Below, piece by piece: positions 1 to 64,000 of a DNA stretch of 64,000 nucleotides. The number at the start of each line of letters is the position of its first letter. Position 1 is the stretch's first letter. Source of the stretch: Terriglobales bacterium (GTDB lineage: Bacteria > Acidobacteriota > Terriglobia > Terriglobales > Acidobacteriaceae); contig DASSIZ010000013.1 of NCBI GenBank assembly GCA_035691485.1, forward strand, positions 1 through 64,000, written 5' to 3'. The translations under genes and the position numbers were made by a program. The notes beneath the pieces were generated by a model. It did no database searches, was not told where the DNA came from, and saw only the letters and a program-made list of their open reading frames with translations.

Positions 1-1
1 C

Positions 2-154
2 CTATCGCAAGCCACGGGCATCAGCTCGGCGCCCACCCAGGAAGCGAAGGCGGGCCAGCTGCAGGCGTTCATCAACCACGTGAACGCGCAGCGAGGAAAA
101 GCTCTCACCTCGCCCCAGGCCGATTACCTGATAGCGTTGGCCCAGGCGGTCTGA
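2..154 (+). CDS. 3' end of an unidentified protein (partial)
   Basis: An open frame runs in from the window edge and stops at the TGA at 152-154, giving 50 visible residues. The tail is Ala/Gln-rich and mostly polar, with no transmembrane segment or recognisable motif, and it ends just before tRNA-Pro, which is on the other strand. Codon use with G/C in third positions fits the rest of the window, so it is probably a real gene end. The family cannot be named from this fragment. Confidence 0.5.
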   Translation, partial: LSQATGISSAPTQEAKAGQLQAFINHVNAQRGKALTSPQADYLIALAQAV

Positions 155-172
155 GGGTACAGAGGAAAGTAG

Positions 173-249
173 TGGTCGGTACGGGCAGATTTGAACTGCC
201 GACCCCTCGCACCCCAAGCGAGTGCGCTACCAGGCTGCGCCACGTCCCG
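173..249 (-). tRNA. tRNA-Pro (anticodon UGG)
   Basis: The minus strand folds as a 77-nt tRNA. The D-arm begins GCGCAGCCTGGTAGCGC, the anticodon stem CTCGC/GCGAG encloses a loop with TGG, the T-arm is GGCAG-TTCAAAT-CTGCC, and CCA is encoded at 175-173. UGG reads proline codons. The acceptor stem pairs at six of seven positions, with G4 (base 246) facing A69 (base 180), an unusual mismatch for an otherwise canonical tRNA-Pro. It could be tolerated, or be a sequencing or assembly error. Confidence 0.95.
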
Positions 250-328
250 ACGGGGAAACCAGTACGACGTACCGGTGGGGTAAACGTATTCTAACAAACG
301 CGGATTCCCAGCGGATGAAGCCTCGCCT

Positions 329-634
329 TCATTCCTCGATTCCCAGCTTCTGCCGGCCTTCCGGACTGATCCGGTCCGGAGTCCACGGCGGGTCCCACAC
401 CACGTTCACCTTCGCCGTATTCACCCCCGGCGTGCTGAGCAGCGTGGTGCGCACGTCGCGGCTGATCTCGGTGTGCGACGGGCAACCTTGCGCCGTCAGG
501 GTCATGTCCACCGTTACGTCGGCTTCGTTGTCCACCTGCACGTTGTAGATCAGCCCCAGATCAACGATATTCAGCGGAATCTCCGGGTCGTAGCAGTTCC
601 GGAGCCGCTCCATGATGTCATCCACAGTCGGCAT
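329..634 (-). CDS. MIP18/DUF59 family protein (SufT/PaaD-like Fe-S assembly factor)
   Basis: The product is about 101 residues and matches the DUF59/MIP18 fold: an N-terminal helix (VDDIMERLRNCYDPE), the IVDLGLIY segment, then the diagnostic strand-loop TLTAQGCPSH with the conserved Cys, and a C-terminal VNVVWDPPW. Proteins of this family help maturation or repair of Fe-S clusters (SufT) or act in phenylacetyl-CoA oxygenase assembly (PaaD). No suf genes are adjacent, so the exact role is open. The start is chosen at the second of two close ATGs (634; the other is 640) because a TACAAT -10 box ends at 641 and leaves exactly 6 nt, as expected for a leaderless message. No Shine-Dalgarno is seen. 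Confidence 0.85.
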   Translation of the reverse strand: MPTVDDIMERLRNCYDPEIPLNIVDLGLIYNVQVDNEADVTVDMTLTAQGCPSHTEISRDVRTTLLSTPGVNTAKVNVVWDPPWTPDRISPEGRQKLGIEE

Positions 635-640
635 GGCCAT

Positions 641-646
641 ATTGTA
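641..646 (-). promoter_or_regulatory. -10 box (TACAAT) of the DUF59 gene, leaderless arrangement
   Basis: TACAAT reads on the minus strand at 646-641 and is followed by 6 nt and then the ATG at 634. Transcription starting about 7 nt after the -10 box would begin at that A. No clear TTGACA-like -35 is visible 17 nt upstream. Confidence 0.5.
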
Positions 647-789
647 CCGAACCGGCGGCACACCGTGGCTCTGACGATGGCGGGTCCCGGCCTGCAATGC
701 CCCAATCCAATTTCCCCGTGTACCCTGTCGGTCACCTGCCACATCCCGCCTCCGCCCTCATAATTGGCCTGCTACCAGGAGCCGCAGCT

Positions 790-2082
790 TTGCACTCGGC
801 CTCCGCAAGAACATTCGTTTCTTTTTTCGTGCCCGGAGGCGCGCTGCTCATGGCCGCGCTGGCGCTGGCGCACGTCCCGGCGGCCCACGCCACCACGCCT
901 TACGTAGTCAATTTCCTGCTCTGGGCGGCGATCATCGGCGCGCTGGCCATGGCCTGGCGCTTCCACTCCAGCCGCGTCGTGTTTGCCGTTGTCGTATTGT
1001 TCCTGGCCGACCGCGCTCTGCTCCTGCTGGTGCACGCCTCGCCGCAGGCGGCCAATGCCGGTTTTGCCCTGCTGGCGCTGCTCGTTCCCCTGAACCTGGT
1101 TTTCTTTTCCGTGATTGGCGAATGCGGCCTGAAGCTGGCGTCGGTCGGATCAGGCATGGGCATCATCTCGGTGCAGGCCATCGCCCTGGTCGTGCTCGCC
1201 CGTCCGGAGAACTTTGAATTCGCCCGCTGGGCCGAGCGCGCCTACCTGCCCCGGGGATTGTTTGCCTGGACGCCGCTGCCGCAACTGGCGTTGCTGGCCT
1301 TCGCCGGCGCCGCTGCATGGCTGGCCATGCGCATGACCCTGCTGCGCAAGCCGGTCGATAGCGCGTTTTTCTGGAGCATCTGCGCCGCCTTTGCCGGACT
1401 GACGGCCGCCACCCCCGGGCGTGCGTCCTCGCTGTACCTGGCGACCGGGGTGCTGATCTTTGCCGCCGCCCTGGTTGAGACCTCGTACCTGCTTGCCTTC
1501 CACGACGAATTGACCGGGCTGCCCGGACGCCGCGCCTTCAACCAGGCCCTGCTCACGTTGCAAGACACATATTCGATCGCCATGGTCGACGTGGACCACT
1601 TCAAGCGCTTCAACGACACCTTCGGCCACGACACCGGCGACCAGGTTCTGCGCATGGTTGCCGGGAGGTTGGGAGAGGTCAAAGGCGGAGGTCAAGCGTT
1701 TCGCTTCGGCGGCGAAGAATTCGCCATCGTTTTCCCCGGTCGCCACGCGGGTGATTGCGTTGAGCACCTGGATGAGCTGCGGGAATCGATTGCGAAGTCC
1801 AGCTTCATGGTGCGCGGGCCGGACCGCAGCCAGCGCCGGCGCGGTGAGCGGCGTTATACCAAGCCCGGCCGCCGTCCCGTGGGCAGCGCCAAGACCCGGA
1901 CCAATGTGACCGTCAGCATGGGAGTGGCGGAATCGAGTACGCGGCTGCTCACGCCGGAGCGCGTGATCGAGGCGGCTGATCAGGCTCTCTATCGCGCCAA
2001 GGACAATGGCAGGAACCGCGTCGAGCGCGCCGGCGCCAAAGCTGGCCGCCGCGACCTCGCAATCACCGAATCAAGCCGCTGA
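790..2082 (+). CDS. Membrane-anchored diguanylate cyclase (GGDEF domain)
   Basis: This makes cyclic di-GMP from two GTP. The N-terminal ~240 residues form several hydrophobic membrane helices (for example around YVVNFLLWAAIIGAL), probably a sensory membrane domain. The C-terminal part is a GGDEF domain: DELTGLPGRRAF, then DVDHFKRFNDTFGHDTGD and the active-site FRFGGEEFAIVFP. No RxxD inhibitory I-site lies 5 residues before GGEEF. A basic insertion (RRRGERRYTKPGRR) splits the late part of the domain. I choose TTG at 790 as start because AGGAG at 777-781 is 8 nt upstream and a CATAAT -10 lies at 759-764; the frame is open back to an ATG at 697 (461 aa). Confidence 0.85.
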   Translation: MHSASARTFVSFFVPGGALLMAALALAHVPAAHATTPYVVNFLLWAAIIGALAMAWRFHSSRVVFAVVVLFLADRALLLLVHASPQAANAGFALLALLVPLNLVFFSVIGECGLKLASVGSGMGIISVQAIALVVLARPENFEFARWAERAYLPRGLFAWTPLPQLALLAFAGAAAWLAMRMTLLRKPVDSAFFWSICAAFAGLTAATPGRASSLYLATGVLIFAAALVETSYLLAFHDELTGLPGRRAFNQALLTLQDTYSIAMVDVDHFKRFNDTFGHDTGDQVLRMVAGRLGEVKGGGQAFRFGGEEFAIVFPGRHAGDCVEHLDELRESIAKSSFMVRGPDRSQRRRGERRYTKPGRRPVGSAKTRTNVTVSMGVAESSTRLLTPERVIEAADQALYRAKDNGRNRVERAGAKAGRRDLAITESSR

Positions 2083-2244
2083 ACAGCCCTTACACCAACC
2101 TGATCGCTTTGCACCCATCGACATCCGAACCCATGTCATCCCGATCGTAAGGAGGGATTCAGGTTTGATTCGAGTAAATTCCTGCGACTTACGACGCCTT
2201 CACGCCGTCTAATTTGTATCCATTCCCAGCAGGAGAAGTGACCC

Positions 2245-2331
2245 ATGGTTTTTGCATTGACGGCGGTTTGCGTCGCCGGTGTCGTGGCGGTGGCAAATCT
2301 CGTAACCAAGCTTGGCCGCCCTTCTATCTAA
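2245..2331 (+). CDS. Small single-span membrane peptide (28 aa)
   Basis: A 28-codon frame starts at ATG 2245 and is preceded by a strong AGGAG at 2231-2235. It encodes an almost wholly hydrophobic helix (VFALTAVCVAGVVAVANLV) followed by a short basic tail (TKLGRPSI), the usual make-up of small bacterial membrane peptides. A near-perfect intrinsic terminator follows 15 nt after the stop, so the unit looks like a dedicated mini-gene. I do not recognise the family. It is supported by the RBS, the membrane segment and the terminator, not by homology. Confidence 0.55.
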   Translation: MVFALTAVCVAGVVAVANLVTKLGRPSI

Positions 2332-2345
2332 CGTTCTTTCCAGCC

Positions 2346-2372
2346 AAAAGCCCCGCCGCGGCGGGGCTTTTT
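2346..2372. terminator. Bidirectional intrinsic terminator
   Basis: AAAAGCCCCGCC followed by GGCGGGGCTTTTT forms a GC-rich hairpin flanked by A-run and T-run. It can end the small membrane-peptide transcript on the plus strand and the DinB transcript on the minus strand. Confidence 0.85.
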
Positions 2373-2421
2373 CGTTGCCGTGGGTTCTTCCATCGCGGGG
2401 TTCCGAACTCACACCATCCCA

Positions 2422-2925
2422 CTACGCCTTCGCTGCCCGGTCCATCACCTGCTCCGAAGTCATCCCGTACAGCGGAGGTGTTTTCACTCCCAGCATTCCC
2501 AGGTAAATGTAGATCTCGCCGCGATGATGGATCTCGTGCTCGACCATCAGCCGCAGCACCTTCCAAGTGCTGATCGGCGAACCATCCGGGGTGATGGACT
2601 TTTTCTGCAGGTCCTCGGGCGTAAGGCGGGAAATAATTTCGATCGATCCCTGGTGCAGTCGCTCGACGTAGGCAATCACGTTCTGGTATCCGTCCGCCAG
2701 TTCGCGCCCGCATCCGCGGTAGCGGTTCGGCTTGCCCTGCAGGATCTCCACCCACAGGTGGCGCTCGATGGTGGCGATATGCCGCAACAGGTCGCCCAGC
2801 GTGAATTTCCCGGGAGCGTACGTCCACTCGATCATCGCGGGCGGAATCACCCGGGCCACGCGCATGGTCCGCTCCCGAATGTTTTTGTAGTACGGAAGAA
2901 ACGACTCGATTGACGTGATCTCCAT
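2422..2925 (-). CDS. DinB family protein
   Basis: The 167-residue protein has the DinB/YfiT four-helix bundle pattern. A metal-binding His triad is visible: His49 in LLRHIATIERH, and His130 and His134 in VEHEIHHRGE. Family members bind a divalent metal and many act as thiol-dependent S-transferases (for example with bacillithiol or mycothiol); others have no known reaction. The start ATG is at 2925. No operon partner is evident: the neighbour upstream on this strand begins only 52 nt away, but it is the end of the outer-membrane protein gene, so read-through from that operon is possible. Confidence 0.85.
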   Translation of the reverse strand: MEITSIESFLPYYKNIRERTMRVARVIPPAMIEWTYAPGKFTLGDLLRHIATIERHLWVEILQGKPNRYRGCGRELADGYQNVIAYVERLHQGSIEIISRLTPEDLQKKSITPDGSPISTWKVLRLMVEHEIHHRGEIYIYLGMLGVKTPPLYGMTSEQVMDRAAKA

Positions 2926-2976
2926 TGGTTTATCCCTGGAACAAAACTTCCTTGCCCATGCCCGTTCTCATGCCGG

Positions 2977-3801
2977 TTAGCGAAACAGCTTCTTGGGCAG
3001 CAGGTAAGTGAACCCGGCGAACACCTCCCATCGCGTCGACGTGTTCGTCAGTCCTCGGTTGAATCCCATGTCGAATACCAGGTTCTTCTTCGCCGTGTAG
3101 CTGAGTGCCCATAGAGTTCCGATCGCGTGGCTGCGCAGAAACGGCTGCGTGAAATGCCAGATTTCTCCTCCTAGCCCGAATTGCCGGCGGATCGGATGTG
3201 ACACCGAAAGCGTCTGCCCGAACTGCGCGCGGTGAATGGCCCGATCATCGATGATTTCGCTGAACAGGTAGTTGGTGTCGTAGTGAAACCCCATCACGTC
3301 CGCGCTCGCCAGCAGGATCACCGTATTTCTTGCGCTGCCGATGTCGAGATTTGGCGCGGTTCCGCTGTAAACTCGCCCGAAATAACTCACCGCCAGCGTC
3401 GGTCGGGTGCCCTCGCCATGGTGAACGACACCTTGCATGCCCAACGAGACGTCGCCCGCTGCGTTGGCGGGCGCCAGGTTCGAATGGGCAAAAGGCGTCG
3501 CCGAGGCCAGGAATTCGATTCGCGGTGACACCGAGATCTTCACCACTTCGTTAATGCTTGCCTGCGAAGAGAATTCGGGAGAATGCCACGCCGCCAGGAA
3601 CCCGCTTTCAAACTGGAAATATCCGGCCGGCACCAGCGTCGCCGGCGTCGAAACCGTAGGCCTGGCTGGATTCGCCTCAGGCTCATCTGCCTGACTTGCC
3701 GCATCCGCTTTCGCTGAGCTTGGCTGCTGTGCCGCCACTGTCATTGTCAGCGCCAGCAACAACGTCGGCACCCCCCACGGCTTCTTGTGCGGAACCCTCA
3801 T
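2977..3801 (-). CDS. Secreted outer-membrane protein, MetA-pathway-of-phenol-degradation-like
   Basis: The product is 274 residues, with a basic start and hydrophobic signal sequence (LLLALTMTVAAQ), then a Pro/Ala/Glu-rich linker, then alternating beta-strand sequence ending in the aromatic-rich FAGFTYLLPKKLFR typical of outer-membrane barrels. The segment TPATLVPAGYFQFESGF resembles the N-terminal region of the MetA/phenol-degradation transporter-like family (PF13557). Its ATG at 3801-3799 overlaps the TGA of the universal stress protein gene (ATGA), so translation is probably coupled. Being last in an operon with mntH, it may be an outer-membrane channel, but the substrate is unknown. Confidence 0.65.
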   Translation of the reverse strand: MRVPHKKPWGVPTLLLALTMTVAAQQPSSAKADAASQADEPEANPARPTVSTPATLVPAGYFQFESGFLAAWHSPEFSSQASINEVVKISVSPRIEFLASATPFAHSNLAPANAAGDVSLGMQGVVHHGEGTRPTLAVSYFGRVYSGTAPNLDIGSARNTVILLASADVMGFHYDTNYLFSEIIDDRAIHRAQFGQTLSVSHPIRRQFGLGGEIWHFTQPFLRSHAIGTLWALSYTAKKNLVFDMGFNRGLTNTSTRWEVFAGFTYLLPKKLFR

Positions 3802-4232
3802 TTCGCCCGTAACAGGAGAACCGGCACCTTGATGCTGTGCTGGACGCGCGTCGCGGTCACGCCTTTGAACAGGTCGGAGAGGAAGCGATGCCCGTGCGTG
3901 CTCATCGCCACCAGGTCGCATCCCCTGTTCTCCACCCACCGGATGATTTCTTTGGCCGGATCGCCGTAAGCCAGTTCCGCCTCGGTGGGTATGCCGGCGC
4001 CTCGAAAATCTTCCAAAACCGTTTGCAGGTAGGCGGTATCTTCCGCGATTTCTCGGCTGACGGCGTCCGCCCCGTAGGTTCTGGCCGCCCACCCGTCGGC
4101 GACATGAAGCAACACCACCCGGCTGCCGGCCAGCTTGGCAAGCTGCTTCACGTGCTCGATGATCGCCCGGTCGGTCGGCGTTCCATCCAGCGTGACCAGG
4201 ATCGTCTCGTACATGGTGTTGGTCTTGGTCAT
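3798..4232 (-). CDS. Universal stress protein (UspA family)
   Basis: The protein is 144 residues with a single USP domain. It opens with the strand YETILVTLDGTPTDRAII, has RVVLLHVAD in the middle, and ends with the nucleotide-binding pattern STHGHRFLSDLFKGVTATRVQHSIKVPVLLL. The expected G-2x-G-9x-G-S/T motif is altered: the first Gly is replaced by Ser (S-T-H-G) and the final Ser/Thr by Val/Thr, so ATP binding may be weaker than in UspFG types. It sits between mntH (2 nt gap, TGA-CG-ATG) and the outer membrane gene (ATGA overlap), so all three are very likely co-translated. Confidence 0.9.
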   Translation of the reverse strand: MTKTNTMYETILVTLDGTPTDRAIIEHVKQLAKLAGSRVVLLHVADGWAARTYGADAVSREIAEDTAYLQTVLEDFRGAGIPTEAELAYGDPAKEIIRWVENRGCDLVAMSTHGHRFLSDLFKGVTATRVQHSIKVPVLLLRAK

Positions 4233-4234
4233 CG

Positions 4235-5632
4235 TCAGCCGCCGCTGATTACCTGCCACGCCATTTTCAGCAAATCCGGCAATCCATAGAGCGCCATGCA
4301 GGTGATCAGGATCGCGCTGCCCCAGCCCGCAATCATCAGCATTCGCCCATTCCTCCACCTGCCCATGCGCTTCTTCGAACTGGTGAACTGCAGCAGCGGA
4401 AACATGGCGAACGGGAGTTGCAGGGCGAGCACCACCTGGCTGAGGATCAGCAGGTCGGTGACGCTGCCGCTGCCGCGCAGCCCGATGATGATCACCGCCG
4501 GCAGGATCGCAATCGTGCGCGTAATCAGGCGCCGTACCCACGGCTTGATGCGCCAGTGCATGAAGCCTTCCATCACCACCTGTCCTGCCAGCGTGCCGGT
4601 GATCGTGCTGCTCTGCCCGCTGGCCAGCAGCGCCACCGCGAACAGCGTGCTTGCCGCTGCTGTTCCGAGCAGTGGCGCCAGCGTCAGGTGAGCGACACGA
4701 ATCCAATCGCTCTCCGGGCTGAAGGTGACAATCTGCCCGCCCGAAACCGTCACGCTTTGTTTCCCGTAGAACACAGTCGCCGCCAGCACCAGGATGGCCG
4801 CGTTGACAAAGAACGCGATGGACAACGCAATCACCGAATCAATGTTGTTGAACTGGATCGCCCGGCGGATGGAGGACTCATCCTTCTGGAACCTCCGGCT
4901 CTGCACCAGCGCGGAGTGCAGGTAAAGGTTGTGCGGCATCACGGTTGCGCCGATGATGCCGATGGCGACATACAGCATTCCCATTCCGCGCAAGCGCGGC
5001 GCCAGCAGCGCGCCGCCCATCTCCAGGAAACTGGGCCGGGTTTGCGGCAGTATGAACAATTCGATGAAGTAGCAGACCGCGATCGTCGTCACCAGCAGCA
5101 CCACCACCGCCTCGATGGTGCGAATTCCAAACTGCTGCAATGCCAGCAGCAGCAGCACGTCCAGCCCGGTGATGATCACCGCCCATAACAGCGGAATGTG
5201 AAACAACAGGTTCAGGGCTACCGCACTGCCCAGCACTTCCGCCAGGTCACAAGCCGCAATCGCCAGCTCGCTTGCCAGCCAGTTCGGCCATCTCGTCCAA
5301 CCCGGGTACCAATCGCGGCAGCATTGGGCAAGGTCCCTGCCCGTCACTACACCGAGCCGGGCCGCGATCACCTGCATGAAGATCGCCATCAAGCTCGCCA
5401 GCCCGACCACCCATAGCAACGCGTACTTGTACTGGGCGCCGCCTTGCAGGTCGGTTCCCCAATTGCCCGGATCCATGTAACCGACACTGACCAGGATGGC
5501 CGGTCCCACGAACGCCCGCCATTGCTCCCAAAAACCCGCTTCGTGGTGCGGCACCTCGACCGAGCTGTGCACCTCCTCCAGCGACCGGTGCCCGGCGATG
5601 GGGGTAACCTCCGAATTGGTACGGGTGTTCAT
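4235..5632 (-). CDS. mntH: NRAMP divalent metal transporter MntH
   Basis: Proton-coupled inner-membrane importer of Mn2+/Fe2+. At 465 residues it has about eleven transmembrane helices and both metal-site motifs: DPGN at residues 54-57 (helix 1, SVGYMDPGNWGTD) and MPHN at 232-235 (helix 6, followed by LYLHSALVQSR). It is first in a three-gene operon with a universal stress protein and an outer-membrane protein. No Mn riboswitch or clear MntR/Fur box is seen in the 94 nt before it. The start ATG at 5632 has only a weak ribosome-binding site. Compare the second, altered NRAMP-like gene at 59880. Confidence 0.93.
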   Translation of the reverse strand: MNTRTNSEVTPIAGHRSLEEVHSSVEVPHHEAGFWEQWRAFVGPAILVSVGYMDPGNWGTDLQGGAQYKYALLWVVGLASLMAIFMQVIAARLGVVTGRDLAQCCRDWYPGWTRWPNWLASELAIAACDLAEVLGSAVALNLLFHIPLLWAVIITGLDVLLLLALQQFGIRTIEAVVVLLVTTIAVCYFIELFILPQTRPSFLEMGGALLAPRLRGMGMLYVAIGIIGATVMPHNLYLHSALVQSRRFQKDESSIRRAIQFNNIDSVIALSIAFFVNAAILVLAATVFYGKQSVTVSGGQIVTFSPESDWIRVAHLTLAPLLGTAAASTLFAVALLASGQSSTITGTLAGQVVMEGFMHWRIKPWVRRLITRTIAILPAVIIIGLRGSGSVTDLLILSQVVLALQLPFAMFPLLQFTSSKKRMGRWRNGRMLMIAGWGSAILITCMALYGLPDLLKMAWQVISGG

Positions 5633-5679
5633 GAGGCGGTGTCACTGTGAGGCTAAACCGGCGTGGAGGCCGCTCGCAA

Positions 5680-5711
5680 CGTGAAACTTGAAAGGTGAAA
5701 CGTGAAACCTG
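5680..5711. repeat. Short tandem GTGAAAC-type repeat (family A)
   Basis: The divergent mntH/purD spacer holds three close copies of GTGAAAC, seen in GTGAAACTT, GGTGAAACG and GTGAAACCT. The same wording recurs at 40295-40356 and 51684-51706, always in intergenic DNA. Confidence 0.55.
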
Positions 5712-5726
5712 TACTCTGAGCGCCAC

Positions 5727-7007
5727 ATGAAAGTGCTGGTCATCGGCAGCGGCGGGCGCGAACACGCGCTGGTCTGGAAGCTGCGACAGTCAAATCGCGT
5801 GGAACGCGTCTATTGCGCGCCCGGAAATGGCGGTATCTGCGCCGCAGCCGAGTGCGTCGCTTCCGACCTGCATAGCCTGGATTCCATGCTCGAGGCCGCG
5901 CACCGCATCCAGCCCGATCTCACCGTGGTTGGTCCCGAGGGGCCGCTGTCGCTCGGCGTGGTCGACGAATTTCGCCGTCGCGGCCTGCGCATCTTTGGGC
6001 CCACCGCATCGGCCGCGCGCCTGGAATCCAGCAAGAGCTTTGCCAAGGAATTCATGTACCGCCACCGCATTCCCACGGCACGGTACGCAATCTGCGACTC
6101 TGCCGACGACGTGCGCAAGAACCTCGACCAGTTCACCGGGCACATCGTGGTCAAGGCAGACGGCCTGGCAGCGGGCAAGGGCGTCGTCATCGCCCGCAAT
6201 CGCGAGGAAGCCGTCGCCGCTGCCACCGACATGCTGACCGGCAAGATGGTCGGCGAGGCCGGCGCGCGCGTGGTGCTGGAAGAATTCCTCGAAGGCGACG
6301 AGCTTTCCTTCCTCGTCCTCAGCGACGGCGAGCGCGTCACCCCGCTGGTCGCGGCGCAGGATCACAAGCGTGTCGGCGACGGCGACACCGGCCCCAACAC
6401 CGGCGGCATGGGCGCCTATTCCACGCCGGAACTGGTGGACGACCAGATGCGCGACTGGCTGGTGAACCACATCGCGCGTCCGGTGGTTGCCGGCATGCGC
6501 GAGGAAGGCGCGGAATACCGCGGCGTCCTCTACTGCGGCTTGATCATGACCCCTCGCGGGCCGATGGTTCTGGAGTTCAACGCGCGCTTCGGCGATCCCG
6601 AAACGCAGCCGACCGTCATGCGCCTCGACAGCGACCTGCTGGGGGCCTTTATCGCCTCCATTGAGGGACGCGTCAGCGACGGCGACTTCAAGTGGTCTCA
6701 TGACTCCACCGTCGCGGTCGTACTGGCGTCCGGTGGCTACCCCGGCCAGTTCGAAATCGGCAAGCGGATCTCCGGCCTCGAGGAAGCGGAGGCCATGGAA
6801 AACGTCGTCATCTTTCATTCGGGAACCAACTTTCGCGATGGCGCCTATTACACCGCGGGCGGGCGAGTGCTCAGCGTCTGCGCCCGCGACAGTAACTTGC
6901 GTCTCGCCATCGATCGCGCTTACGCCGCCTGCGCCAAGATCCGCTTCGACGGCATGCATTACCGAACCGACATCGGCGCGCGCGCCTTGAAACAGGCCGG
7001 CGGCTGA
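5727..7007 (+). CDS. purD: Phosphoribosylamine-glycine ligase (GAR synthetase)
   Basis: Catalyses ATP-dependent ligation of 5-phosphoribosylamine and glycine, the second step of purine synthesis. The 426-residue length is typical. The N-terminus MKVLVIGSGGREHAL is diagnostic; the ATP-grasp core includes VVKADGLAAGKGV and the late metal-binding EFNARFGDPETQ. The next gene overlaps its stop (TGATG at 7005-7009), and purE follows, so it leads a three-gene operon. A TACTCT -10-like box lies 9 nt before the ATG and no Shine-Dalgarno is seen, so the leader is probably only 2-3 nt. Confidence 0.97.
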   Translation: MKVLVIGSGGREHALVWKLRQSNRVERVYCAPGNGGICAAAECVASDLHSLDSMLEAAHRIQPDLTVVGPEGPLSLGVVDEFRRRGLRIFGPTASAARLESSKSFAKEFMYRHRIPTARYAICDSADDVRKNLDQFTGHIVVKADGLAAGKGVVIARNREEAVAAATDMLTGKMVGEAGARVVLEEFLEGDELSFLVLSDGERVTPLVAAQDHKRVGDGDTGPNTGGMGAYSTPELVDDQMRDWLVNHIARPVVAGMREEGAEYRGVLYCGLIMTPRGPMVLEFNARFGDPETQPTVMRLDSDLLGAFIASIEGRVSDGDFKWSHDSTVAVVLASGGYPGQFEIGKRISGLEEAEAMENVVIFHSGTNFRDGAYYTAGGRVLSVCARDSNLRLAIDRAYAACAKIRFDGMHYRTDIGARALKQAGG

Positions 7008-7375
7008 TGCGCATGTGGATGGTCAACCCCCGCCTCATGTGCCGCAAGCACCTGCTCGGAGAACACGTCGAACTGCACATGTTCGTCTCCGGTTTCCGGC
7101 GCGGCCTCAACTTGCGCGGGTACCTCGAGAAGAATCTGCTTGAGCCGCACAATATAACGCGGCGGCACGAGCAGTTGGTTCGCGAGTTGCAACGGCGCGG
7201 CTATCGCCATGACTCGCCGCTGCCGAATTTTCTCCCCGTACGCGGCGGCCGCATCCACCGGCGCGCGAACCTGGCCGAACTGGCGCGCCGGTGCCAACAG
7301 TGCCGGCGCATGCAGCAAAACCCCGGCGGTCATTCGGCATCGAAGGCATCGCGAAGCAAGAGGCGCACAGCATGA
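7007..7375 (+). CDS. Pyrimidine-dimer DNA glycosylase/endonuclease V-like protein
   Basis: The 122-residue protein resembles T4 DenV (PF03013): [12 protein letters not shown] aligns with the T4 helix that carries catalytic Glu23 (here Glu22), and [21 protein letters not shown] aligns with the helix and KRGF segment that follow. The T4 enzyme excises UV-induced pyrimidine dimers using its N-terminal Thr2 as nucleophile. Here residue 2 is Arg in MRMWMVNPR, and Met would not be removed before Arg, so the mechanism or activity may differ. Its ATG overlaps the purD stop, and its TGA overlaps the purE ATG (ATGA at 7372-7375), so it is embedded in the purine operon. Confidence 0.75.
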
Positions 7376-7881
7376 GCAAGGAAAAGGAACCAGTGGTCGC
7401 CATCGTGATGGGCAGCGACTCCGACCTGGAAATCATGCGCGAAGCCGGCAAGGCGCTGGAGGAGTTCGGCATCGCCTACGAAATGGACGTCACCTCGGCG
7501 CACCGCTCACCGGCGCGCACCAGCGAGTTCGCGCGCAACGCCGCCGGACGCGGCATCAAGGTGATCATTGCAGGCGCAGGCGGGGCGGCGCATCTGGCCG
7601 GTGTCATCGCCGCCGAAACCACCTTGCCCGTGATCGGCGTGCCCATTCCTTCCACCTCCCTCGGCGGCCTGGATTCGCTGCTGGCCACGGTGCAGATGCC
7701 GGCGGGAATTCCCGTCGCGACGGTGGCGGTTGGAAAGCCGGGCGCCATCAACGCCGGCATTCTTGCCGCACAAATGCTGGCTATCAGCGATCCGGAAATT
7801 GCCAAGGGCATGAGGGCGCACAAGGAAAAGCTGGCCCGCGGCGTGGAAGAAAAATCCAGGAAGCTGAAGGCGAATGAGTAG
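7372..7881 (+). CDS. purE: N5-carboxyaminoimidazole ribonucleotide mutase
   Basis: Converts N5-CAIR to CAIR in purine synthesis. The 169-residue protein has the class I PurE signature: MGSDSDLE at residues 13-20, the SAHRSP loop at 42-47 with catalytic His44, GAGGAAHL around 68-75, and [14 protein letters not shown]. Its start overlaps the end of the endonuclease V-like gene by 4 nt (ATGA), so translation is coupled. purK, the usual partner making N5-CAIR, is not in the window. Confidence 0.97.
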
Positions 7882-7898
7882 CCGGGATCTGAATTCTC

Positions 7899-8606
7899 TT
7901 AAATCTTCATTCCGTTCATCATCTCCGGGACAGTGACGAACTCAAACCCCTCGCCGAGGAAGCGCTCCAGCATCAGCTCCGTCGCCCGCACCGTAGCCGA
8001 ACGATCGGCGCCGAATTGCTTGTGACTGCCGTCATGCAGCAGGATGACGTCCCCTCCCAGCACCTGTTTGCTCACCAGCTTCGCAATCTTCTCCGGCGGG
8101 TACGGATTCCAATCCCAGCCGCTCACCCCCCACATCACCGGTTCCAGGCCCATGCGGCGCGCGGTGCGCAACACCGCCGGGGTGCGTCCGCCGTGCGGCG
8201 GACGAAACAGATGAGCGTGCGCAACACCGGCTTCGTCGAAGGCGCGCTCGCAGCTTTCCAGCTCCGCACGGATTTCCCGTTCGCGGCGGAAGATCAGGTT
8301 GGGATGGGTCGTAGTGTGGTTCCCGATGACGTGTCCGGCGGCGGCAACGGCGCGCGCGATCTCGGGCCGCTGCCGGACGTAGCTGCCGAGCATGAAAAAA
8401 GTGGCCAGGACCTGGCGCCGGGCGAGCACCTCGAGCAGGCGTTGCGTGTGCGGGTCGTTGGGGCCATCATCGAAGGTCAAGGCCAGCCGGCGCGACGGGG
8501 GCGGCTCGCCGATGAAGGTGCGGCCGTAAAGCTGCGAGCGCGGCGCCATGGTGTTGTAACCGGCAGCCACAACGGCAGCCCCGCCGGCAATGAGTGGCCA
8601 GATCAT
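7899..8606 (-). CDS. Polysaccharide deacetylase (NodB domain, CE4)
   Basis: At 235 residues it has an N-terminal hydrophobic anchor (PLIAGGAAVVAAGY) and a NodB domain. The CE4 motifs are visible: LTFDDGPND (motif 1, catalytic base and metal Asp), HTTTHPN (motif 2, metal His pair) and FRPPHGGRTP (motif 3); the later WDWNPYPP and ILLHDGS are also typical. CE4 enzymes remove acetyl groups from peptidoglycan, chitin or exopolysaccharide; the substrate cannot be told here. It converges on purE (17 nt gap). A TACAAT box lies 8 nt before the ATG (8620-8615) with no Shine-Dalgarno. Confidence 0.93.
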   Translation of the reverse strand: MIWPLIAGGAAVVAAGYNTMAPRSQLYGRTFIGEPPPSRRLALTFDDGPNDPHTQRLLEVLARRQVLATFFMLGSYVRQRPEIARAVAAAGHVIGNHTTTHPNLIFRREREIRAELESCERAFDEAGVAHAHLFRPPHGGRTPAVLRTARRMGLEPVMWGVSGWDWNPYPPEKIAKLVSKQVLGGDVILLHDGSHKQFGADRSATVRATELMLERFLGEGFEFVTVPEMMNGMKI

Positions 8607-8633
8607 CCGTTTGCATTGTAAAGGTTGGGAGTA

Positions 8634-8750
8634 AATTGCTGAATTGCAGAACCGCTGAATTGCCGGATTTCAATTTTGCAATACCGCGGTTCGGCAATTT
8701 CGCAATTTGTTTACTGAATCCGCAATTGCTTCCCGCAACTTTGCGCGTTA
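8634..8750. repeat. GAATTGC/GCAATTC-rich intergenic repeat tract (family B)
   Basis: The divergent spacer contains many near copies of GAATTGC, GCAATT and CCGCAATT in both orientations and is more AT-rich than its surroundings. A similar tract lies at 17464-17560. It could fold into several alternative hairpins. No function is assigned. Confidence 0.5.
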
Positions 8751-8786
8751 TGCTGCGCCCAGTTCCCAGGACGACGACCCGGCACC

Positions 8787-9449
8787 ATGGCCAATCTTTT
8801 CGAGCTACCCCGATACATCGCAATCGAAGGTCCCATACGAGTCGGCAAGAGCACGCTGGCAGAGGTGCTCGCCGAGCGCCTGCACGCGCAACGCATCTCC
8901 GAGGCCGAGGACAATCCGTTTCTGCGCGCTTTTTATGACGGCGAGCGCGGCGCGGCCTTCCAGGCCCAGATGGCCTTTCTGGTGCGGCGCTTCGAGCAGC
9001 TCAAGGCGCTCGACGTCGGGCCGAAGTCGCGGCGCATCGTGGTCGCCGACTACATCTTCGAAAAGGACAAGCTCTTCGCCTGCCTCAACCTGACCGATCC
9101 CGAGCTGGATATCTACAACCGCTATTACGGCGAATTTCGCGAGCAGCTCCCGACTCCCGACCTGGTCATCTACCTCCAGGCAACGCCCGAGGTGCTCAAG
9201 AAGCGCCTGCGCAAGAAGGGTGCGACGGCGGAGGCATCCATCAACGACGATTACCTGGAAGAGGTCGCCAAGGCCTACGAGCACTTCTTCTTTCACTACA
9301 CCGCCAGCGATCTGCTGATCGTCAACACCAGCGACATCGATTTCGTGGATCGCAACGAGGACTTGCAGGAGCTGCTGCGGAAAGTCAGCGAGCCGGTGCG
9401 TGGGACGCAGTACTTCCTGCCCCTGGGCGGCCAGGCCGCAACCGCCTAG
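8787..9449 (+). CDS. Deoxynucleoside kinase (dGK/dCK family)
   Basis: Phosphorylates deoxynucleosides for salvage. The 220-residue protein begins YIAIEGPIRVGKSTLAE, with a P-loop in which the usual GxxGxGKS is replaced by GPIRVGKS, as in many bacterial members. DYIFEKDKLFA matches the catalytic and sugar-binding region, and LVIYLQATPEVLKKRLRKKG is the lid segment with basic residues. It is divergently placed from the deacetylase and followed by a hydrolase gene 91 nt away. Base specificity (dG/dA or dC) cannot be fixed from sequence alone. Confidence 0.88.
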   Translation: MANLFELPRYIAIEGPIRVGKSTLAEVLAERLHAQRISEAEDNPFLRAFYDGERGAAFQAQMAFLVRRFEQLKALDVGPKSRRIVVADYIFEKDKLFACLNLTDPELDIYNRYYGEFREQLPTPDLVIYLQATPEVLKKRLRKKGATAEASINDDYLEEVAKAYEHFFFHYTASDLLIVNTSDIDFVDRNEDLQELLRKVSEPVRGTQYFLPLGGQAATA

Positions 9450-9540
9450 CGCGGGATTTTCCGACTGTCCCACTACCGATACGAATCCGGAATCCCCTGC
9501 CTTGCGTGTATGATTCCGCTCGCCTCAAGGAGGCGCCCGT

Positions 9541-10713
9541 ATGACCCGCCGGATATCGTACATTCCTGCTGTTTTTCTGCTTGCACTCTCTTGCCTCGGG
9601 CAAACGAAATCAGCCGACCGCGTCGTGGACCTGACCTCCGCCGATGGAACCAGGCTGAAGGCGACGTTCTTCTCCCCCGCCAATCCCGGTCCCGGAGTCC
9701 TGCTGCTGCACCAGTGCAATAAAGACCGCAAAATATGGGACAGCCTGGCTCGGCAACTCGCCGCATCGGGCTTGAACGTGCTGACGTTCGATTTGCGCAA
9801 CTTTGGCGAGAGCGAAGGCAAGCCCCTCGACCAGCTGGCACCGGAAGAGGCGCAAGCCTCGGCGCGGAAGTGGCCTGCCGACGTCGATGCCGCGTTCCAG
9901 TACCTGGTCTCTCAACCGGACGTGAAGCGCGACATCATTGGACTCGCCGGCGCCAGTTGTGGGGTCAACAACTCGGTGCAGGCCGCGCGCCGTCATCCTG
10001 AGGTCAAGTCGCTCGTGCTCCTCGCTGGTCCCACCGATCTTGATGGCCGCAACTTCCTGCGCCACACCAGCCTGCCCATCCTCTACGGTTACGCTGACGA
10101 TGATGAATTCCCGCCATCGCCGCTGAATACGCAGTGGCAGTATGCGCTCACGCCTAGTCCCAGCAAGAAGCTTGTGCGCTATCCCGACGGCGGTCATGGG
10201 GCGGAAATCTTCAAGGTGCACCCCGAGTTTGAAACCGTGATCAGGGATTGGTTCGTGACCACGCTAATCAGGACGCCCGGGCAGGCGCCGGTTTCGAAGG
10301 AGAAACCCGCGCTGCCGAAGTCGATCCAGTTTTTCACCCTGCTCGAAGAACCGGGAGGCGCCGCCAAGGTTTCCGCCATGCTGGCGGAAGCGCGAAAAAA
10401 AGACAACAAAGCAACACTGTTCCCGGAAGACGTGGTGAACATCATGGGCTATGAGCACATGCAGGCGGGCGACAACGGCGGCGCCGTCGAAATCCTCAAG
10501 CTCAATGCCGAAGCGTATCCCCACTCCGCCAACGTCTACGACAGCTTATCCGACGCGTACCTGGCCAACGGCCAGAAAGACCTGGCGCTCGCCAATGTCA
10601 AGCGCGCGCTCGAAATGCTCAAGACCGATACCACCACGCCACAACGGATCCGCGACGGTATCAAGGCCAGCTGCGAACAGAAGCTGAAACAATTAGGAGC
10701 CAAGCCGGAATAG
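9541..10713 (+). CDS. Secreted alpha/beta hydrolase with C-terminal helical repeat region
   Basis: 390 residues with a signal peptide (YIPAVFLLALSCLGQ) then an alpha/beta hydrolase domain. The oxyanion region is VLLLHQCNKD, the nucleophile elbow GLAGASCGV (GxSxG), a likely acid lies in YADDDEFPP, and the His in PDGGHGAEIF. This resembles dienelactone-hydrolase-like enzymes. After residue ~245 it continues with a TPR-like tail (GDNGGAVEILKLNAEAYPHS, then LANGQKDLALANVKRALEML). A strong RBS (AAGGAGG at about 9526) and a TATGAT -10 at about 9506 precede it. It converges on the carboxyltransferase gene with a 5 nt gap. The substrate is unknown. Confidence 0.8.
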   Translation: MTRRISYIPAVFLLALSCLGQTKSADRVVDLTSADGTRLKATFFSPANPGPGVLLLHQCNKDRKIWDSLARQLAASGLNVLTFDLRNFGESEGKPLDQLAPEEAQASARKWPADVDAAFQYLVSQPDVKRDIIGLAGASCGVNNSVQAARRHPEVKSLVLLAGPTDLDGRNFLRHTSLPILYGYADDDEFPPSPLNTQWQYALTPSPSKKLVRYPDGGHGAEIFKVHPEFETVIRDWFVTTLIRTPGQAPVSKEKPALPKSIQFFTLLEEPGGAAKVSAMLAEARKKDNKATLFPEDVVNIMGYEHMQAGDNGGAVEILKLNAEAYPHSANVYDSLSDAYLANGQKDLALANVKRALEMLKTDTTTPQRIRDGIKASCEQKLKQLGAKPE

Positions 10714-10718
10714 CCGCC

Positions 10719-12269
10719 CTATAGCGGTATATTCCCGTGCTTCTTGGGCGGGTTCTTGTCGCGCTTGGTCTGCAGCATCTCCAGCGCCTGGATCAGCTTT
10801 TTGCGCGTCTCCCGCGGCTGGATGACGGCGTCAATGTAGCCGCGCTCGGCCGCAACATACGGGTTGGAATATTTTTCGCGGAACTCGTTGATCTTGGCCT
10901 GCCGCGTGGCGTCACGGTCTTGCGCCTTGTCGAGTTCCCGCTTGTAAACAATGTCGACTGCCCCTTCCGGCCCCATGACCGCGATCTCGGCGGTCGGCCA
11001 GGCGTAGTTCACATCCGCCCGGATGTGTTTCGATGCCATGACGCAGTACGCGCCGCCGTAAGCCTTGCGCGTAATCACCGTGATCTTCGGCACGGTTGCC
11101 TCGGCAAAAGCATAGAGCAGTTTGGCGCCGTGCACGATGATGCCGCCGTGCTCCTGGTTCACGCCCGGCAGAAACCCGGGAACGTCTTCAAAGGTGATCA
11201 GCGGGATATTGAAGCAATCGCAGAAGCGCACGAAGCGCGCCCCCTTGATGGAACTGGCGATATCCAGCACGCCGGCAAGAAATGCCGGTTGATTTGCCAC
11301 CACGCCCACCGGGCGTCCGTTCAGGCGCGCGAAGCCGATGACGATGTTTTTCGCATAGTGCTCCTGCACCTCGAAGAAGTAGCCGTCATCGATCACGGCG
11401 TTGATCGCGTCCTTGATGTCATAAGGCTGGTTGGATTCGGCGGGGACAAGCTTGTCGAGACCGGCGTCGGCGCGGTCCATCGAGTCGGTGCAGTCGCGGC
11501 GCGGCGGGTCTTCCAAATTATTGGACGGGACGAAGCTGAGCAGTTCCCGGACCATGCTCAGGCACTCGGCATCGTCGTGCGCCATGAAGTGCGCCACCCC
11601 GGAGGTGGCGTTGTGGGTCATGGCGCCGCCCAGTTCTTCCTTGCTGACCTCTTCATGGGTGACGGTCTTGATGACGTCAGGCCCGGTGATGAACATGTAG
11701 GAAGTCTTGTCCACCATCAGGGTGAAGTCAGTGATGGCGGGCGAGTACACGGCGCCGCCTGCGCAGGGTCCCATGATGGCCGAGATCTGCGGGATGACCC
11801 CGCTGGCCAGCGTATTGCGCAGAAAGATGTCGGCATAACCGGCCAGCGACATCACCCCTTCCTGGATGCGCGCGCCGCCGGAGTCATTGAGCCCGATCAC
11901 GGGAGCGCCCACCCTCATGGCCTGGTCCATGATCTTGACGATCTTGTTGGCATTGGCGAGGGAAAGCGATCCGCCGAACACGGTGAAGTCTTGCGCGAAG
12001 ACGAAGACAAGGCGTCCCTCGATGCGGCCGAACCCGGTAACGAATCCGTCGCCGTAATACTTCTGCTCCTGCATGCCGAAATCGTGGCACTGATGGGTGA
12101 CGAGCTTGTCCGTCTCTTCGAAGGTGCCCTCATCGAGGAGGAAGGCAATGCGCTCGCGCGCATTCATCTTGCCTTCCTTGTGCATCTTGGCGCGGCGCTG
12201 CTCGCCGCCGCCTTGCTCGGCGAGGTGATCGCGTTTCTTCAGCTCTTCCAGTTTTTGTTCCAGGTTCAT
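10719..12269 (-). CDS. Acyl-CoA carboxylase carboxyltransferase (beta) subunit, propionyl/methylmalonyl-CoA type
   Basis: Transfers carboxyl from biotin to an acyl-CoA such as propionyl-CoA. The 516-residue length is standard. Typical segments are [54 protein letters not shown] and, in the C-terminal half, [31 protein letters not shown] and GAYCVMASK, including the two oxyanion Gly-rich turns. The biotin carboxylase/carrier partner is not in the window. A perfect TATAAT lies 9 nt before the ATG at 12269, with no Shine-Dalgarno, so the 5' leader is probably 2-3 nt. Confidence 0.93.
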
Positions 12270-12278
12270 GGCCTGCGA

Positions 12279-12284
12279 ATTATA
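12279..12284 (-). promoter_or_regulatory. -10 box (TATAAT) of the carboxyltransferase gene
   Basis: TATAAT reads on the minus strand at 12284-12279, 9 nt before the ATG at 12269. The leader would be about 2-3 nt. Confidence 0.5.
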
Positions 12285-12346
12285 GACGCAGGCCGTGGCG
12301 CCAAGCAGAGAAATGCGGGTTTTGCGATGGTCGCTTCCCGGCGCCC

Positions 12347-12916
12347 TCAGTCCTGGCCGCTGGAGGTGGGTTCCCAACGGTACTTCTTGCCGTCCCAGTA
12401 GACGTCGGCGCCCAGGCCGCCATACTCAACTGCGTGGATGGTATTCACGGTCGTCTTTTTTCTCTTGATGGGCATGCGCCCGGCGCTGAGACTGTCGAAG
12501 GGGAGATTGACGATTACAAACTTGTCCTTAGGCGTCCGCCAGCTGTGCACCACCAGCACGTAGCGGGTTGTGCCGGCGTTGGTAGCGGAGAACTGCAAGG
12601 TGTCCTTCGCATTGCTCCAACCGAAGTACCCGTCGTAAGGATCAATGGCGCGGTAGTGATAGTCCATCTCGCCGCTGAGCGGATTTTTCGCTGTTGCCAC
12701 CAGCACCAGGTCCTCCTGGCCATCGCCATCCAGGTCTGCGGTGATGGGCGCAAATTTCGGATCCAGCTTGAATTGCTCGCCAAATTCGCGGGTACAGATT
12801 TGTTGCGCTTCGGAGGCAGCCATGGATTGGACTGCGGGCGTTTGTTGCGCGCTTGCAAACCAATGCAGGGCGCCGGCGGCGCAGAGGACAAGAACCGGGA
12901 CGGAGATTCTCCGCAT
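12347..12916 (-). CDS. Secreted hypothetical protein with an FG-GAP/VCBS-like calcium loop
   Basis: A 189-residue protein with a signal peptide ([18 protein letters not shown]). Residues ~62-72 contain [15 protein letters not shown], the DxDxDG loop seen in VCBS/FG-GAP repeats, which usually binds Ca2+; only one such repeat is visible. The rest is beta-rich and I do not recognise the family. A TAGAGT box lies 6 nt before the ATG at 12916, so the message is probably leaderless. Two palindromes at 12982-13019 lie about 66-103 nt upstream and could be operators for this gene. Confidence 0.6.
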
Positions 12917-12981
12917 TCCCGTACTCTATCCCCGCCGTCGGTCTGGGCAAAGTGGCAAAGAGGATGTCAGTTACGCAGCAA

Positions 12982-13019
12982 CGGAATACATTCCGTCGTG
13001 ATCAGCGGAATAAATTCCG
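12982..13019. promoter_or_regulatory. Twin palindromes CGGAATACATTCCG and CGGAATAAATTCCG
   Basis: Two 14-nt inverted repeats of the form CGGAAT-AnA-TTCCG lie at 12982-12995 and 13006-13019, with centres 24 bp apart. Repeated half-sites at near two helical turns look like a tandem binding site for a dimeric regulator. They lie upstream of the secreted protein gene (start 12916) and downstream of DoxX, both on the minus strand. The regulator is unknown. Confidence 0.45.
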
Positions 13020-13071
13020 CCGCTCCACCTGAGCCAGGGGCCTGTTGCTTGCTGGCAGGCGAATCTGCGCG

Positions 13072-13509
13072 TCAGGCTGCCTTTTTGCGAAGCAAGCCGC
13101 GCGCCCGCGAACGCTCCCGTGGTTTCTCGCGTTCGGACTTTACTTCCTTGATCTTCTCTTCGGCGCCTGCGATCGCCAGCGCCGCTCCCAGCAGGGCCAT
13201 GTTCTTCATGAAATTGATTTCGTCGTTCATCTTCTGGGCGGGATCCTCGATTGCCCAGAAGTTGTGCATCACGGGAGAGACGCCGCCGAGAAATCCCGCG
13301 ATCAGCAGGGCGCCGAACTTCGGCTTTAACCCAATGGCCAGCATGGTGCCCCCGAGCAGCATCATCGCGCCCGACACCTGCACCGCCACCTCAGGTTGCG
13401 GAACACCCTTCGCGGCGGCGTAGCCAGCCAGGTCCTTCGTCTTCTTGAAGTGGCTAATGCCGCTCATAATGAAGAATCCGCCCAGCATAAGACGTCCGAC
13501 TGTGCGCAT
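13072..13509 (-). CDS. DoxX family membrane protein
   Basis: 145 residues with four predicted hydrophobic helices: RLMLGGFFIMSGISHF, VSGAMMLLGGTMLAIG, FGALLIAGFLGGVSP and MALLGAALAIAG, ending in a very basic tail (EREKPRERSRARGLLRKK). This fits the DoxX family (PF07681), small inner-membrane proteins linked in some bacteria to thiosulfate or redox functions; the role here is unknown. A good Shine-Dalgarno (AGGAGAG) precedes the ATG at 13509, unlike the leaderless genes nearby. Confidence 0.8.
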   Translation of the reverse strand: MRTVGRLMLGGFFIMSGISHFKKTKDLAGYAAAKGVPQPEVAVQVSGAMMLLGGTMLAIGLKPKFGALLIAGFLGGVSPVMHNFWAIEDPAQKMNDEINFMKNMALLGAALAIAGAEEKIKEVKSEREKPRERSRARGLLRKKAA

Positions 13510-13591
13510 GGGTGCTCTCCTTTCGATCGCGCTCCCGAGTTGGATGCGGGGATAACGTCAGCCAGTGGTCAGGGGCAACGAGTTCGGTGCC

Positions 13592-13619
13592 CCACTCAAG
13601 CTTCGTCTGGCTTGAGTGG
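13592..13619. repeat. 10-bp inverted repeat (CCACTCAAGC ... GCTTGAGTGG)
   Basis: A perfect 10-bp stem encloses an 8-nt loop between the end of thiL and the start of the DoxX gene. It has no T-run, so it may not be a simple terminator. Hairpins of this kind are spread through the intergenic DNA of the window. Confidence 0.5.
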
Positions 13620-13651
13620 AAATCGGCTCGGACTCAACAAAACGGCAGGCT

Positions 13652-14587
13652 TCAGCGGAAGTGTTCCCAGCCGCGGGCGGGCAGGGGGCGGCGGCGGCCT
13701 TGGCGGTCGGCGAGGAAGGCCCGATTCCCGCGAATAATCTCACCGATACGCGTGACGCGAATGCCGGCAATCTGGTCGGCGATGCGGGTGCGCGGCGCGG
13801 CGGTGAAAAGCAACTCGTAGTCTTCGCCACCGTGGAGCGCGAGTTCCAGCGAGGCGCCTTTCGCAACCGGCACGCTCTCGGCATAGAGCACGGCGCCGAC
13901 GCCGCTTTCTTCGCAGATATGGGAAAGGTCGGTGGAAAGGCCGTCGCTCAGATCGATCGCGGCGGTTGCGAACCGGCGCAGAGCGCGGCCAACAGCAATC
14001 CTGGGCTCGGGATAAAAATAGGCGCGGTTCTGCGCCACGCGAAGTTTCCTGCCGCGCCGCAGTTGCTGGATCACAGCTGCGGATCTCCCCAAAACGCCGG
14101 TGACGTAGATGGCGTCACCGGGTCTTGCCCCCGATCGCAACAGCGCTTGTCCTCGCGGCGCCGAGCCGATGACAATGATATCGGCGAGCACGCCGCCGCC
14201 TGGCGATTGCGCGATGTCTCCGCCTGCCAGCGGCAGCTTGAACTTGGCGGCGAGTTTCAGCAGGCCGCGCAGGAATCCGTCGGCCCAGCGCTGCGGGAGG
14301 TCAACTGGTAAGGCAAACGACAGAAAGACGGCAAGGGGATCGCCACCCATGGCTGCTATGTCGCTCAGGCCGCGCGTCAGGCAGCGATGGCCGGCGGAGT
14401 CAGCCGGATGCCAGTCGCGTCGGAAATGAACGTTCTCCAGGCTGAAGTCGGTGGTGACCAGGATTTCATGGCCGCGGGGCGGGCGCAGGACGGCGCAATC
14501 GTCACCGATACCGCGCACCAGCGCATGGGAACGCGTTCTGGCCGCACGGGCGATGCGTGAGATAAGTTTTCGTTCGGGCAGAACCAA
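13652..14587 (-). CDS. thiL: Thiamine-monophosphate kinase
   Basis: Phosphorylates thiamine monophosphate to thiamine diphosphate, the last step of cofactor synthesis. The 311-residue protein shows the PurM/ThiL signatures: GIGDDCAVLRPP near the N-terminus, ILVTTDFSLENVHFR, GLSDIAAMGGDP, AGGDIAQSPGG, DLSDGLSTDLSH and HGGEDYELLF. The start is TTG at 14587: no ATG fits and the frame begins there. A TATAGT box (14601-14596) lies 8 nt upstream and no Shine-Dalgarno is present. It is divergent from selA, about 130 nt apart. No other thi genes are in the window. Confidence 0.95.
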   Translation of the reverse strand: MVLPERKLISRIARAARTRSHALVRGIGDDCAVLRPPRGHEILVTTDFSLENVHFRRDWHPADSAGHRCLTRGLSDIAAMGGDPLAVFLSFALPVDLPQRWADGFLRGLLKLAAKFKLPLAGGDIAQSPGGGVLADIIVIGSAPRGQALLRSGARPGDAIYVTGVLGRSAAVIQQLRRGRKLRVAQNRAYFYPEPRIAVGRALRRFATAAIDLSDGLSTDLSHICEESGVGAVLYAESVPVAKGASLELALHGGEDYELLFTAAPRTRIADQIAGIRVTRIGEIIRGNRAFLADRQGRRRPLPARGWEHFR

Positions 14588-14718
14588 GCGCCGTTACTAT
14601 ACGAAATATTCGCCAGGCTGGCACAGAGATCACCGTGAAACTTCAAAAAGCGCGTTACTGGCTGGTCGATGTTTCCCGGTGCCTCGTAGTCCCGGTGGTG
14701 CAATAATCTCGACGGGCC

Positions 14719-16143
14719 ATGGCTAAGAACTCGAAAGTCGAAAGTCGGAACCCTCAATTGTTCCGCAAGCTGCCCTCCCTGGACGAGCTGCTGCGGACGC
14801 CGGAAATGACGCGCATGGTGGAGCGGGAAGGCCGCGCGGCCACGCTCGACGCGGCGCGGACCGTGCTCGAGCGGCTGCGCGCGGAAATCAGCTCCGGAAG
14901 CATGAACGAGCCAGGAATCGAGGTGGCGATCGGCGGGCTTCCGGACGCGGTGCAACGCGAGCTGCGTCGAACCCTGGAACCGTCCCTGCGGCCGGTGATC
15001 AATGCCACCGGGGTCGTGTTGCACACGAACCTGGGTCGGGCGCCGCTGGGCCGGGCTGCGCTGGAGCACGCGCGCCAGGTTGCGGAGTTATATTCCAACC
15101 TCGAATTCGAAGTCGATTCCGGCGAGCGCGGCAAGCGCGACGTCCACGTGGACCGGCTGTTCGCGCGTTTGTTCAGCGAGTATTCCGACGATGTCGCCAC
15201 CGTGGTGGTGAACAACAACGCGGCCGCGGTGCTGCTGGCGCTGAATACGCTGGCCGAAGGCGGGGAGGTGGTGGTGTCGCGCGGAGAGCTGGTGGAGATC
15301 GGAGGCTCCTTCCGCATTCCTGACGTGATGACGAAGTCGGGCGCGGCGCTGCGCGAGGTTGGCACCACCAACCGCACCCGGCTGGCCGATTACGAGCGCG
15401 CCATCACCGAGCGCACGCGGCTGATCCTGCGCGTGCACCGGTCGAACTTTCAGATTGTCGGCTTCACCGAACAGCCGCCGCTCGAAGAACTGGTGTTGCT
15501 GGCACACCAGCGCGGTTTACCCATCGTCGAAGACCTGGGCAGCGGCGCCCTTCTGGATTTGAGGACCATCGGCATCGGCAGCGAGCCGGTAGTCGGTGAC
15601 AGCCTGCGCGCGGGCGTGGACGTGGTCACCTACAGCGGCGACAAGCTGCTGGGAGGACCGCAAGCAGGTATGCTCAGCGGGCGGCGCGAGATGATCACTC
15701 GCATTCGCTCCAACCCTGTGTTCCGCGCGCTTCGCGTGGACAAGCTCATCTATGCCGCGCTCGAGGCAACGCTGCTTTCCTACGTGCGCCAGGACCACGA
15801 CGCCATACCCGCGCTGCGCATGATGCGCCTGCCGGCGGAGGAGATTGGCCGGCGCGCCGAGACGATAGCGAAGAATCTGCACCTTCCCATTCGCGGAGAG
15901 GTGATCGCCGGCGAGTCGGTGATCGGCGGCGGTGCGGCGCCGGGCGCCACGCTGTCGACGAAGTTGCTGGCGCTAACCCGCGAAGGCTGGAGCGCGGACG
16001 AATTCGCCGCGCGGCTGAGAGCGAATGACCCGGCGATCATTGCGCGAGTTGAGGAAGGACGGGTGTTGCTGGATTTCCGGACAATTTTTCCCGAGCAGGA
16101 CCAGGAGATCGCCCGCGCCCTGCAGGGGATCGGCGCCAGCTAG
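14719..16143 (+). CDS. selA: L-seryl-tRNA(Sec) selenium transferase
   Basis: PLP enzyme that converts Ser-tRNA(Sec) to Sec-tRNA(Sec) using selenophosphate. The 474 residues include the N-terminal helical domain (LPSLDELLRTPEM), PVINATGVVLHTNLGRAPL, VVNNNAAAVLLAL, VHRSNFQIVGFTE and VEDLGSGAL, and the PLP-binding Lys309 in TYSGDKLLGGPQAG. These are the classic SelA motifs. selB, selD and tRNA-Sec are not in the window and must lie elsewhere. Less than 3 kb away (18360-18866) is a gene that needs this pathway. A TAATCT -10-like box lies 9 nt before the ATG. Confidence 0.95.
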   Translation: MAKNSKVESRNPQLFRKLPSLDELLRTPEMTRMVEREGRAATLDAARTVLERLRAEISSGSMNEPGIEVAIGGLPDAVQRELRRTLEPSLRPVINATGVVLHTNLGRAPLGRAALEHARQVAELYSNLEFEVDSGERGKRDVHVDRLFARLFSEYSDDVATVVVNNNAAAVLLALNTLAEGGEVVVSRGELVEIGGSFRIPDVMTKSGAALREVGTTNRTRLADYERAITERTRLILRVHRSNFQIVGFTEQPPLEELVLLAHQRGLPIVEDLGSGALLDLRTIGIGSEPVVGDSLRAGVDVVTYSGDKLLGGPQAGMLSGRREMITRIRSNPVFRALRVDKLIYAALEATLLSYVRQDHDAIPALRMMRLPAEEIGRRAETIAKNLHLPIRGEVIAGESVIGGGAAPGATLSTKLLALTREGWSADEFAARLRANDPAIIARVEEGRVLLDFRTIFPEQDQEIARALQGIGAS

Positions 16144-16182
16144 TTATCCTCCCGGAATCTCGGCTTCCCGGTTACAACTGCT

Positions 16183-16923
16183 TTACATTGCGGCGATGGC
16201 GGACCCAACAATCTTGTAAATCAGGAAGACAGCGAGCACGGTGACGATGGCGGTGGAGCGCTTCACTTTGCTGACAGAAGAATAGCCAATCCCCAGCAGC
16301 ACAACCACCCACAGGGAGAACACGTCCACGGCTGAAAGAATGCCGTAGAGAAACTTGTGTTCCAGCGGGTTCATGAAATACGCGGGATTGGTCGCGACCG
16401 GATTCCTGACATTGAAGCCTTCCGGATCGACTCCCACAGTCAGCGAAACAATTGCCAACACGGTGCTGAGAAGGAAGGGTAGATAGCTGTACATCGTAAC
16501 CGCCAGCGATTGCTTGTACCCAATCTCCGCGCCCATGCCGAAGTTAAAAATCACCAGGAATACACCAGCTATGATCAGAGCTCCCACGAGTTGGAGCAGC
16601 GGCGTGCCGTAGGAAAAATAAGAAGTGACCTTGGCGCCTATTTCCATGCGGCGGGCACGGTCCTCAGGCGAGAGTTTCTCCAGTTGCTCCATCTGCGCCG
16701 GCTTCTTGGCAAGTTCATTGCGCACGATCTGCTCAAAGCCGATCTTCTGGGCCATGACAAACACGAACGCGAGGGCGGCAAGCGACGACAGCACCCAGGG
16801 CACCCACCAGCTCTGGTTGCGCCGGATGTCGGCAAAGGTACTGCTGGGCGCGACGAAGGTGTTAATGACGCGCGCGGCTTCGGACAACGGCGGTGGGCTC
16901 ACAGGGGCGGACGCAGCGCTCAT
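16183..16923 (-). CDS. YIP1 family integral membrane protein
   Basis: 246 residues with five hydrophobic helices: WWVPWVLSSLAALAFVFVM, LLQLVGALIIAGVFLVIF, YLPFLLSTVLAIVSL, FSLWVVVLLGIGYSS and TAIVTVLAVFLIYKI. The N-terminal ~45 residues are Pro/Ala-rich with a helix AARVINTFVAPSSTFADI, typical of bacterial YIP1-domain proteins (PF04893). A soluble charged stretch (KKPAQMEQLEKLSPEDRARR) lies between helices 1 and 2. Function is unknown. The start ATG at 16923 has GGAG about 11 nt upstream; a TACAAT promoter is visible about 40 nt upstream. Confidence 0.75.
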   Translation of the reverse strand: MSAASAPVSPPPLSEAARVINTFVAPSSTFADIRRNQSWWVPWVLSSLAALAFVFVMAQKIGFEQIVRNELAKKPAQMEQLEKLSPEDRARRMEIGAKVTSYFSYGTPLLQLVGALIIAGVFLVIFNFGMGAEIGYKQSLAVTMYSYLPFLLSTVLAIVSLTVGVDPEGFNVRNPVATNPAYFMNPLEHKFLYGILSAVDVFSLWVVVLLGIGYSSVSKVKRSTAIVTVLAVFLIYKIVGSAIAAM

Positions 16924-17050
16924 GGGAAAAGTCTCCGGAGTGATTGGCGCTAGTGTGACGCGGGATTGTAGCAAACTTGCTGATTTTCCGATTGGGTGTC
17001 TTGCTGATCCGGCGATTTGCCGCGGGCGTTTTGGCAACTCGCAAAACCCT

Positions 17051-17072
17051 TCTCTCTGCGACCTCTGTGGCT
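17051..17072. repeat. CTCTGCGACCTCTGTGGCT repeat (family C)
   Basis: TCTCTCTGCGACCTCTGTGGCT lies upstream of the YIP1 gene and is nearly identical to CCTCTGCGGCCTCTGTGGCT at 33053-33072; an inverted partial copy is at 32947-32958. Confidence 0.45.
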
Positions 17073-17097
17073 CTTCCCAGATTCGGCCCATCAGCAT

Positions 17098-17445
17098 TCA
17101 CGAATACGGCGCCGGTTGCTTCAGGGAGATGCGGTGTTGGCGCATGGCGTCGGCCTGGTCGGTCAGGATGCGCAGGTCGGAGCGGGGCTTGCCGGTGCAG
17201 AGCAGCACGAAGCCGGCCTGGCGGTCGGTCGGAAAGTAGGCATTGGAATCGGATTGATCGACTTCGCCGGGGCCGTCAAGACGCCCGGCGCAGGTAAGGC
17301 AGCGTCCCTGGTGGCAGATGGCGGGAAGCTTGATGCCGGCGGCGGCGGCGGCGTCCCAGATGTGCTCGTCCTCCCGCACCCAGAGTGACAATTCGCCGTT
17401 GGGAGTGACCAGCGTAACCCGATAGAAATGCGTGCTTTCGACCAC
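17098..17445 (-). CDS. 2Fe-2S ferredoxin-like protein
   Basis: A 115-residue plant/adrenodoxin-type ferredoxin domain. Cluster ligands are in ICHQGRCLTCAG (C-x4-C-x2-C), with the fourth Cys in VLLCTGKP. The N-terminal strand (FYRVTLVTPNGE) and the HIWDAAAAAGIKLP helix fit the fold. It would carry single electrons. I take GTG at 17445 as start: a TACAAT box (17458-17453) ends 7 nt upstream, and the longer frame to 17502 has no ribosome-binding site. It lies just downstream of the ferritin-like gene on the same strand and 0.9 kb from the selenoperoxiredoxin. Confidence 0.85.
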   Translation of the reverse strand: MVESTHFYRVTLVTPNGELSLWVREDEHIWDAAAAAGIKLPAICHQGRCLTCAGRLDGPGEVDQSDSNAYFPTDRQAGFVLLCTGKPRSDLRILTDQADAMRQHRISLKQPAPYS

Positions 17446-17452
17446 GTGCAAG

Positions 17453-17458
17453 ATTGTA
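17453..17458 (-). promoter_or_regulatory. -10 box (TACAAT) of the ferredoxin gene, leaderless GTG
   Basis: TACAAT reads at 17458-17453, followed by 7 nt (CTTGCAC) and GTG at 17445. This would place transcription start at the start codon. Confidence 0.45.
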
Positions 17459-17463
17459 ATTGT

Positions 17464-17560
17464 CAAACTGAGGAATTGCGGAATGGCAGAATCGAAAAAC
17501 AAAGCCGAATTGCCGTGAAAGATTCGGCAATTCGGCCATTCAACAATTCTGCAATCTGGT
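17464..17560. repeat. GAATTGC/GCAATTC-rich tract (family B, second copy)
   Basis: Alternating GGAATTGCGG, CCGAATTGCCG and CGGCAATTCGG motifs fill the spacer between the ferredoxin and ferritin-like genes; it resembles 8634-8750. The part around CCGAATTGCCGTGAAAGATTCGGCAATTCGG can form a hairpin. Confidence 0.5.
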
Positions 17561-18174
17561 TAGCTTCCAATGTAGAACGACGCATTCTTGCTGTAGGGCG
17601 CGTGTCCGGGTTCACCGCGGCGGAAGTGTCCGCTGGGCACCGACTTCTTGTCGCGTTCGAAAGCCAGCAACTCGATGAACCAGGCCTCGTGCTCGATTTC
17701 CTCGTTCAGGATGCGCGCGGCCATGTCGTAGGTGCGCGGGTCCTTGCCGAAGGTCATGTCGCAGACCTCGATCCAGCTGCGGATGGCGCAGCGCTCCGAT
17801 TCCAGCAGCAACTGCAGGATATTGGCCGCAGTGGGCGGATTGGGCAGCTTGGCCGCGGCGCAACCGGCCTGGTTGTGAAAGGCGGGCAGGTCGTTGGGCA
17901 GTTCGCCGCCCAGTTCATAAATGCGAGGAACGATCAGCTCCCAATGGGCGCGGTCTTCCAGGCGGGCGTCCTCGCAGATTTCCTTGTAATCTTCGTGTCC
18001 CGCCAGGTGCATGCGGAGAATTGTGTAGTAATAGTAGGTGCTGGCAAATTCGGCGGCGGCATTGGCGATCAGCATTTTGATCAGCTTCTCGACGTCCACG
18101 CCACGTTTGCGGATCACTTCCACTCCCACGCGCTGGGTAACGTCCCCCGGCTTCACAGTATCGGTTGGTGCCAT
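17560..18174 (-). CDS. Ferritin-like (Dps-like) iron-binding protein
   Basis: A 204-residue four-helix protein with diiron-type carboxylate motifs: [19 protein letters not shown] in helix [13 protein letters not shown] in helix [13 protein letters not shown] in helix C and [16 protein letters not shown] in helix D. This suits the ferritin-like superfamily, close to archaeal-type Dps-like proteins that store iron and consume H2O2. An AGGAGG 6 nt before the ATG at 18174 is one of the clearest Shine-Dalgarno sequences here. It is downstream of the selenoperoxiredoxin on the same strand and upstream of the ferredoxin, so a joint peroxide/iron defence role is plausible. Confidence 0.85.
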
Positions 18175-18294
18175 TCCATTCCTCCTGCTTTCATCGGCAA
18201 AGGGCCGAGCACGCTCGTGCTGCGGCGGCTGGTTGGTTGAACAACGAATGCGGGCTGCCCCGGCGCTGCCGGAGCCGGATAAATACCGTGGTTG

Positions 18295-18319
18295 CGGAAA
18301 CCGGAGCTTCCGGTTTCCG
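18295..18319. repeat. 25-nt inverted repeat, 11-bp stem
   Basis: CGGAAACCGG-AGCTT-CCGGTTTCCG is a nearly perfect inverted repeat 41 nt after the selenoperoxiredoxin stop and about 120 nt before the ferritin-like gene. It lacks a T-run. It may stabilise the 3' end of the upstream message or partly terminate it. Confidence 0.55.
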
Positions 18320-18359
18320 GAAGCAGTTGATTACAGATGAAAGGCCGGGCCGCTGCGAT

Positions 18360-18866
18360 TTAAGAAATTGCCCTCGTTTTTGTCATCTCGCGCAGGACTT
18401 CGAACACGTCTTCGTTTTCCGGCACCTCGCCCAGCTCGTACAACTTGGAAAAACGGATGACTCCCTCTTTATCAATCAGGAACACGGCGCGCTCGCTGAT
18501 GCCCGGGATCGGACTACCCTCGCGCAGCACCCCATACCGTTGAGCGACCTCCCCGTGGGGCCAGAAGTCGCTCCCCAGCGGGTAGCTGAGCTTGCCCACT
18601 TCATACTTCTGCCAAGCGATATGACTGAAAACCGAATCAATGCTCATGCCCACGACCTGGGCATCAAAGCCGGCGAACTTATCGCGATCTGCCTCGTACG
18701 CCGACGTTTGCGCCGCTCAAGCCGGGGTGAAGTTCAACGGGTGAAAGGCGAGCACGATGTTCTTCTTTCCCCGGAACTCACCGAGTTTGAGGCGGTGCTT
18801 CTCTTCGCCGGTGCACGCCGGGACATCGAAATCGGGCGCGCGGGCCCCCACTTCAAGAGCTGCCAT
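18360..18866 (-). CDS. Selenocysteine-containing AhpE-type peroxiredoxin (UGA-decoded)
   Basis: Reduces peroxides. Read from ATG 18866 (GGAGAG just upstream), the frame is 168 codons with one in-frame TGA at 18719-18717, codon 50. Before it: the thioredoxin fold KNIVLAFHPLNFTPA; after it AAQTSAYEADRDKF and then, in the same frame, SYPLGSDFWPHGEVAQRYGV and AVFLIDKEGVIRF. These parts match the AhpE family, where the residue after FTxx is the peroxidatic Cys, so the UGA is exactly at the catalytic position and is most simply selenocysteine. No other Cys follows; Cys18 is the only remaining one. Without read-through only a 49-residue inactive fragment is made. selA lies nearby at 14719. Confidence 0.9.
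18671..18703 (-). promoter_or_regulatory. Candidate bacterial SECIS stem-loop after the UGA
   Basis: Starting 14 nt after the UGA, CGGCG pairs with CGCCG (5 bp), and inside it CGA pairs with TCG around an apical loop GGCAGA. The apical Gs are about 24-25 nt from the UGA, in the range seen for bSECIS elements bound by SelB. The stem is short and imperfect; an alternative hairpin CGGCG-CAAA-CGTCG lies directly after the UGA. The fold is by eye. Confidence 0.45.
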
Positions 18867-19119
18867 GAGCTCTCCTCTCTGGGATAATTCCTGAGTGAAC
18901 CGCAAACCTACGAATTTTAATTGCCTGCCGGAGGGCGGGCAAGTGCGGGAAAATTAAACAATCGTGAATTCGGTCAACTGGGGAATTCAGGTCAGCCTGG
19001 GCGGTACCCAACTTCACTAAACTGCTCCACAGAAAACATCCTGGCCTTGGGTAACGCGGGGAAGAAATCCCGGCATCTAGAGAGGTGTCCGGTCCCCGCC
19101 CAGCTAAGGAGGCTTCCCC

Positions 19120-20043
19120 ATGTTTGGACTCAAACGCTACAACTACAACACCTTCACCAGAGACCTCCTGATCAAAGCCGCCGTGAAAACGAAGTTCGGC
19201 AGCGGCCCGGAGCCTGGCGACCGCGCTCCCGGCTTCGAAGGCCGAACTCTCGATGGGGGGAAGTTCCGCCTCAGCGACTTTGAAGGCGAGAAGAACGTGG
19301 TGCTGACCTTCGGCTCCGCCACTTGCCCCTTTACCGCCGCTTCCATCGGCGGCTTGAACGATCTCTACGACGACTACGCGGACCGCGACGTGGAGTTCTT
19401 GTTCGTGTACGTGCGCGAAGCGCATCCCGGCGAGAAGCTGGGACGTCACCAAACCGGCGACGACAAACGCGCCGCCGCCGAGCAGTTCGCCACGCAAGAA
19501 AAGGTTGATATTCCAATCCTCGTGGACGAACTCAACGGCAAGATTCACCGCAAATATGGCTCGCTGCCGAATCCGACTTACATCATCGACAAGTCCGGCC
19601 GGGTGGCATTCCGCTCCCTGTGGACGCGCGCCAGCGTCCTGGAGGACGCACTCGACGAGCTGCTCAAACGACAGGAGGAACGCGACAGCGATCACGCCAT
19701 CGTGCGCGGCGGAGAGGACACCTCCATGCCCATCGCGTACGCTCTCTTCCACGCGCATCGCGCCCTGGACCGCGGCGGCGACAAGGCAATCGAGGACTTC
19801 CGGCGCGAGCTGGGCATGCCGGGACGCCTGGCGCACACGGCAAGCCGGGTGGCACAGCCGATCGCGCTGTACCCCGGACGCGCTTTTGCGGCAGCGCTGA
19901 TTGCCGGGGGCGTCATCGTCGGCGGGCTGCTCCTGGGACGCAAGTTGCGCTGGCAGCGCTACGGATCGCTGCGTAGTCCCTATCGCTACCAGGGAGTCCA
20001 GCCGCGAGAGACGACCGAAGGAGATTACGCGGTCGGCATTTGA
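19120..20043 (+). CDS. Deiodinase-like/redoxin protein with C-terminal membrane anchor
   Basis: 307 residues. Residues ~30-185 form a thioredoxin-fold redoxin: PGDRAPGFEGRTLDGG, then VVLTFGSATCPFTAAS with the active Cys69, EFLFVYVREAHPGEK and YIIDKSGRVAFRS. FGSxTCPF recalls iodothyronine deiodinases, where selenocysteine sits in the same FGSCTUPPF context; here it is a normal Cys codon. A helix AAALIAGGVIVGGLLLG near residue 265 is a probable membrane anchor, with a basic tail after it. AAGGAGG at 19106-19112 marks the start. It is divergent from the selenoperoxiredoxin, 253 nt apart. Confidence 0.8.
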   Translation: MFGLKRYNYNTFTRDLLIKAAVKTKFGSGPEPGDRAPGFEGRTLDGGKFRLSDFEGEKNVVLTFGSATCPFTAASIGGLNDLYDDYADRDVEFLFVYVREAHPGEKLGRHQTGDDKRAAAEQFATQEKVDIPILVDELNGKIHRKYGSLPNPTYIIDKSGRVAFRSLWTRASVLEDALDELLKRQEERDSDHAIVRGGEDTSMPIAYALFHAHRALDRGGDKAIEDFRRELGMPGRLAHTASRVAQPIALYPGRAFAAALIAGGVIVGGLLLGRKLRWQRYGSLRSPYRYQGVQPRETTEGDYAVGI

Positions 20044-20064
20044 ACGCCCCAACACCAACAACCA

Positions 20065-20090
20065 GGCCCCGGCGCCACGCCGGGGCTGCC
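20065..20090. repeat. GGCCCCGGCG...CGCCGGGGCTGCC hairpin (family F)
   Basis: A GC-rich hairpin 22 nt after the redoxin stop, with the same stem and 3' flank (GGGGCTGCC) as 26958-26986. It has no T-run. Confidence 0.5.
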
Positions 20091-20200
20091 TCCAACCCGC
20101 CCGAAATCAAGTTTCGCATTCCACGGTCTTCTAAATCGAGTCACAAGCTTTTCAAAATGAGTTACATGCAGCCCGAGGTGCACTTAAACTTAAGAGCAAT

Positions 20201-20240
20201 GTCATCCTGAGCGAGGGCGCACGCCCGAGTCGAAGGACCC
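20201..20240. repeat. GTCATCCTGAGCG...GAGTCGAAGGACC dispersed repeat (family D)
   Basis: The wording GTCATCCTGAGCG with the partner GAGTCGAAGGACC is a dispersed intergenic phrase known from several bacterial genomes; the right half recurs at 20383-20408. Confidence 0.45.
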
Positions 20241-20552
20241 CTTACAGCGCCTCCCACCACGCAACAATTGACAGGCATTCCTATCCGCTTTTTGACTCCT
20301 GGTGCGCCCGCGGCGTCAGCCGTGGGTCAGCGTCCAAACAAATTACCCGAGCCCCTTCAAGGCCGACAAGCCGTTCCGCGACGGCGTCAGCCCGAGTCGA
20401 AGGGACCCTGGATTCGGGGAACTCCTCTAGTCCGAGTAGTTTCCCGAGGTCGCCTAGGGTAGAGGACGCAGACGCCATAAGGCGGTACTCCGATTGGCGC
20501 GGCCGTTATCTCCCTTTAGCTTGCCATGTTCCAGACGTTTTCCAGGAGGAGC

Positions 20553-21710
20553 ATGGCAAAAAACTCTTTATCCATTGCACTCATTGCCTTTGCCATTTTC
20601 ACCGGCTGCGGAGGTGGAGGATCGCGGTCATCCAACAGCGCCTCCATGGCGTCGACCGCGACAGCCAAGGCGACCACCACGCAAGTCACACTGCAGTCGC
20701 CGCAGGTCGGCAGTGCAACCACACCAATTTCCGTGCAGGCAACCGCGTCCAGCCCCAACGGAATTTCGGGCTGGATCGTCTATGTGGACGACAATCCTGC
20801 CTTTCAAGGAAATTCCAATTCGACCTCGCTGTCGGTTTCAGTGCCGGTGAGCAATGGAAGCCACAGCATGTATGTACGCGCATGGGACCAGGGCAACGGC
20901 GGCTTCGGCACCTCGGCCACCATGAACATCACCGTGACCGGAGGCCAGGCAATGGTTTCCCAGGCTGCCAGCGCATCCAGCGGGGTAACCGCCTCGGGTT
21001 CATCGCCGGCTCCATCCCCTGCTCCCCCCGCGCCTCCGGCGGGACCCCTGCCCAACGTGCCGGGGAACGCCAGTGTGTGGGGCTCGATTCAAAACCGGAG
21101 TGGATGGCAAAGCTGCAGCGATTGTGCGGGAGGGGCTTCCACCACCAGCAATTTCTGGTCGGCCGCGAACCAGGGTTCGCCCTCGATGAGCGGGAGCAGC
21201 CGCGAGTTTTTTATCGGCGGTAGCGCATGGTCGAATGCGCTCTGGTACGAGAAGGTTCAACCGGGACAGAGCTGGGCTTCGCACTTCCTGTGGGATTTCT
21301 GGGTGCGATTCGACGGCACCTCTGCCGCTCACGCCCACACCGCAGAATACGACATGTGGCAGTCCATCGGCGGGCGCGAGTTCATGATGGGAAGCCAATG
21401 CAATTTCGAATCCGGCGTTTGGGACGTTTGGGACAGCAAGAATTTTCGCTGGGTGGGGACCGGGGCGGGTTGCCCGCGCTTCACGCCCGATACCTGGCAC
21501 CACATCCAGTGGTACGTGGAGCGCTGGGACTCGCAATATCACTATGGCGTGCTGGTGGTGGATGGCAATGTCCATACCTTCGACCTCACCTTTGACACCA
21601 ACTGGGCAGGCTGGGATGACAGCGTCGGCGTACAGTTCCAGCTTGACCAGGACGTCTCCGGCACACCCCTGCACGAGTGGGTGGACAACGTCCAGCTGTC
21701 AATCTGGTAG
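20553..21710 (+). CDS. Lipoprotein with Ig-like and lectin/glucanase-like regions
   Basis: 385 residues. The start ATG 20553 follows AGGAGGAG and gives a lipoprotein signal with lipobox around IFTGC, followed by Gly-rich and Ser/Thr-rich linkers. Residues ~50-145 look like an Ig-like domain (TTPISVQATASSPNGISGW, VSNGSHSMYVRAWDQ). A Pro-rich linker (PAPSPAPPAPPAGP) leads to a C-terminal region of about 210 residues rich in Trp and Tyr (SHFLWDFWVRFDG, TPDTWHHIQWYVERWD) that suggests a concanavalin/laminarinase-type beta sandwich, though no catalytic residues are clear. It is probably an outer-membrane-anchored, carbohydrate-associated protein. Function unproven. Confidence 0.65.
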   Translation: MAKNSLSIALIAFAIFTGCGGGGSRSSNSASMASTATAKATTTQVTLQSPQVGSATTPISVQATASSPNGISGWIVYVDDNPAFQGNSNSTSLSVSVPVSNGSHSMYVRAWDQGNGGFGTSATMNITVTGGQAMVSQAASASSGVTASGSSPAPSPAPPAPPAGPLPNVPGNASVWGSIQNRSGWQSCSDCAGGASTTSNFWSAANQGSPSMSGSSREFFIGGSAWSNALWYEKVQPGQSWASHFLWDFWVRFDGTSAAHAHTAEYDMWQSIGGREFMMGSQCNFESGVWDVWDSKNFRWVGTGAGCPRFTPDTWHHIQWYVERWDSQYHYGVLVVDGNVHTFDLTFDTNWAGWDDSVGVQFQLDQDVSGTPLHEWVDNVQLSIW

Positions 21711-21788
21711 GCGAAGACAGTTGCCGGTTCTCCCCTGGTTGCCGCTGACAGACGACCGATAACTGGCAACCGGCCACCAAGGCTGCAG

Positions 21789-21794
21789 TACCAT
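21789..21794 (+). promoter_or_regulatory. -10 box (TACCAT) of tilS, leaderless GTG
   Basis: TACCAT is followed by GGCAGC and GTG at 21801 (6 nt). No Shine-Dalgarno is present. Confidence 0.45.
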
Positions 21795-21800
21795 GGCAGC

Positions 21801-23303
21801 GTGCTGCAGCGCATGCTCAACTACGTCCGCAGGCACGGACTGATGCAGCCTGGAGACCGGGTCGGGGTGGCGGTGTCGGGCGGGGCTGATTCGGTAGGGC
21901 TGCTGCGGCTGCTGCTGGAAGCGCGGGCGGAACTCGGCATCGTCCTCTCGGTCGTGCACTTCCATCACAAGATTCGAGGTGCGGAAGCCGACGCCGACGA
22001 GCAGTTCGTGCGCGAATTGGCAAGAGCCTTCGACCTCGAGTTGCATTCCGATTCCGGCGACACCCCTGCTTTCGCGCGCGACCACAAGATGTCGTTGGAG
22101 GCGGCGGCGCGCAAGTTGCGCTACGGTTTTTTCGATCGCCTCACCGGCGGCAGCACCGTGCATCGTGTCGCCACCGCCCACACCCTCGATGATCAGGCCG
22201 AGACGGTGCTCATGCGCTTCTTGCGCGGCTCGGGAACCAAGGGTCTGGCGGGCATTTATCCCGGTGCAGGTGGCTGGATTAGCGCGTCGGTCACGTCAAG
22301 CGTCCGCAAGACCGGCGATCCGCCAACCGCGGTTTCGTCGGTGCCGGCTCCGCCGCCTGCCCCACGCATCGTTCGGCCGTTGTTAGAGGTTGGACGCGAG
22401 GAACTTCGCCTCTACTTGCAGCAGCTTGGACAAACCTGGCGCGAGGACGCCAGCAACGCGGATACCGGCTTCACCCGGAACCGGGTGAGACACGAAATTC
22501 TTCCGCTGCTTCGGCAGCTTAATCCGAATCTGGAGCAGGTCCTGAGCGAAACAGCTGAGATCGCGCGAGAAGAAGAAAACTGGTGGCATGAGCAGACCAG
22601 CGCGCAACCAGACTTGTGGGCGCCGCGCAGCGCACAACCCGGACTTTCCGTTCCCTCGAAAATGTGGGTGGATGTGCTCCTCTCCAAGCCGGTCGCACTG
22701 CAGCGCCGTTTGATTCGCATGATGGCGGAAGGGCCGGACGTTCACTTGGAATTTCGCCATGTGGAAGCGGTGCGGAGATTGGCGGCAGAGGAGGCCAGGC
22801 GCGCCGAACGGGTTGTCGAGCTTCCCAATGGATACGAAGCGGTTCGCCGGGAGCGGGAACTTTGGTTCCGCCATCGGCGTCCAATCACGGAAGGCCCTTG
22901 TTACACGCTGGCGCTGGATGTCCCCGGGGAGTGTGAAGTCGCAGGACGCAAAATCCGCGCTTCCTTGACGCGTGACCTGGGGTGCGGCGGGCGCGAGAAA
23001 GGTCCTTACGTAAGGGCCGTCGTGCTCGATTCGGCCTTGAGGGGCCTTTCTGTGCGCAACTGGCGCGCCGGAGACTGCTACTGGCCGGCGCATACAAAAG
23101 AGGCGAAGAAGCTGAAGGAATTGCTGCAGTCGCCGCACATCCCACGAGAGCAGAAGCCGTACTGGCCGGTGGTGACCTATGGCGAAGTTATCGTTTGGGT
23201 TCCCGGCTTTGCCGCTCCGGAACGGTTCCAGGCACGGGAATCGGCTCCACAGGCGCTGTTGCTGGAAGAAGTTCTGCTGCCGGTGGAACCGAATCGCTCC
23301 TGA
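21801..23303 (+). CDS. tilS: tRNA(Ile)-lysidine synthase
   Basis: Converts C34 of the CAU anticodon of tRNA-Ile2 to lysidine. The 500-residue protein starts with the PP-loop VGVAVSGGADSVGLL (SGGADS at 26-31), has HFHHKIRGAEAD and VATAHTLDDQAETVLMRFLRG, and the C-terminal TilS domain with RNWRAGDCYWP. The middle of the N-domain has an extra Ser/Pro-rich insertion (SSVRKTGDPPTAVSSVPAPP) not usual in TilS. The start is GTG 21801; a TACCAT box (21789-21794) ends 6 nt before it, so it is probably leaderless. ftsH follows, as is common. Confidence 0.93.
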   Translation: MLQRMLNYVRRHGLMQPGDRVGVAVSGGADSVGLLRLLLEARAELGIVLSVVHFHHKIRGAEADADEQFVRELARAFDLELHSDSGDTPAFARDHKMSLEAAARKLRYGFFDRLTGGSTVHRVATAHTLDDQAETVLMRFLRGSGTKGLAGIYPGAGGWISASVTSSVRKTGDPPTAVSSVPAPPPAPRIVRPLLEVGREELRLYLQQLGQTWREDASNADTGFTRNRVRHEILPLLRQLNPNLEQVLSETAEIAREEENWWHEQTSAQPDLWAPRSAQPGLSVPSKMWVDVLLSKPVALQRRLIRMMAEGPDVHLEFRHVEAVRRLAAEEARRAERVVELPNGYEAVRRERELWFRHRRPITEGPCYTLALDVPGECEVAGRKIRASLTRDLGCGGREKGPYVRAVVLDSALRGLSVRNWRAGDCYWPAHTKEAKKLKELLQSPHIPREQKPYWPVVTYGEVIVWVPGFAAPERFQARESAPQALLLEEVLLPVEPNRS

Positions 23304-23491
23304 AGTTACGAAAGTGAACCGCAATTTAGTTTTACCGCAACCGCCATTCCAGGCAGGAGCACGTTACAATGGTTGTACGGTTCTACAAAGGCGGCAAAAA
23401 CCCGGTTCGGTTGGTGGGGCGCAGCATCTAATTGTCAGGGTGTGCCGGTTTGCGCCTCGTTTTCACCCCGGGCGCGTAGAGGAGTCTCTGA

Positions 23492-25405
<1,914 letters not shown>

Positions 25406-25425
25406 TTTGAGTTTCTTCTCTTAAT

Positions 25426-25455
25426 CGGGCGGCCTTCGGGCCGCCCTTTATTTTT
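25426..25455 (+). terminator. Intrinsic terminator after ftsH
   Basis: GGGCGGCC-TTCG-GGCCGCCC followed by TTTATTTTT forms a strong GC hairpin with a UUCG tetraloop and T-run, 20 nt after the ftsH stop. Confidence 0.92.
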
Positions 25456-25486
25456 CGCCGATTGAAGTCCAGGCGTCGCCGAGGTG

Positions 25487-26818
25487 TTACTTCAGCGCCT
25501 GGTCCCAGCCTTTCTTGCCTTCCGGATCGCGCCATCCCTGGAAACGAAGCTCGTTCGGAACTTGACGCACCTTCCAGTAACCGCTGTTGGCGCCGATGTA
25601 AGTTCCAAGCGAATCCAGGATCTTTGCGTAGTCCTTCCGGTCTTGATCGTTGAGTTTCGCGTCCGTGGTGCGCGCGTTCAGGAATTGGATGGTCGCATCT
25701 CGCAGCAGGAGCAGGTCCTTCTCCGGCCACTGCACCAGCACCATGTCGTTGTCGGGATTGTTGTCATGATCGTTGACCGCCAGCATCTGCTGCAGCATGG
25801 TGCCCTGCTGCCGCAGGTTTTCGCCGTACGACGAGACTACGTTGTCCCGGCCCACGCTGAGAGCCAGCGCCTGCTGCGCCGGCGTCCATTGCTTCCATAC
25901 CTTCTTGTTGACGATCATGTACGTCAGTAGGAACGGCTGATGCCAGCCCGGAAAATGCATGTAGCGGGTGCCGACGGTGCCGGGATTTCCTTCCGGCAGG
26001 CCGCAAAGCTGCGTGTAATCGTCCATCGGCGTCGCCATCTCATAAGCTTGCAGCTGGCCCTCCGATACCGCTTTTACCAGCGACGCGTTCCCTGACACCG
26101 CCTGGATAAACTTAATGTTCTTCTTGGGAATTGCGCCCTTCTCGACCAGGTTGTCGCAGGCGCGGTCAATCACGAACTGTGCCGGCGGCAGGTAGCGGAA
26201 GGTCCAGTTTTGCTGGCACAGGCCGGCCAGCCCGATCCCGGGCTTTTTTCCCACGTTGCCCACCGGCAGCATGAAATATCCGGACCCCTGCTGGCTGCTG
26301 GCCACGATCGGAAACGCGACAATGTTCCGCCCGCTGTTGTCCAGGATTTGTTGCAGCAGCTCGAGGCCGGTGCGGCCTCCGTTGTCCACCGATTTCCCAT
26401 ACAGGAAGCCGATGAACTCATCGAAGTTGGGGCCGAAGGGAACTCCCGAATTGTAGATGAAGCCCCATGCCGCGTTCAGGTCCCCGCCCGAGACATAGGC
26501 AGCGTCGAATCCGGTACCCCCCGCCAGCGGACCGCCGGCTGACACCGCATCCACAATGTTCTTGAACTCTTTCGGAATAGGTGGAGTAGGGGTCGCCTTG
26601 GCGAACCTGATTTGTCCCTGCTTGCCGAGAGTAGTGGCGGACATGTTTGCCAGCTTCGCGGCGTACTCATCGGCGGGAGGGCCGATGGTCGCCCAGCCGC
26701 TGAAACTGCGGAAGGAAATGTCCTGTGCCGGAGCGCAGGGCGCGTTCAACAGGGCGGCGCATACCAAGACCGCCACGGCGAGGCCAGGGGCCCAAGCGTA
26801 TCTCTTATGCCATTTCAT
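25487..26818 (-). CDS. TRAP-type periplasmic solute-binding protein (DctP-like)
   Basis: 443 residues. A signal peptide (PGLAVAVLVCAALLNAPCAPA) is followed by a mature domain typical of periplasmic binding proteins, with elements such as KNIVDAVSAGGPLAGGTGFDAAYVSGG and the LTYMIVNKKVWKQWTPAQQ segment that resembles the TRAP DctP helix region. TRAP systems import organic acids using ion gradients. No DctQ/DctM membrane genes are adjacent, so its partner is unknown and it may act alone. The start ATG 26818 has AAGGGA upstream, preferred over TTG 26839. Confidence 0.7.
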   Translation of the reverse strand: MKWHKRYAWAPGLAVAVLVCAALLNAPCAPAQDISFRSFSGWATIGPPADEYAAKLANMSATTLGKQGQIRFAKATPTPPIPKEFKNIVDAVSAGGPLAGGTGFDAAYVSGGDLNAAWGFIYNSGVPFGPNFDEFIGFLYGKSVDNGGRTGLELLQQILDNSGRNIVAFPIVASSQQGSGYFMLPVGNVGKKPGIGLAGLCQQNWTFRYLPPAQFVIDRACDNLVEKGAIPKKNIKFIQAVSGNASLVKAVSEGQLQAYEMATPMDDYTQLCGLPEGNPGTVGTRYMHFPGWHQPFLLTYMIVNKKVWKQWTPAQQALALSVGRDNVVSSYGENLRQQGTMLQQMLAVNDHDNNPDNDMVLVQWPEKDLLLLRDATIQFLNARTTDAKLNDQDRKDYAKILDSLGTYIGANSGYWKVRQVPNELRFQGWRDPEGKKGWDQALK

Positions 26819-26957
26819 GTTTTTTCCCTTCACGATCAACTTAGGAAGCGATTAGGAACCGAATTCTACGGCTGGCCGGCGTCGTGGGAGCCCGGAACTG
26901 CATTCCGCGACCGGAATACGGAATCGGCTCCGTGCCATTTTGGGATTACTTCTCGGT

Positions 26958-26986
26958 GGGCCCCGGCGCTCTCCGCCGGGGCTGCC
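26958..26986. repeat. GGGCCCCGGCG...CGCCGGGGCTGCC hairpin (family F, second copy)
   Basis: Same stem and right flank as 20065-20090. It lies in the ~250-nt spacer before the TRAP binding protein gene (minus strand). Confidence 0.5.
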
Positions 26987-27066
26987 CTGGAGGAAGCCAC
27001 GCTCGTTGGAGCGCGGTCGCCCTCGGCCGCGCCACAGAGGGACCGGGCTTTTTTCTATCAGTCTTA

Positions 27067-27963
27067 TTACTTTCCCAGCACGTGTTGCAAAGCCCCGCGC
27101 AACTCCGGGTAGCGAAACTGGAATCCTCCGGCCAGCGCCGCCCGCGGCACCGCCCGGTTGCTCGCCAGCAGCAATTCCTCTCCCATCTGACCAAACACCG
27201 TGCGCACGACGAATGCCGGCACCGGAAACAGGGTGGGCCGGTGAAGCACCGCCCCCAGCACGCGCGTGAATTCGGCATTGGTCACCGGGTTCGGCGCAAC
27301 GGCATTCAACGGGCCGCGCAGCGATTCGTTGGTCAGGGCGAAGAGGATCAGCGCAACCACGTCGTCCAGCGCAATCCAGCTCATCCACTGCCGGCCGTCT
27401 CCGATGCGTCCGCCGGCCCCCATCCGAAACGGAGGCAGCATGCGCGGAAGCGCGCCGCCCGTTGCGCTCAGGACCATCCCGGTGCGCAGCATGACGGTTC
27501 GGATCCCCGCTTCGCTGGCTGCGCGCGTCGCCTGCTCCCACTGCCGTCCGACTTCAGACAGAAATGTCGACCCCGGAGGATCGGATTCGGCCACCACCTT
27601 GTCCCCAGTCTCTCCATAAATGCCGTTGGCCGACGCGCTGACCAGCACACGCGGCTTCGGGTTGGCGCGCGCCATCGAGGCGGCGATCGTCTGCGTGCCC
27701 TGGACACGGCTGTTCAGGATCAGGGCCTTGCGCTGCTCGCTCCAGCGGCCGGCGCCCACATTCTCCCCTGCCAGGTGCACCACCGCATCGGCCCCGCTGA
27801 ACCGGGAGCCATCAATTGCGCCGCCCGGGTCCCACTGGATTTCAGCGGCACCCGCGCGCGGCGCCCGCCGCACCAGCGCGACGGCTTCGTGCCCCGCGTT
27901 TCGCAGCGCCGGCATCAATGCCGATCCAAGCAGTCCCGACGCTCCTGTCACCAACACCCGCAC
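27067..27963 (-). CDS. TIGR01777 family epimerase (SDR39U1-like)
   Basis: 298 residues of an extended short-chain dehydrogenase/epimerase. The Rossmann motif is VRVLVTGASGLLGSAL at the start; SASANGIYG contains the Tyr of the YxxxK-like region but with the usual Lys not in place, as in this subfamily; MSWIALDDVV and NAVAPNPVTN are typical. The family binds NADP(H); its substrate is unknown. I take GTG at 27963 as start: TACCAT (27975-27970) ends 6 nt upstream. The frame extends to 28113 but with no RBS and no Rossmann-like sequence. Confidence 0.85.
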   Translation of the reverse strand: MRVLVTGASGLLGSALMPALRNAGHEAVALVRRAPRAGAAEIQWDPGGAIDGSRFSGADAVVHLAGENVGAGRWSEQRKALILNSRVQGTQTIAASMARANPKPRVLVSASANGIYGETGDKVVAESDPPGSTFLSEVGRQWEQATRAASEAGIRTVMLRTGMVLSATGGALPRMLPPFRMGAGGRIGDGRQWMSWIALDDVVALILFALTNESLRGPLNAVAPNPVTNAEFTRVLGAVLHRPTLFPVPAFVVRTVFGQMGEELLLASNRAVPRAALAGGFQFRYPELRGALQHVLGK

Positions 27964-27969
27964 AGGGAT

Positions 27970-27975
27970 ATGGTA
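27970..27975 (-). promoter_or_regulatory. -10 box (TACCAT) of the TIGR01777 gene, leaderless GTG
   Basis: TACCAT at 27975-27970 is followed by ATCCCT and GTG at 27963. Confidence 0.45.
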
Positions 27976-28111
27976 GCTGAGGAATGCCTTTTGGCGTGCG
28001 GTTTGATCGAATCGAACGGTCGCGAAATTGTCTGGCATTCTCTCAGTCGGCCAGATCTGCCATGTCACCAAGCACCTGATGACCGGTGACTGACAGACTG
28101 ATCGACCGAGC

Positions 28112-28145
28112 AAAAAAAAAAGCCCGGCCTCTTCGGACCGGGCTG
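28112..28145 (-). terminator. Intrinsic terminator of the secreted protein gene (minus strand)
   Basis: On the minus strand AGCCCGGTCC-GAAG-AGGCCGGGCT is followed by ten T (A-run at 28112-28121). It ends the transcript of the gene at 28165-29088. Confidence 0.9.
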
Positions 28146-28164
28146 GGGCTTAATTTCTCAACTC

Positions 28165-29088
28165 TTACTTGGTCTCTGTTTTTACGTCCTTCATGGCCGC
28201 CGGTTTTGCGGTTTTTGTGGCCGGCGTCTTGGTCATCTGTGTCTTCGGGGTCCAGAAGCTCGGGTTTGCCGCTACCACCTTTTCCGATACGTAGCTCATG
28301 CCCGGGCTGATGGACAGGAAATCACGCTGGAAGTATTGCTCGTCATTCTGCGCGAATTCGGTGAACGCCTTCCGCCCTTCGTCGCCGATCGCTTCGTAGT
28401 ACGCCGAGCCCTTGCCGTGCGTTTTGCCGGCTTGATCAAATTCCTTCAGCGACTTTACCGGCTGGAACACCATAATCGTTCCCATGGGCCCGCCCAGTCC
28501 CACGCCGTACACCAGCATGTGCTCATCGAGGTTCGCTTTCTCGTGCGCCGCGTTCACCGCCTTGCGCATCTCCGCGAACTTCTCATAGTGGCCCAACTTC
28601 ACCCGATAGGTGTCCACCATGAAGTACTTGTATTCGCCCAGGTTGAAGTTCGGGCGATAGCTCAGCTCGGAGTTGTAGAACAGGAAGGTGGAACGAACGC
28701 CGCTCAGCAAGTCGCCGTCGGCTACGTTGGCGCGATCCAATTCGGTTTGCACCGCTTTGTTCGCTTCGAATGCCTGGTTGGCTTTTTCCACTTCCTCCAT
28801 CGAGGCGTACGGGCTCATGTACCACGCCTCCGACGGCCCACTCATCGTCGTCGTTCCCAGGTAGTAATACTTCAAGTTGGCTTTCTTGTAGGCAGCCAGG
28901 AACGCCGCCTCGGTTTTCGCGTGCAACGGCCCTTTGCCAGGCTTCACTTCTTCCCGGAACATCTGAATGATCGGGGGTGGGCCACTGGCGCCTTCCGGAT
29001 CTGTTGCGTTCTGCGCCGCCACCGGCGGGGGCGCCATGATGGCCGCCATCACCAGCAATGCAAACAACTCAATTCCGACTTTTCTCAT
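28165..29088 (-). CDS. Secreted hypothetical protein, paralogue of the next gene
   Basis: 307 residues with a signal peptide (ELFALLVMAAIMAPPPVAA) and a mature region carrying VKPGKGPLHAKTEAAFLAAYKKA, SGPSEAWYMSPYASMEEVEKANQ, NFNLGEYKYFMVDTYRVK and FWTPKTQMTKTPATKTAKPA near the C-terminus. Many of these blocks recur in the same order in the adjacent gene (for example NFPLGEYKYFSVLLVRYK), so the two arose by tandem duplication. The family is unknown. RBS GAGGAGA precedes the ATG. Confidence 0.65.
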   Translation of the reverse strand: MRKVGIELFALLVMAAIMAPPPVAAQNATDPEGASGPPPIIQMFREEVKPGKGPLHAKTEAAFLAAYKKANLKYYYLGTTTMSGPSEAWYMSPYASMEEVEKANQAFEANKAVQTELDRANVADGDLLSGVRSTFLFYNSELSYRPNFNLGEYKYFMVDTYRVKLGHYEKFAEMRKAVNAAHEKANLDEHMLVYGVGLGGPMGTIMVFQPVKSLKEFDQAGKTHGKGSAYYEAIGDEGRKAFTEFAQNDEQYFQRDFLSISPGMSYVSEKVVAANPSFWTPKTQMTKTPATKTAKPAAMKDVKTETK

Positions 29089-29165
29089 CCTGTCTCCTCT
29101 TTTCTTTTTTTCTGCTTTTTCTGCAAAAATTCAACAGGTGCGCTGTTTGGCCGCGCGCCATGTTC

Positions 29166-30059
29166 CTACTGTTTTTGTTCGGTTTTGGTTTCTTTCAGGC
29201 CCACCGGCTTGGCTGTCTTGGCGGCCGGCGATGCCTTGGTCATTTGCGTCTTCGGATGCCAGAATGACGGGTTCGCCTTCGCTACATCCTCCGGCACGTA
29301 GCTCATGCGCGGGCTGAACGAATACAACCGGCTTTCGGCGGACTGCACCGTCTTGCCCACCGCGTCGAAAAACCCACCCTCTTTCAAGGCCGCGCTGTAC
29401 TCTTTGTTGGGCGGCTCGTCCCAGGCAGCCATGCTTTTTATCGGCGTGAAATAGATGTAAGTGCCCACCGGCATGCCGGAGGTCACTTCATAACCGATCG
29501 AGTGATAATCCGGATGCGCTTTCTCGCGCGCGGCGGCAACGATTTTCGCCACTTCGTCCGGCCCTGAGCCCAGCTTGTAACGCACCAGCAGGACGCTGAA
29601 GTACTTGTATTCGCCGAGCGGGAAATTCGGCTGATAGCTCAACTCCGGGCGGTAGCGCGCCAGGATGGTGCGCGTTTCCGAAACAAAATCCGTTTCCTTC
29701 GTCGAATAACTGGCCATTACCTGGGCCAGTGTCGGATTGTTTTCGTACGATTCGTTGGTCTTCTCCACTTGCGCGAAGCCGTCGAACCCCATCATGAACC
29801 AGTCTTCATCCGGCCCGCTGACCGCGCTTATAGTCAGCATGTGGGGAATTTTCGGGTCGGCTTTGATCATGGCCTGGGTCCAGGCAGCCTCATGTTGGCG
29901 ATGGGCCATCGTCTTACCGGGCTTGCTGTCTTCCCGGATGATTTGCAGCACCTTCGGCGGGCCTCCCATCTTGTCCATGTCGCCCGACATCTGCCCCATC
30001 ATCGCGATCGGGCAGGCAAGCAGCGCGAACACAGACAGACACTCAAGGACTTTGCGCAT
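29166..30059 (-). CDS. Secreted hypothetical protein, paralogue of the previous gene
   Basis: 297 residues. A signal peptide (LSVFALLACPIAMMGQ) is followed by the same block order as its neighbour: SKPGKTMAHRQHEAAWTQAM, SGPDEDWFMMGFDGFAQVEK, FPLGEYKYFSVLLVRYK and FWHPKTQMTKASPAAKTAKP. The C-terminal Lys/Ala/Thr-rich tail is shared. AGGAGG is just before the start. The pair is probably one transcription unit ended by the terminator at 28112. Function is unknown. Confidence 0.65.
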   Translation of the reverse strand: MRKVLECLSVFALLACPIAMMGQMSGDMDKMGGPPKVLQIIREDSKPGKTMAHRQHEAAWTQAMIKADPKIPHMLTISAVSGPDEDWFMMGFDGFAQVEKTNESYENNPTLAQVMASYSTKETDFVSETRTILARYRPELSYQPNFPLGEYKYFSVLLVRYKLGSGPDEVAKIVAAAREKAHPDYHSIGYEVTSGMPVGTYIYFTPIKSMAAWDEPPNKEYSAALKEGGFFDAVGKTVQSAESRLYSFSPRMSYVPEDVAKANPSFWHPKTQMTKASPAAKTAKPVGLKETKTEQKQ

Positions 30060-30299
30060 ATGGCCTCCTCTTCTCCGACTGTTAGTTCAGTGAAATGTTG
30101 GCGAGCTGTGTATAAAAGGAAGGGGCCCCACCCGGAAACTGGCTACCTGAGCGTGCCTCAGCCTATCCTTGGGCGGAAGCAGTGTCAATGGTCAGTTATG
30201 CGGCGAATTGCCATCGATGCTGGCCGCAGATACGAATTTGGAACCATCCCAAAGTTCGCCGCTTTGCGACGTCGGTCTTGCGCCGCCGCCTTCACCCCT

Positions 30300-30305
30300 T
30301 ATAAT
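30300..30305 (+). promoter_or_regulatory. -10 box (TATAAT) of rel, near-leaderless ATG
   Basis: A perfect TATAAT is followed by CAAGT and the ATG at 30311. TTGCGC at 30278-30283 could be a -35 with a 16-nt spacer. Confidence 0.55.
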
Positions 30306-30310
30306 CAAGT

Positions 30311-32521
30311 ATGGCGACCCTCCGCCAGCAGCTCGCGACCAATGTCTTGCGGGTCACCCGTTTCCGTGACCTGATGAAGCAGGTCCGGGCCTATCGCCCC
30401 AATGATGACCTCGAAGTCATCAAGAAGGCGTACGATTTTTCCCTCCGCTATCACACCGGCCAGACGCGCGCCTCCGGCGAGCCCTACCTGGTTCATCCCC
30501 TGGAAGTCGCCTGCGTGCTGGCCGAAATCAAGCTCGATACCGTCGCCATTGCCGCCGGCCTGCTGCACGACCTGGTCGAAGACACATCGGTCACCATCCA
30601 GGAAATCGAAAAAGAGTTTGGCGACCAGGTGGCGCACATCGTCGAGGGCGTCACCAAGATCAGCAAAATCGATTTCCACACCCGCGAAGAGCGCCAGGCC
30701 GAAAACCTGCGCAAGATGATGCTCGCCATGGTGGACGACATACGCGTCGTCCTCATCAAGCTCGCCGACCGCCTGCATAACATGCGCACCCTGCAGCACC
30801 TGCCGGAAGAGCGCCGCCTTTCCATCGCCCGCGAGACCCTGGAGATCTATGCCCCCATCGCCCATCGCCTCGGCATGGGCAAGATTCGCGGCGAACTTGA
30901 GGACCTGGCATTCCCCTACGTCGATCCCATCGCCTACGAGCAGGTGCGCGAAGCGGTGGAGGCGCGCCGCAAGTCCGGAGAGGAATTTCTCGCCAGCATG
31001 ACCGGCATCATCCGCGAGAAGCTCAAGGAAGCCGGCATCCAGGCCCGCGTCGAAAGCCGCATCAAGCGCCTCTACTCCATCTACCTCAAGATCCAGCGGC
31101 AGCGCATCACCGTCGACCAGATGTACGACCTGCTCGCTGTCCGCATCATCACCGGCTCCGTGCAGGATTGCTACGCCGTGCTGGGCATGATCCACAATCT
31201 GTGGCGCCCGGTGCCAGGCCGCATCAAGGACCACATCGCCATGCCACGGCCCAACCTGTACCAGTCGCTGCATACCTCCGTCATCCCCGAAAGCGGCACC
31301 CCCTTCGAGGTCCAGATCCGCACCGAGGAGATGCACCACATGGCCGAGGAGGGCATCGCGGCGCACTGGAAATACAAGGACGGCCCCGTTTCCGCGCGCG
31401 ACGAGCAGCGCCTCGCCTGGCTGCGCCAGGTGGTCGAGTGGCAGCGCGATGTCAGCGATCCCAACGAATTTCTCTCCACCCTCAAAATCGATCTCTACCC
31501 GGAAGAGGTCTACACGTTTACCCCCAAGGGCAAAGTCGTGGTGCTGCCGCGCGACGCCACCCCGATTGACTTTGCCTACACCGTGCACACCGAGGTCGGG
31601 CACTCCTGCGTCGGCGCCAAGGTGAACGGGCGCATGGTCCCTTTGCGCTACAAGCTGAAAAGCGGCGACATCGTGGAAATTCTTACCCAGCCCGGACACA
31701 AGCCCAGCCGCGACTGGCTGGCGCTGGTCAAGTCGAGCCGCTCGCGGCAGAAAATCAAGCATTGGCTCAACGTCCACCAGCGCGAGCGCGCCATCGAAAT
31801 CGGCCGCAAGCTGATCGAAAAGGAAGCGCGCAAATATCGTGTTCCGATGAAGGACATTTCCGACGCGCAGTACCTGAAGGTCGCCGGCGACATGGGCCTG
31901 GGACGCGCCGACGATCTCATGGCCGCCATCGGCTATGGCAAGTTTGCCGCCCGCCAAGTACTGGCCCGGCTGGCGCCGGCGTCAGCCGCGGATCCTACCC
32001 CGGAGACGGCGCCCGAAGAAAAGCCCGGAGGGCTATTGCGCCGGGTCTTCGGCGGCGACGGCGGCGGCGCCATCTCCGTCAAAGGGCACGACGACCTGCT
32101 CGTTTACCGCGCCCGATGTTGCAATCCCATCCGCGGCGAGGACATCGTCGGCTACGTCACCCGCGGCAAGGGCGTCGCCGTGCACGCCCGCAATTGCCCC
32201 AACGTCATGAATTTGATGTACGAATCGGACCGCCGCATCGACGTGGAGTGGGCGCGGCCCCGCAAGGAAGACGGCGCCGCCGGATATCCCGTCAAGCTCA
32301 CCGTTTTTTGTGACGACCGCAGCGGCATGCTCAAGCAGATGACGGCGCTCATCAGCGACGAAAACGTCAACATCCGCAACATCGAAGCCCGCACCGCCAA
32401 CAGCCAGGCCACCGTCGACTTCGTCATCGATATCGAGGACCTCAAACACCTGGAACGCATCGTCGCCGGCCTGCGCAAGATCGACGGCGTGCACGATGTC
32501 CAGCGCGTCCAGAAAATCTAG
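30311..32521 (+). CDS. rel: Bifunctional (p)ppGpp synthetase/hydrolase (Rel/SpoT)
   Basis: Makes and degrades the alarmone ppGpp. At 736 residues it has an N-terminal HD hydrolase domain with HDLVEDT (His86, Asp87, Glu90, Asp91) intact, a synthetase domain (YDLLAVRIIT, MPRPNLYQSLHTSVI), a TGS domain (VYTFTPKGKVVVLPRDATPIDFAYTVHTEVGH) and a C-terminal ACT domain (VFCDDRSGMLKQMTALISDENVNIRNIEA). A conserved-Cys region (ARCCNPIRGEDIVGYVTRGKGV) lies before ACT. All parts are present, so it is probably dual-function. It begins almost at its promoter. Confidence 0.97.
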   Translation: MATLRQQLATNVLRVTRFRDLMKQVRAYRPNDDLEVIKKAYDFSLRYHTGQTRASGEPYLVHPLEVACVLAEIKLDTVAIAAGLLHDLVEDTSVTIQEIEKEFGDQVAHIVEGVTKISKIDFHTREERQAENLRKMMLAMVDDIRVVLIKLADRLHNMRTLQHLPEERRLSIARETLEIYAPIAHRLGMGKIRGELEDLAFPYVDPIAYEQVREAVEARRKSGEEFLASMTGIIREKLKEAGIQARVESRIKRLYSIYLKIQRQRITVDQMYDLLAVRIITGSVQDCYAVLGMIHNLWRPVPGRIKDHIAMPRPNLYQSLHTSVIPESGTPFEVQIRTEEMHHMAEEGIAAHWKYKDGPVSARDEQRLAWLRQVVEWQRDVSDPNEFLSTLKIDLYPEEVYTFTPKGKVVVLPRDATPIDFAYTVHTEVGHSCVGAKVNGRMVPLRYKLKSGDIVEILTQPGHKPSRDWLALVKSSRSRQKIKHWLNVHQRERAIEIGRKLIEKEARKYRVPMKDISDAQYLKVAGDMGLGRADDLMAAIGYGKFAARQVLARLAPASAADPTPETAPEEKPGGLLRRVFGGDGGGAISVKGHDDLLVYRARCCNPIRGEDIVGYVTRGKGVAVHARNCPNVMNLMYESDRRIDVEWARPRKEDGAAGYPVKLTVFCDDRSGMLKQMTALISDENVNIRNIEARTANSQATVDFVIDIEDLKHLERIVAGLRKIDGVHDVQRVQKI

Positions 32522-32650
32522 CGAGTCCCTGATCTCGATTGAATGCCTGATCTCAAAGTCCGGTGCAGCGGCGGATTTTATTCTTTATTCCGGCGGCCGG
32601 GTGGTCCACCCCAGCCGCTCTTGCTAGGGTGGGAAAACTCGAAGCTTTCC

Positions 32651-32869
32651 CTACCGGTGCAGCACCTTCTTCGTCTTGGCCACGATATCGCCCACCGTTG
32701 ATCCAATCGTTTTCGCTACCTCGGTGAGCCGGTCCCGGTTGGCGGGTTGACCAGCAGCCTGCGTCGAAGCGCTCGTTGCCGTGGCGCGCTGGCGCGATTT
32801 TTTCGCGGCGGGTCGCTTCCTTGTCGATTTCTCTTTCGCTGTCGTCGCGCTGCTCTTCTTGGTTGCCAT
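32651..32869 (-). CDS. Small Lys/Ala-rich, histone-H1-like protein
   Basis: 72 residues: the first 45 are rich in Lys, Arg, Ala, Ser and Thr (EKSTRKRPAAKKSRQRA), the last 25 form an amphipathic helix (LTEVAKTIGSTVGDIVAKTKKVL). The composition suggests a DNA- or polyphosphate-binding nucleoid protein. The start ATG has GGAGAG nearby upstream. Sequence is low complexity, so homology is not claimed. Confidence 0.55.
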   Translation of the reverse strand: MATKKSSATTAKEKSTRKRPAAKKSRQRATATSASTQAAGQPANRDRLTEVAKTIGSTVGDIVAKTKKVLHR

Positions 32870-33052
32870 TCGCCTCTCTCCGATGTCGCCGCGCAGTATA
32901 CGACAAAATAGATGGCAGGAACTTGTGTGGCGCGGCCGAAGAACCTAGCCACAGAGAGAAAATAGACAACGGCAAAGCAGAAAACAAAGACGGCTGTGGT
33001 GACGAAACCGCGGCGTCTGAAACAGGGGCTGACAGCCGAAAAAGAAAAAAAT

Positions 33053-33072
33053 CCTCTGCGGCCTCTGTGGCT
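33053..33072. repeat. CCTCTGCGGCCTCTGTGGCT repeat (family C, second copy)
   Basis: It lies just before the end of the tandem USP gene. Together with the inverted AGCCACAGAGAG at 32947-32958 it forms a long-range inverted pair. Compare 17051-17072. Confidence 0.45.
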
Positions 33073-33078
33073 AAAACG

Positions 33079-34008
33079 TCAGCTACGCCCCTGCGACGCG
33101 CCCCGCACGCTTAGCACCGGGCAACCTGCCTCGCACACAACCTTGTACGCGTGCATCCAGGGCAGCCGGTCCACGTAGCTGTCTGGCGCCTTCAGCCCGA
33201 AGGCCACCAGGTCCACGCCAAGCGATGACGCCGTTTCGATCACCGTTTCGGCCACCGCGCCGAACCCAACCTGGAAATCCATCCTGGGCGATAGCTGCGC
33301 CGTCAGTGACACCATCTCTCGCATGCGCTCCTGCAGCCCGGTGATGACGCGCGCGCGGTCCCGCGCCGCGTCTGCTTCCAGCCGCTCCACCACGTGCAAC
33401 ATCGTGATACGGCCGCCGAAGTCGTCGGCGATCGCCGTAGCCAGCGGTAGCGCCTGCGCCGATTCCGGTGAAAAGTCGGTCGGAAAAAGAATGTGTTTAA
33501 GCCGCACCGATTGCGGATCTGATGTCCAGGAGCGCGGCCCCACGGTCAACACCGGGCAGCTGGCATGGCGAAACAGGTCTTCGGCCACCGAGCCCAGGAC
33601 GATCTTTCGCAACCCGGTGCGGCCATGCGTCCCCACCACTGCCAAGTCGATGTGCTCGCGCCGGATGAAGTCGCGCAGCATTTCGCCGACTCCGCCGACG
33701 TCCACCCAGGTGTGATGGCGGAGGTCCTGGCAGCGGGTGCGCTTCAGCACATCCCCGAGCCGCGCTTCGGCCTCGGCCCGCGCCAGTTGCAGTGCCCGCT
33801 CCAGGGCCTCAGACGTCCCCATGTACGCCTCCGGAGGAACGAAGGTGAAAATGCCCGGTTGCAGCACGTGCACCATGTGCAGCCTGGAGTGGAAATGGTG
33901 CGCCGCGGTTACCGCGTGCAGCAGGGCGCGTTCTGAGCAGGGTGAGAAATCGGTTGCGACCAGGACATTGCGGATCGCAAGCGCGACTCGCGGAGCTGTG
34001 GCAGCCAT
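33079..34008 (-). CDS. Tandem-domain universal stress protein
   Basis: 309 residues with two USP domains. Domain 1 (about 10-150) opens with RNVLVATDFSPCSERALLHA and has the ATP-type loop VVGTHGRTGLRKIVLGSVAEDLF followed by CPVLTVG. Domain 2 (about 165-305) opens HILFPTDFSPESAQALPLA, but its loop FGLKAPDSYVDRLPWMHAYK lacks the G-2x-G-9x-GS pattern, so it probably does not bind ATP. The start ATG 34008 has GAGGAGG 6 nt upstream. It is isolated on its strand. Confidence 0.92.
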   Translation of the reverse strand: MAATAPRVALAIRNVLVATDFSPCSERALLHAVTAAHHFHSRLHMVHVLQPGIFTFVPPEAYMGTSEALERALQLARAEAEARLGDVLKRTRCQDLRHHTWVDVGGVGEMLRDFIRREHIDLAVVGTHGRTGLRKIVLGSVAEDLFRHASCPVLTVGPRSWTSDPQSVRLKHILFPTDFSPESAQALPLATAIADDFGGRITMLHVVERLEADAARDRARVITGLQERMREMVSLTAQLSPRMDFQVGFGAVAETVIETASSLGVDLVAFGLKAPDSYVDRLPWMHAYKVVCEAGCPVLSVRGASQGRS

Positions 34009-34180
34009 GGCCCGCCTCCTCAAGCGTCGGGTCAGCTTCCGGCTCGGCGCGGGCAGTTGTTCGACTTCATCCTACGCCCCGGCCATGATCCCTGCTGTGA
34101 CGCATCGCACACCATTTCGCCCGTTCCCGATTGACTCCCGCAGCCCGCGCGGCTACCATCACGCCGCTGTGGGGGGCGAG

Positions 34181-34867
34181 ATGGAAGCCAGCAGTACTAG
34201 CGGCGCACAACTTCAGTCCAGCTCTCAGAAGGTGGAAGCGCCCCGGGTGGGTGCCGTCGTCTTGCGTGTCGCCTGGCTGGCTGTTCTGCTTGGGCTTGCC
34301 ATGCAAGTATTGCTCATTGTTGTCGGCGTTGCCTTTGGCAAATCCGGCAATGTGACCCGTATCTTCGCCACCACGCTTTCGACCATCTCTTGGTCCACGG
34401 TAGTTTGCGTCGGCGTCGCAATCGGAGCTGTCATTTCAAAATTGGATGTGGGCGCCACCTCGCTTGCCGGGCTTCTCTCCGCGCCCATCGCCTTCAATGT
34501 AGCGCGCACCGTGCATCGCGGCGTCTCGACCGCCCTTCATCTGTCAATCGCCGGCGCCCCCGGTCCCTCGCCGCTGCTGCTGGGCATCATCAAGTCGCTG
34601 GAGTACGCTGCTCTCGGAGGTGTTGTCAGCTGGCTTGCGAAGCGCGGCAAGCCAGGTGGCGGGGCCTACGCGTTGGTGGGTTTGTCTGTCGGGGCGATAT
34701 TCGGCGGAATTGCACTCGGCTGCACCTACAGGAGCGGTGTCGTCACCGTCGCCGACCTGGTGCCGCGCGCTGTCAACGAGCTGCTGTTTCCCGTCGGCTG
34801 CTCTATGGTTTTGTTTGTATCTCAGGCGGTCGGAGCACACCTGGCATCGAAGCAGAGCACCCGTTGA
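34181..34867 (+). CDS. Hypothetical multi-span membrane protein
   Basis: 228 residues with about five hydrophobic segments: LRVAWLAVLLGLAMQVLLIVVGV, TISWSTVVCVGVAIGAVIS, SLEYAALGGVVSWLA, AYALVGLSVGAIFGGIALG and LLFPVGCSMVLFVSQAVGA. The hydrophilic N-terminus is Ser/Gln-rich. No family is recognised. I use ATG 34181; GTG 34169 in the same frame is an alternative, with a TACCAT box 9 nt before it (34154-34159). Confidence 0.55.
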   Translation: MEASSTSGAQLQSSSQKVEAPRVGAVVLRVAWLAVLLGLAMQVLLIVVGVAFGKSGNVTRIFATTLSTISWSTVVCVGVAIGAVISKLDVGATSLAGLLSAPIAFNVARTVHRGVSTALHLSIAGAPGPSPLLLGIIKSLEYAALGGVVSWLAKRGKPGGGAYALVGLSVGAIFGGIALGCTYRSGVVTVADLVPRAVNELLFPVGCSMVLFVSQAVGAHLASKQSTR

Positions 34868-34875
34868 CGTGGCGC

Positions 34876-35895
34876 CTAAACCTGCCGGATGCCGAGCGAT
34901 GAAAAACCCGAAAGGAACTCCCGCTTCTTCTCTTCCGGCAAGAACGAGGCCTCGAACGAATTCCTCGCCATTTCCCGCAATTGCTCATCGCTGAAACCGA
35001 ACGTCTCCTGCGCAACCTGGTATTCGCGGCACAACGTCGTCTCAAACATCGCCGGATCATCGGTGTTCAACGTCACCATGATTCCCTGGTCGTAATAAGT
35101 CTTCAGCGGATGCTCCTGCGCCGCGGCGCAACACCCGGTGCGCAGGTTGCTGGTGAGACAAATCTCGACCGGCACGCGCGCCTGTGCCAGTTGCGACATC
35201 AGCTCGCGGTCTTTCCACAACGCCAGGCCATGTCCGATGCGTTCAGCCTGCAGCACGTCCAGGGCGGCACGGATGGATTCCGGGCCCACCGATTCGCCCG
35301 CATGCGCGGTCAAGCGCAGGCCGTGGTCGCGGGCGCGCGCGTAGAGATCGCGAAACCACTGCGCCGGTCCCTGTGCCTCGTCCCCGCCAATTCCAATTCC
35401 GATCACGCCGCGCTCGCGCAGCTGGAGCGCCCGGTCGAACACTTTTTGCGCGGCTTCCACGCCGAATTGACGCGTCGCGTCGAAGATCCAATACAGCGAC
35501 ACGCCGAAATCCCGCGCGCCACGCTCCCGCCCTCGCTCCAGGCCCTCGAAGATAGCGTCGAAGTCGCGCTCGCGAAACATGATCACGCCCACCGATACGT
35601 ACACCTCGGCGTGCAGTGCGTTTTCCGCCTTCAGCTTCTGCATCAGGCGATAGCTGATGAGCTCGTAATCTTCCGGCGTGCGCAGCCAGTGCGTGACCCG
35701 CTTGAACGCGTCCAGGAAGGCGGTGAAGTTCTCGTGCTTGTAGAGACGCGCCAGGCGCTCGCGATCGACGGGGCCCCCGCCGTGCAACACGATCAGCTCT
35801 GCCAACTCATCCGGGCCGATCGAACCCTCCAGGTGAAGATGGAGCTCGGCCTTGGGAAGAGAGCGAATAAACGCCGATGGCTCGCTGGCCTGCAT
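34876..35895 (-). CDS. add: Adenosine deaminase
   Basis: Deaminates adenosine (or a related nucleoside) to inosine. The 339 residues show the metal-binding motif ELHLHLEGS (His19, His21), LTAHAGES around residue 200, the late catalytic SNLRTGC and NTDDPAMF. Its ATG overlaps the TGA of the upstream APC permease (TGATG at 35897-35893), so it is translationally coupled to a transporter. Some relatives act on aminofutalosine; that possibility cannot be excluded here. Confidence 0.92.
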   Translation of the reverse strand: MQASEPSAFIRSLPKAELHLHLEGSIGPDELAELIVLHGGGPVDRERLARLYKHENFTAFLDAFKRVTHWLRTPEDYELISYRLMQKLKAENALHAEVYVSVGVIMFRERDFDAIFEGLERGRERGARDFGVSLYWIFDATRQFGVEAAQKVFDRALQLRERGVIGIGIGGDEAQGPAQWFRDLYARARDHGLRLTAHAGESVGPESIRAALDVLQAERIGHGLALWKDRELMSQLAQARVPVEICLTSNLRTGCCAAAQEHPLKTYYDQGIMVTLNTDDPAMFETTLCREYQVAQETFGFSDEQLREMARNSFEASFLPEEKKREFLSGFSSLGIRQV

Positions 35896-37451
35896 CAGCG
35901 CGCGAATTCCGAGTGGCGGCGACTGTACAGGAAGTAGATGAACAGGCCGATTGCCAGCCACACGAAGAAGCGGATCCAAGTGATGACCGTCAGGCCCGTC
36001 ATCAGCCCGCCGCAGAGAATGACCGAAATCAGCGGGAACAGCGGCACCAGCGGCACACGGAAGCCGCGCGGCCGATCCGGCTGCGTCCTGCGCAGAAAGA
36101 TCACTCCCAGCGAGACGAGCACGAAGGCGAACAGCGTCCCGATATTGGAGAGGTCCGCGGCATCGCCGATGTCCACCAGTCCTGCCGGGATTCCCACCGC
36201 GAATCCCGCGATCCACGTGGACCAGTGCGGCGTCTTAAATCTCTTGTGTACGGCGGAGAAGATTTTCGGCAGCAGGCCGTCGCGCGACATGGCGAACCAG
36301 ATACGCGTCTGCCCATATTGAAAGACGAGCAGCGACGAGAGCATTCCGGTGAGCGCGCCGATGATGATCACCGACTGCCAGATGCGGTTCGCGCCCAGCT
36401 GCTTCAAGGCGTAAGCCACTGGCGCTTCGGCCGCGGCGCCGGAAGTGAAGGTCGAATACTTCATCATGCCGAGCAGCACCAGCGCCACGCCGACATAGAG
36501 AATGGTGCAAACGATCAGCGAGGCGATGATGCCGAAGGGGATGTCTTTTTGCGGCTCCTTGGATTCCTCCGCAGCGGTGGAGACCGAATCGAAGCCGATG
36601 TAGGTGAAGAAGATGATGGCGCCGCCGGTGACCACGCCCGCGAATCCTGACGGCATGAAGGGATGCCAGTTCGCCGGACGCGCCAGCATTCCGCCCACGA
36701 CCAGGAAGGTGACGATCGCACCAAGCTTCACCATCACCATGACGTTGTTGGTCTCCGCCGATTCGCGCACTCCGCGCACGAGTAAAACCGTCAGGATGAA
36801 GACGACGAGAAATGCAGGCACATTGAAATATGCACCTGTCAATTTCCCCGAGGCGTACACCGCGCTCGACCACGCGTCGGGCAAGACGATGCCGAAGGCG
36901 GCAAGCTGCGCCTTCAGGTATCCGCTGAATCCGACCGCCACCGCGACATTGCTGACCGCATACTCCAGAATCAGGTCCCAGCCGATGATCCAGGCGAAGA
37001 TCTCGCCCAGCGTCGCGTACGAGTAAGTGTAGGCGCTGCCCGCGATCGGAATCATCGAGGCCAGTTCTGCATAGCACAGTCCCGCGAAGGAGCACGCCAC
37101 GGCAACCAGGATGAACGAGATCGCGATTGCCGGACCCGCAGGCGGACGTCCATGCATGAGCGCGCCCGCGCTCGACCCGTGGCGCAGGAAGTTGGCGATC
37201 AGGTCGAGCACCTGGGCGTGCAGGATGGAGGGAACCTCGAAGTGCTCGCCCGCCGCTGCCGTGCCCGTCAACACGAAGATCCCGCTGCCGATGATGGCCC
37301 CGATGCCGAGCGCGGTGAGGCTCCATGGTCCCAGCGTCTTCTTCAGCCGGTGCTCGGGCTCCTCCGAGTCCGCGATCAGCTTGTCGATGGACTTGCGTGC
37401 GAGCAGTTGCGAGCCCGTGACTTGAGCCGCTGGTTTGTCGGTTGTCGTCAA
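35895..37451 (-). CDS. APC-family amino acid permease (cationic amino acid transporter-like)
   Basis: 518 residues with about 12 transmembrane helices. LTALGIGAIIGSGIFVLTG at the N-terminus is the APC signature; CSFAGLCYAELASMIPIAGSAYTYSY, FFTYIGFDSVSTAAEESKEPQ and RIWFAMSRDGLLP are typical of the CAT subgroup. It starts with TTG at 37451, directly after the stop of the small basic gene (TAA then TTG), and is followed with overlap by adenosine deaminase. Substrate is probably an amino acid, but pairing with add could point to a nucleoside-linked role. Confidence 0.88.
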   Translation of the reverse strand: MTTTDKPAAQVTGSQLLARKSIDKLIADSEEPEHRLKKTLGPWSLTALGIGAIIGSGIFVLTGTAAAGEHFEVPSILHAQVLDLIANFLRHGSSAGALMHGRPPAGPAIAISFILVAVACSFAGLCYAELASMIPIAGSAYTYSYATLGEIFAWIIGWDLILEYAVSNVAVAVGFSGYLKAQLAAFGIVLPDAWSSAVYASGKLTGAYFNVPAFLVVFILTVLLVRGVRESAETNNVMVMVKLGAIVTFLVVGGMLARPANWHPFMPSGFAGVVTGGAIIFFTYIGFDSVSTAAEESKEPQKDIPFGIIASLIVCTILYVGVALVLLGMMKYSTFTSGAAAEAPVAYALKQLGANRIWQSVIIIGALTGMLSSLLVFQYGQTRIWFAMSRDGLLPKIFSAVHKRFKTPHWSTWIAGFAVGIPAGLVDIGDAADLSNIGTLFAFVLVSLGVIFLRRTQPDRPRGFRVPLVPLFPLISVILCGGLMTGLTVITWIRFFVWLAIGLFIYFLYSRRHSEFAR

Positions 37452-37613
37452 TTACCGTTTCGCCTGGCCGCGGGCCATTTTCTTCACCTTGGGCTTCTTC
37501 GAGCCGCGGGCGTAGTCGCGCTTCTTCTTCGGCTTCTCAATCGTCGCCTTCTTGCGCGACGCGCGCTTGCTCTTCTTGCGTTCTTCTCTGGATAAAGCTG
37601 AGGTATTTGCCAT
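37452..37613 (-). CDS. Small highly basic protein (53 aa)
   Basis: Almost half Lys/Arg (ALSREERKKSKRASRKKAT, then KKPKVKKMARGQAKR). The start ATG 37613 has AAGAGA upstream, and the TAA is directly adjacent to the TTG of the permease, which points to translational coupling. The composition suggests nucleic acid binding. Not recognised as a family. Confidence 0.5.
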   Translation of the reverse strand: MANTSALSREERKKSKRASRKKATIEKPKKKRDYARGSKKPKVKKMARGQAKR

Positions 37614-37680
37614 GAGTTCTCTTTCCGATGGAATCAATTCGTGCCTGTGCCAGCTAAGAGCTAATGGCTAACCGCCTCTT

Positions 37681-40284
37681 TCACACCCGCTCCAGCTGCG
37701 CGTACTTCTCGACCAGCTTCTTCAGCCCGAATCTTGGGAATTGTACCGTAATCTTCGCATCCTCCCCGTCGCCCTCGCGCTTGTACACCGTTCCTTCGCC
37801 GTATTTCGGGTGCTTCACGCGCTGCCCGGGACGAAATCCGGTGCGCCCGCTCGGAGCAGGCACGTCAACTTTCGGACGCGTGAACTTCTTGCCGCGGGAA
37901 GCGAAGAATTCCGCGATATTGTCGATCGAGTTGTAGGTATGGTGCGAACCGGCATACGAGGGCCGCTGCTTCTGACGGCCAGTGGACCCGCGCTGGTCCT
38001 CGTTTTCGTAGTCGTAGTGCCGGTCGTGCTCGTAGTGCGAGGAAGCGTAGTCGTCCTTGTACTCGCGGATCTTTTCCTCCGTGCTCCAACTCGAGCGCCG
38101 GGGAGAGCCAAGCTCCTGCAGCAACTGGGGCGGGATCTCCTCCAGGAAGCGCGACGGGATGGATGCTTCCGGCATGTCCGTGCCGTAACGCCGGCGGTAA
38201 CGGGCCCGGCTCACGATCAGCTGGTCCATCGCTCGCGTCATGCCGACGTAGCACAGCCGGCGCTCTTCCTCGATGTCGTCAGGATTGAGGAACGTCCGCG
38301 AATGCGGGAACAGTCCCTCTTCCATCCCGGCCAGGAACACCACCGGAAATTCCAGGCCCTTGGCGGCATGCAGCGACATGAGCGTGATCTTGGCGGCGGA
38401 ATCGTACTGGTCCGCGTCGCTGACCAGCGCGGCGTGATCGAGAAATTCCTGCAGCGACTCGCCGCGGTCTCGGGAATCCATGGCGGCATTAACCAGTTCG
38501 CGAAGGTTCTCGATGCGCGCCAGCGACTCGGGCGTGTCTTCTTCCTCCAGCGACTTGATGTAGCGGGTGCGGTCAAGCAGGTACTTCAGCAGCTCAGCGG
38601 TGGCGGCGGGGGGTTGTTCGCCGGCGGCGGGGGCGCTGGCGGCATCGGAGCTGTCGGTTTCGTCAGACCCGGCGGTGGCGCCGTGGCCTCCATCGTCGGA
38701 CGAGGATTCCAGGTTCGCGCCAAAGTCGAACGACAGATCCTCGCCGTCTTCTCCCGGCGGTGCGGCTTCCGGCGTGGTTCGGTCCTCCGGTTCGCTGTCG
38801 CTGCCGTCGATGGAGTCCCCCAGCCACTTCGCATAGGTCCCGGAGAGCATGGCCCGCCCGCCCTCGATGATGTCGTGGAAGTTCTTCAACGATGCGGCGG
38901 CGCGCTGCGGTACCAGCAAGGCATCGACCGCATTGCCGATCGCACCCCATAGCGACTTGCCCGTTTCCAGCGCGATGCGTTCCAGCGTGTCCAGGGTGCT
39001 GCGGCCGATGCCGCGCGCGGGCGTGTTGATGACCCGCATCAGCGCGATGGTGTCGTCGGGATTCTGTACTACCTTGAGATACGAGATCATGTCCTTGATC
39101 TCGGCGCGCTCGTAGAACGAGAAGCCGCCCACCACGTGGTACGGCAGCTGGTAGCGGCGCATCGCTTCTTCAAACAGCCGCGACTGCGCGTTGGTGCGAT
39201 AGAGCACGGCCGCCCGGGCGCGGTCGTCGCCTTCTTTGGCTGACTCCTGCAGGTACTTGGAGAACAAATCGGCGGCGAACAGTGCTTCGTTCTCGCCGTC
39301 GGGAGCTTCGTAGTAGCCGATCTTGTCCCCGCCCTGCCGCGAGGTCCAAAGGTTCTTGCCTTTGCGCTTCACGTTGTTGGCGACCACGGCGGAGGCGGCG
39401 CTCAGGATGTTCTGCGTCGAACGGTAGTTCTGCTCCAGGCGAATGATCTTGGCATCGCCAAAATCCTTTTCGAATTCCAGGATGTTGCGGATGTCGGCGC
39501 CGCGCCACGAGTAGATGGACTGGTCCTCGTCGCCGACGGCGCACACGTTGTGCCGCTCTCCGGCGAGCAGGCGCATGAGTTCGTACTGCGGGCGGTTGGT
39601 GTCCTGGTATTCGTCGATCAGAATGTACTGAAACCGCCGGTTCCAGTAGTGTCGCACCGGTTCGGCGACCTTGAGCAGCCGCACCGTCTCCAGCAGCAGG
39701 TCGTCGAAGTCCATGGCATTCGCCTTGCGCAGTTCCTGGCGGTAAATCTCGTAGACGTGCGCCACCTGCTCGGACTTCAGGTCGGAGGATTGCAGGAACG
39801 TTTCCTGCGGGTCGAGCATGTGGTTCTTCGCCCAGGAAATGCGCGCCAGCACGGTGCGCGGCGTGAGCTGCTTGTCATCGAGCCCGAGACGGCGGATGGC
39901 CTGCTTGACCAGCGATTGCTGGTCGGCTTCGTCGTAGATGGCGAATTGCTTGGTGTAGCCGATGTTGTTGATGCGCAGCGCCTCGATGTCGCGCCGCAGC
40001 ATGCGCACGCACATGGAGTGGAAAGTGGAAATCCACGGCTTGGCGAAGCTGCGGCCGCCGACCAGTTGTTCCACGCGCTCCGCCATCTCGGCGGCAGCCT
40101 TGTTGGTAAACGTGACCGCCAGGATCGACTCGGGCGCGGCCCCGAGCTGCTCGATCAGGTGCGCGATCCGGTAGGTAATCACGCGCGTCTTGCCCGACCC
40201 CGCCCCGGCCAGGATGAGGATCGGCCCGTCGGCGGTTTCGACCGCTTCGCGTTGTTGCGGATTCAGTTCGTCGAGGAACGACAC
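37681..40284 (-). CDS. uvrD: ATP-dependent DNA helicase UvrD/PcrA
   Basis: Superfamily 1 3'-5' helicase for repair and replication. At 867 residues it is longer than usual (~720-750). Motifs: AGAGSGKT (26-33), ILIDEYQDTN, GDEDQSIYSWRGAD, LEQNYRSTQNIL, MSLHAAKGLEFPVVF and RRLCYVGMTRA. An extra acidic, low-complexity stretch (about residues 495-561, Glu/Asp/Ser/Ala) interrupts the 2B region. The C-terminus has a PcrA-like RPGQRVKHPKYGEG Tudor domain that binds RNA polymerase. The start is GTG 40284, with no RBS. Confidence 0.94.
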   Translation of the reverse strand: MSFLDELNPQQREAVETADGPILILAGAGSGKTRVITYRIAHLIEQLGAAPESILAVTFTNKAAAEMAERVEQLVGGRSFAKPWISTFHSMCVRMLRRDIEALRINNIGYTKQFAIYDEADQQSLVKQAIRRLGLDDKQLTPRTVLARISWAKNHMLDPQETFLQSSDLKSEQVAHVYEIYRQELRKANAMDFDDLLLETVRLLKVAEPVRHYWNRRFQYILIDEYQDTNRPQYELMRLLAGERHNVCAVGDEDQSIYSWRGADIRNILEFEKDFGDAKIIRLEQNYRSTQNILSAASAVVANNVKRKGKNLWTSRQGGDKIGYYEAPDGENEALFAADLFSKYLQESAKEGDDRARAAVLYRTNAQSRLFEEAMRRYQLPYHVVGGFSFYERAEIKDMISYLKVVQNPDDTIALMRVINTPARGIGRSTLDTLERIALETGKSLWGAIGNAVDALLVPQRAAASLKNFHDIIEGGRAMLSGTYAKWLGDSIDGSDSEPEDRTTPEAAPPGEDGEDLSFDFGANLESSSDDGGHGATAGSDETDSSDAASAPAAGEQPPAATAELLKYLLDRTRYIKSLEEEDTPESLARIENLRELVNAAMDSRDRGESLQEFLDHAALVSDADQYDSAAKITLMSLHAAKGLEFPVVFLAGMEEGLFPHSRTFLNPDDIEEERRLCYVGMTRAMDQLIVSRARYRRRYGTDMPEASIPSRFLEEIPPQLLQELGSPRRSSWSTEEKIREYKDDYASSHYEHDRHYDYENEDQRGSTGRQKQRPSYAGSHHTYNSIDNIAEFFASRGKKFTRPKVDVPAPSGRTGFRPGQRVKHPKYGEGTVYKREGDGEDAKITVQFPRFGLKKLVEKYAQLERV

Positions 40285-40294
40285 GTTAATCTAG

Positions 40295-40356
40295 TCTCAC
40301 GTTTCGCGTTTCACCTCCCAAGGCCACAGCAACGTGAAACTTGAAACGTGAAACCT
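40295..40356. repeat. GAAACGYGAAAC repeats, both orientations (family A)
   Basis: TCTCACGTTTCGCGTTTCACCT (40295-40316) is the reverse complement form, and AACGTGAAACTTGAAACGTGAAACCT (40331-40356) the forward form; together they could pair. They lie between uvrD and the DUF971 gene. Confidence 0.55.
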
Positions 40357-40362
40357 TGAAAT

Positions 40363-40776
40363 CTAATGAGGCACGGTTCGCGTTACCGGCGCGCCCGGCG
40401 GCTTCATCTCGCGCCGCATGGTGGAGCACTCGCGGCAGGGGCAGAACTCCCGCAGGAAGTCCCAGGAGAAAATGCCGTGCTCGTGGCCGTCGCTCCAGTT
40501 GAAGCGGATGGCGTACTTGCCGACCGCTTCCGCTACCGTCGCCTTCGGCGGCGGCGTGAACATGGGCAGCGCTCCGGGCGCCGGCTTGGGGCGTTCTCCC
40601 GGCTCCCGGTTCTGCTTGACGCGTTCTTCGTTGCAGAGGGCGCAGGGACAGGCATCGCGCAGGTACATGAACGAATAGGAGCTCTTGTGGCCGTCCATCC
40701 ACTCGATATCCATGCCGGTGCCGTCTTTCAGGTGGACCTTCACCGACTTGGGCGTGGAGTTGGCGGCCGCAGACAT
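40363..40776 (-). CDS. DUF971/gamma-butyrobetaine hydroxylase N-terminal-like protein
   Basis: 137 residues. VHLKDGTGMDIEW, SYSFMYLRDACPCALC and FREFCPCRECS match the DUF971 (PF06155) fold, including Cys pairs that may bind zinc. The family occurs alone in bacteria or fused to Fe-S carrier proteins; its role is uncertain. No Shine-Dalgarno is obvious and the ATG 40776 follows an AT-rich stretch. Confidence 0.8.
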   Translation of the reverse strand: MSAAANSTPKSVKVHLKDGTGMDIEWMDGHKSSYSFMYLRDACPCALCNEERVKQNREPGERPKPAPGALPMFTPPPKATVAEAVGKYAIRFNWSDGHEHGIFSWDFLREFCPCRECSTMRREMKPPGAPVTRTVPH

Positions 40777-40832
40777 GAATCTATTTTCGCACACGCGCGC
40801 GAGATGCGGCTGTCCTCGACGCTTCTAGCAAT

Positions 40833-41054
40833 TTAGAAAGGGGGCTTGCCGCAGCTCGAGTTCTCTACGCCGAAGGAGGTTATGGATGGCTTGGCCTTGT
40901 GCAAATTCGGTTGCTGCGCCTGGCCGCATGGCGTGGAGTTGCCCTGTTGCGCAGTCTTGGCGTCGTTAGCCGCGTCATTCTTCTGCCCTGACCGCGGCCG
41001 CTTTGACTTGAACCCGGTCTTCTTAGTCACCGGAACCGCTCCTACTGGCTGCAT
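40833..41054 (-). CDS. Possible small basic protein (weak call)
   Basis: A 73-codon frame with G/C third positions encodes a polar, Lys/Gln/Asn-rich peptide (TKKTGFKSKRPRSGQKND). A TATACA directly precedes the ATG. An overlapping plus-strand frame of similar length exists, so coding is uncertain and no family is recognised. Confidence 0.3.
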   Translation of the reverse strand: MQPVGAVPVTKKTGFKSKRPRSGQKNDAANDAKTAQQGNSTPCGQAQQPNLHKAKPSITSFGVENSSCGKPPF

Positions 41055-41187
41055 TGTATAAGTCGCGGCGGCCGGGAACAAGACGCAAGCTCAAGCCCCG
41101 CCCTCGACGCGGCCTAGGCAAACCAGCACAGATTCCTGTAAAATCTATGTTTTGCCCCGCTTGGGTATGGAAGGATTCTGAGCAGTC

Positions 41188-41376
41188 ATGGCACAAGTCT
41201 GTGATGTCTGCGGCAAGGGACCGCAATTCGGCAACAATATCAGCCACGCCCACAACGTGACCAAGCGTCGCTGGAACGTCAACCTGCGGCCGGTACGCGC
41301 CAGGGTCAAGGGCGCCGCCAAGAGGCTGCGCGTCTGCACCGCCTGCCTGCGCAGCGGCAAAGTGGTCAAAGCCTAA
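41188..41376 (+). CDS. rpmB: 50S ribosomal protein L28 (zinc form)
   Basis: 62 residues: [33 protein letters not shown] and [16 protein letters not shown]. It keeps both CxxC pairs (C5/C8 and near the end), the C+ zinc-binding type. A TAAAAT -10 is at about 41137-41142. Surrounding genes are unrelated and the usual rpmG is not adjacent. Confidence 0.96.
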
Positions 41377-41587
41377 GTTTCAAAAGCGCAAATTCCAGCC
41401 TCGAATTTGTACCTACTTGGGTGGCATGGGCTCCCATCCGTGTCTGCTTGGGCTAGCCAAACCGGCGTGAATGAAAACCGGGAGAAGAGAAGCGGCGTAG
41501 AGTTGATTGCCGTCGCCCGGAGAAACCCACCGCGTTCTCTTTATACGGCTGCGCGCGAGGTGTGGTTTCGCGAAAACCTCCCAAGTG

Positions 41588-41983
41588 TCAACAGAAGCTA
41601 GCTACCACTGGTGCGGCGGTAATATTTCGCGGGCGCGCCGTGCGTGGGTTGCTTACGCCGCGCGCTGGCGTGCTTTCTGAGGCGGGGAAAATCTGCAGCA
41701 TCGAACTCAGCCCCGTGATCTCCAGAGCCTCACGGACTCGTTTCGAGAGATTCACCAGATGAACCGCTCGGTTGTCGCTTCTTGCCCAGCCTTCCAATCC
41801 GGCTAAGGCTCCCAATCCGGCCGCGTCAATCGCGTTCACCCCATGGAGGTCAATCAGAAAATAACGCGTGTCTTCCGACATCACGGCCTTTACCAGGGTA
41901 TCGGCTCCATCCCCATGAAGAATTCGACCTGAGCAGCGCAGAATAGTGACCAGCGGCGATTCCTGAACTTCCAACTTGAGCAC
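41588..41983 (-). CDS. STAS-domain protein (anti-sigma factor antagonist-like)
   Basis: 131 residues, with one STAS domain: LVTILRCSGRILHGDGADTLV, RYFLIDLHGVNAIDAAGLGALAGL (the Ser of the DSxGL phosphorylation site is replaced by Ala) and HLVNLSKRVREALEITGLS. A basic tail follows. Loss of the phosphorylatable Ser suggests it does not act in the classic anti-anti-sigma cycle. The start is GTG 41983, with GGAGG 5 nt upstream. Confidence 0.85.
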   Translation of the reverse strand: MLKLEVQESPLVTILRCSGRILHGDGADTLVKAVMSEDTRYFLIDLHGVNAIDAAGLGALAGLEGWARSDNRAVHLVNLSKRVREALEITGLSSMLQIFPASESTPARGVSNPRTARPRNITAAPVVASFC

Positions 41984-42514
41984 ACGACCTCCGTAACTTC
42001 ACCTGCTGCTGGTTAGACCCCGCAGCGCGAAAGTCGATGTCAAAGGTTTGTCACGACCATGTAAATTTCAAGGGACAATTCGCTATCATCCAAGCAGGGA
42101 AATCCCCTCCCCCCGTTTGACGGGAGTATGTATATATGCTGTCGCTCTGTACACACCCCTCCATCGCGATGCCACGCAAATACGCATAAATATCGGCTAA
42201 AACCGCCATGGCATGCGTTTTGACCGCGTCATTAGCCAAATCTTTGTACACCCCTGCCGCCTTCAACGCCCGAGAAACAGCCAAGACTTGTATATCGAGG
42301 CCGATTCCTCGACGTGGCCGTCCTGGGCTGCCCTGAGGAACAAGCACCTCACACTCAACGGTTTCCTCAAATCGTTTCGGCCACGATGTGCTTCAGTTGC
42401 CGGTTCTCCTCCTCCAACTGCAGCGTATCCGCTTCCAGCCAAGAGGCAGCGAGGGTCCGGGTCGGCACGCCACTAGGGATGAATAGCCAGCCCCCTGCCT
42501 CTTGGCCGAGACAC
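41984..42514. other. 531-nt region with a decayed IS3-type fragment, no intact gene
   Basis: On the minus strand at about 42370-42450 the peptide LQLEEENRQLKHIVAE appears, the hallmark of IS3-family OrfA C-terminal coiled coils; it stops soon after, with frame disruptions, so it is a remnant. The rest is lower in GC with TATATA-like runs near 42125 and no clear gene. A minus frame of 98 codons (42051-42347) has no RBS or recognisable product. Confidence 0.35.
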
Positions 42515-42979
42515 TCACTTGGTCGCCACGACCTGTACGGATTGCCTTTCGCGCGCTTCGATCGTACCCTGTCCACGCGCGAGGGCGGGTTCGAAGATAA
42601 AAACCTTGCCCACAGTCGCCAGCTTCAGGGAATGAACAATCCTTTGTCCTCCTTTGCTGGAGATGAGCAGTGCGTTCCCCTCTTTTGTGTTCTTGTCGTC
42701 TTCGGTGATGTCACACAACACCATGGCAACGGTCTTGCCGCTCTCTACGTCCTGGATCGCGGCCACGGTCGCCGCGCTAAGGTTATCGACTCGGAGCCGA
42801 TACTCGCCCGCGGGGAGCATGGCCTTGCCCCAGCGCACTTTGTGCGGCAGCGAGAACCTGCCCTGGAAGAATGGAGCGGCGGCGTTCGCGCTCGCGGGGG
42901 CAAACAAGGCAGCTGCCGCTAGGCTAGCCACCAAGAGTCTTGCAGTCAGCTTGCCGAAAGGGTTTTTCCTAGGCTTCAT
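42515..42979 (-). CDS. Secreted hypothetical protein
   Basis: 154 residues with a signal peptide (LLVASLAAAALFAPASANA) and a mature beta-rich domain, with FSLPHKVRWGKAMLPAGEYRL and VESGKTVAMVLCDITED. The pattern of SLPHKVRWGKAxLPAGEYxL is common in Acidobacteriota secreted proteins of unknown role. A strong GAGGAGGAGG precedes the ATG. Confidence 0.7.
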   Translation of the reverse strand: MKPRKNPFGKLTARLLVASLAAAALFAPASANAAAPFFQGRFSLPHKVRWGKAMLPAGEYRLRVDNLSAATVAAIQDVESGKTVAMVLCDITEDDKNTKEGNALLISSKGGQRIVHSLKLATVGKVFIFEPALARGQGTIEARERQSVQVVATK

Positions 42980-43210
42980 GGGACCTCCTCCTCAACTTTG
43001 CGCTCGGCCGGCAGCTCGTGTCACCGAGCCGCACGCTGACGCAAGTGTTACGCGGGCTCGTTTACAGCTCAATGGAAGAAGGCTTACATGTCGATGGAAT
43101 GTAGGCGATAGGACAACGCGATAAGATCAGGAGACTTAGGGCTATGGATGGAACGTTCAAGCCAAGCTTCCAGTTCGGCAGGGTGGTAGAATCCTGCCGA
43201 ATGGTGGGCT

Positions 43211-44941
43211 ATGAGACAGTCTGAGTCACCCCCCGATGCCCTCCGTTTTGGGGTCTTCGAGTTCGATCCCCGATCCCGGGAACTCCGCAAGCGAGGGATG
43301 AAGATTAGACTTCTGGGGCAGCCGGTCGAAGTCCTGTCCATGCTGCTGGAACGTCCCGGCGAGGTCGTCACACGGGAGGAGCTACAGAAGAGGCTCTGGC
43401 CGGGGGATACCTACGTTGACTTCGAGAGCGGCCTGAACGCCGCGATCAAGAGGCTGCGAGACGCCCTGGGTGATGAGGCAGAGAATCCCCGGTTTGTGGA
43501 AACGCTACCCCGCCTTGGTTACCGCTTCATCGCCGGAGTCAACGGTACACAACGGCCACCGCTATCCGGTGCCCGAATTGCAGTGCTGCCACTAGAGAAC
43601 CTTTCGGGAAAGTCCGAGGAGGATTACTTTGTCGATGGGACGACCGATGCGCTGATCGCCGAGCTAGGCAAGGTGAGCGCGCTGCGTGTGATCTCCAGGC
43701 AATCGGTGATGCGCTACAAAGGCAGTAAGAAGCCTCTGCAGGAGATTGCGCGGGAGTTGAATGTCGATGCCCTGGTCGAAGGCTCGGTGCTACGCTCGAG
43801 TGGCCGGGTGCGAGTCGTTGCAAACCTGATTGATGCCTCGAAGGACCAACACCTCTGGGCGGAGATGTTCGATCGCGAAGCAAGCGACATCCTCGCCTTG
43901 CAGAGCGATTTCGCCATGTCCATTGCCCGAGAGGTGCAAGCCAAACTCAGCTCACAGGAACATGCGCAACTCACGAGGACGCGCGCAGTCAACCCCGACG
44001 CCCACGAGGCATACCTCAAGGGTTTGTACTATTGGAATAAGTTCACCGTCCCCGGTTTGAACAAGAGCCTGGAGTACTTCCAACAGGCTATTGACAAAGA
44101 TCCGGGTTACGCGCAGGCGTACGCTGGCATGGCGGCTTCCTACGGTGTTTTGGGGCATCCCTTGGGCGTGCTATCTCCCCGTGAGGCCAATGCGAAGGCG
44201 AGGGCCGCCGCGATGAAGGCGCTGGAGATTGACGAAGCTTTCAGCGAAGCTCATGGCCCACTGGGTTGGGAAAAACTCTTCTACGAGCGCGACTGGTCCG
44301 GAGCCGAGCGCGAATTCCGCCGCGCTATCGAGCTCAGCCCGAGCAACGCTAACGCTCGTGACGGCCTGTCCATGTATCTTGCGGCCCTGGGGCGCTTGGA
44401 CGAGTCACTAGAAGAAATCCGACGTGCACACGACCTGGACCCCCTCTCGCTCGGCATCAACGGCGACGTGGGCATGATTCTTTTCTTTGCGCGGCGGTAC
44501 GACCAAGCCCTCGAACACCTCGAGAAGACTCAAGAGCTGGACCCAAGTTTCCCGCTGACCTACTGGAACATGGCGCGCGTGTATGAAGCCAAGGGCATGC
44601 AAGAAGAAGCTTACCAGATGTATCGCAGGGGAATAACCTTGTCAGGCATGCCGGAGTTAGAGGCGGTTGAGCAGGCGCACGCCCGGGGAGGATGGCGGGG
44701 TGCTTGCCAGAAGCAGATCGATTTAATGCTTCAGCATCAGGCGACAGGCACCGATGCTTATGGGATTGCCGAGAACTATATGCACCTAGGAGATAATAAT
44801 CAGGCGCTCGATTGGTTGCTGAAGGCTGCGGACCAGCGTTACTCTATGGTGGTCTTCACCAAAGTGGACCCGCGACTCGATGGCCTCCACTCCCACCCGC
44901 GCTTTGCCGAGCTGCTTCACCGCCTAAGCCTTTCGCCGTAA
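43211..44941 (+). CDS. Winged-helix regulator with TolB-N-like domain and TPRs
   Basis: 576 residues. Residues ~10-105 form an OmpR/CadC-type winged helix (FGVFEFDPRSRELRKRG, VTREELQKRLWPGDTYVD, ENPRFVETLPRLGYRF). It is followed with no membrane helix by a FlgO/TolB-N-like domain (RIAVLPLENLSG, DALIAELGKVSALRVISRQSVMRY, DALVEGSVLRSSGRV) and then TPRs to the C-terminus (LEYFQQAIDKDPGYAQAYAGMAA and repeats). Unlike CadC it appears cytoplasmic. Targets are unknown. It lies in the accessory-looking segment. Confidence 0.85.
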   Translation: MRQSESPPDALRFGVFEFDPRSRELRKRGMKIRLLGQPVEVLSMLLERPGEVVTREELQKRLWPGDTYVDFESGLNAAIKRLRDALGDEAENPRFVETLPRLGYRFIAGVNGTQRPPLSGARIAVLPLENLSGKSEEDYFVDGTTDALIAELGKVSALRVISRQSVMRYKGSKKPLQEIARELNVDALVEGSVLRSSGRVRVVANLIDASKDQHLWAEMFDREASDILALQSDFAMSIAREVQAKLSSQEHAQLTRTRAVNPDAHEAYLKGLYYWNKFTVPGLNKSLEYFQQAIDKDPGYAQAYAGMAASYGVLGHPLGVLSPREANAKARAAAMKALEIDEAFSEAHGPLGWEKLFYERDWSGAEREFRRAIELSPSNANARDGLSMYLAALGRLDESLEEIRRAHDLDPLSLGINGDVGMILFFARRYDQALEHLEKTQELDPSFPLTYWNMARVYEAKGMQEEAYQMYRRGITLSGMPELEAVEQAHARGGWRGACQKQIDLMLQHQATGTDAYGIAENYMHLGDNNQALDWLLKAADQRYSMVVFTKVDPRLDGLHSHPRFAELLHRLSLSP

Positions 44942-45115
44942 CCTCCCAACGTCCGAATGTGCACTCGCGGGGGTGTAGCCGAATTTTTCCCGAAAGGTAA
45001 TACCCCGTCCCCCGTTTGACCCTCTTTTCCGCCCGCCTGTAATATCGAAAAACAGTTCCAGTTCAGCTTTCGATCCGACGCCGAACCGGGACTGCGCTGA
45101 GCTCACCGAATCCTC

Positions 45116-47935
<2,820 letters not shown>

Positions 47936-47949
47936 CATGAAAGACGCAA

Positions 47950-48828
47950 ATGGACTGGCATAGCCGGCGTATTACTGCGGTCATCGAGAACGCGCTGCTG
48001 GAGGACAGGGCCACGCGCGACGCCACCACCTATGCCTGCATCGAGCCCAACCAGCAGGCCGTCGCGACCATCATGACCAAGCAGGATTGCGTGCTGGCCG
48101 GGCTGGGTTCCATCCCGCGCATCTTTGAAGTGTTCGCGCAGCTCGATGGCACGGTCCGCTCCTTTCCCGACGTCAAGAGCCATCCCGAAGTCTTCGATGG
48201 GGTGCGGCTGAAAAAGGGCGATTTCGTTGCTGTCATCCAGCACAACGCGCGTGTCATCCTCTCCTGCGAGCGCGTGATCCTCAACCTGCTGCAGCGGCTC
48301 AGCGGCATCGCGACCATGACCCGCAAGTTCGTGGACGCCGTCGAGGGCACCGGCACCTACATTCTCGATACCCGCAAGACCGCGCCGGGCTTGCGCATGC
48401 TCGACAAATATGGCGTGCGTTGCGGCGGCGGCCACAATCACCGGCTTGACCTGAGCGATGGCGTTCTGATCAAGAACAACCACATTGCGCTGGCCGGCGG
48501 CATTGCGCCTGCGCTCGAGCGCGCCATCCATAATCGCCGCGGCGATCAGCCCATCGAAATCGAAGTGCGGAACCTGGAAGAGCTGGAGACCGCCCTGCAG
48601 CACGGCGCGGAAGCCATCCTGCTCGACAACATGTCGTTGGAGGACGTCAGGCGGGCGGTCGAACGCGTCTCGCATCACAGCCGGCGCGTGCCCCTGGAAG
48701 TTTCCGGCGGGGTGACTCTGGAAACAGTGCGTGCCTACGCCGAGACGGGCGTGAAATTTATCTCGGTCGGCTCGCTGACGCACTCGCTGTCGGCGGTGGA
48801 CATGAACCTGCGCACCAAACCCGCCTAG
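47950..48828 (+). CDS. nadC: Nicotinate-nucleotide pyrophosphorylase (carboxylating)
   Basis: Makes nicotinate mononucleotide from quinolinate and PRPP in NAD synthesis. The 292 residues show ERVILNLLQRLSGIATMTRKFVD, LDTRKTAPGLRMLDKYGVRCGGGHNHR, DGVLIKNNH, IEIEVRNLEELETAL, ILLDNM and VPLEVSGGV: the complete QPRTase signature. It begins 14 nt after valS with birA 0.7 kb beyond. nadA and nadB are not in the window. Confidence 0.96.
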   Translation: MDWHSRRITAVIENALLEDRATRDATTYACIEPNQQAVATIMTKQDCVLAGLGSIPRIFEVFAQLDGTVRSFPDVKSHPEVFDGVRLKKGDFVAVIQHNARVILSCERVILNLLQRLSGIATMTRKFVDAVEGTGTYILDTRKTAPGLRMLDKYGVRCGGGHNHRLDLSDGVLIKNNHIALAGGIAPALERAIHNRRGDQPIEIEVRNLEELETALQHGAEAILLDNMSLEDVRRAVERVSHHSRRVPLEVSGGVTLETVRAYAETGVKFISVGSLTHSLSAVDMNLRTKPA

Positions 48829-48834
48829 AAAGGT

Positions 48835-48900
48835 ATCCGCTACGGATTACACGGACCAGCACACAGCATTTTTCACCTGTGTTCATCCGGGAAAAAATCA
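48835..48900. repeat. ATCCGTGTAATCCGT-like dispersed phrase
   Basis: CGCTACGGATTACACGG and CCTGTGTTCATCCGGG-AAAAAATC resemble short dispersed intergenic phrases; this is the only clear copy in the window, downstream of nadC. Confidence 0.3.
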
Positions 48901-48911
48901 GTGGCTGTCTG

Positions 48912-49442
48912 TTATTTGCCGACGAAGCGAATGTTGGTTCCCACTCCCGCCGCGTGCGAGCCCACTACCATCAGCGGCGCCAGCCACCACAGCCGCTTGC
49001 CGTCTTGCTTGCGCCGATAGCTCCACCAGAACAGCGCGGCGTTCAGCGGAATGTTGCTGGCGTACATGCCGGCACGGGAGGTCGGCATCAGCGGATCGGA
49101 TTCCACGCAGGTGCGCCGAGCAAGGCAATGCTGCGTCATCTCGAAGTCGGCGACGGTCAGGCCTGCCGCCAGTCCCGCCAGCACCGCAAATTTCTTATCG
49201 AAGACTCTCTTCTTCGGCGCCGCGACAGGTTTGCTTTCGATGACAATCGCCGGCGATGCGATCGCTTCCGCCAAGTCCAGGGCCGGAGGCAGGGCTACGC
49301 GCAGTTCGGTCGCCGAAACCGAAACCAGGGAATGCTCCGGCGCGAAGTTCGTCGACGGTGAATCCGGCAATTCGCCGGCAATCGCGGTCACGGCCAACAG
49401 CAACACCAGCGGCCCGGCCAGCCCGCGCCTTCCCTGTCCCAT
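48912..49442 (-). CDS. Secreted/membrane hypothetical protein
   Basis: 176 residues with a signal peptide (AGPLVLLLAVTAIAGELP), a Pro/Val-rich linker, then VFDKKFAVLAGLAAGLTVADFEMTQHCL and NIPLNAALFWWSYRRKQDGKRLWWLAPLMVVGSH, which suggests two or three short membrane or amphipathic segments. The DFEMTQHCL...DPLMPTSRAGMYA wording is common in Acidobacteriota proteins of unknown role. No partner gene is evident. Confidence 0.55.
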   Translation of the reverse strand: MGQGRRGLAGPLVLLLAVTAIAGELPDSPSTNFAPEHSLVSVSATELRVALPPALDLAEAIASPAIVIESKPVAAPKKRVFDKKFAVLAGLAAGLTVADFEMTQHCLARRTCVESDPLMPTSRAGMYASNIPLNAALFWWSYRRKQDGKRLWWLAPLMVVGSHAAGVGTNIRFVGK

Positions 49443-49542
49443 TCATCCTCCTGATTGTGGGGAGGCCACGAATATAGGCAGGAGCCGCGGTGGTGACACT
49501 CGGGCGTTCCCGCGAATTGTCCCGGCGATTCACCTTAGTCCC

Positions 49543-50691
49543 ATGATTCCTTCCATTGGAAACCGGGCACTTGTGGAGCATAATTCCGGTATTCCTCGCA
49601 ACAGCACAACGCGGACGCGGCGGTCGCTGCGGTCAGTCGCCGCTGTGCGCGCGCGCGATGTCGGACTGACCGACGCTCGACTGGGGCGCGTGGTGCGGCT
49701 GCTCTCCGACCATGCCATGGTCGTGGTCAGCGGGACCAAGCTGGCGCAGGAAATCGCGGCCAGCCGTTCTGAAGTCTGGCGGCTGGTGCAGCACTTGCGC
49801 CGGTTGGGCGTGCGCATTGCCGGCCGCCCGGCGACGGGATACCAGATTGAAAGCGTCCCCGATCTGCTCTTGCCGGAATTCCTTGCCCCGGCGCTGAAGG
49901 GCACCATCTTCGCCGATCATATCCACCATTACTTCCGGGTTGGATCGACTAATGCGGACGCCATGCAGGCTGCGGCCGGCGTCACTCCTGACCACGGCAG
50001 GGCACGAAAGCCGCATGCGGCGGCAGCACCGGCGCCGGAAGGGACCGTGTACGTTGCCGAGGAGCAGACGGCGGGGCGCGGACGCGGAGGCCACGGCTGG
50101 CATTCGGCGCGGTCGGCGGGAATCTATTGTTCCGCGGTCCTGCGTCCTGCGCTGCCGCCGGCAGACGTGCTCTTGCTTTCGCTGGCCGCCGGCTTGGCGG
50201 TGCGCGAGGCGGTCGAACAAGTCACAGGCCTGCGTGCTGATCTGCGCTGGCCCAACGACCTGCTGCTGGGCGGCAGAAAATTCTGTGGCATCCTCATCGA
50301 AATGAATGCCGAGACCACGCGCGTGCGCTACGCCGTAGTCGGGTTCGGCATGAACGTCAACCAGGAGTCCTTTCCCGCCAGCCTCGATTCGCTCGCCACT
50401 TCCTTGCGCATCGAAAGCGGCAGGGCCTGGTCGAGGGTAGAGCTGACCTCGGCTTTGCTAAAATCCCTCGATCGCGAGTACCGCACCCTTGCCGATTCCG
50501 CAGCGCGCGCGGAAATACGGCGGCGCTTCGAGCAGCATTCTTCCTCGGCGCGCGGTTGCCGGGTGCGCGTGGAAGAAGACGGAGGCTACGAAGGCTTCAC
50601 CGAAGGCCTCGACGAACGCGGATTCTTGCGGGTGCGAACCGAGAGCGGGTTGCGCACGGTGCTGTCAGGCGGAGTGAGAAAGATTGAGTAA
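49543..50691 (+). CDS. birA: Biotin operon repressor/biotin-[acetyl-CoA-carboxylase] ligase
   Basis: Attaches biotin to carboxylase carrier domains and may repress biotin genes. 382 residues from ATG 49543. An N-terminal HTH (LLSDHAMVVVSGTKLAQEIAASRSEVWRLVQHLRRLGV) is present, so it may be a repressor. The catalytic domain has VGSTNADAM, EEQTAGRGRGGHGWHS, LRWPNDLLLGGRKFCGILIEM and VVGFGMNVN. A linker of about 20 residues after VTPDH is longer than usual. The N-terminal ~45 residues are unusual and a CATAAT box lies within them, so the true start may be later. Confidence 0.93.
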   Translation: MIPSIGNRALVEHNSGIPRNSTTRTRRSLRSVAAVRARDVGLTDARLGRVVRLLSDHAMVVVSGTKLAQEIAASRSEVWRLVQHLRRLGVRIAGRPATGYQIESVPDLLLPEFLAPALKGTIFADHIHHYFRVGSTNADAMQAAAGVTPDHGRARKPHAAAAPAPEGTVYVAEEQTAGRGRGGHGWHSARSAGIYCSAVLRPALPPADVLLLSLAAGLAVREAVEQVTGLRADLRWPNDLLLGGRKFCGILIEMNAETTRVRYAVVGFGMNVNQESFPASLDSLATSLRIESGRAWSRVELTSALLKSLDREYRTLADSAARAEIRRRFEQHSSSARGCRVRVEEDGGYEGFTEGLDERGFLRVRTESGLRTVLSGGVRKIE

Positions 50692-50698
50692 TGGGTAG

Positions 50699-50752
50699 GG
50701 CACGGCTTCAGCCGTGCCGCCCGGGAGCTGTCAAAAATGAGGGCTTTAGCCC
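50699..50752. repeat. Twin palindromes between birA and coaX
   Basis: GGCACGGC-TTCA-GCCGTGCC (50699-50718) and GGGCTT-TAGCCC (50741-50752) are two hairpins in the 83-nt spacer. The first type is frequent in Acidobacteriota intergenic DNA. Confidence 0.5.
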
Positions 50753-50774
50753 CGGAGGGAAAGAATCACTAAAA

Positions 50775-51599
50775 ATGCTTCTCGTTCTTGATGTCGGCAA
50801 CACGAACACGGTTTTGGGCGTCTTCGAAGCCACTGTCGGTTTCGACCGCGACAGCGAACCCGCGCGCCTGCTGGCGCACTGGCGCGTCGCCACCATCAAG
50901 ACGCAGACCGTGGACGAGTACGGCGTGCTGTTCCGCAACCTGTTCGCCATGGCCGAACTGGAAGTCGCGCAGGTGAAGGGAATTGTGATCTCTTCGGTAG
51001 TGCCGCCCATGGACACCACGCTGCGCGAAGTCTGCGAACAATATTTCCGCACCAAGCCGCTGTTCATCGAGCCGGGGGTAAAGACCGGGATGCCGGTGCA
51101 CTACGACAACCCGGCGGAAGTCGGCGCCGATCGCGTGGTCAACGGTGTGGCCGCTTACCAGAAATTCGGCGGGCCGTGCATTGTGGTGGATTTCGGCACC
51201 GCCACCACCTTCGACGCGATCTCCGTCAAGGGCGAGTACCTGGGCGGGGTGATCGCGCCCGGGATTGGCATTTCCGCGGATGCGCTTTTCGAGCACACGG
51301 CGCGGTTGCCGCGGGTTGACATACGCAAGCCCGCGAAGATTATTGCCACCAATACGGTGAACAGCCTGCAAGCCGGTTTGTTTTATGGCTATCTTGGCCT
51401 GGTGGATGGCATCCTGGAGCGGCTGATCGCGGAACTTGGCGAGAAGACCAAGGTGGTCGCTACCGGCGGTCTCGGCAGCCTGATCGGCGCGCACTCGCGG
51501 TTCATCACCGAGGTGGACGACCTGCTGACGCTGGAGGGCCTGCGCCTCATCTGGGAGCGCAACCAGGCGACCGCCGCGAAAAAGAAAAGCGCCAAGTAG
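50775..51599 (+). CDS. coaX: Type III pantothenate kinase
   Basis: Phosphorylates pantothenate, the first step of CoA synthesis; the type III enzyme is not inhibited by CoA. 274 residues with MLLVLDVGNTNTVLGVFE (phosphate loop), IVISSVVPPMDTTL, PAEVGADRVVNGVAAY, CIVVDFGTATTFDAI, GGVIAPGIGIS and VVATGGLGSLI. The start is ATG 50775; a GGAGGG is about 15 nt upstream. It follows birA, and the BirA-CoaX pairing is common. Confidence 0.96.
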   Translation: MLLVLDVGNTNTVLGVFEATVGFDRDSEPARLLAHWRVATIKTQTVDEYGVLFRNLFAMAELEVAQVKGIVISSVVPPMDTTLREVCEQYFRTKPLFIEPGVKTGMPVHYDNPAEVGADRVVNGVAAYQKFGGPCIVVDFGTATTFDAISVKGEYLGGVIAPGIGISADALFEHTARLPRVDIRKPAKIIATNTVNSLQAGLFYGYLGLVDGILERLIAELGEKTKVVATGGLGSLIGAHSRFITEVDDLLTLEGLRLIWERNQATAAKKKSAK

Positions 51600-51683
51600 C
51601 TACAAAAGCCGAGAGTCCCGACTGACCGGTCAATCCCGATCATCTGAAATCCTAATGACGCGGCTCGTCTCGGTATCTCCGCT

Positions 51684-51706
51684 CGAAACGCGAAACGTGA
51701 AACCTC
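51684..51706. repeat. CGAAACGCGAAACGTGAAACCT repeat (family A, third site)
   Basis: Nearly identical to the reverse complement at 40295-40316, and to the forward copy at 5691-5710. Confidence 0.55.
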
Positions 51707-51741
51707 GCCCTGATGAAAGTCTGTTCTTCGCCCGCTGATCT

Positions 51742-52476
51742 ATGGCAGATTGTTTTTGCGTGGAAAACTACTTCAACTACTTCACCGAAATCGAGGAGCA
51801 CTTCCAGCGCCGCCGCGGCACCATCCTGCTGCTTTCGACGCTTGACTGGGCGTTGATCGAGACCTGGAAGGATGCCGGCATTCCGCTGGAAGCCGCGCTG
51901 CGCGGCATTGACGCTGCCTTCGCGCGCTGGGAGCGGCGCCCGTCGAAGACGCGCAAGGTCAACAGCCTTGCCTATTGCGCGCAGGAGATCCTGGCCGCCG
52001 CCGAGGAAATGAAGGAGGCGGAGGTGGGAACCGCGCGTGCGGAAAAACCTGAGGCTGGATTTGCGCCGGCCGAAGTCGCCGCCTACCTGGAACGCAACGC
52101 TGCGGCCATTGAGGCTTCAACCGCCGGCTTGCCCGCCAGTTCGCAAGCCCTCGCCCGCGAAACCGCGCGCTCTCTAGGCGCGCTTGCCCGATCCTGTGTG
52201 CCGCGGGTCTCTGAACCGCATACCGGCGCGGCCATCCCATTAGAGGACTTCGAGCGCCGCCTCACCGTGCTGGAAGAAAAACTGTTCGCATCTTTGTTAG
52301 CAGCCACACCGGATGAGCAACTGGTGGCCGTCCGCGCCGAGGCCGACCGCGAACTGGCGCCCTATCGTCGCAACATGAGCGCGCCGCAGATCGAGCAGTT
52401 GCTGAAGCAATACGTTCACAAGCGCCTGCTGGAGAAATTCGGACTGCCCCGCCTGAGCCTCTTCTATATGCAGTGA
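51742..52476 (+). CDS. Conserved hypothetical protein
   Basis: 244 residues, mostly helical: N-terminal FCVENYFNYFTEIEEHFQRRRG and STLDWALIETWKDAGIPLEAALRGIDAAFARWERRP, then an Ala/Glu-rich middle part and C-terminal QIEQLLKQYVHKRLLEKFGLPRLSLFY. No signal peptide, membrane segment or known domain is visible. Its place before the RNA methyltransferase gene gives no clear hint. The GC-rich third positions and length support coding. Confidence 0.65.
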   Translation: MADCFCVENYFNYFTEIEEHFQRRRGTILLLSTLDWALIETWKDAGIPLEAALRGIDAAFARWERRPSKTRKVNSLAYCAQEILAAAEEMKEAEVGTARAEKPEAGFAPAEVAAYLERNAAAIEASTAGLPASSQALARETARSLGALARSCVPRVSEPHTGAAIPLEDFERRLTVLEEKLFASLLAATPDEQLVAVRAEADRELAPYRRNMSAPQIEQLLKQYVHKRLLEKFGLPRLSLFYMQ

Positions 52477-52553
52477 TCGCGCATGAGTGCGTTGGTCATG
52501 CGTCATTCTTCATTCTGAATTCTTCATTCCTCTTCCGTGTCTCGGTGTGCCGC

Positions 52554-52559
52554 TATAAT
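52554..52559 (+). promoter_or_regulatory. -10 box (TATAAT) of the TrmA/RlmD gene, leaderless TTG
   Basis: A perfect TATAAT is followed by CGCCGC and TTG at 52566. Confidence 0.5.
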
Positions 52560-52565
52560 CGCCGC

Positions 52566-53879
52566 TTGGAACTAACCATCGAGAAGCTGATCTACGGCGG
52601 CGACGGCCTGGCGCATCTGCCGCCCGACGAACACGGCAAAGGCAAAGCCGTTTTCGTTCCTTTTGTGCTTCCGGCCGAGCGCGTTGACGTCACCCTCAGC
52701 GACAGTAAGCCTGGATTTGCGCGTGCCCGGCTGAACCACGTGCTCCAGCCATCACCCGCGCGCATCGAGCCCGCCTGCCCCTACTTCGGCCAGTGCGGCG
52801 GATGCCAGTACCAGCAGGTGCCGTACGAACAGCAGGTACGGATCAAGTCGGAGATCCTGCGCGAGACGCTTCGCCGTATCGCCAAGCTGGAATTCCCCGG
52901 CGAGATTCGCGCCCACCCTTCGCTGCCTTGGAATTACCGCAATCGCTCGCGCATGCGCGTCCGCACCGAGCCCGAATTTGCCATCGGCTACAACCGTTTC
53001 GCGTCGCACGCGCTGCTCTCCGTGCGCGAGTGCCCCATCAGCTCGCCTCTCATCAATCGCGCTTTGGCGGCGGTATGGAAGCTCGGCGAAGCCGCGAGCA
53101 TTCCCGCCGGCGTTACGGAAATCGAGTTCTTCGCCAATGCCAAAGATTCCGAACTGCTCCTGGAGGTTTCGGTTACGCCACAGCGCGCGCGCGAGCTGCT
53201 CCCGGTCGGGGAGTTTGCGCAAGCGCTGCGGCACGAGCTGCCGAACATCGTCGGCGTCGTTCCCTTTCGAGCAACCGCGAACTCCAGCGCAGTCCGCATC
53301 GCGGGGCCCAAAGAACAGAAGGCGAACTTCGGAGCGGATTGCCTCCGCTATCGCGCTGCCCAAGCCGAGTACCGTGTCAGTGCCGGGTCTTTTTTTCAGG
53401 CCAACCGTTTCCTGCTCGACGAAATGGTTGCACTGGTAACGGACGGCCGCAGCGGCGGTTTTGCGCTCGATCTTTACGCCGGCGTCGGATTGTTTTCCCT
53501 CGCCCTGGCGCAAAACTTCCGGCAGGTCGCGGCGGTGGAGTCCTCGGAATCGTCATTCTCTGACCTGCGCGCCAATTTGCCCAGAAACGCTGCCGCTTAC
53601 CGGACTGACGTTCAAAGTTTCCTCACCCAAGTTCCATCCGAAACGCGATTCGACTGCGTCGTCCTCGATCCTCCCCGTGGAGGTTTGGGCGAAAAGGTGG
53701 CGCGCGCCGTTGCCGCCATGAAGGCGCAGCATCTGGCTTACGTTTCCTGCGACCCGGCTACGCTGGCGCGCGACCTCGGCATCCTTAACGCCGCCGGCTA
53801 TCGCATTCGCGAGATTCACCTGCTCGACCTCTTCCCGCAAACGTTCCATATCGAAACTCTGGTGGCGCTGGAGCGCTAA
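52566..53879 (+). CDS. 23S rRNA (uracil-5-)-methyltransferase RlmD/TrmA family
   Basis: SAM-dependent m5U methylation of rRNA or tRNA. 437 residues from TTG 52566; the TRAM domain starts at ELTIEKLIYGGDGLAHL. The 4Fe-4S cluster Cys are in PACPYFGQCGGCQYQ; the methylase core has SAGSFFQANRFL, ALDLYAGVGLFSLALA, VVLDPPRGGLG and the catalytic Cys in LAYVSCDPATLARDL. The frame extends upstream to 52473, but that part (ECVGHASFF...) is not family-like. TATAAT 6 nt upstream makes the TTG a probable leaderless start. Confidence 0.94.
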   Translation: MELTIEKLIYGGDGLAHLPPDEHGKGKAVFVPFVLPAERVDVTLSDSKPGFARARLNHVLQPSPARIEPACPYFGQCGGCQYQQVPYEQQVRIKSEILRETLRRIAKLEFPGEIRAHPSLPWNYRNRSRMRVRTEPEFAIGYNRFASHALLSVRECPISSPLINRALAAVWKLGEAASIPAGVTEIEFFANAKDSELLLEVSVTPQRARELLPVGEFAQALRHELPNIVGVVPFRATANSSAVRIAGPKEQKANFGADCLRYRAAQAEYRVSAGSFFQANRFLLDEMVALVTDGRSGGFALDLYAGVGLFSLALAQNFRQVAAVESSESSFSDLRANLPRNAAAYRTDVQSFLTQVPSETRFDCVVLDPPRGGLGEKVARAVAAMKAQHLAYVSCDPATLARDLGILNAAGYRIREIHLLDLFPQTFHIETLVALER

Positions 53880-53928
53880 CTTCCGGGTTCTCGACCAGTA
53901 TTCCGCTCCATAATTAGTGGTTCTGCTT

Positions 53929-56568
53929 ATGCAACCGGCTGTTGACACGCCGCCGTACGAGCGTCTGCCCGCGGTGTTTGCCGCGCTGGCATTTGCTTGC
54001 GGAATCCTGCTCGACTCGCTGGCGTGGCGCCCCCCGATGTGGTGGGCAGTCGCGGCGGTGACATTCGTTCTGGCGGCAATCGTTTTTTTTCGTAAGCATG
54101 CGATCCTGGCGGTGATAGCTGCTTTTTGCGCCATCGCCGCGCTGGGATGCCTGGCCGCCGGTGCTCGCAATTCCGAGGCCTCCGGTTCCCTTCGTGCGCA
54201 GCAGGTCACGCCCTTTCTCGACGGATCGGAAGCGACGATCACTGCCCACGTCGTCAAGGACGGCGTTGTACGCTTGCTCTCCGGCGATCGCCGTCAGATC
54301 GTCGAGATCGAAACCGAGGCAATGGATCGGTGCGGCACAGATACCCGGGTCGGAGACCCGTGCCACACGCTCGCGCGCGCCGGCATCCGCCTGACCCTCT
54401 ACTCGCGCGAGGAATCGGAAGACGCCGTCGCCTCTGAAACCGCCGAGCGCCATCAGTTTCTTTACGGTGAGCGCCTGCGTTTTACTACTCGCCTTCGCGA
54501 GCCCCGTAATTTCGGCAATCCCGGCGCGTGGGACTATCGCGGATATCTCGCCGGGCGCGGTATCACCGCGCTGGCCGCTGTCCGTGCCGATCGTGTCGAA
54601 CTGCTCCCGGGTTTCAGCGGCACGACTGCCGGAGTGTGGACCAGCCGCGCTCGCCGCAGCATCCTTTCTCGCGTGCACGCCTTGTGGGATCCGCAGCGCG
54701 CCGCGCTGATCGATGCCATGCTCATCGGCGACACCGCTTCCATTCATCGCGACACCCGCATGGCCTTCCAGCGCACCGGCGTGTACCACATCCTGGTGGT
54801 CTCGGGAATGAACGTCAGCATCTTGGCTTTCGTGATCTTCTGGGTGCTGCGTCGGCTGCGGGTCAGCGACGTGGTCTCCTCCGCGGTGACGGTTGTAATG
54901 TCGCTTGGCTACGCCTGTCTGGCCGACTTGGGCGCGCCGGTCCTGCGCGCCGTCCTCATGCTCTCCGTTTATCTCGGCGCCCGCCTCCTTTACCGCGACC
55001 GTGCCGCGCTCAATGCCGTCGGCATCGCCGCCCTGGTGCTGCTGGCGATGGATCCGCGCTCCCTCTCCGACCCCAGTTTTCAGCTGACCTTTGGCGCTGT
55101 GTTGGCCATCGCCGGGATTGGCGTGCCACTGTTGCGGCGAACCTCGGAGCCGTACCGTCTCGCCCTGTCAGTTATCGATGACCCCGAGCTCGACCTCGCT
55201 ATGCCCCCGCGTGCAGCCCAGTTCCGGCTCGATATGCGGCTGCTCTGCGGGCGGCTGGCCAAGCTGACCGGCCCATGGATGTCGCGCCTTGTGGTGATGG
55301 GCATTCCGCGCATCGCCGTTGCCACCTACGAGGTGCTCGTGATTTCCATCGTCGCGCAGTTCGCGCTCACGCTGCCGATGATCGTCTATTTTCACCGCGC
55401 CACGGTTGTCGGCCTTCCCGCAAACGCCGTGGTCGTGCCTTTGACCGGTGTGCTGATGCCGGCCGCGGCGGCGGCGCTGGCGCTCTCCTGCGTCTCCCCG
55501 GTGCTGGCGAAACCCGCGATCATGGTCACCGCTTGGTCGCTGGACGGGATTACCGGCTCCATCCGCGTGCTCGGCGGCTTGCGCGCCGCGGATTGGCGCG
55601 TGCCTCCGCCCACAGTCATGGCCGCCGCTTCCGCCGCTTTGGCGTTCCTGTTTTGCCTCTGGTCGCTCCGCCAGCGCCGCCGGGCGCTGGTGTTCGCCGG
55701 GGTGGGAGCGCTCGCGCTATCGGCCTTGCTCCTGACGGTGCTTCCCCGCAGGCCGCAATGGACGGCCGGGGTGCTGGAGATTACCGCGATCGATGTCGGC
55801 CAGGCGGATTGCGCGCTGCTCGTTACACCCGAAGGCAAGACATTGTTGGTGGACGCCGCCGGCGCGCTTGGCCCCTCGCACTCTGAGTTCGATTTCGGCG
55901 AAGACGTGATCGCTCCTTACCTGTGGTCGCGCGGGATCACCCGGCTGGACGCCGCCGTGCTCACCCACGCCCATGCCGATCACCTCGGTGGCATGGCCAC
56001 CATCATCAGCACCTTCCGCCCGCGCGAACTCTGGGTCGGACCGAACGCGCCGACTGCCTCCTACACCTACCTGCTGCGTCACGCGTCGGCCAACAATGTC
56101 GCCGTCATCCGCCGCAGCGCTGGCGACACCTTTCAATTCGGCGGCACCGGCTTCGAAGTGCTCTCACCGCCGCCCGGCTGGCAGGTTGCGAAGAATCCAC
56201 GCAACAACGATTCGCTGGTTTTGAGGGTTCGCTACCGGAATTCGGCGGCGCTGTTGCCCGCCGATGCGGAGAAAAAGATCGAGCGTGCCGTGCTCGACAA
56301 CGGGCTCCAACCCCAGGCCAATTTGCTCAAGGTGGCCCACAACGGCAGCCTGACCTCCAGCACTCCGCAATTCCTCGACCGCGTGCATCCGCAGTTCGCG
56401 GTCATTTCGGTGGGCTACCGGAATTCTTTTCGGCATCCGCGACCGGAGGTGCTGCAGCGCCTGGCGGAGCGGGGCATCATCACCTATCGCACCGACACCT
56501 TCGGCGCTGTCGGTTTTTATCTCGACGGCGAGCAGGTCAAGCCGGTTCTTCCTCTTCACCCGAACTGA
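53929..56568 (+). CDS. comEC: ComEC/Rec2 DNA-uptake channel
   Basis: Inner-membrane channel for transforming DNA. At 879 residues it has the DUF4131 N-terminus with membrane helices, a Competence domain (GVYHILVVSGMNVSILAFVIFWVL) with many helices, and a C-terminal metallo-beta-lactamase domain with THAHADHLGGM (HxHxDH at 680-685) and LLKVAHNGS. The periplasmic OB part contains TDTRVGDPCHTLAR, encoded by a palindromic repeat (54346-54368). Its 3' end overlaps the opposite DUF2007 gene by 32 nt. Confidence 0.93.
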   Translation: MQPAVDTPPYERLPAVFAALAFACGILLDSLAWRPPMWWAVAAVTFVLAAIVFFRKHAILAVIAAFCAIAALGCLAAGARNSEASGSLRAQQVTPFLDGSEATITAHVVKDGVVRLLSGDRRQIVEIETEAMDRCGTDTRVGDPCHTLARAGIRLTLYSREESEDAVASETAERHQFLYGERLRFTTRLREPRNFGNPGAWDYRGYLAGRGITALAAVRADRVELLPGFSGTTAGVWTSRARRSILSRVHALWDPQRAALIDAMLIGDTASIHRDTRMAFQRTGVYHILVVSGMNVSILAFVIFWVLRRLRVSDVVSSAVTVVMSLGYACLADLGAPVLRAVLMLSVYLGARLLYRDRAALNAVGIAALVLLAMDPRSLSDPSFQLTFGAVLAIAGIGVPLLRRTSEPYRLALSVIDDPELDLAMPPRAAQFRLDMRLLCGRLAKLTGPWMSRLVVMGIPRIAVATYEVLVISIVAQFALTLPMIVYFHRATVVGLPANAVVVPLTGVLMPAAAAALALSCVSPVLAKPAIMVTAWSLDGITGSIRVLGGLRAADWRVPPPTVMAAASAALAFLFCLWSLRQRRRALVFAGVGALALSALLLTVLPRRPQWTAGVLEITAIDVGQADCALLVTPEGKTLLVDAAGALGPSHSEFDFGEDVIAPYLWSRGITRLDAAVLTHAHADHLGGMATIISTFRPRELWVGPNAPTASYTYLLRHASANNVAVIRRSAGDTFQFGGTGFEVLSPPPGWQVAKNPRNNDSLVLRVRYRNSAALLPADAEKKIERAVLDNGLQPQANLLKVAHNGSLTSSTPQFLDRVHPQFAVISVGYRNSFRHPRPEVLQRLAERGIITYRTDTFGAVGFYLDGEQVKPVLPLHPN
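54346..54368. repeat. Palindromic repeat CGGGTCGGAGACCCGTGCCACAC in comEC (family E)
   Basis: Nearly the same sequence as in valS (GGGTCGGAAACCCGCGCCACAC) and in frame here too. Compare 58198-58222. Confidence 0.6.
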
Positions 56569-56824
56569 GTTCGTTGTCGGCGTTCAGTTCGCCGCTGGCG
56601 AGCGCTTCCTCGATGATCCGGCGCGCCTCCTCCGCATCTTCCGCCGAGACCTTGACCACCGTATCACCGACCCCGGGCAGCACGTCCTGCGGAGCCTCAG
56701 TCGCCGTGATCATGCAGTCAATCCCGGCGGATTCCAGCAGCCCGCTTACCACCATCGCTTCCGACTCTTCTTTCGCGCCAAACACTTCGACCAGCTCTTC
56801 ATTCGGCATCGGCTTGGTGGCCAT
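56537..56824 (-). CDS. DUF2007 family protein
   Basis: 95 residues with an acidic C-terminus (GELNADNELSSGEEEEPA). EELVEVFGAKEESEAMVVSGLLESAGIDCMI and VKVSAEDAEEARRIIEEAL match DUF2007 (PF09413), proposed to be signalling proteins of ACT-like fold. It converges with comEC and overlaps its last 32 nt. Function is unknown. Confidence 0.85.
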   Translation of the reverse strand: MATKPMPNEELVEVFGAKEESEAMVVSGLLESAGIDCMITATEAPQDVLPGVGDTVVKVSAEDAEEARRIIEEALASGELNADNELSSGEEEEPA

Positions 56825-57122
56825 AGTCCCCCCCTTACTTGAGATGCGCCCCGCTTGTTACTTTCGTTATCCGCAATTCCGCTTGCCGGGTTTGCGACCC
56901 GGGGTATGATGCGCCTTGGACTGCAAATCGTAACAAAATTTCCGCGCCCGAGGATGGTAGTTGCTGCAGCAGGCGGCAAGGCTCGTGCCGCTCCGGGAAA
57001 ACCGTACGTAATCGCCGCTCGGGTTAGCCCTGAAATCCGCAACCAGGGCGGGTTCTATTGCTGGCTGGACGCATCCAATGAGAACGGCATGCGGGGGTGA
57101 CTTTCATTTCTCAAGGGACCAC
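56825..57122. other. 298-nt spacer between divergent genes
   Basis: It holds a CGGGTTTGCGACCCGGG hairpin at about 56888-56904 and a 64-codon plus frame (56906-57100, MMRLGLQIVTKF...) with a TATGAT overlapping its start; support is too weak to call a gene. AAGGGA precedes the ATG at 57123. Confidence 0.3.
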
Positions 57123-57389
57123 ATGGAATCAGGGGAAACGCACAATCGGGAATGGAGCCAGGCGGAGCTGGAAGAGCTGCGCAAGATTCGCCGCCTCCAG
57201 GTCATGATGAACATGGTGATGTCCGTCATCAGCCAGGACGTGAACATGACCGTCGAGGAAGCTTCCGAGCTGGTTGCCGATGCCAAGCGTGCCGCCCTTG
57301 CCATGTTCCCCGACAAGGAACTCGCCTACGACCTCATCTACAAACCCCGCTTGCAGCGCCTGATGACCGAGCGATTCCGCCTGCAATAG
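57123..57389 (+). CDS. Conserved hypothetical small protein
   Basis: 88 residues, fully helical and charged (SQAELEELRKIRRLQVMMNMVMSVI, then VEEASELVADAKRAALAMFPDKELAYDLIYKPRLQRLM). No Cys or membrane helix. AAGGGA precedes the ATG. Small proteins of this type (often ending YKPRLxRLMxERF) recur in Acidobacteriota; function unknown. Confidence 0.6.
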   Translation: MESGETHNREWSQAELEELRKIRRLQVMMNMVMSVISQDVNMTVEEASELVADAKRAALAMFPDKELAYDLIYKPRLQRLMTERFRLQ

Positions 57390-57512
57390 CTGCGTTCTCG
57401 CCAGTTCGTACAAACCTGGGGACCGGTGATGATTCGGCCTGCCCATCGATCGCTGGCCCCTGACCGCCCGGCAGATTCGAGCTACAATGTTGCTCATCAG
57501 CGCGGGGTGCGG

Positions 57513-58163
57513 ATGTTCGATCAATCTCGACCCTCCAACCGCAGGTGGAATACCTCGCTCGTGGTGTCGTTCGTCGTTCACCTGGTCATCATCTTTTTTG
57601 TGGCTCGGCCTCCGCATCCCATCTTTATTAACACGCCCACATCGGTCGCCTTCGGACACGGCGGCCTCTCCACCGAGCTTGTTTACCTGACCCAGCGCGG
57701 CGCGAACGTGGCCGGCGACTCGGCGTCAAAACCGGAGCCGCCCCGGATTGCGCTGAAGTCAAAAGCGCGCTCCCGTCCCAAGGCTGCCCCCGCCGCCTCG
57801 CCTGTGACCACTGCGACCGATCGCCTCACCACCGATCAGGATTCACGCGCCGGATCTCCTTTTGGCTCGCTGGCGCAGGGCCTCACGACTGGTCACGATG
57901 TTCGTCCTGCGTTGCCGATGGTCTTTCCCAACCCCGGTATTCTCCCTTGGCAGATTCCTTCCGGCGTGGAAGGCACGGTGATTGTTGAAGTCACCATCGA
58001 CGCCCAGGGGAATGTCACCGATACCCGCGTGCTGCAAGGTCTGGGCCACGGAATCGAGGACAAGGTTGTAGCTGCCTTGCGCAACTGGCGTTTTCGCCCT
58101 GCCATGATCGACGGCCGCGCCATTGCTTCGCAACAGGACGTGTACTTTCATTTTCCCACCTAG
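57513..58163 (+). CDS. TonB-like protein (energy transducer C-terminal domain)
   Basis: 216 residues. An N-terminal membrane helix (SLVVSFVVHLVIIFFVA), a long Ser/Lys/Ala linker, then the TonB C-terminal domain (VEGTVIVEVTIDAQGNVTDTRVLQGLGHG, KVVAALRNWRFRPAMIDG). It would couple the inner-membrane proton gradient to outer-membrane receptors. No ExbBD partners are here. The ATG at 57513 follows a TACAAT at 57483-57488 (leader about 20 nt). Confidence 0.85.
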   Translation: MFDQSRPSNRRWNTSLVVSFVVHLVIIFFVARPPHPIFINTPTSVAFGHGGLSTELVYLTQRGANVAGDSASKPEPPRIALKSKARSRPKAAPAASPVTTATDRLTTDQDSRAGSPFGSLAQGLTTGHDVRPALPMVFPNPGILPWQIPSGVEGTVIVEVTIDAQGNVTDTRVLQGLGHGIEDKVVAALRNWRFRPAMIDGRAIASQQDVYFHFPT

Positions 58164-58197
58164 CGTACTGCGCCTTCGATACCTCCTCGGCAAGATG

Positions 58198-58222
58198 GCG
58201 CGGGCCTCAGACCCGCGCTTTT
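58198..58222. terminator. Palindromic repeat acting as possible terminator (family E)
   Basis: GCGCGGGCCTCAGACCCGCGC followed by TTTT lies after the TonB-like gene. It shares its arms with the copies inside valS and comEC and may also terminate. Confidence 0.55.
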
Positions 58223-58237
58223 CGGGTTTGCCGTTTG

Positions 58238-58243
58238 TATAAT
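58238..58243 (+). promoter_or_regulatory. -10 box (TATAAT), leaderless ATG
   Basis: A perfect TATAAT is followed by TCCGCC and ATG 58250. Confidence 0.55.
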
Positions 58244-58249
58244 TCCGCC

Positions 58250-58780
58250 ATGCGCCACGCATTCCGGCTCGTTGCCGCCGTACTGATTTCCCTGCCTCTC
58301 TTCGCCCAGGAAACGCCGTCGAAGGAGCAGAAAAACCCGGCCTATGTCAGCCCGTCGGCTCGGCTGGCCTCTGCCAAGACCGTGTTTTTCAAGCAATCCG
58401 GGGGCAGTGACGTCCCCTTCAACGTCATATCCGGCGGATTGGATGGTTGGGGCCGCTTTGTCGTAGTGGACTCGGAAGAGCAAGCTGACATCGTGATCGA
58501 CATCAAATCTCCCGACGACGACCACACCTCCAAGTCCTCTTCCTCGCCGAAGACTCACGTTGGCGGCGCGGTTCCCGAGTCTGCTCCCACCAACAGCTAC
58601 GAAGGGCCGATCCGGATGGTGGTTTCCGATGCCCGCACCCATCTCACCCTGTGGACCGCTTCCGAACAGCCTAAAGGCGGCTTTCGCCAGAAGGCGCGAG
58701 ACGAGCATCTTGTCGAAGCTGCTCAGCATCTGCTGACGAAATTTCGCGAGCGCCTGGAACCGCCGCCGCCGGCAAAATAA
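58250..58780 (+). CDS. Secreted hypothetical protein
   Basis: 176 residues with a signal peptide (RLVAAVLISLPLFAQ). The mature part has KTVFFKQSGGSDVPFNVI, FVVVDSEEQADIVIDIKSPDDD, a Ser-rich stretch (KSSSSPKTHVGG) and ARTHLTLWTASEQPKGG. I do not recognise the fold; DIVIDIKSP suggests an amphipathic beta strand domain as in many acidobacterial secreted proteins. The message is probably leaderless (TATAAT 6 nt before). Confidence 0.6.
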   Translation: MRHAFRLVAAVLISLPLFAQETPSKEQKNPAYVSPSARLASAKTVFFKQSGGSDVPFNVISGGLDGWGRFVVVDSEEQADIVIDIKSPDDDHTSKSSSSPKTHVGGAVPESAPTNSYEGPIRMVVSDARTHLTLWTASEQPKGGFRQKARDEHLVEAAQHLLTKFRERLEPPPPAK

Positions 58781-58876
58781 GTTTTCGGTTTTTGATCGGT
58801 CCGGCACAAGGCTGAAGGCGTAAGTCTGGAGCAAAAGACATTGCCTTGCGCCTTGCCCTGAAGCCTTGAACCTCAA

Positions 58877-59302
58877 TCAGGTGGGTTGTTGAATCCCCGA
58901 TTTCGCGGCGCGCCGGTGGTCCTCTTCAAATGCGTGCCGCACCCAACGCTCGATGACGCCTCGTCGCTGGTGTGTGGGATCGAATCGAACTCCGAACAGT
59001 TGCCCGCGCTTGTGGCAAACCACGGCGGGAATTTCGATCAGGCACGCGTCCGGCAAGCTGAAGGTTAACTGCAGCGGTTGGGCCACCTTCACCGGCGCCT
59101 CCGCTTTCAGCAGCATGCCGCCGCGGCTGATGTCCTGGCTGTTGGCATGGTATTTTTCGCCGAAGGTTTCAAGTTCCACCGCCACCACCAACGGAATTCG
59201 CGCATTGTTTCGCCGCGACTCGGGCGATTTCCCCTCCCCGGACATAATCAGCCAGACCGTCACTGCCACTGCTATCAGCGCGCATAGGACAACCAGGTAC
59301 AT
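58877..59302 (-). CDS. Membrane-anchored PilZ domain protein (c-di-GMP receptor)
   Basis: 141 residues. An N-terminal membrane helix (YLVVLCALIAVAVTVWLIM) leads to a PilZ domain: RRNNARIPLVVAVELE (RxxxR-like arm) and NSQDISRGGMLLKAE (D/NxSxxG). It would bind cyclic di-GMP, linking to the diguanylate cyclase at 790, although they are far apart. The start is ATG 59302 with TATACT 8 nt upstream. Confidence 0.85.
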   Translation of the reverse strand: MYLVVLCALIAVAVTVWLIMSGEGKSPESRRNNARIPLVVAVELETFGEKYHANSQDISRGGMLLKAEAPVKVAQPLQLTFSLPDACLIEIPAVVCHKRGQLFGVRFDPTHQRRGVIERWVRHAFEEDHRRAAKSGIQQPT

Positions 59303-59466
59303 GGGTGCAGAGTATATGCCACAGGTCAAGTGCAACGTTGCCTATCTGGCGCGGCCGGAATGGTTTTCGAGTTATCACCAAGACCGGCTCTGAACCCACC
59401 TTGGCGTCTTGGATTGTTCTCACCTGTTCCAACCTGCTGCTTCCGGTCGGCGTCCTACTATCCAGC

Positions 59467-59841
59467 ATGGAACCGACGAAGATTTCGCTGACCGCGGCGG
59501 CTAACTTCATCGTGATTGCAGGGCTGCTCTGTTACGGCTTTACCCTGTTTGCCGAGTATTACGCCAAGGGACGCTGGGCCAAGAACGTGACCGGGTTGCT
59601 GGCTGGGTTAGGCATGCTCGCCCTGGCGGCAGCATTGCTGCTGGTTCCGCAGAATGCCGACGAGTTGGCCAGGATTTCGCGCCATACCGACGCCTCCAAT
59701 GTGTTTCTCGGCATCAGCAGTGGTCTGCTGCTGGCTGCCATCGCTGCTTTCGGCGTCATCACCTACGCCAAACCGCTGCGCTTATGGCACGAGCGCAAAA
59801 TCGAACATGACCTCAATCGGGGCCTTCCCAAGATCCCATAG
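59467..59841 (+). CDS. Small membrane protein
   Basis: 124 residues with three hydrophobic helices (FIVIAGLLCYGFTLFAEYY, VTGLLAGLGMLALAAALLLV, VFLGISSGLLLAAIAAFGVI) and a basic C-terminus. No family is recognised. The start is at ATG 59467 because TACTAT (59456-59461) ends 5 nt before it; the frame upstream to 59305 has no such signal. A transporter gene follows after 38 nt, so they may be co-expressed. Confidence 0.6.
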   Translation: MEPTKISLTAAANFIVIAGLLCYGFTLFAEYYAKGRWAKNVTGLLAGLGMLALAAALLLVPQNADELARISRHTDASNVFLGISSGLLLAAIAAFGVITYAKPLRLWHERKIEHDLNRGLPKIP

Positions 59842-59879
59842 GCCTGGAAAGACCAACCGGCACCGCGAGAACTCTGCAC

Positions 59880-61184
59880 ATGGAACTCTGGGAGGGAGAG
59901 CGTCGAAGAGGATCACCCAAGGATCGGGGGCGCGGACGCCTGCTCAATTTTCCCGACCAGCGTTCTTCCCTCGAAGCCCAGCAGCACGGATGGTTATGGA
60001 GACTGTGGCACGTCGGACCCGGCTTGGTGACCGGAGCCTCCGACCTTGATCCCTCGGCGGTCATCACCGCGACCGTCGTCGGTGCCGCCTACCAGCTTTC
60101 GCTGCTCTGGGTGGTGCTCCTCTGCGTGCCCTTGTTGCTGGCCTTGTTCTCCGTCACCGCGCGCATCGGGGTGGAGACCCGCAAGGGCGTGCTGGACCTG
60201 GTGCGCGAAAACTACGGCCGCGGCCTCGCCGTTTTACTCGCCAGCATCACCATCTTCATCAGCATGGCGGTGATCATCGCCGATCTCATGGCGGTCTCCG
60301 AGGCGTTTTCCGTGGTCCTCAATGTGCCGCGCGCCTACATGGTCGCCGTCATCGCCTTTTCCGTCTGGTACGTCCTGATCTTCCGCGATTACCGGCGCAT
60401 CACCAAGGCGCTAGTCATTTTCTCTCTTCCGCTTTACGTCTACGTCGCATCGGCTTTCCTGACCGGGCCCGGGTTCGGCGAACTGCTGCATCAAGTCTTT
60501 GTTCCCGCGCTCGCCCACAAACCGCATCTCGTGGACGGCGTAGTGGCGCTGTTCGGCTCCCTGCTCACTCCTTACATCGTGCTTTGGCAGACCAGTTCCC
60601 GCTCCGACCCTGAGCATCAACCCCACCGGGCGGATGCCTATGCGGCCACCCTTGTTGCTGCCGTGCTGGGAATTTCCATCATGATCGCGGCCGCTTCGGT
60701 GCTGCACCTCAGCAACCCGGCCGACATGACCATTCGCCAGGCAGCCGAGGCGTTGCGTCCCGCCGTCGGTAGCTTCGGCACCATCCTGTTCGCGATTGGA
60801 ATTATCGGTTCCGGCCTGGTGGCGTTGCCGGTGCTGGTCGCTTCCATGTGTTACGACCTGGCGCAGGCCATGGGATGGCGCTACGGTCTGAGTGAGCATC
60901 CGTGGGAGGCCAAAAGCTTCTACATGCTCATCTCCGTCTCGATGATCATCGCCACCCTGGGAAATTTCATCAACATCAACCCCATCAAAGCGCTGTACTG
61001 GTCCATGCTGCTGGCGGGCTTGCTCACCGTGCCCACATTCCTGTTCATCCTGATCGTGTCCAATGATCGCCGCATCATGCGCACCACCAACACCTGGTGG
61101 GAAAACTTCTGGGTGGGCGCCGCCACCGGCGGCTCTGCCGGCGCCACCATCCTCTATCTCGGCATAAAAATTTTTGGGAAATGA
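59880..61184 (+). CDS. NRAMP-related transporter with altered metal motifs
   Basis: 434 residues with about 11 transmembrane helices and overall NRAMP layout (HVGPGLVTGASDLDPSAVIT in helix 1). The first metal motif reads DPSA (57-60) where MntH has DPGN, and helix 6 has TPYI (230-233) where MntH has MPHN, so the Asp is kept but Asn and Met/His ligands are not. It probably carries another substrate, perhaps Mg2+ or Al3+ as in NRAMP-related transporters; the exact ion is a guess. Compare mntH at 4235. Confidence 0.8.
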   Translation: MELWEGERRRGSPKDRGRGRLLNFPDQRSSLEAQQHGWLWRLWHVGPGLVTGASDLDPSAVITATVVGAAYQLSLLWVVLLCVPLLLALFSVTARIGVETRKGVLDLVRENYGRGLAVLLASITIFISMAVIIADLMAVSEAFSVVLNVPRAYMVAVIAFSVWYVLIFRDYRRITKALVIFSLPLYVYVASAFLTGPGFGELLHQVFVPALAHKPHLVDGVVALFGSLLTPYIVLWQTSSRSDPEHQPHRADAYAATLVAAVLGISIMIAAASVLHLSNPADMTIRQAAEALRPAVGSFGTILFAIGIIGSGLVALPVLVASMCYDLAQAMGWRYGLSEHPWEAKSFYMLISVSMIIATLGNFININPIKALYWSMLLAGLLTVPTFLFILIVSNDRRIMRTTNTWWENFWVGAATGGSAGATILYLGIKIFGK

Positions 61185-61221
61185 GTGAGTTTTGATGGTT
61201 CGTGCGGTCGCCCGCCGTGAG

Positions 61222-62229
61222 TTATTTTTCCGGCGCCTGGTACCCATGCTTGGCATAGACCTGCGCCGGCTCCGGTGTTGCCGAGGGCGCCAGTCGCACC
61301 TTGATCTTGCGCCAGGAACCGTCGCGCGCCGTGTTGCTGGGCTGGTAGCCGAGCACGTACTGGCTCCGCAATTCCAGGCTGATGGCGGCCGCGACTTCCG
61401 GAAGCTGGCGAGCATTTCCCAGCGCCACGGTATGGCCGCCGGTGGCTTGCGTGATCTCGCTGAGCAGCCGCTTGCCCGCCCATTCCTCGGGCGTCTTGAA
61501 GATGGAATCGAAGATCCCGATGGCGTAGATCTCCACATCGGATTCCTGCACCAGGCTCTTGATCTCCCGGGTTCGATAGCGGCTGCAATTGTCTCCTCCG
61601 TCGGAGATGATCAGCAGCGCTCGCCGCTTATAACGCGCGTGACGCAATTTGTTCAGTCCCAGATAAATCGCGTCCAGCAGCGCGGTATGCCCGGAGGCTA
61701 CCGCGTCCGCGAGCTTGGCGCGGATCGTGCCCACCGATTGCGTCGTGTCCGCCAGTACCTGCGGACGGTCCGCGAACGTCACCACGAAGTAGTCGTCTTC
61801 CGGATTGGCAGTCTTGAAAAACTCCCCCAGCGCCTCGCGCGCCAGGTCGATCTTGTTGCTCATGCTCTTGCTCAGGTCGAGCAGGACCCCGATCGAGATG
61901 GGTACGTCTTCCAGCGAGAAATACCGGATGTTCTGCAGTTGCTCGCCTTCGTACAGCAGGAAGTTGTCCTTTCCCAGGCTGACCAGGGGCCGGCTTTTCG
62001 CGTCCGTCACCGTCACCGGCACCAGCACCACGTTGACGTCGCTGCGGATCGGCTTGCTGTGCGCCAATAGGGCTTGTCCCGCGACTTGCGCCGGTTTTTC
62101 CCTCGGCGTCAGGTGAACGTCATCCTCCCTTTGCCCGGCGGCACCGGGAACCAGGAGGAGAGCGAAACAGGCGGTCACAAGCGAAAGCGCGGCGGCGGCG
62201 ACACGAAGACGGACTGTGGAATGGCGCAT
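61222..62229 (-). CDS. VWFA-related secreted protein
   Basis: 335 residues. A signal peptide (RVAAAALSLVTACFALLLVPGAAGQ) is followed by VNVVLVPVTVTDAKSRPLVSLGKDNFLLYEG and a von Willebrand A domain: VPISIGVLLDLSKSMSNKI carries the MIDAS DxSxS, LIISDGGDNCS the later Asp. The whole arrangement is that of VWFA-related proteins abundant in Acidobacteriota (TIGR03436-type). It probably mediates protein interactions in the periplasm. Partner unknown. Confidence 0.88.
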   Translation of the reverse strand: MRHSTVRLRVAAAALSLVTACFALLLVPGAAGQREDDVHLTPREKPAQVAGQALLAHSKPIRSDVNVVLVPVTVTDAKSRPLVSLGKDNFLLYEGEQLQNIRYFSLEDVPISIGVLLDLSKSMSNKIDLAREALGEFFKTANPEDDYFVVTFADRPQVLADTTQSVGTIRAKLADAVASGHTALLDAIYLGLNKLRHARYKRRALLIISDGGDNCSRYRTREIKSLVQESDVEIYAIGIFDSIFKTPEEWAGKRLLSEITQATGGHTVALGNARQLPEVAAAISLELRSQYVLGYQPSNTARDGSWRKIKVRLAPSATPEPAQVYAKHGYQAPEK

Positions 62230-62314
62230 GGGCACTAGAACTACAACACGTGAGCTGCTGGACTTGGCCGGCGATACTATCACACCCTTTCCGTCATGCA
62301 AGACGGATTAAGGC

Positions 62315-62342
62315 AAAAAAGAAGCGCCCGTGGAGGGCGCTT
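62315..62342 (-). terminator. Intrinsic terminator of the beta-barrel gene
   Basis: AAGCGCCC-loop-GGGCGCTT followed on the minus strand by CTTTTTT, about 20 nt after the stop of the gene at 62365-62994. Confidence 0.85.
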
Positions 62343-62364
62343 GGGAACATCGGAACGCGATTTC

Positions 62365-62994
62365 TTACCAGCGGATTTGCGGCCCGAACCGGACTGTCAG
62401 GTTGTGGTTGACACCGCCGCTCACGGTATTACCCGCGCTCGTCGTAAACCGGCTCTGCCAGTACATCGTGTCGCCGGCTTCGACCCGCAGGCCGATGTTG
62501 TGGTGGAAGAAGAACTCCAACCCGCCCGATGGAAACAGGGAGAAGTGGGTATCGCCGCTGGGCACGTTACTCACCGACGTGACAAACCCCGTCGCCACCC
62601 CCTGGTTCGTAATTCCAAAATTCATGAAGCCCGGCTTCACCGCGATGAAACCCTTCACCGGGCCGATACCGGTCTGGAACTTCGGCCCGAAGTAGCCATC
62701 CAGGATCCGGAACCTCGTGTTTTGGAAGCTGCCGATGGTACCGAGCGTCGTGCTTCCGCCACTGACGAAGTTGCGCTCGAAGTCGTACGCCATCGTGCCT
62801 TCCAATTGCACGTGCTTGCTGAGGTTGAAGCCCAGGTTTCCGCCGGCGCCCCAGAAGTTTTGATTGTTCAGATTGTTGAAGCGCGTGAAATCGGCGAAGA
62901 CACCGAATTCTCCGCGTTCCTCTTGTGCGAATACTGCCGGCGCCAATAGGGAAAGCGCCAGAATCAGCAAGATGGCTGCTGTTAGTCTCCTCAT
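62365..62994 (-). CDS. Outer-membrane beta-barrel protein
   Basis: 209 residues with a signal peptide (AAILLILALSLLAPAVFA) then alternating beta strands: GEFGVFADFTRFN, FWGAGGNLGFNLSKHVQLEGTMAYDFER, GYFGPKFQTGIGPVKGFIAVKPG, and C-terminal NLTVRFGPQIRW with an aromatic terminal residue, fitting an OmpA/OmpW-like small barrel. AGGA precedes ATG 62994. Function unknown. Confidence 0.8.
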   Translation of the reverse strand: MRRLTAAILLILALSLLAPAVFAQEERGEFGVFADFTRFNNLNNQNFWGAGGNLGFNLSKHVQLEGTMAYDFERNFVSGGSTTLGTIGSFQNTRFRILDGYFGPKFQTGIGPVKGFIAVKPGFMNFGITNQGVATGFVTSVSNVPSGDTHFSLFPSGGLEFFFHHNIGLRVEAGDTMYWQSRFTTSAGNTVSGGVNHNLTVRFGPQIRW

Positions 62995-63559
62995 GGTTCC
63001 TGTCCTCCCAGGTTGCTCGTCCCCACCTGCGACCCAGGCCGGGCGCACCTTTCTCAGCATGCGACCTCGCTCCCGCCGCTGCGCCAGGGGATGCAGCAGA
63101 TTGCCAGTGTGAGTGACGCTTATACGATGTGGCTGCCGCTGGCCGGGTGGGCTGCTAATCGCGAGTAGCTGCAACCCTTATCCCCACCAGGGTTGCCTGC
63201 TTTCTCGCTTGGGACCGGCCAGGCAAGTTGCCGCCCAGAGTAGTCGACGGACCCCCGATTCGGCGGCAGTATATGCGGCGGATTTCAATGCTCCGAGATC
63301 GGCCAGTGCCATGCCACCGCTAGCGCTATCGACAAAAATTACTCGCGCCACCCCTTTCCTACGCACCACCAGACATGACCCTTGGGGGCACGCCTTTGTC
63401 TTTCAGTCACTTGCAAGCGGAAAACCAGCCTCAACTTTGGCAATGTATTTGATTATGTAGTGGCGGAGCGCGAAGTCGGCCACCTTGGGCCGCACAAGTT
63501 TTCGCCCTGGCGCATTGTGCCGGGATGCGCCGCTCACGTTTTCTTGGAGGAACTTTGCA
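62995..63559. other. 565-nt divergent intergenic region
   Basis: No gene is evident. Several inverted pieces (GGTGGG...CCCACC-like, CAACCC...GGGTTG at about 63173-63196) are visible, but no riboswitch or known RNA is recognised. GGAGG 9 nt before ATG 63560 is the RBS of the last gene. Confidence 0.4.
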
Positions 63560-64000
63560 ATGAAGAATCGCTTCTGGATCGCTCTGCCGCTCGCGGCCGT
63601 CTTGATTATCCCTGCCGCCGCGCAGACCTCTCCCGCTTCCAGCAATCAGGACCAAACCAGCCCAACCGCAACCCAGCAGACTCCGGACCAGAAATCCGCC
63701 GACCAGAATCTCCAAGCGCGGCAGCCGCTCACCTACGAGCGTCACGAAGGTTTCTGGGGCAAGATCAACCCCTTCGCGCGCAAAAAGTATGTCCAACGCC
63801 AGCTCAGTCCGGTCCGCGACCGCGTCAACGAGCTCGATGAGCTGACCGCCGCCAACGCCAAGAACATCAAGGATGTGGACGCTCGCGCTCAGCAGGGTAT
63901 TCAGCTCGCCCACAACAAGGCGAATGAAGCCGACATGCACGCCGTCGATGCCGGCAACCGCGCCCAGCAGGCGCAGCAGACCGCGACCCAGGCCACCACC
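63560..64000 (+). CDS. Ala-rich coiled-coil envelope protein (partial, start only)
   Basis: 147 codons run off the window. A signal peptide (FWIALPLAAVLIIPAAAQ) is followed by a Gln/Thr/Ser linker, EGFWGKINPFARKKYVQ, then a repetitive coiled coil (VNELDELTAANAKNIKDVD, AQQGIQLAHNKANEADMH, NRAQQAQQTATQA) resembling Lpp-type Ala zippers and the region before OmpA domains in acidobacterial envelope proteins. The C-terminal domain is outside the window, so the family is unproven. GGAGG precedes the ATG. Confidence 0.7.
   Translation, partial: MKNRFWIALPLAAVLIIPAAAQTSPASSNQDQTSPTATQQTPDQKSADQNLQARQPLTYERHEGFWGKINPFARKKYVQRQLSPVRDRVNELDELTAANAKNIKDVDARAQQGIQLAHNKANEADMHAVDAGNRAQQAQQTATQATT

Follow-up and report, generated by a model that had tools for sequence, protein, structure and literature searches.

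The closest described systems to the locus analysed here include AhpE, a one-Cys enzyme, and PrxU, which we take to be the enzyme of Eubacterium acidaminophilum. Peroxiredoxins with selenocysteine (Sec) have been recorded on several occasions: a 2006 survey counted 12 of them, and listed the Acidobacteria with 3 families and 4 selenoproteins (PMC1794560); 43 Sec peroxiredoxin genes were reported from the Sargasso Sea (PMC1088965) and 253 from the GOS set (PMC2398784); and 91 Sec peroxiredoxins in 78 organisms were reported in 2016 (PMC5029168). Sec peroxiredoxins of the TxxU kind also feature in reviews of 2022 and 2026 (PMC9312934, PMC13188914), and the deep-Sep paper lists 3 known selenoprotein genes for one acidobacterium (PMC12013277).

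The strings ‘AhpE’ and ‘Acidobacteri’ are absent from the main text of the 2026 review (PMC13188914), and five acidobacterial names are absent from the main text of the 2006 survey (PMC1794560). Among the papers listed that pair selenoprotein with AhpE, none was a selenoprotein survey, as judged by title, and a search for Koribacter together with selenocysteine returned no paper. It is possible that an AhpE-like Sec group has been detected before.

Here, we describe a peroxiredoxin gene interrupted by a single in-frame TGA in the window, by which we mean the whole 64 000 nt stretch of Terriglobales DNA that was analysed. We propose, with a probability of about 0.93, that it is a functional gene for an AhpE-like one-Sec peroxiredoxin, in which UGA codon 50 would be decoded as Sec, the selenolate would attack peroxide and the reductant would come from outside the protein.

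Results

The minus strand of the window holds, at 18866-18360, a single frame of 168 codons plus TAA, running from an ATG at 18866-18864 to the TAA at 18362-18360, and its sole internal stop is the TGA at codon 50 (Table 1). The frame is open on both sides of this TGA, which directly follows NFTPA; coordinates and context are those given by the original prediction. A list of ORFs under translation table 11 (at least 80 aa) contains just a 97-aa fragment of the gene, 18360-18653. The active-site motif of the read-through product is P43-LNF-T47-PA-U50, and a phmmer alignment with AhpE of M. tuberculosis put codon 50 on the peroxidatic Cys, where it had been predicted to fall. R126 is invariant in all 22 rows of aligned members. 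C18 and U50 are the only Cys or Sec residues of the window protein, with no Cys placed after the Sec as UxxC. Single-sequence structure prediction of the product was of low confidence (mean pLDDT 42.9).

Table 1. Features of the window around the predicted Sec peroxiredoxin gene
Feature	Position	Strand	Evidence or remarks
selA, L-seryl-tRNA(Sec) selenium transferase	14719..16143	+	TIGR00474 548 bits, cut-off 267.9
Dps-like ferritin-fold protein	17560..18174	-	Next gene, same strand as peroxiredoxin; NF040955 (archaeal-type DPS model) 284 bits, cut-off 250
Predicted Sec peroxiredoxin gene	18360..18866	-	Read-through translation; Pfam AhpC-TSA 6e-28 (97.7 bits, cut-off 26), Redoxin 3.5e-15
Predicted bacterial SECIS-type stem-loop	18669..18705	-	Arms 18705-18699 / 18675-18669; upper pairs 18697/18677, 18696/18678
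In-frame TGA, codon 50, at the peroxidatic residue of PxxxTxxU	18717..18719	-	Sequence; AhpE alignment; codon is TGA in 64 of the top 90 relatives
AGGAG, ribosome-binding-site-like	18872..18876	-	5 bases 5′ of the ATG, spotted by eye
Thioredoxin-fold protein, deiodinase-related, Cys69 at the catalytic place (FGSATCPF)	19120..20043	+	Divergent from peroxiredoxin

The description of the protein as ‘AhpE-type’ stands in part. Among peroxiredoxins of known structure, AhpE is the best match to the single sequence (92.8 bits, with BAS1 at 90.1; phmmer), whereas a 22-sequence profile ranks the 2-Cys peroxiredoxin BAS1 (117.4 bits) slightly above AhpE (110.0 bits). ‘AhpE-like’ is the safer label.

A search of 200 genomes of the same family found a match in each, and the codon was read in the best 90 rows (E down to 7.6e-45) and, beyond these, in G013, where it encodes Cys. 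Across these 90 rows, 64 have TGA at the aligned position, 15 a Cys codon (TGC/TGT) and 11 a Ser codon (AGC/AGT), and the 64 TGA loci represent 61 genomes and 35 of the 79 sampled genera (genera counted by hand). Rows marked ‘1 TAG’ or ‘1 TAA’ had suggested that other stop codons might occur at codon 50; neither is present at that codon in any of the 90. Outside the family 28 loci were examined, comprising 27 from a search of 396 genomes of the phylum (one of them a repeat of G050, and G013 belonging to the same family) and a Nitrospinae locus; 15 of these carry TGA and 13 carry Cys. When the G050 repeat is left out, there are 14 TGA loci across nine other families of the phylum. A search of genome contigs yielded three distant relatives, the nearest being the Nitrospinae record, a Cys form. 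The family and phylum searches also returned a second group of weaker matches (approximately 35-46% identity, mostly over residues 4-140), with one in-frame TGA in many genomes, for example G011:C25:49024-49425 and G242:C15:37325-37723.

When a tree was built from 88 rows after masking of the catalytic site (L094 and L099 were left out as incomplete loci), the Cys rows were scattered among the Sec rows, with 7 changes, at least 5 of which are forced by well-supported branches, and the Ser label arises in one change (support 100/99). The pattern fits repeated exchange between Sec and Cys, with no direction assigned.

The Ser clade consists of 11 sister proteins with Ser at the catalytic place and Glu or Asp replacing the motif Thr, typically as FYPLNWEPVS (loci L100-L102, L104, L105, L107, L108 and L110-L113). 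A Sec copy is also present in 9 of the 11 genomes. Wider stretches were read for 8 of the 11 (L143-L150), and in all 8 the Ser gene adjoins a long ORF on the same strand; the three such ORFs that were scanned have PA, Peptidase_M28 and TFR_dimer domains. The Ser clade is, thus described, a conserved peroxiredoxin without the catalytic residue beside a glutamate-carboxypeptidase-II-like enzyme.

The gene divergent from the peroxiredoxin encodes a product that matches the model NF038285 at 105 bits, under the cut-off of 250, as well as Pfam T4_deiodinase (54 bits) and AhpC-TSA (63.5 bits). A hydrophobic stretch was noted by eye at its C-terminus. The divergent pair recurs at 23 or more of the 90 loci, including the window (22 Sec forms and 1 Cys form; E up to 1e-20), a count that is a lower bound because many loci are short. 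The two start codons lie 135-307 bases apart, and the catalytic residue of the deiodinase-related partner is Cys in 23 of 23. Within the genus of the window, the congeners G109 and G136 gave no match to the deiodinase-related protein. A third congener, G055, has the Sec gene and a deiodinase-related match of 21 bits only; 242 bases lie between the end of its Sec gene and a contig end, which leaves room for an assembly gap. The Dps-like gene is found nearby in one other of the 90 loci (L030), where it lies on the other side and is divergent.

The repeated pairing with a deiodinase-related thioredoxin-fold protein could also be read as a sign that Sec is inserted into an enzyme whose main role is that of a thiol-disulfide or repair oxidoreductase, not a peroxidase, and the persistence of a related lineage that lacks both the motif Thr and a catalytic Cys or Sec points the same way. 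We regard such a role as unlikely, since the Sec forms keep the peroxidase motif (Thr or Ser at position 47 in 64 of 64, Pro at position 43 in 58 of 64), the Arg at position 126 does not vary among the aligned members and the window protein lacks a Cys in the UxxC arrangement.

The genome from which the window derives (3.84 Mb, 145 contigs, 98.5% complete) contains a tRNA-Sec (69 bits, gathering score 47) with anticodon TCA, called tRNA-SeC by ARAGORN, together with SelB (373.6 bits, cut-off 242) and SelD (361 bits, cut-off 125). The original prediction had held that a genome devoid of selB, selD and tRNA-Sec would mark the gene as a pseudogene; all three, and SelA, score over their cut-offs. 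It had also drawn attention to the nearby selA, and selA is indeed close by; it lies on the opposite strand and, therefore, shares no operon with the peroxiredoxin gene. SelD, encoded outside the window (L020; G000:C13:72551-73507), itself has one in-frame TGA, in the context AAG-U-ASK, which makes SelD a likely second selenoprotein of this genome.

The cut-offs were also applied to 14 control genomes, of which 5 passed for tRNA-Sec, 2 for SelB, 2 for SelD and 1 for SelA; hence, none of the first three is proof singly, and the selA cut-off is selective. SelA is over its cut-off in 59 of the 61 TGA-form genomes versus 58 of the 139 others (Fisher p = 3e-15, an optimistic value because the sequences are related). 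The two TGA-form genomes without selA over the cut-off, G120 and G184, have passing tRNA-Sec (63.1 and 64.9 bits) and SelB (380 and 377 bits), so that some or all of the genes for Sec decoding are present in each of the 61. The Cys-form genome G107 (69% complete) has SelB and is without a passing selA or tRNA-Sec.

These genes bear on the reading that UGA has been reassigned generally in this lineage to another amino acid. Cys inserted at TGA would also fill the active site, and nothing among the features examined here favours such a code change. It is made highly improbable by the presence of a TCA-anticodon tRNA-Sec alongside SelA, SelB and SelD, by the association of TGA forms with selA, and by the 90 rows read, in which the alternatives to TGA at this site are Cys and, in a single clade, Ser, and not Trp.

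Comparison of the window gene with that of G055, which keeps the TGA and is open on both sides of it, gave dN/dS values of 0.08 before the TGA and 0.09 after it, approximate figures because dS is close to 1 (1.2 and 0.95). Purifying selection is of similar strength before and after the TGA. The other two congeners, G109 and G136, are without a close match (best E 7.8e-19 and 3.1e-18); tRNA-Sec is over the cut-off in both, and a full SelB is present in G109. Frame-disrupted versions, the other sign of a pseudogene that had been named, were not seen in the genus. The earlier argument that a chance nonsense mutation would be unlikely to strike exactly this codon gains strength from the best family rows, in which the same codon is TGA in 64 of 90 and is followed by 110-121 sense codons. 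A pseudogene, in which the catalytic Cys codon would have mutated recently to a stop, would account for the truncated standard-code ORF and for the missing close match in G109 and G136, two of three congeners, and we reject it as extremely improbable in view of a TGA shared across genera of the family and with the 14 loci of nine other families, selection on both sides of the TGA and Sec machinery in the genome.

The window sequence directly downstream of the UGA is predicted to form a hairpin of -23.5 kcal/mol, with a z-score of -1.51 against dinucleotide shuffles, 12 of 200 of which fold as well. For the group, the 54 nt 3′ of codon 50 were compared with versions of the stretch in which synonymous codons had been drawn anew according to the codon usage of the gene concerned. 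The mean fold z was -1.62 for Sec forms (n=64), +0.04 for Cys forms (n=15) and -0.16 for Ser forms (n=11), and Sec differed from Cys with p = 6e-8, which is again optimistic for related sequences. Fold z was below -1 in 72% of Sec forms, and control stretches in the Sec genes had mean z values of -0.26 downstream and -0.32 upstream (n=63). By the same resampling the window gene gave a weak z of -0.88, with its own controls at -1.65 upstream and +1.03 downstream, and G055 was also weak (z -0.43; upstream control -1.17). For nine base pairs taken from folds of Sec members, the share of cells in which the pair forms is 81% in Sec forms, 49% in Cys forms and 59% in Ser forms, and in Sec forms the figure drops to 27-52% when the pairs are slid by 1-3 columns; having been picked on Sec-member folds, these pairs favour the Sec forms in the count, a lean that the resampling test does not have. 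RNAalifold returned no structure for an ungapped set of the 64 Sec sequences. The folding signal downstream of the UGA is clear at the level of the group, and weak and not significant for the window gene alone.

Discussion

Our data are consistent with a model in which UGA codon 50 would be translated as Sec by means of SelB and tRNA-Sec, aided by the predicted hairpin that follows it. The selenolate of residue 50, positioned by P43, T47 and R126, would then attack peroxide and become a selenenic acid. We infer Sec insertion, peroxidase activity and the reductant from comparative sequence evidence, and the Sec-based peroxidatic cycle in particular is what the conserved motif and the known chemistry of peroxiredoxins lead one to expect. 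Apart from the Sec site, no position has Cys in all 64 Sec members, and the most frequent additional Cys site is occupied in 34; because no second Cys is conserved across the group, the selenenic acid would most likely be reduced by an external thiol or a thioredoxin-fold partner. The reductant is thus probably a separate protein or a small thiol, and the divergent thioredoxin-fold protein is one candidate. As a tentative extension, rather doubtful at present, the Sec peroxiredoxin and the divergent deiodinase-related protein might act together as a peroxide defence of two parts, the latter, perhaps at the membrane, reducing the selenenic acid.

Standard-code gene calling cuts this enzyme to a piece, yet no fewer than 61 of the 200 family genomes sampled carry a TGA form, and such forms recur in nine other families of the phylum. 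The existence of Sec, Cys and Ser versions in related bacteria makes the benefit of selenium to a peroxiredoxin directly testable.

Among described selenoproteins, the thiol peroxidase Prx-SUH (NF045827) resembles the window protein as a peroxiredoxin-fold family listed among selenoproteins, but its motif is CxxU (PMC13188914) and the window protein reaches only 59.6 bits against a cut-off of 298. The TxxU family of Prx, which includes PrxU, shares membership of the AhpC/TSA family, the PxxxTxxU motif and Sec at the peroxidatic site (PMC13188914). No NCBIfam model claims the window protein; the best of them, that for PrxU (NF040737), gives 85.5 bits against a cut-off of 270, and the protein has 168 aa where the model has 233 positions. 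With AhpE of M. tuberculosis (Rv2238c/MT2298; PDB 5c04, 1xvw), the window protein has FHPL-FT and SDFWPHG in common, and the window group likewise is without a conserved resolving Cys and would rely on a single catalytic residue; the difference is that this residue is predicted to be Sec in the window protein, whereas it is Cys in AhpE. The original prediction had suggested a little-described form, which does not hold for Sec TxxU peroxiredoxins as a whole, established as they are, and may hold for the AhpE-like branch, which we judge to be new within the known Sec peroxiredoxins of the PxxxTxxU type.
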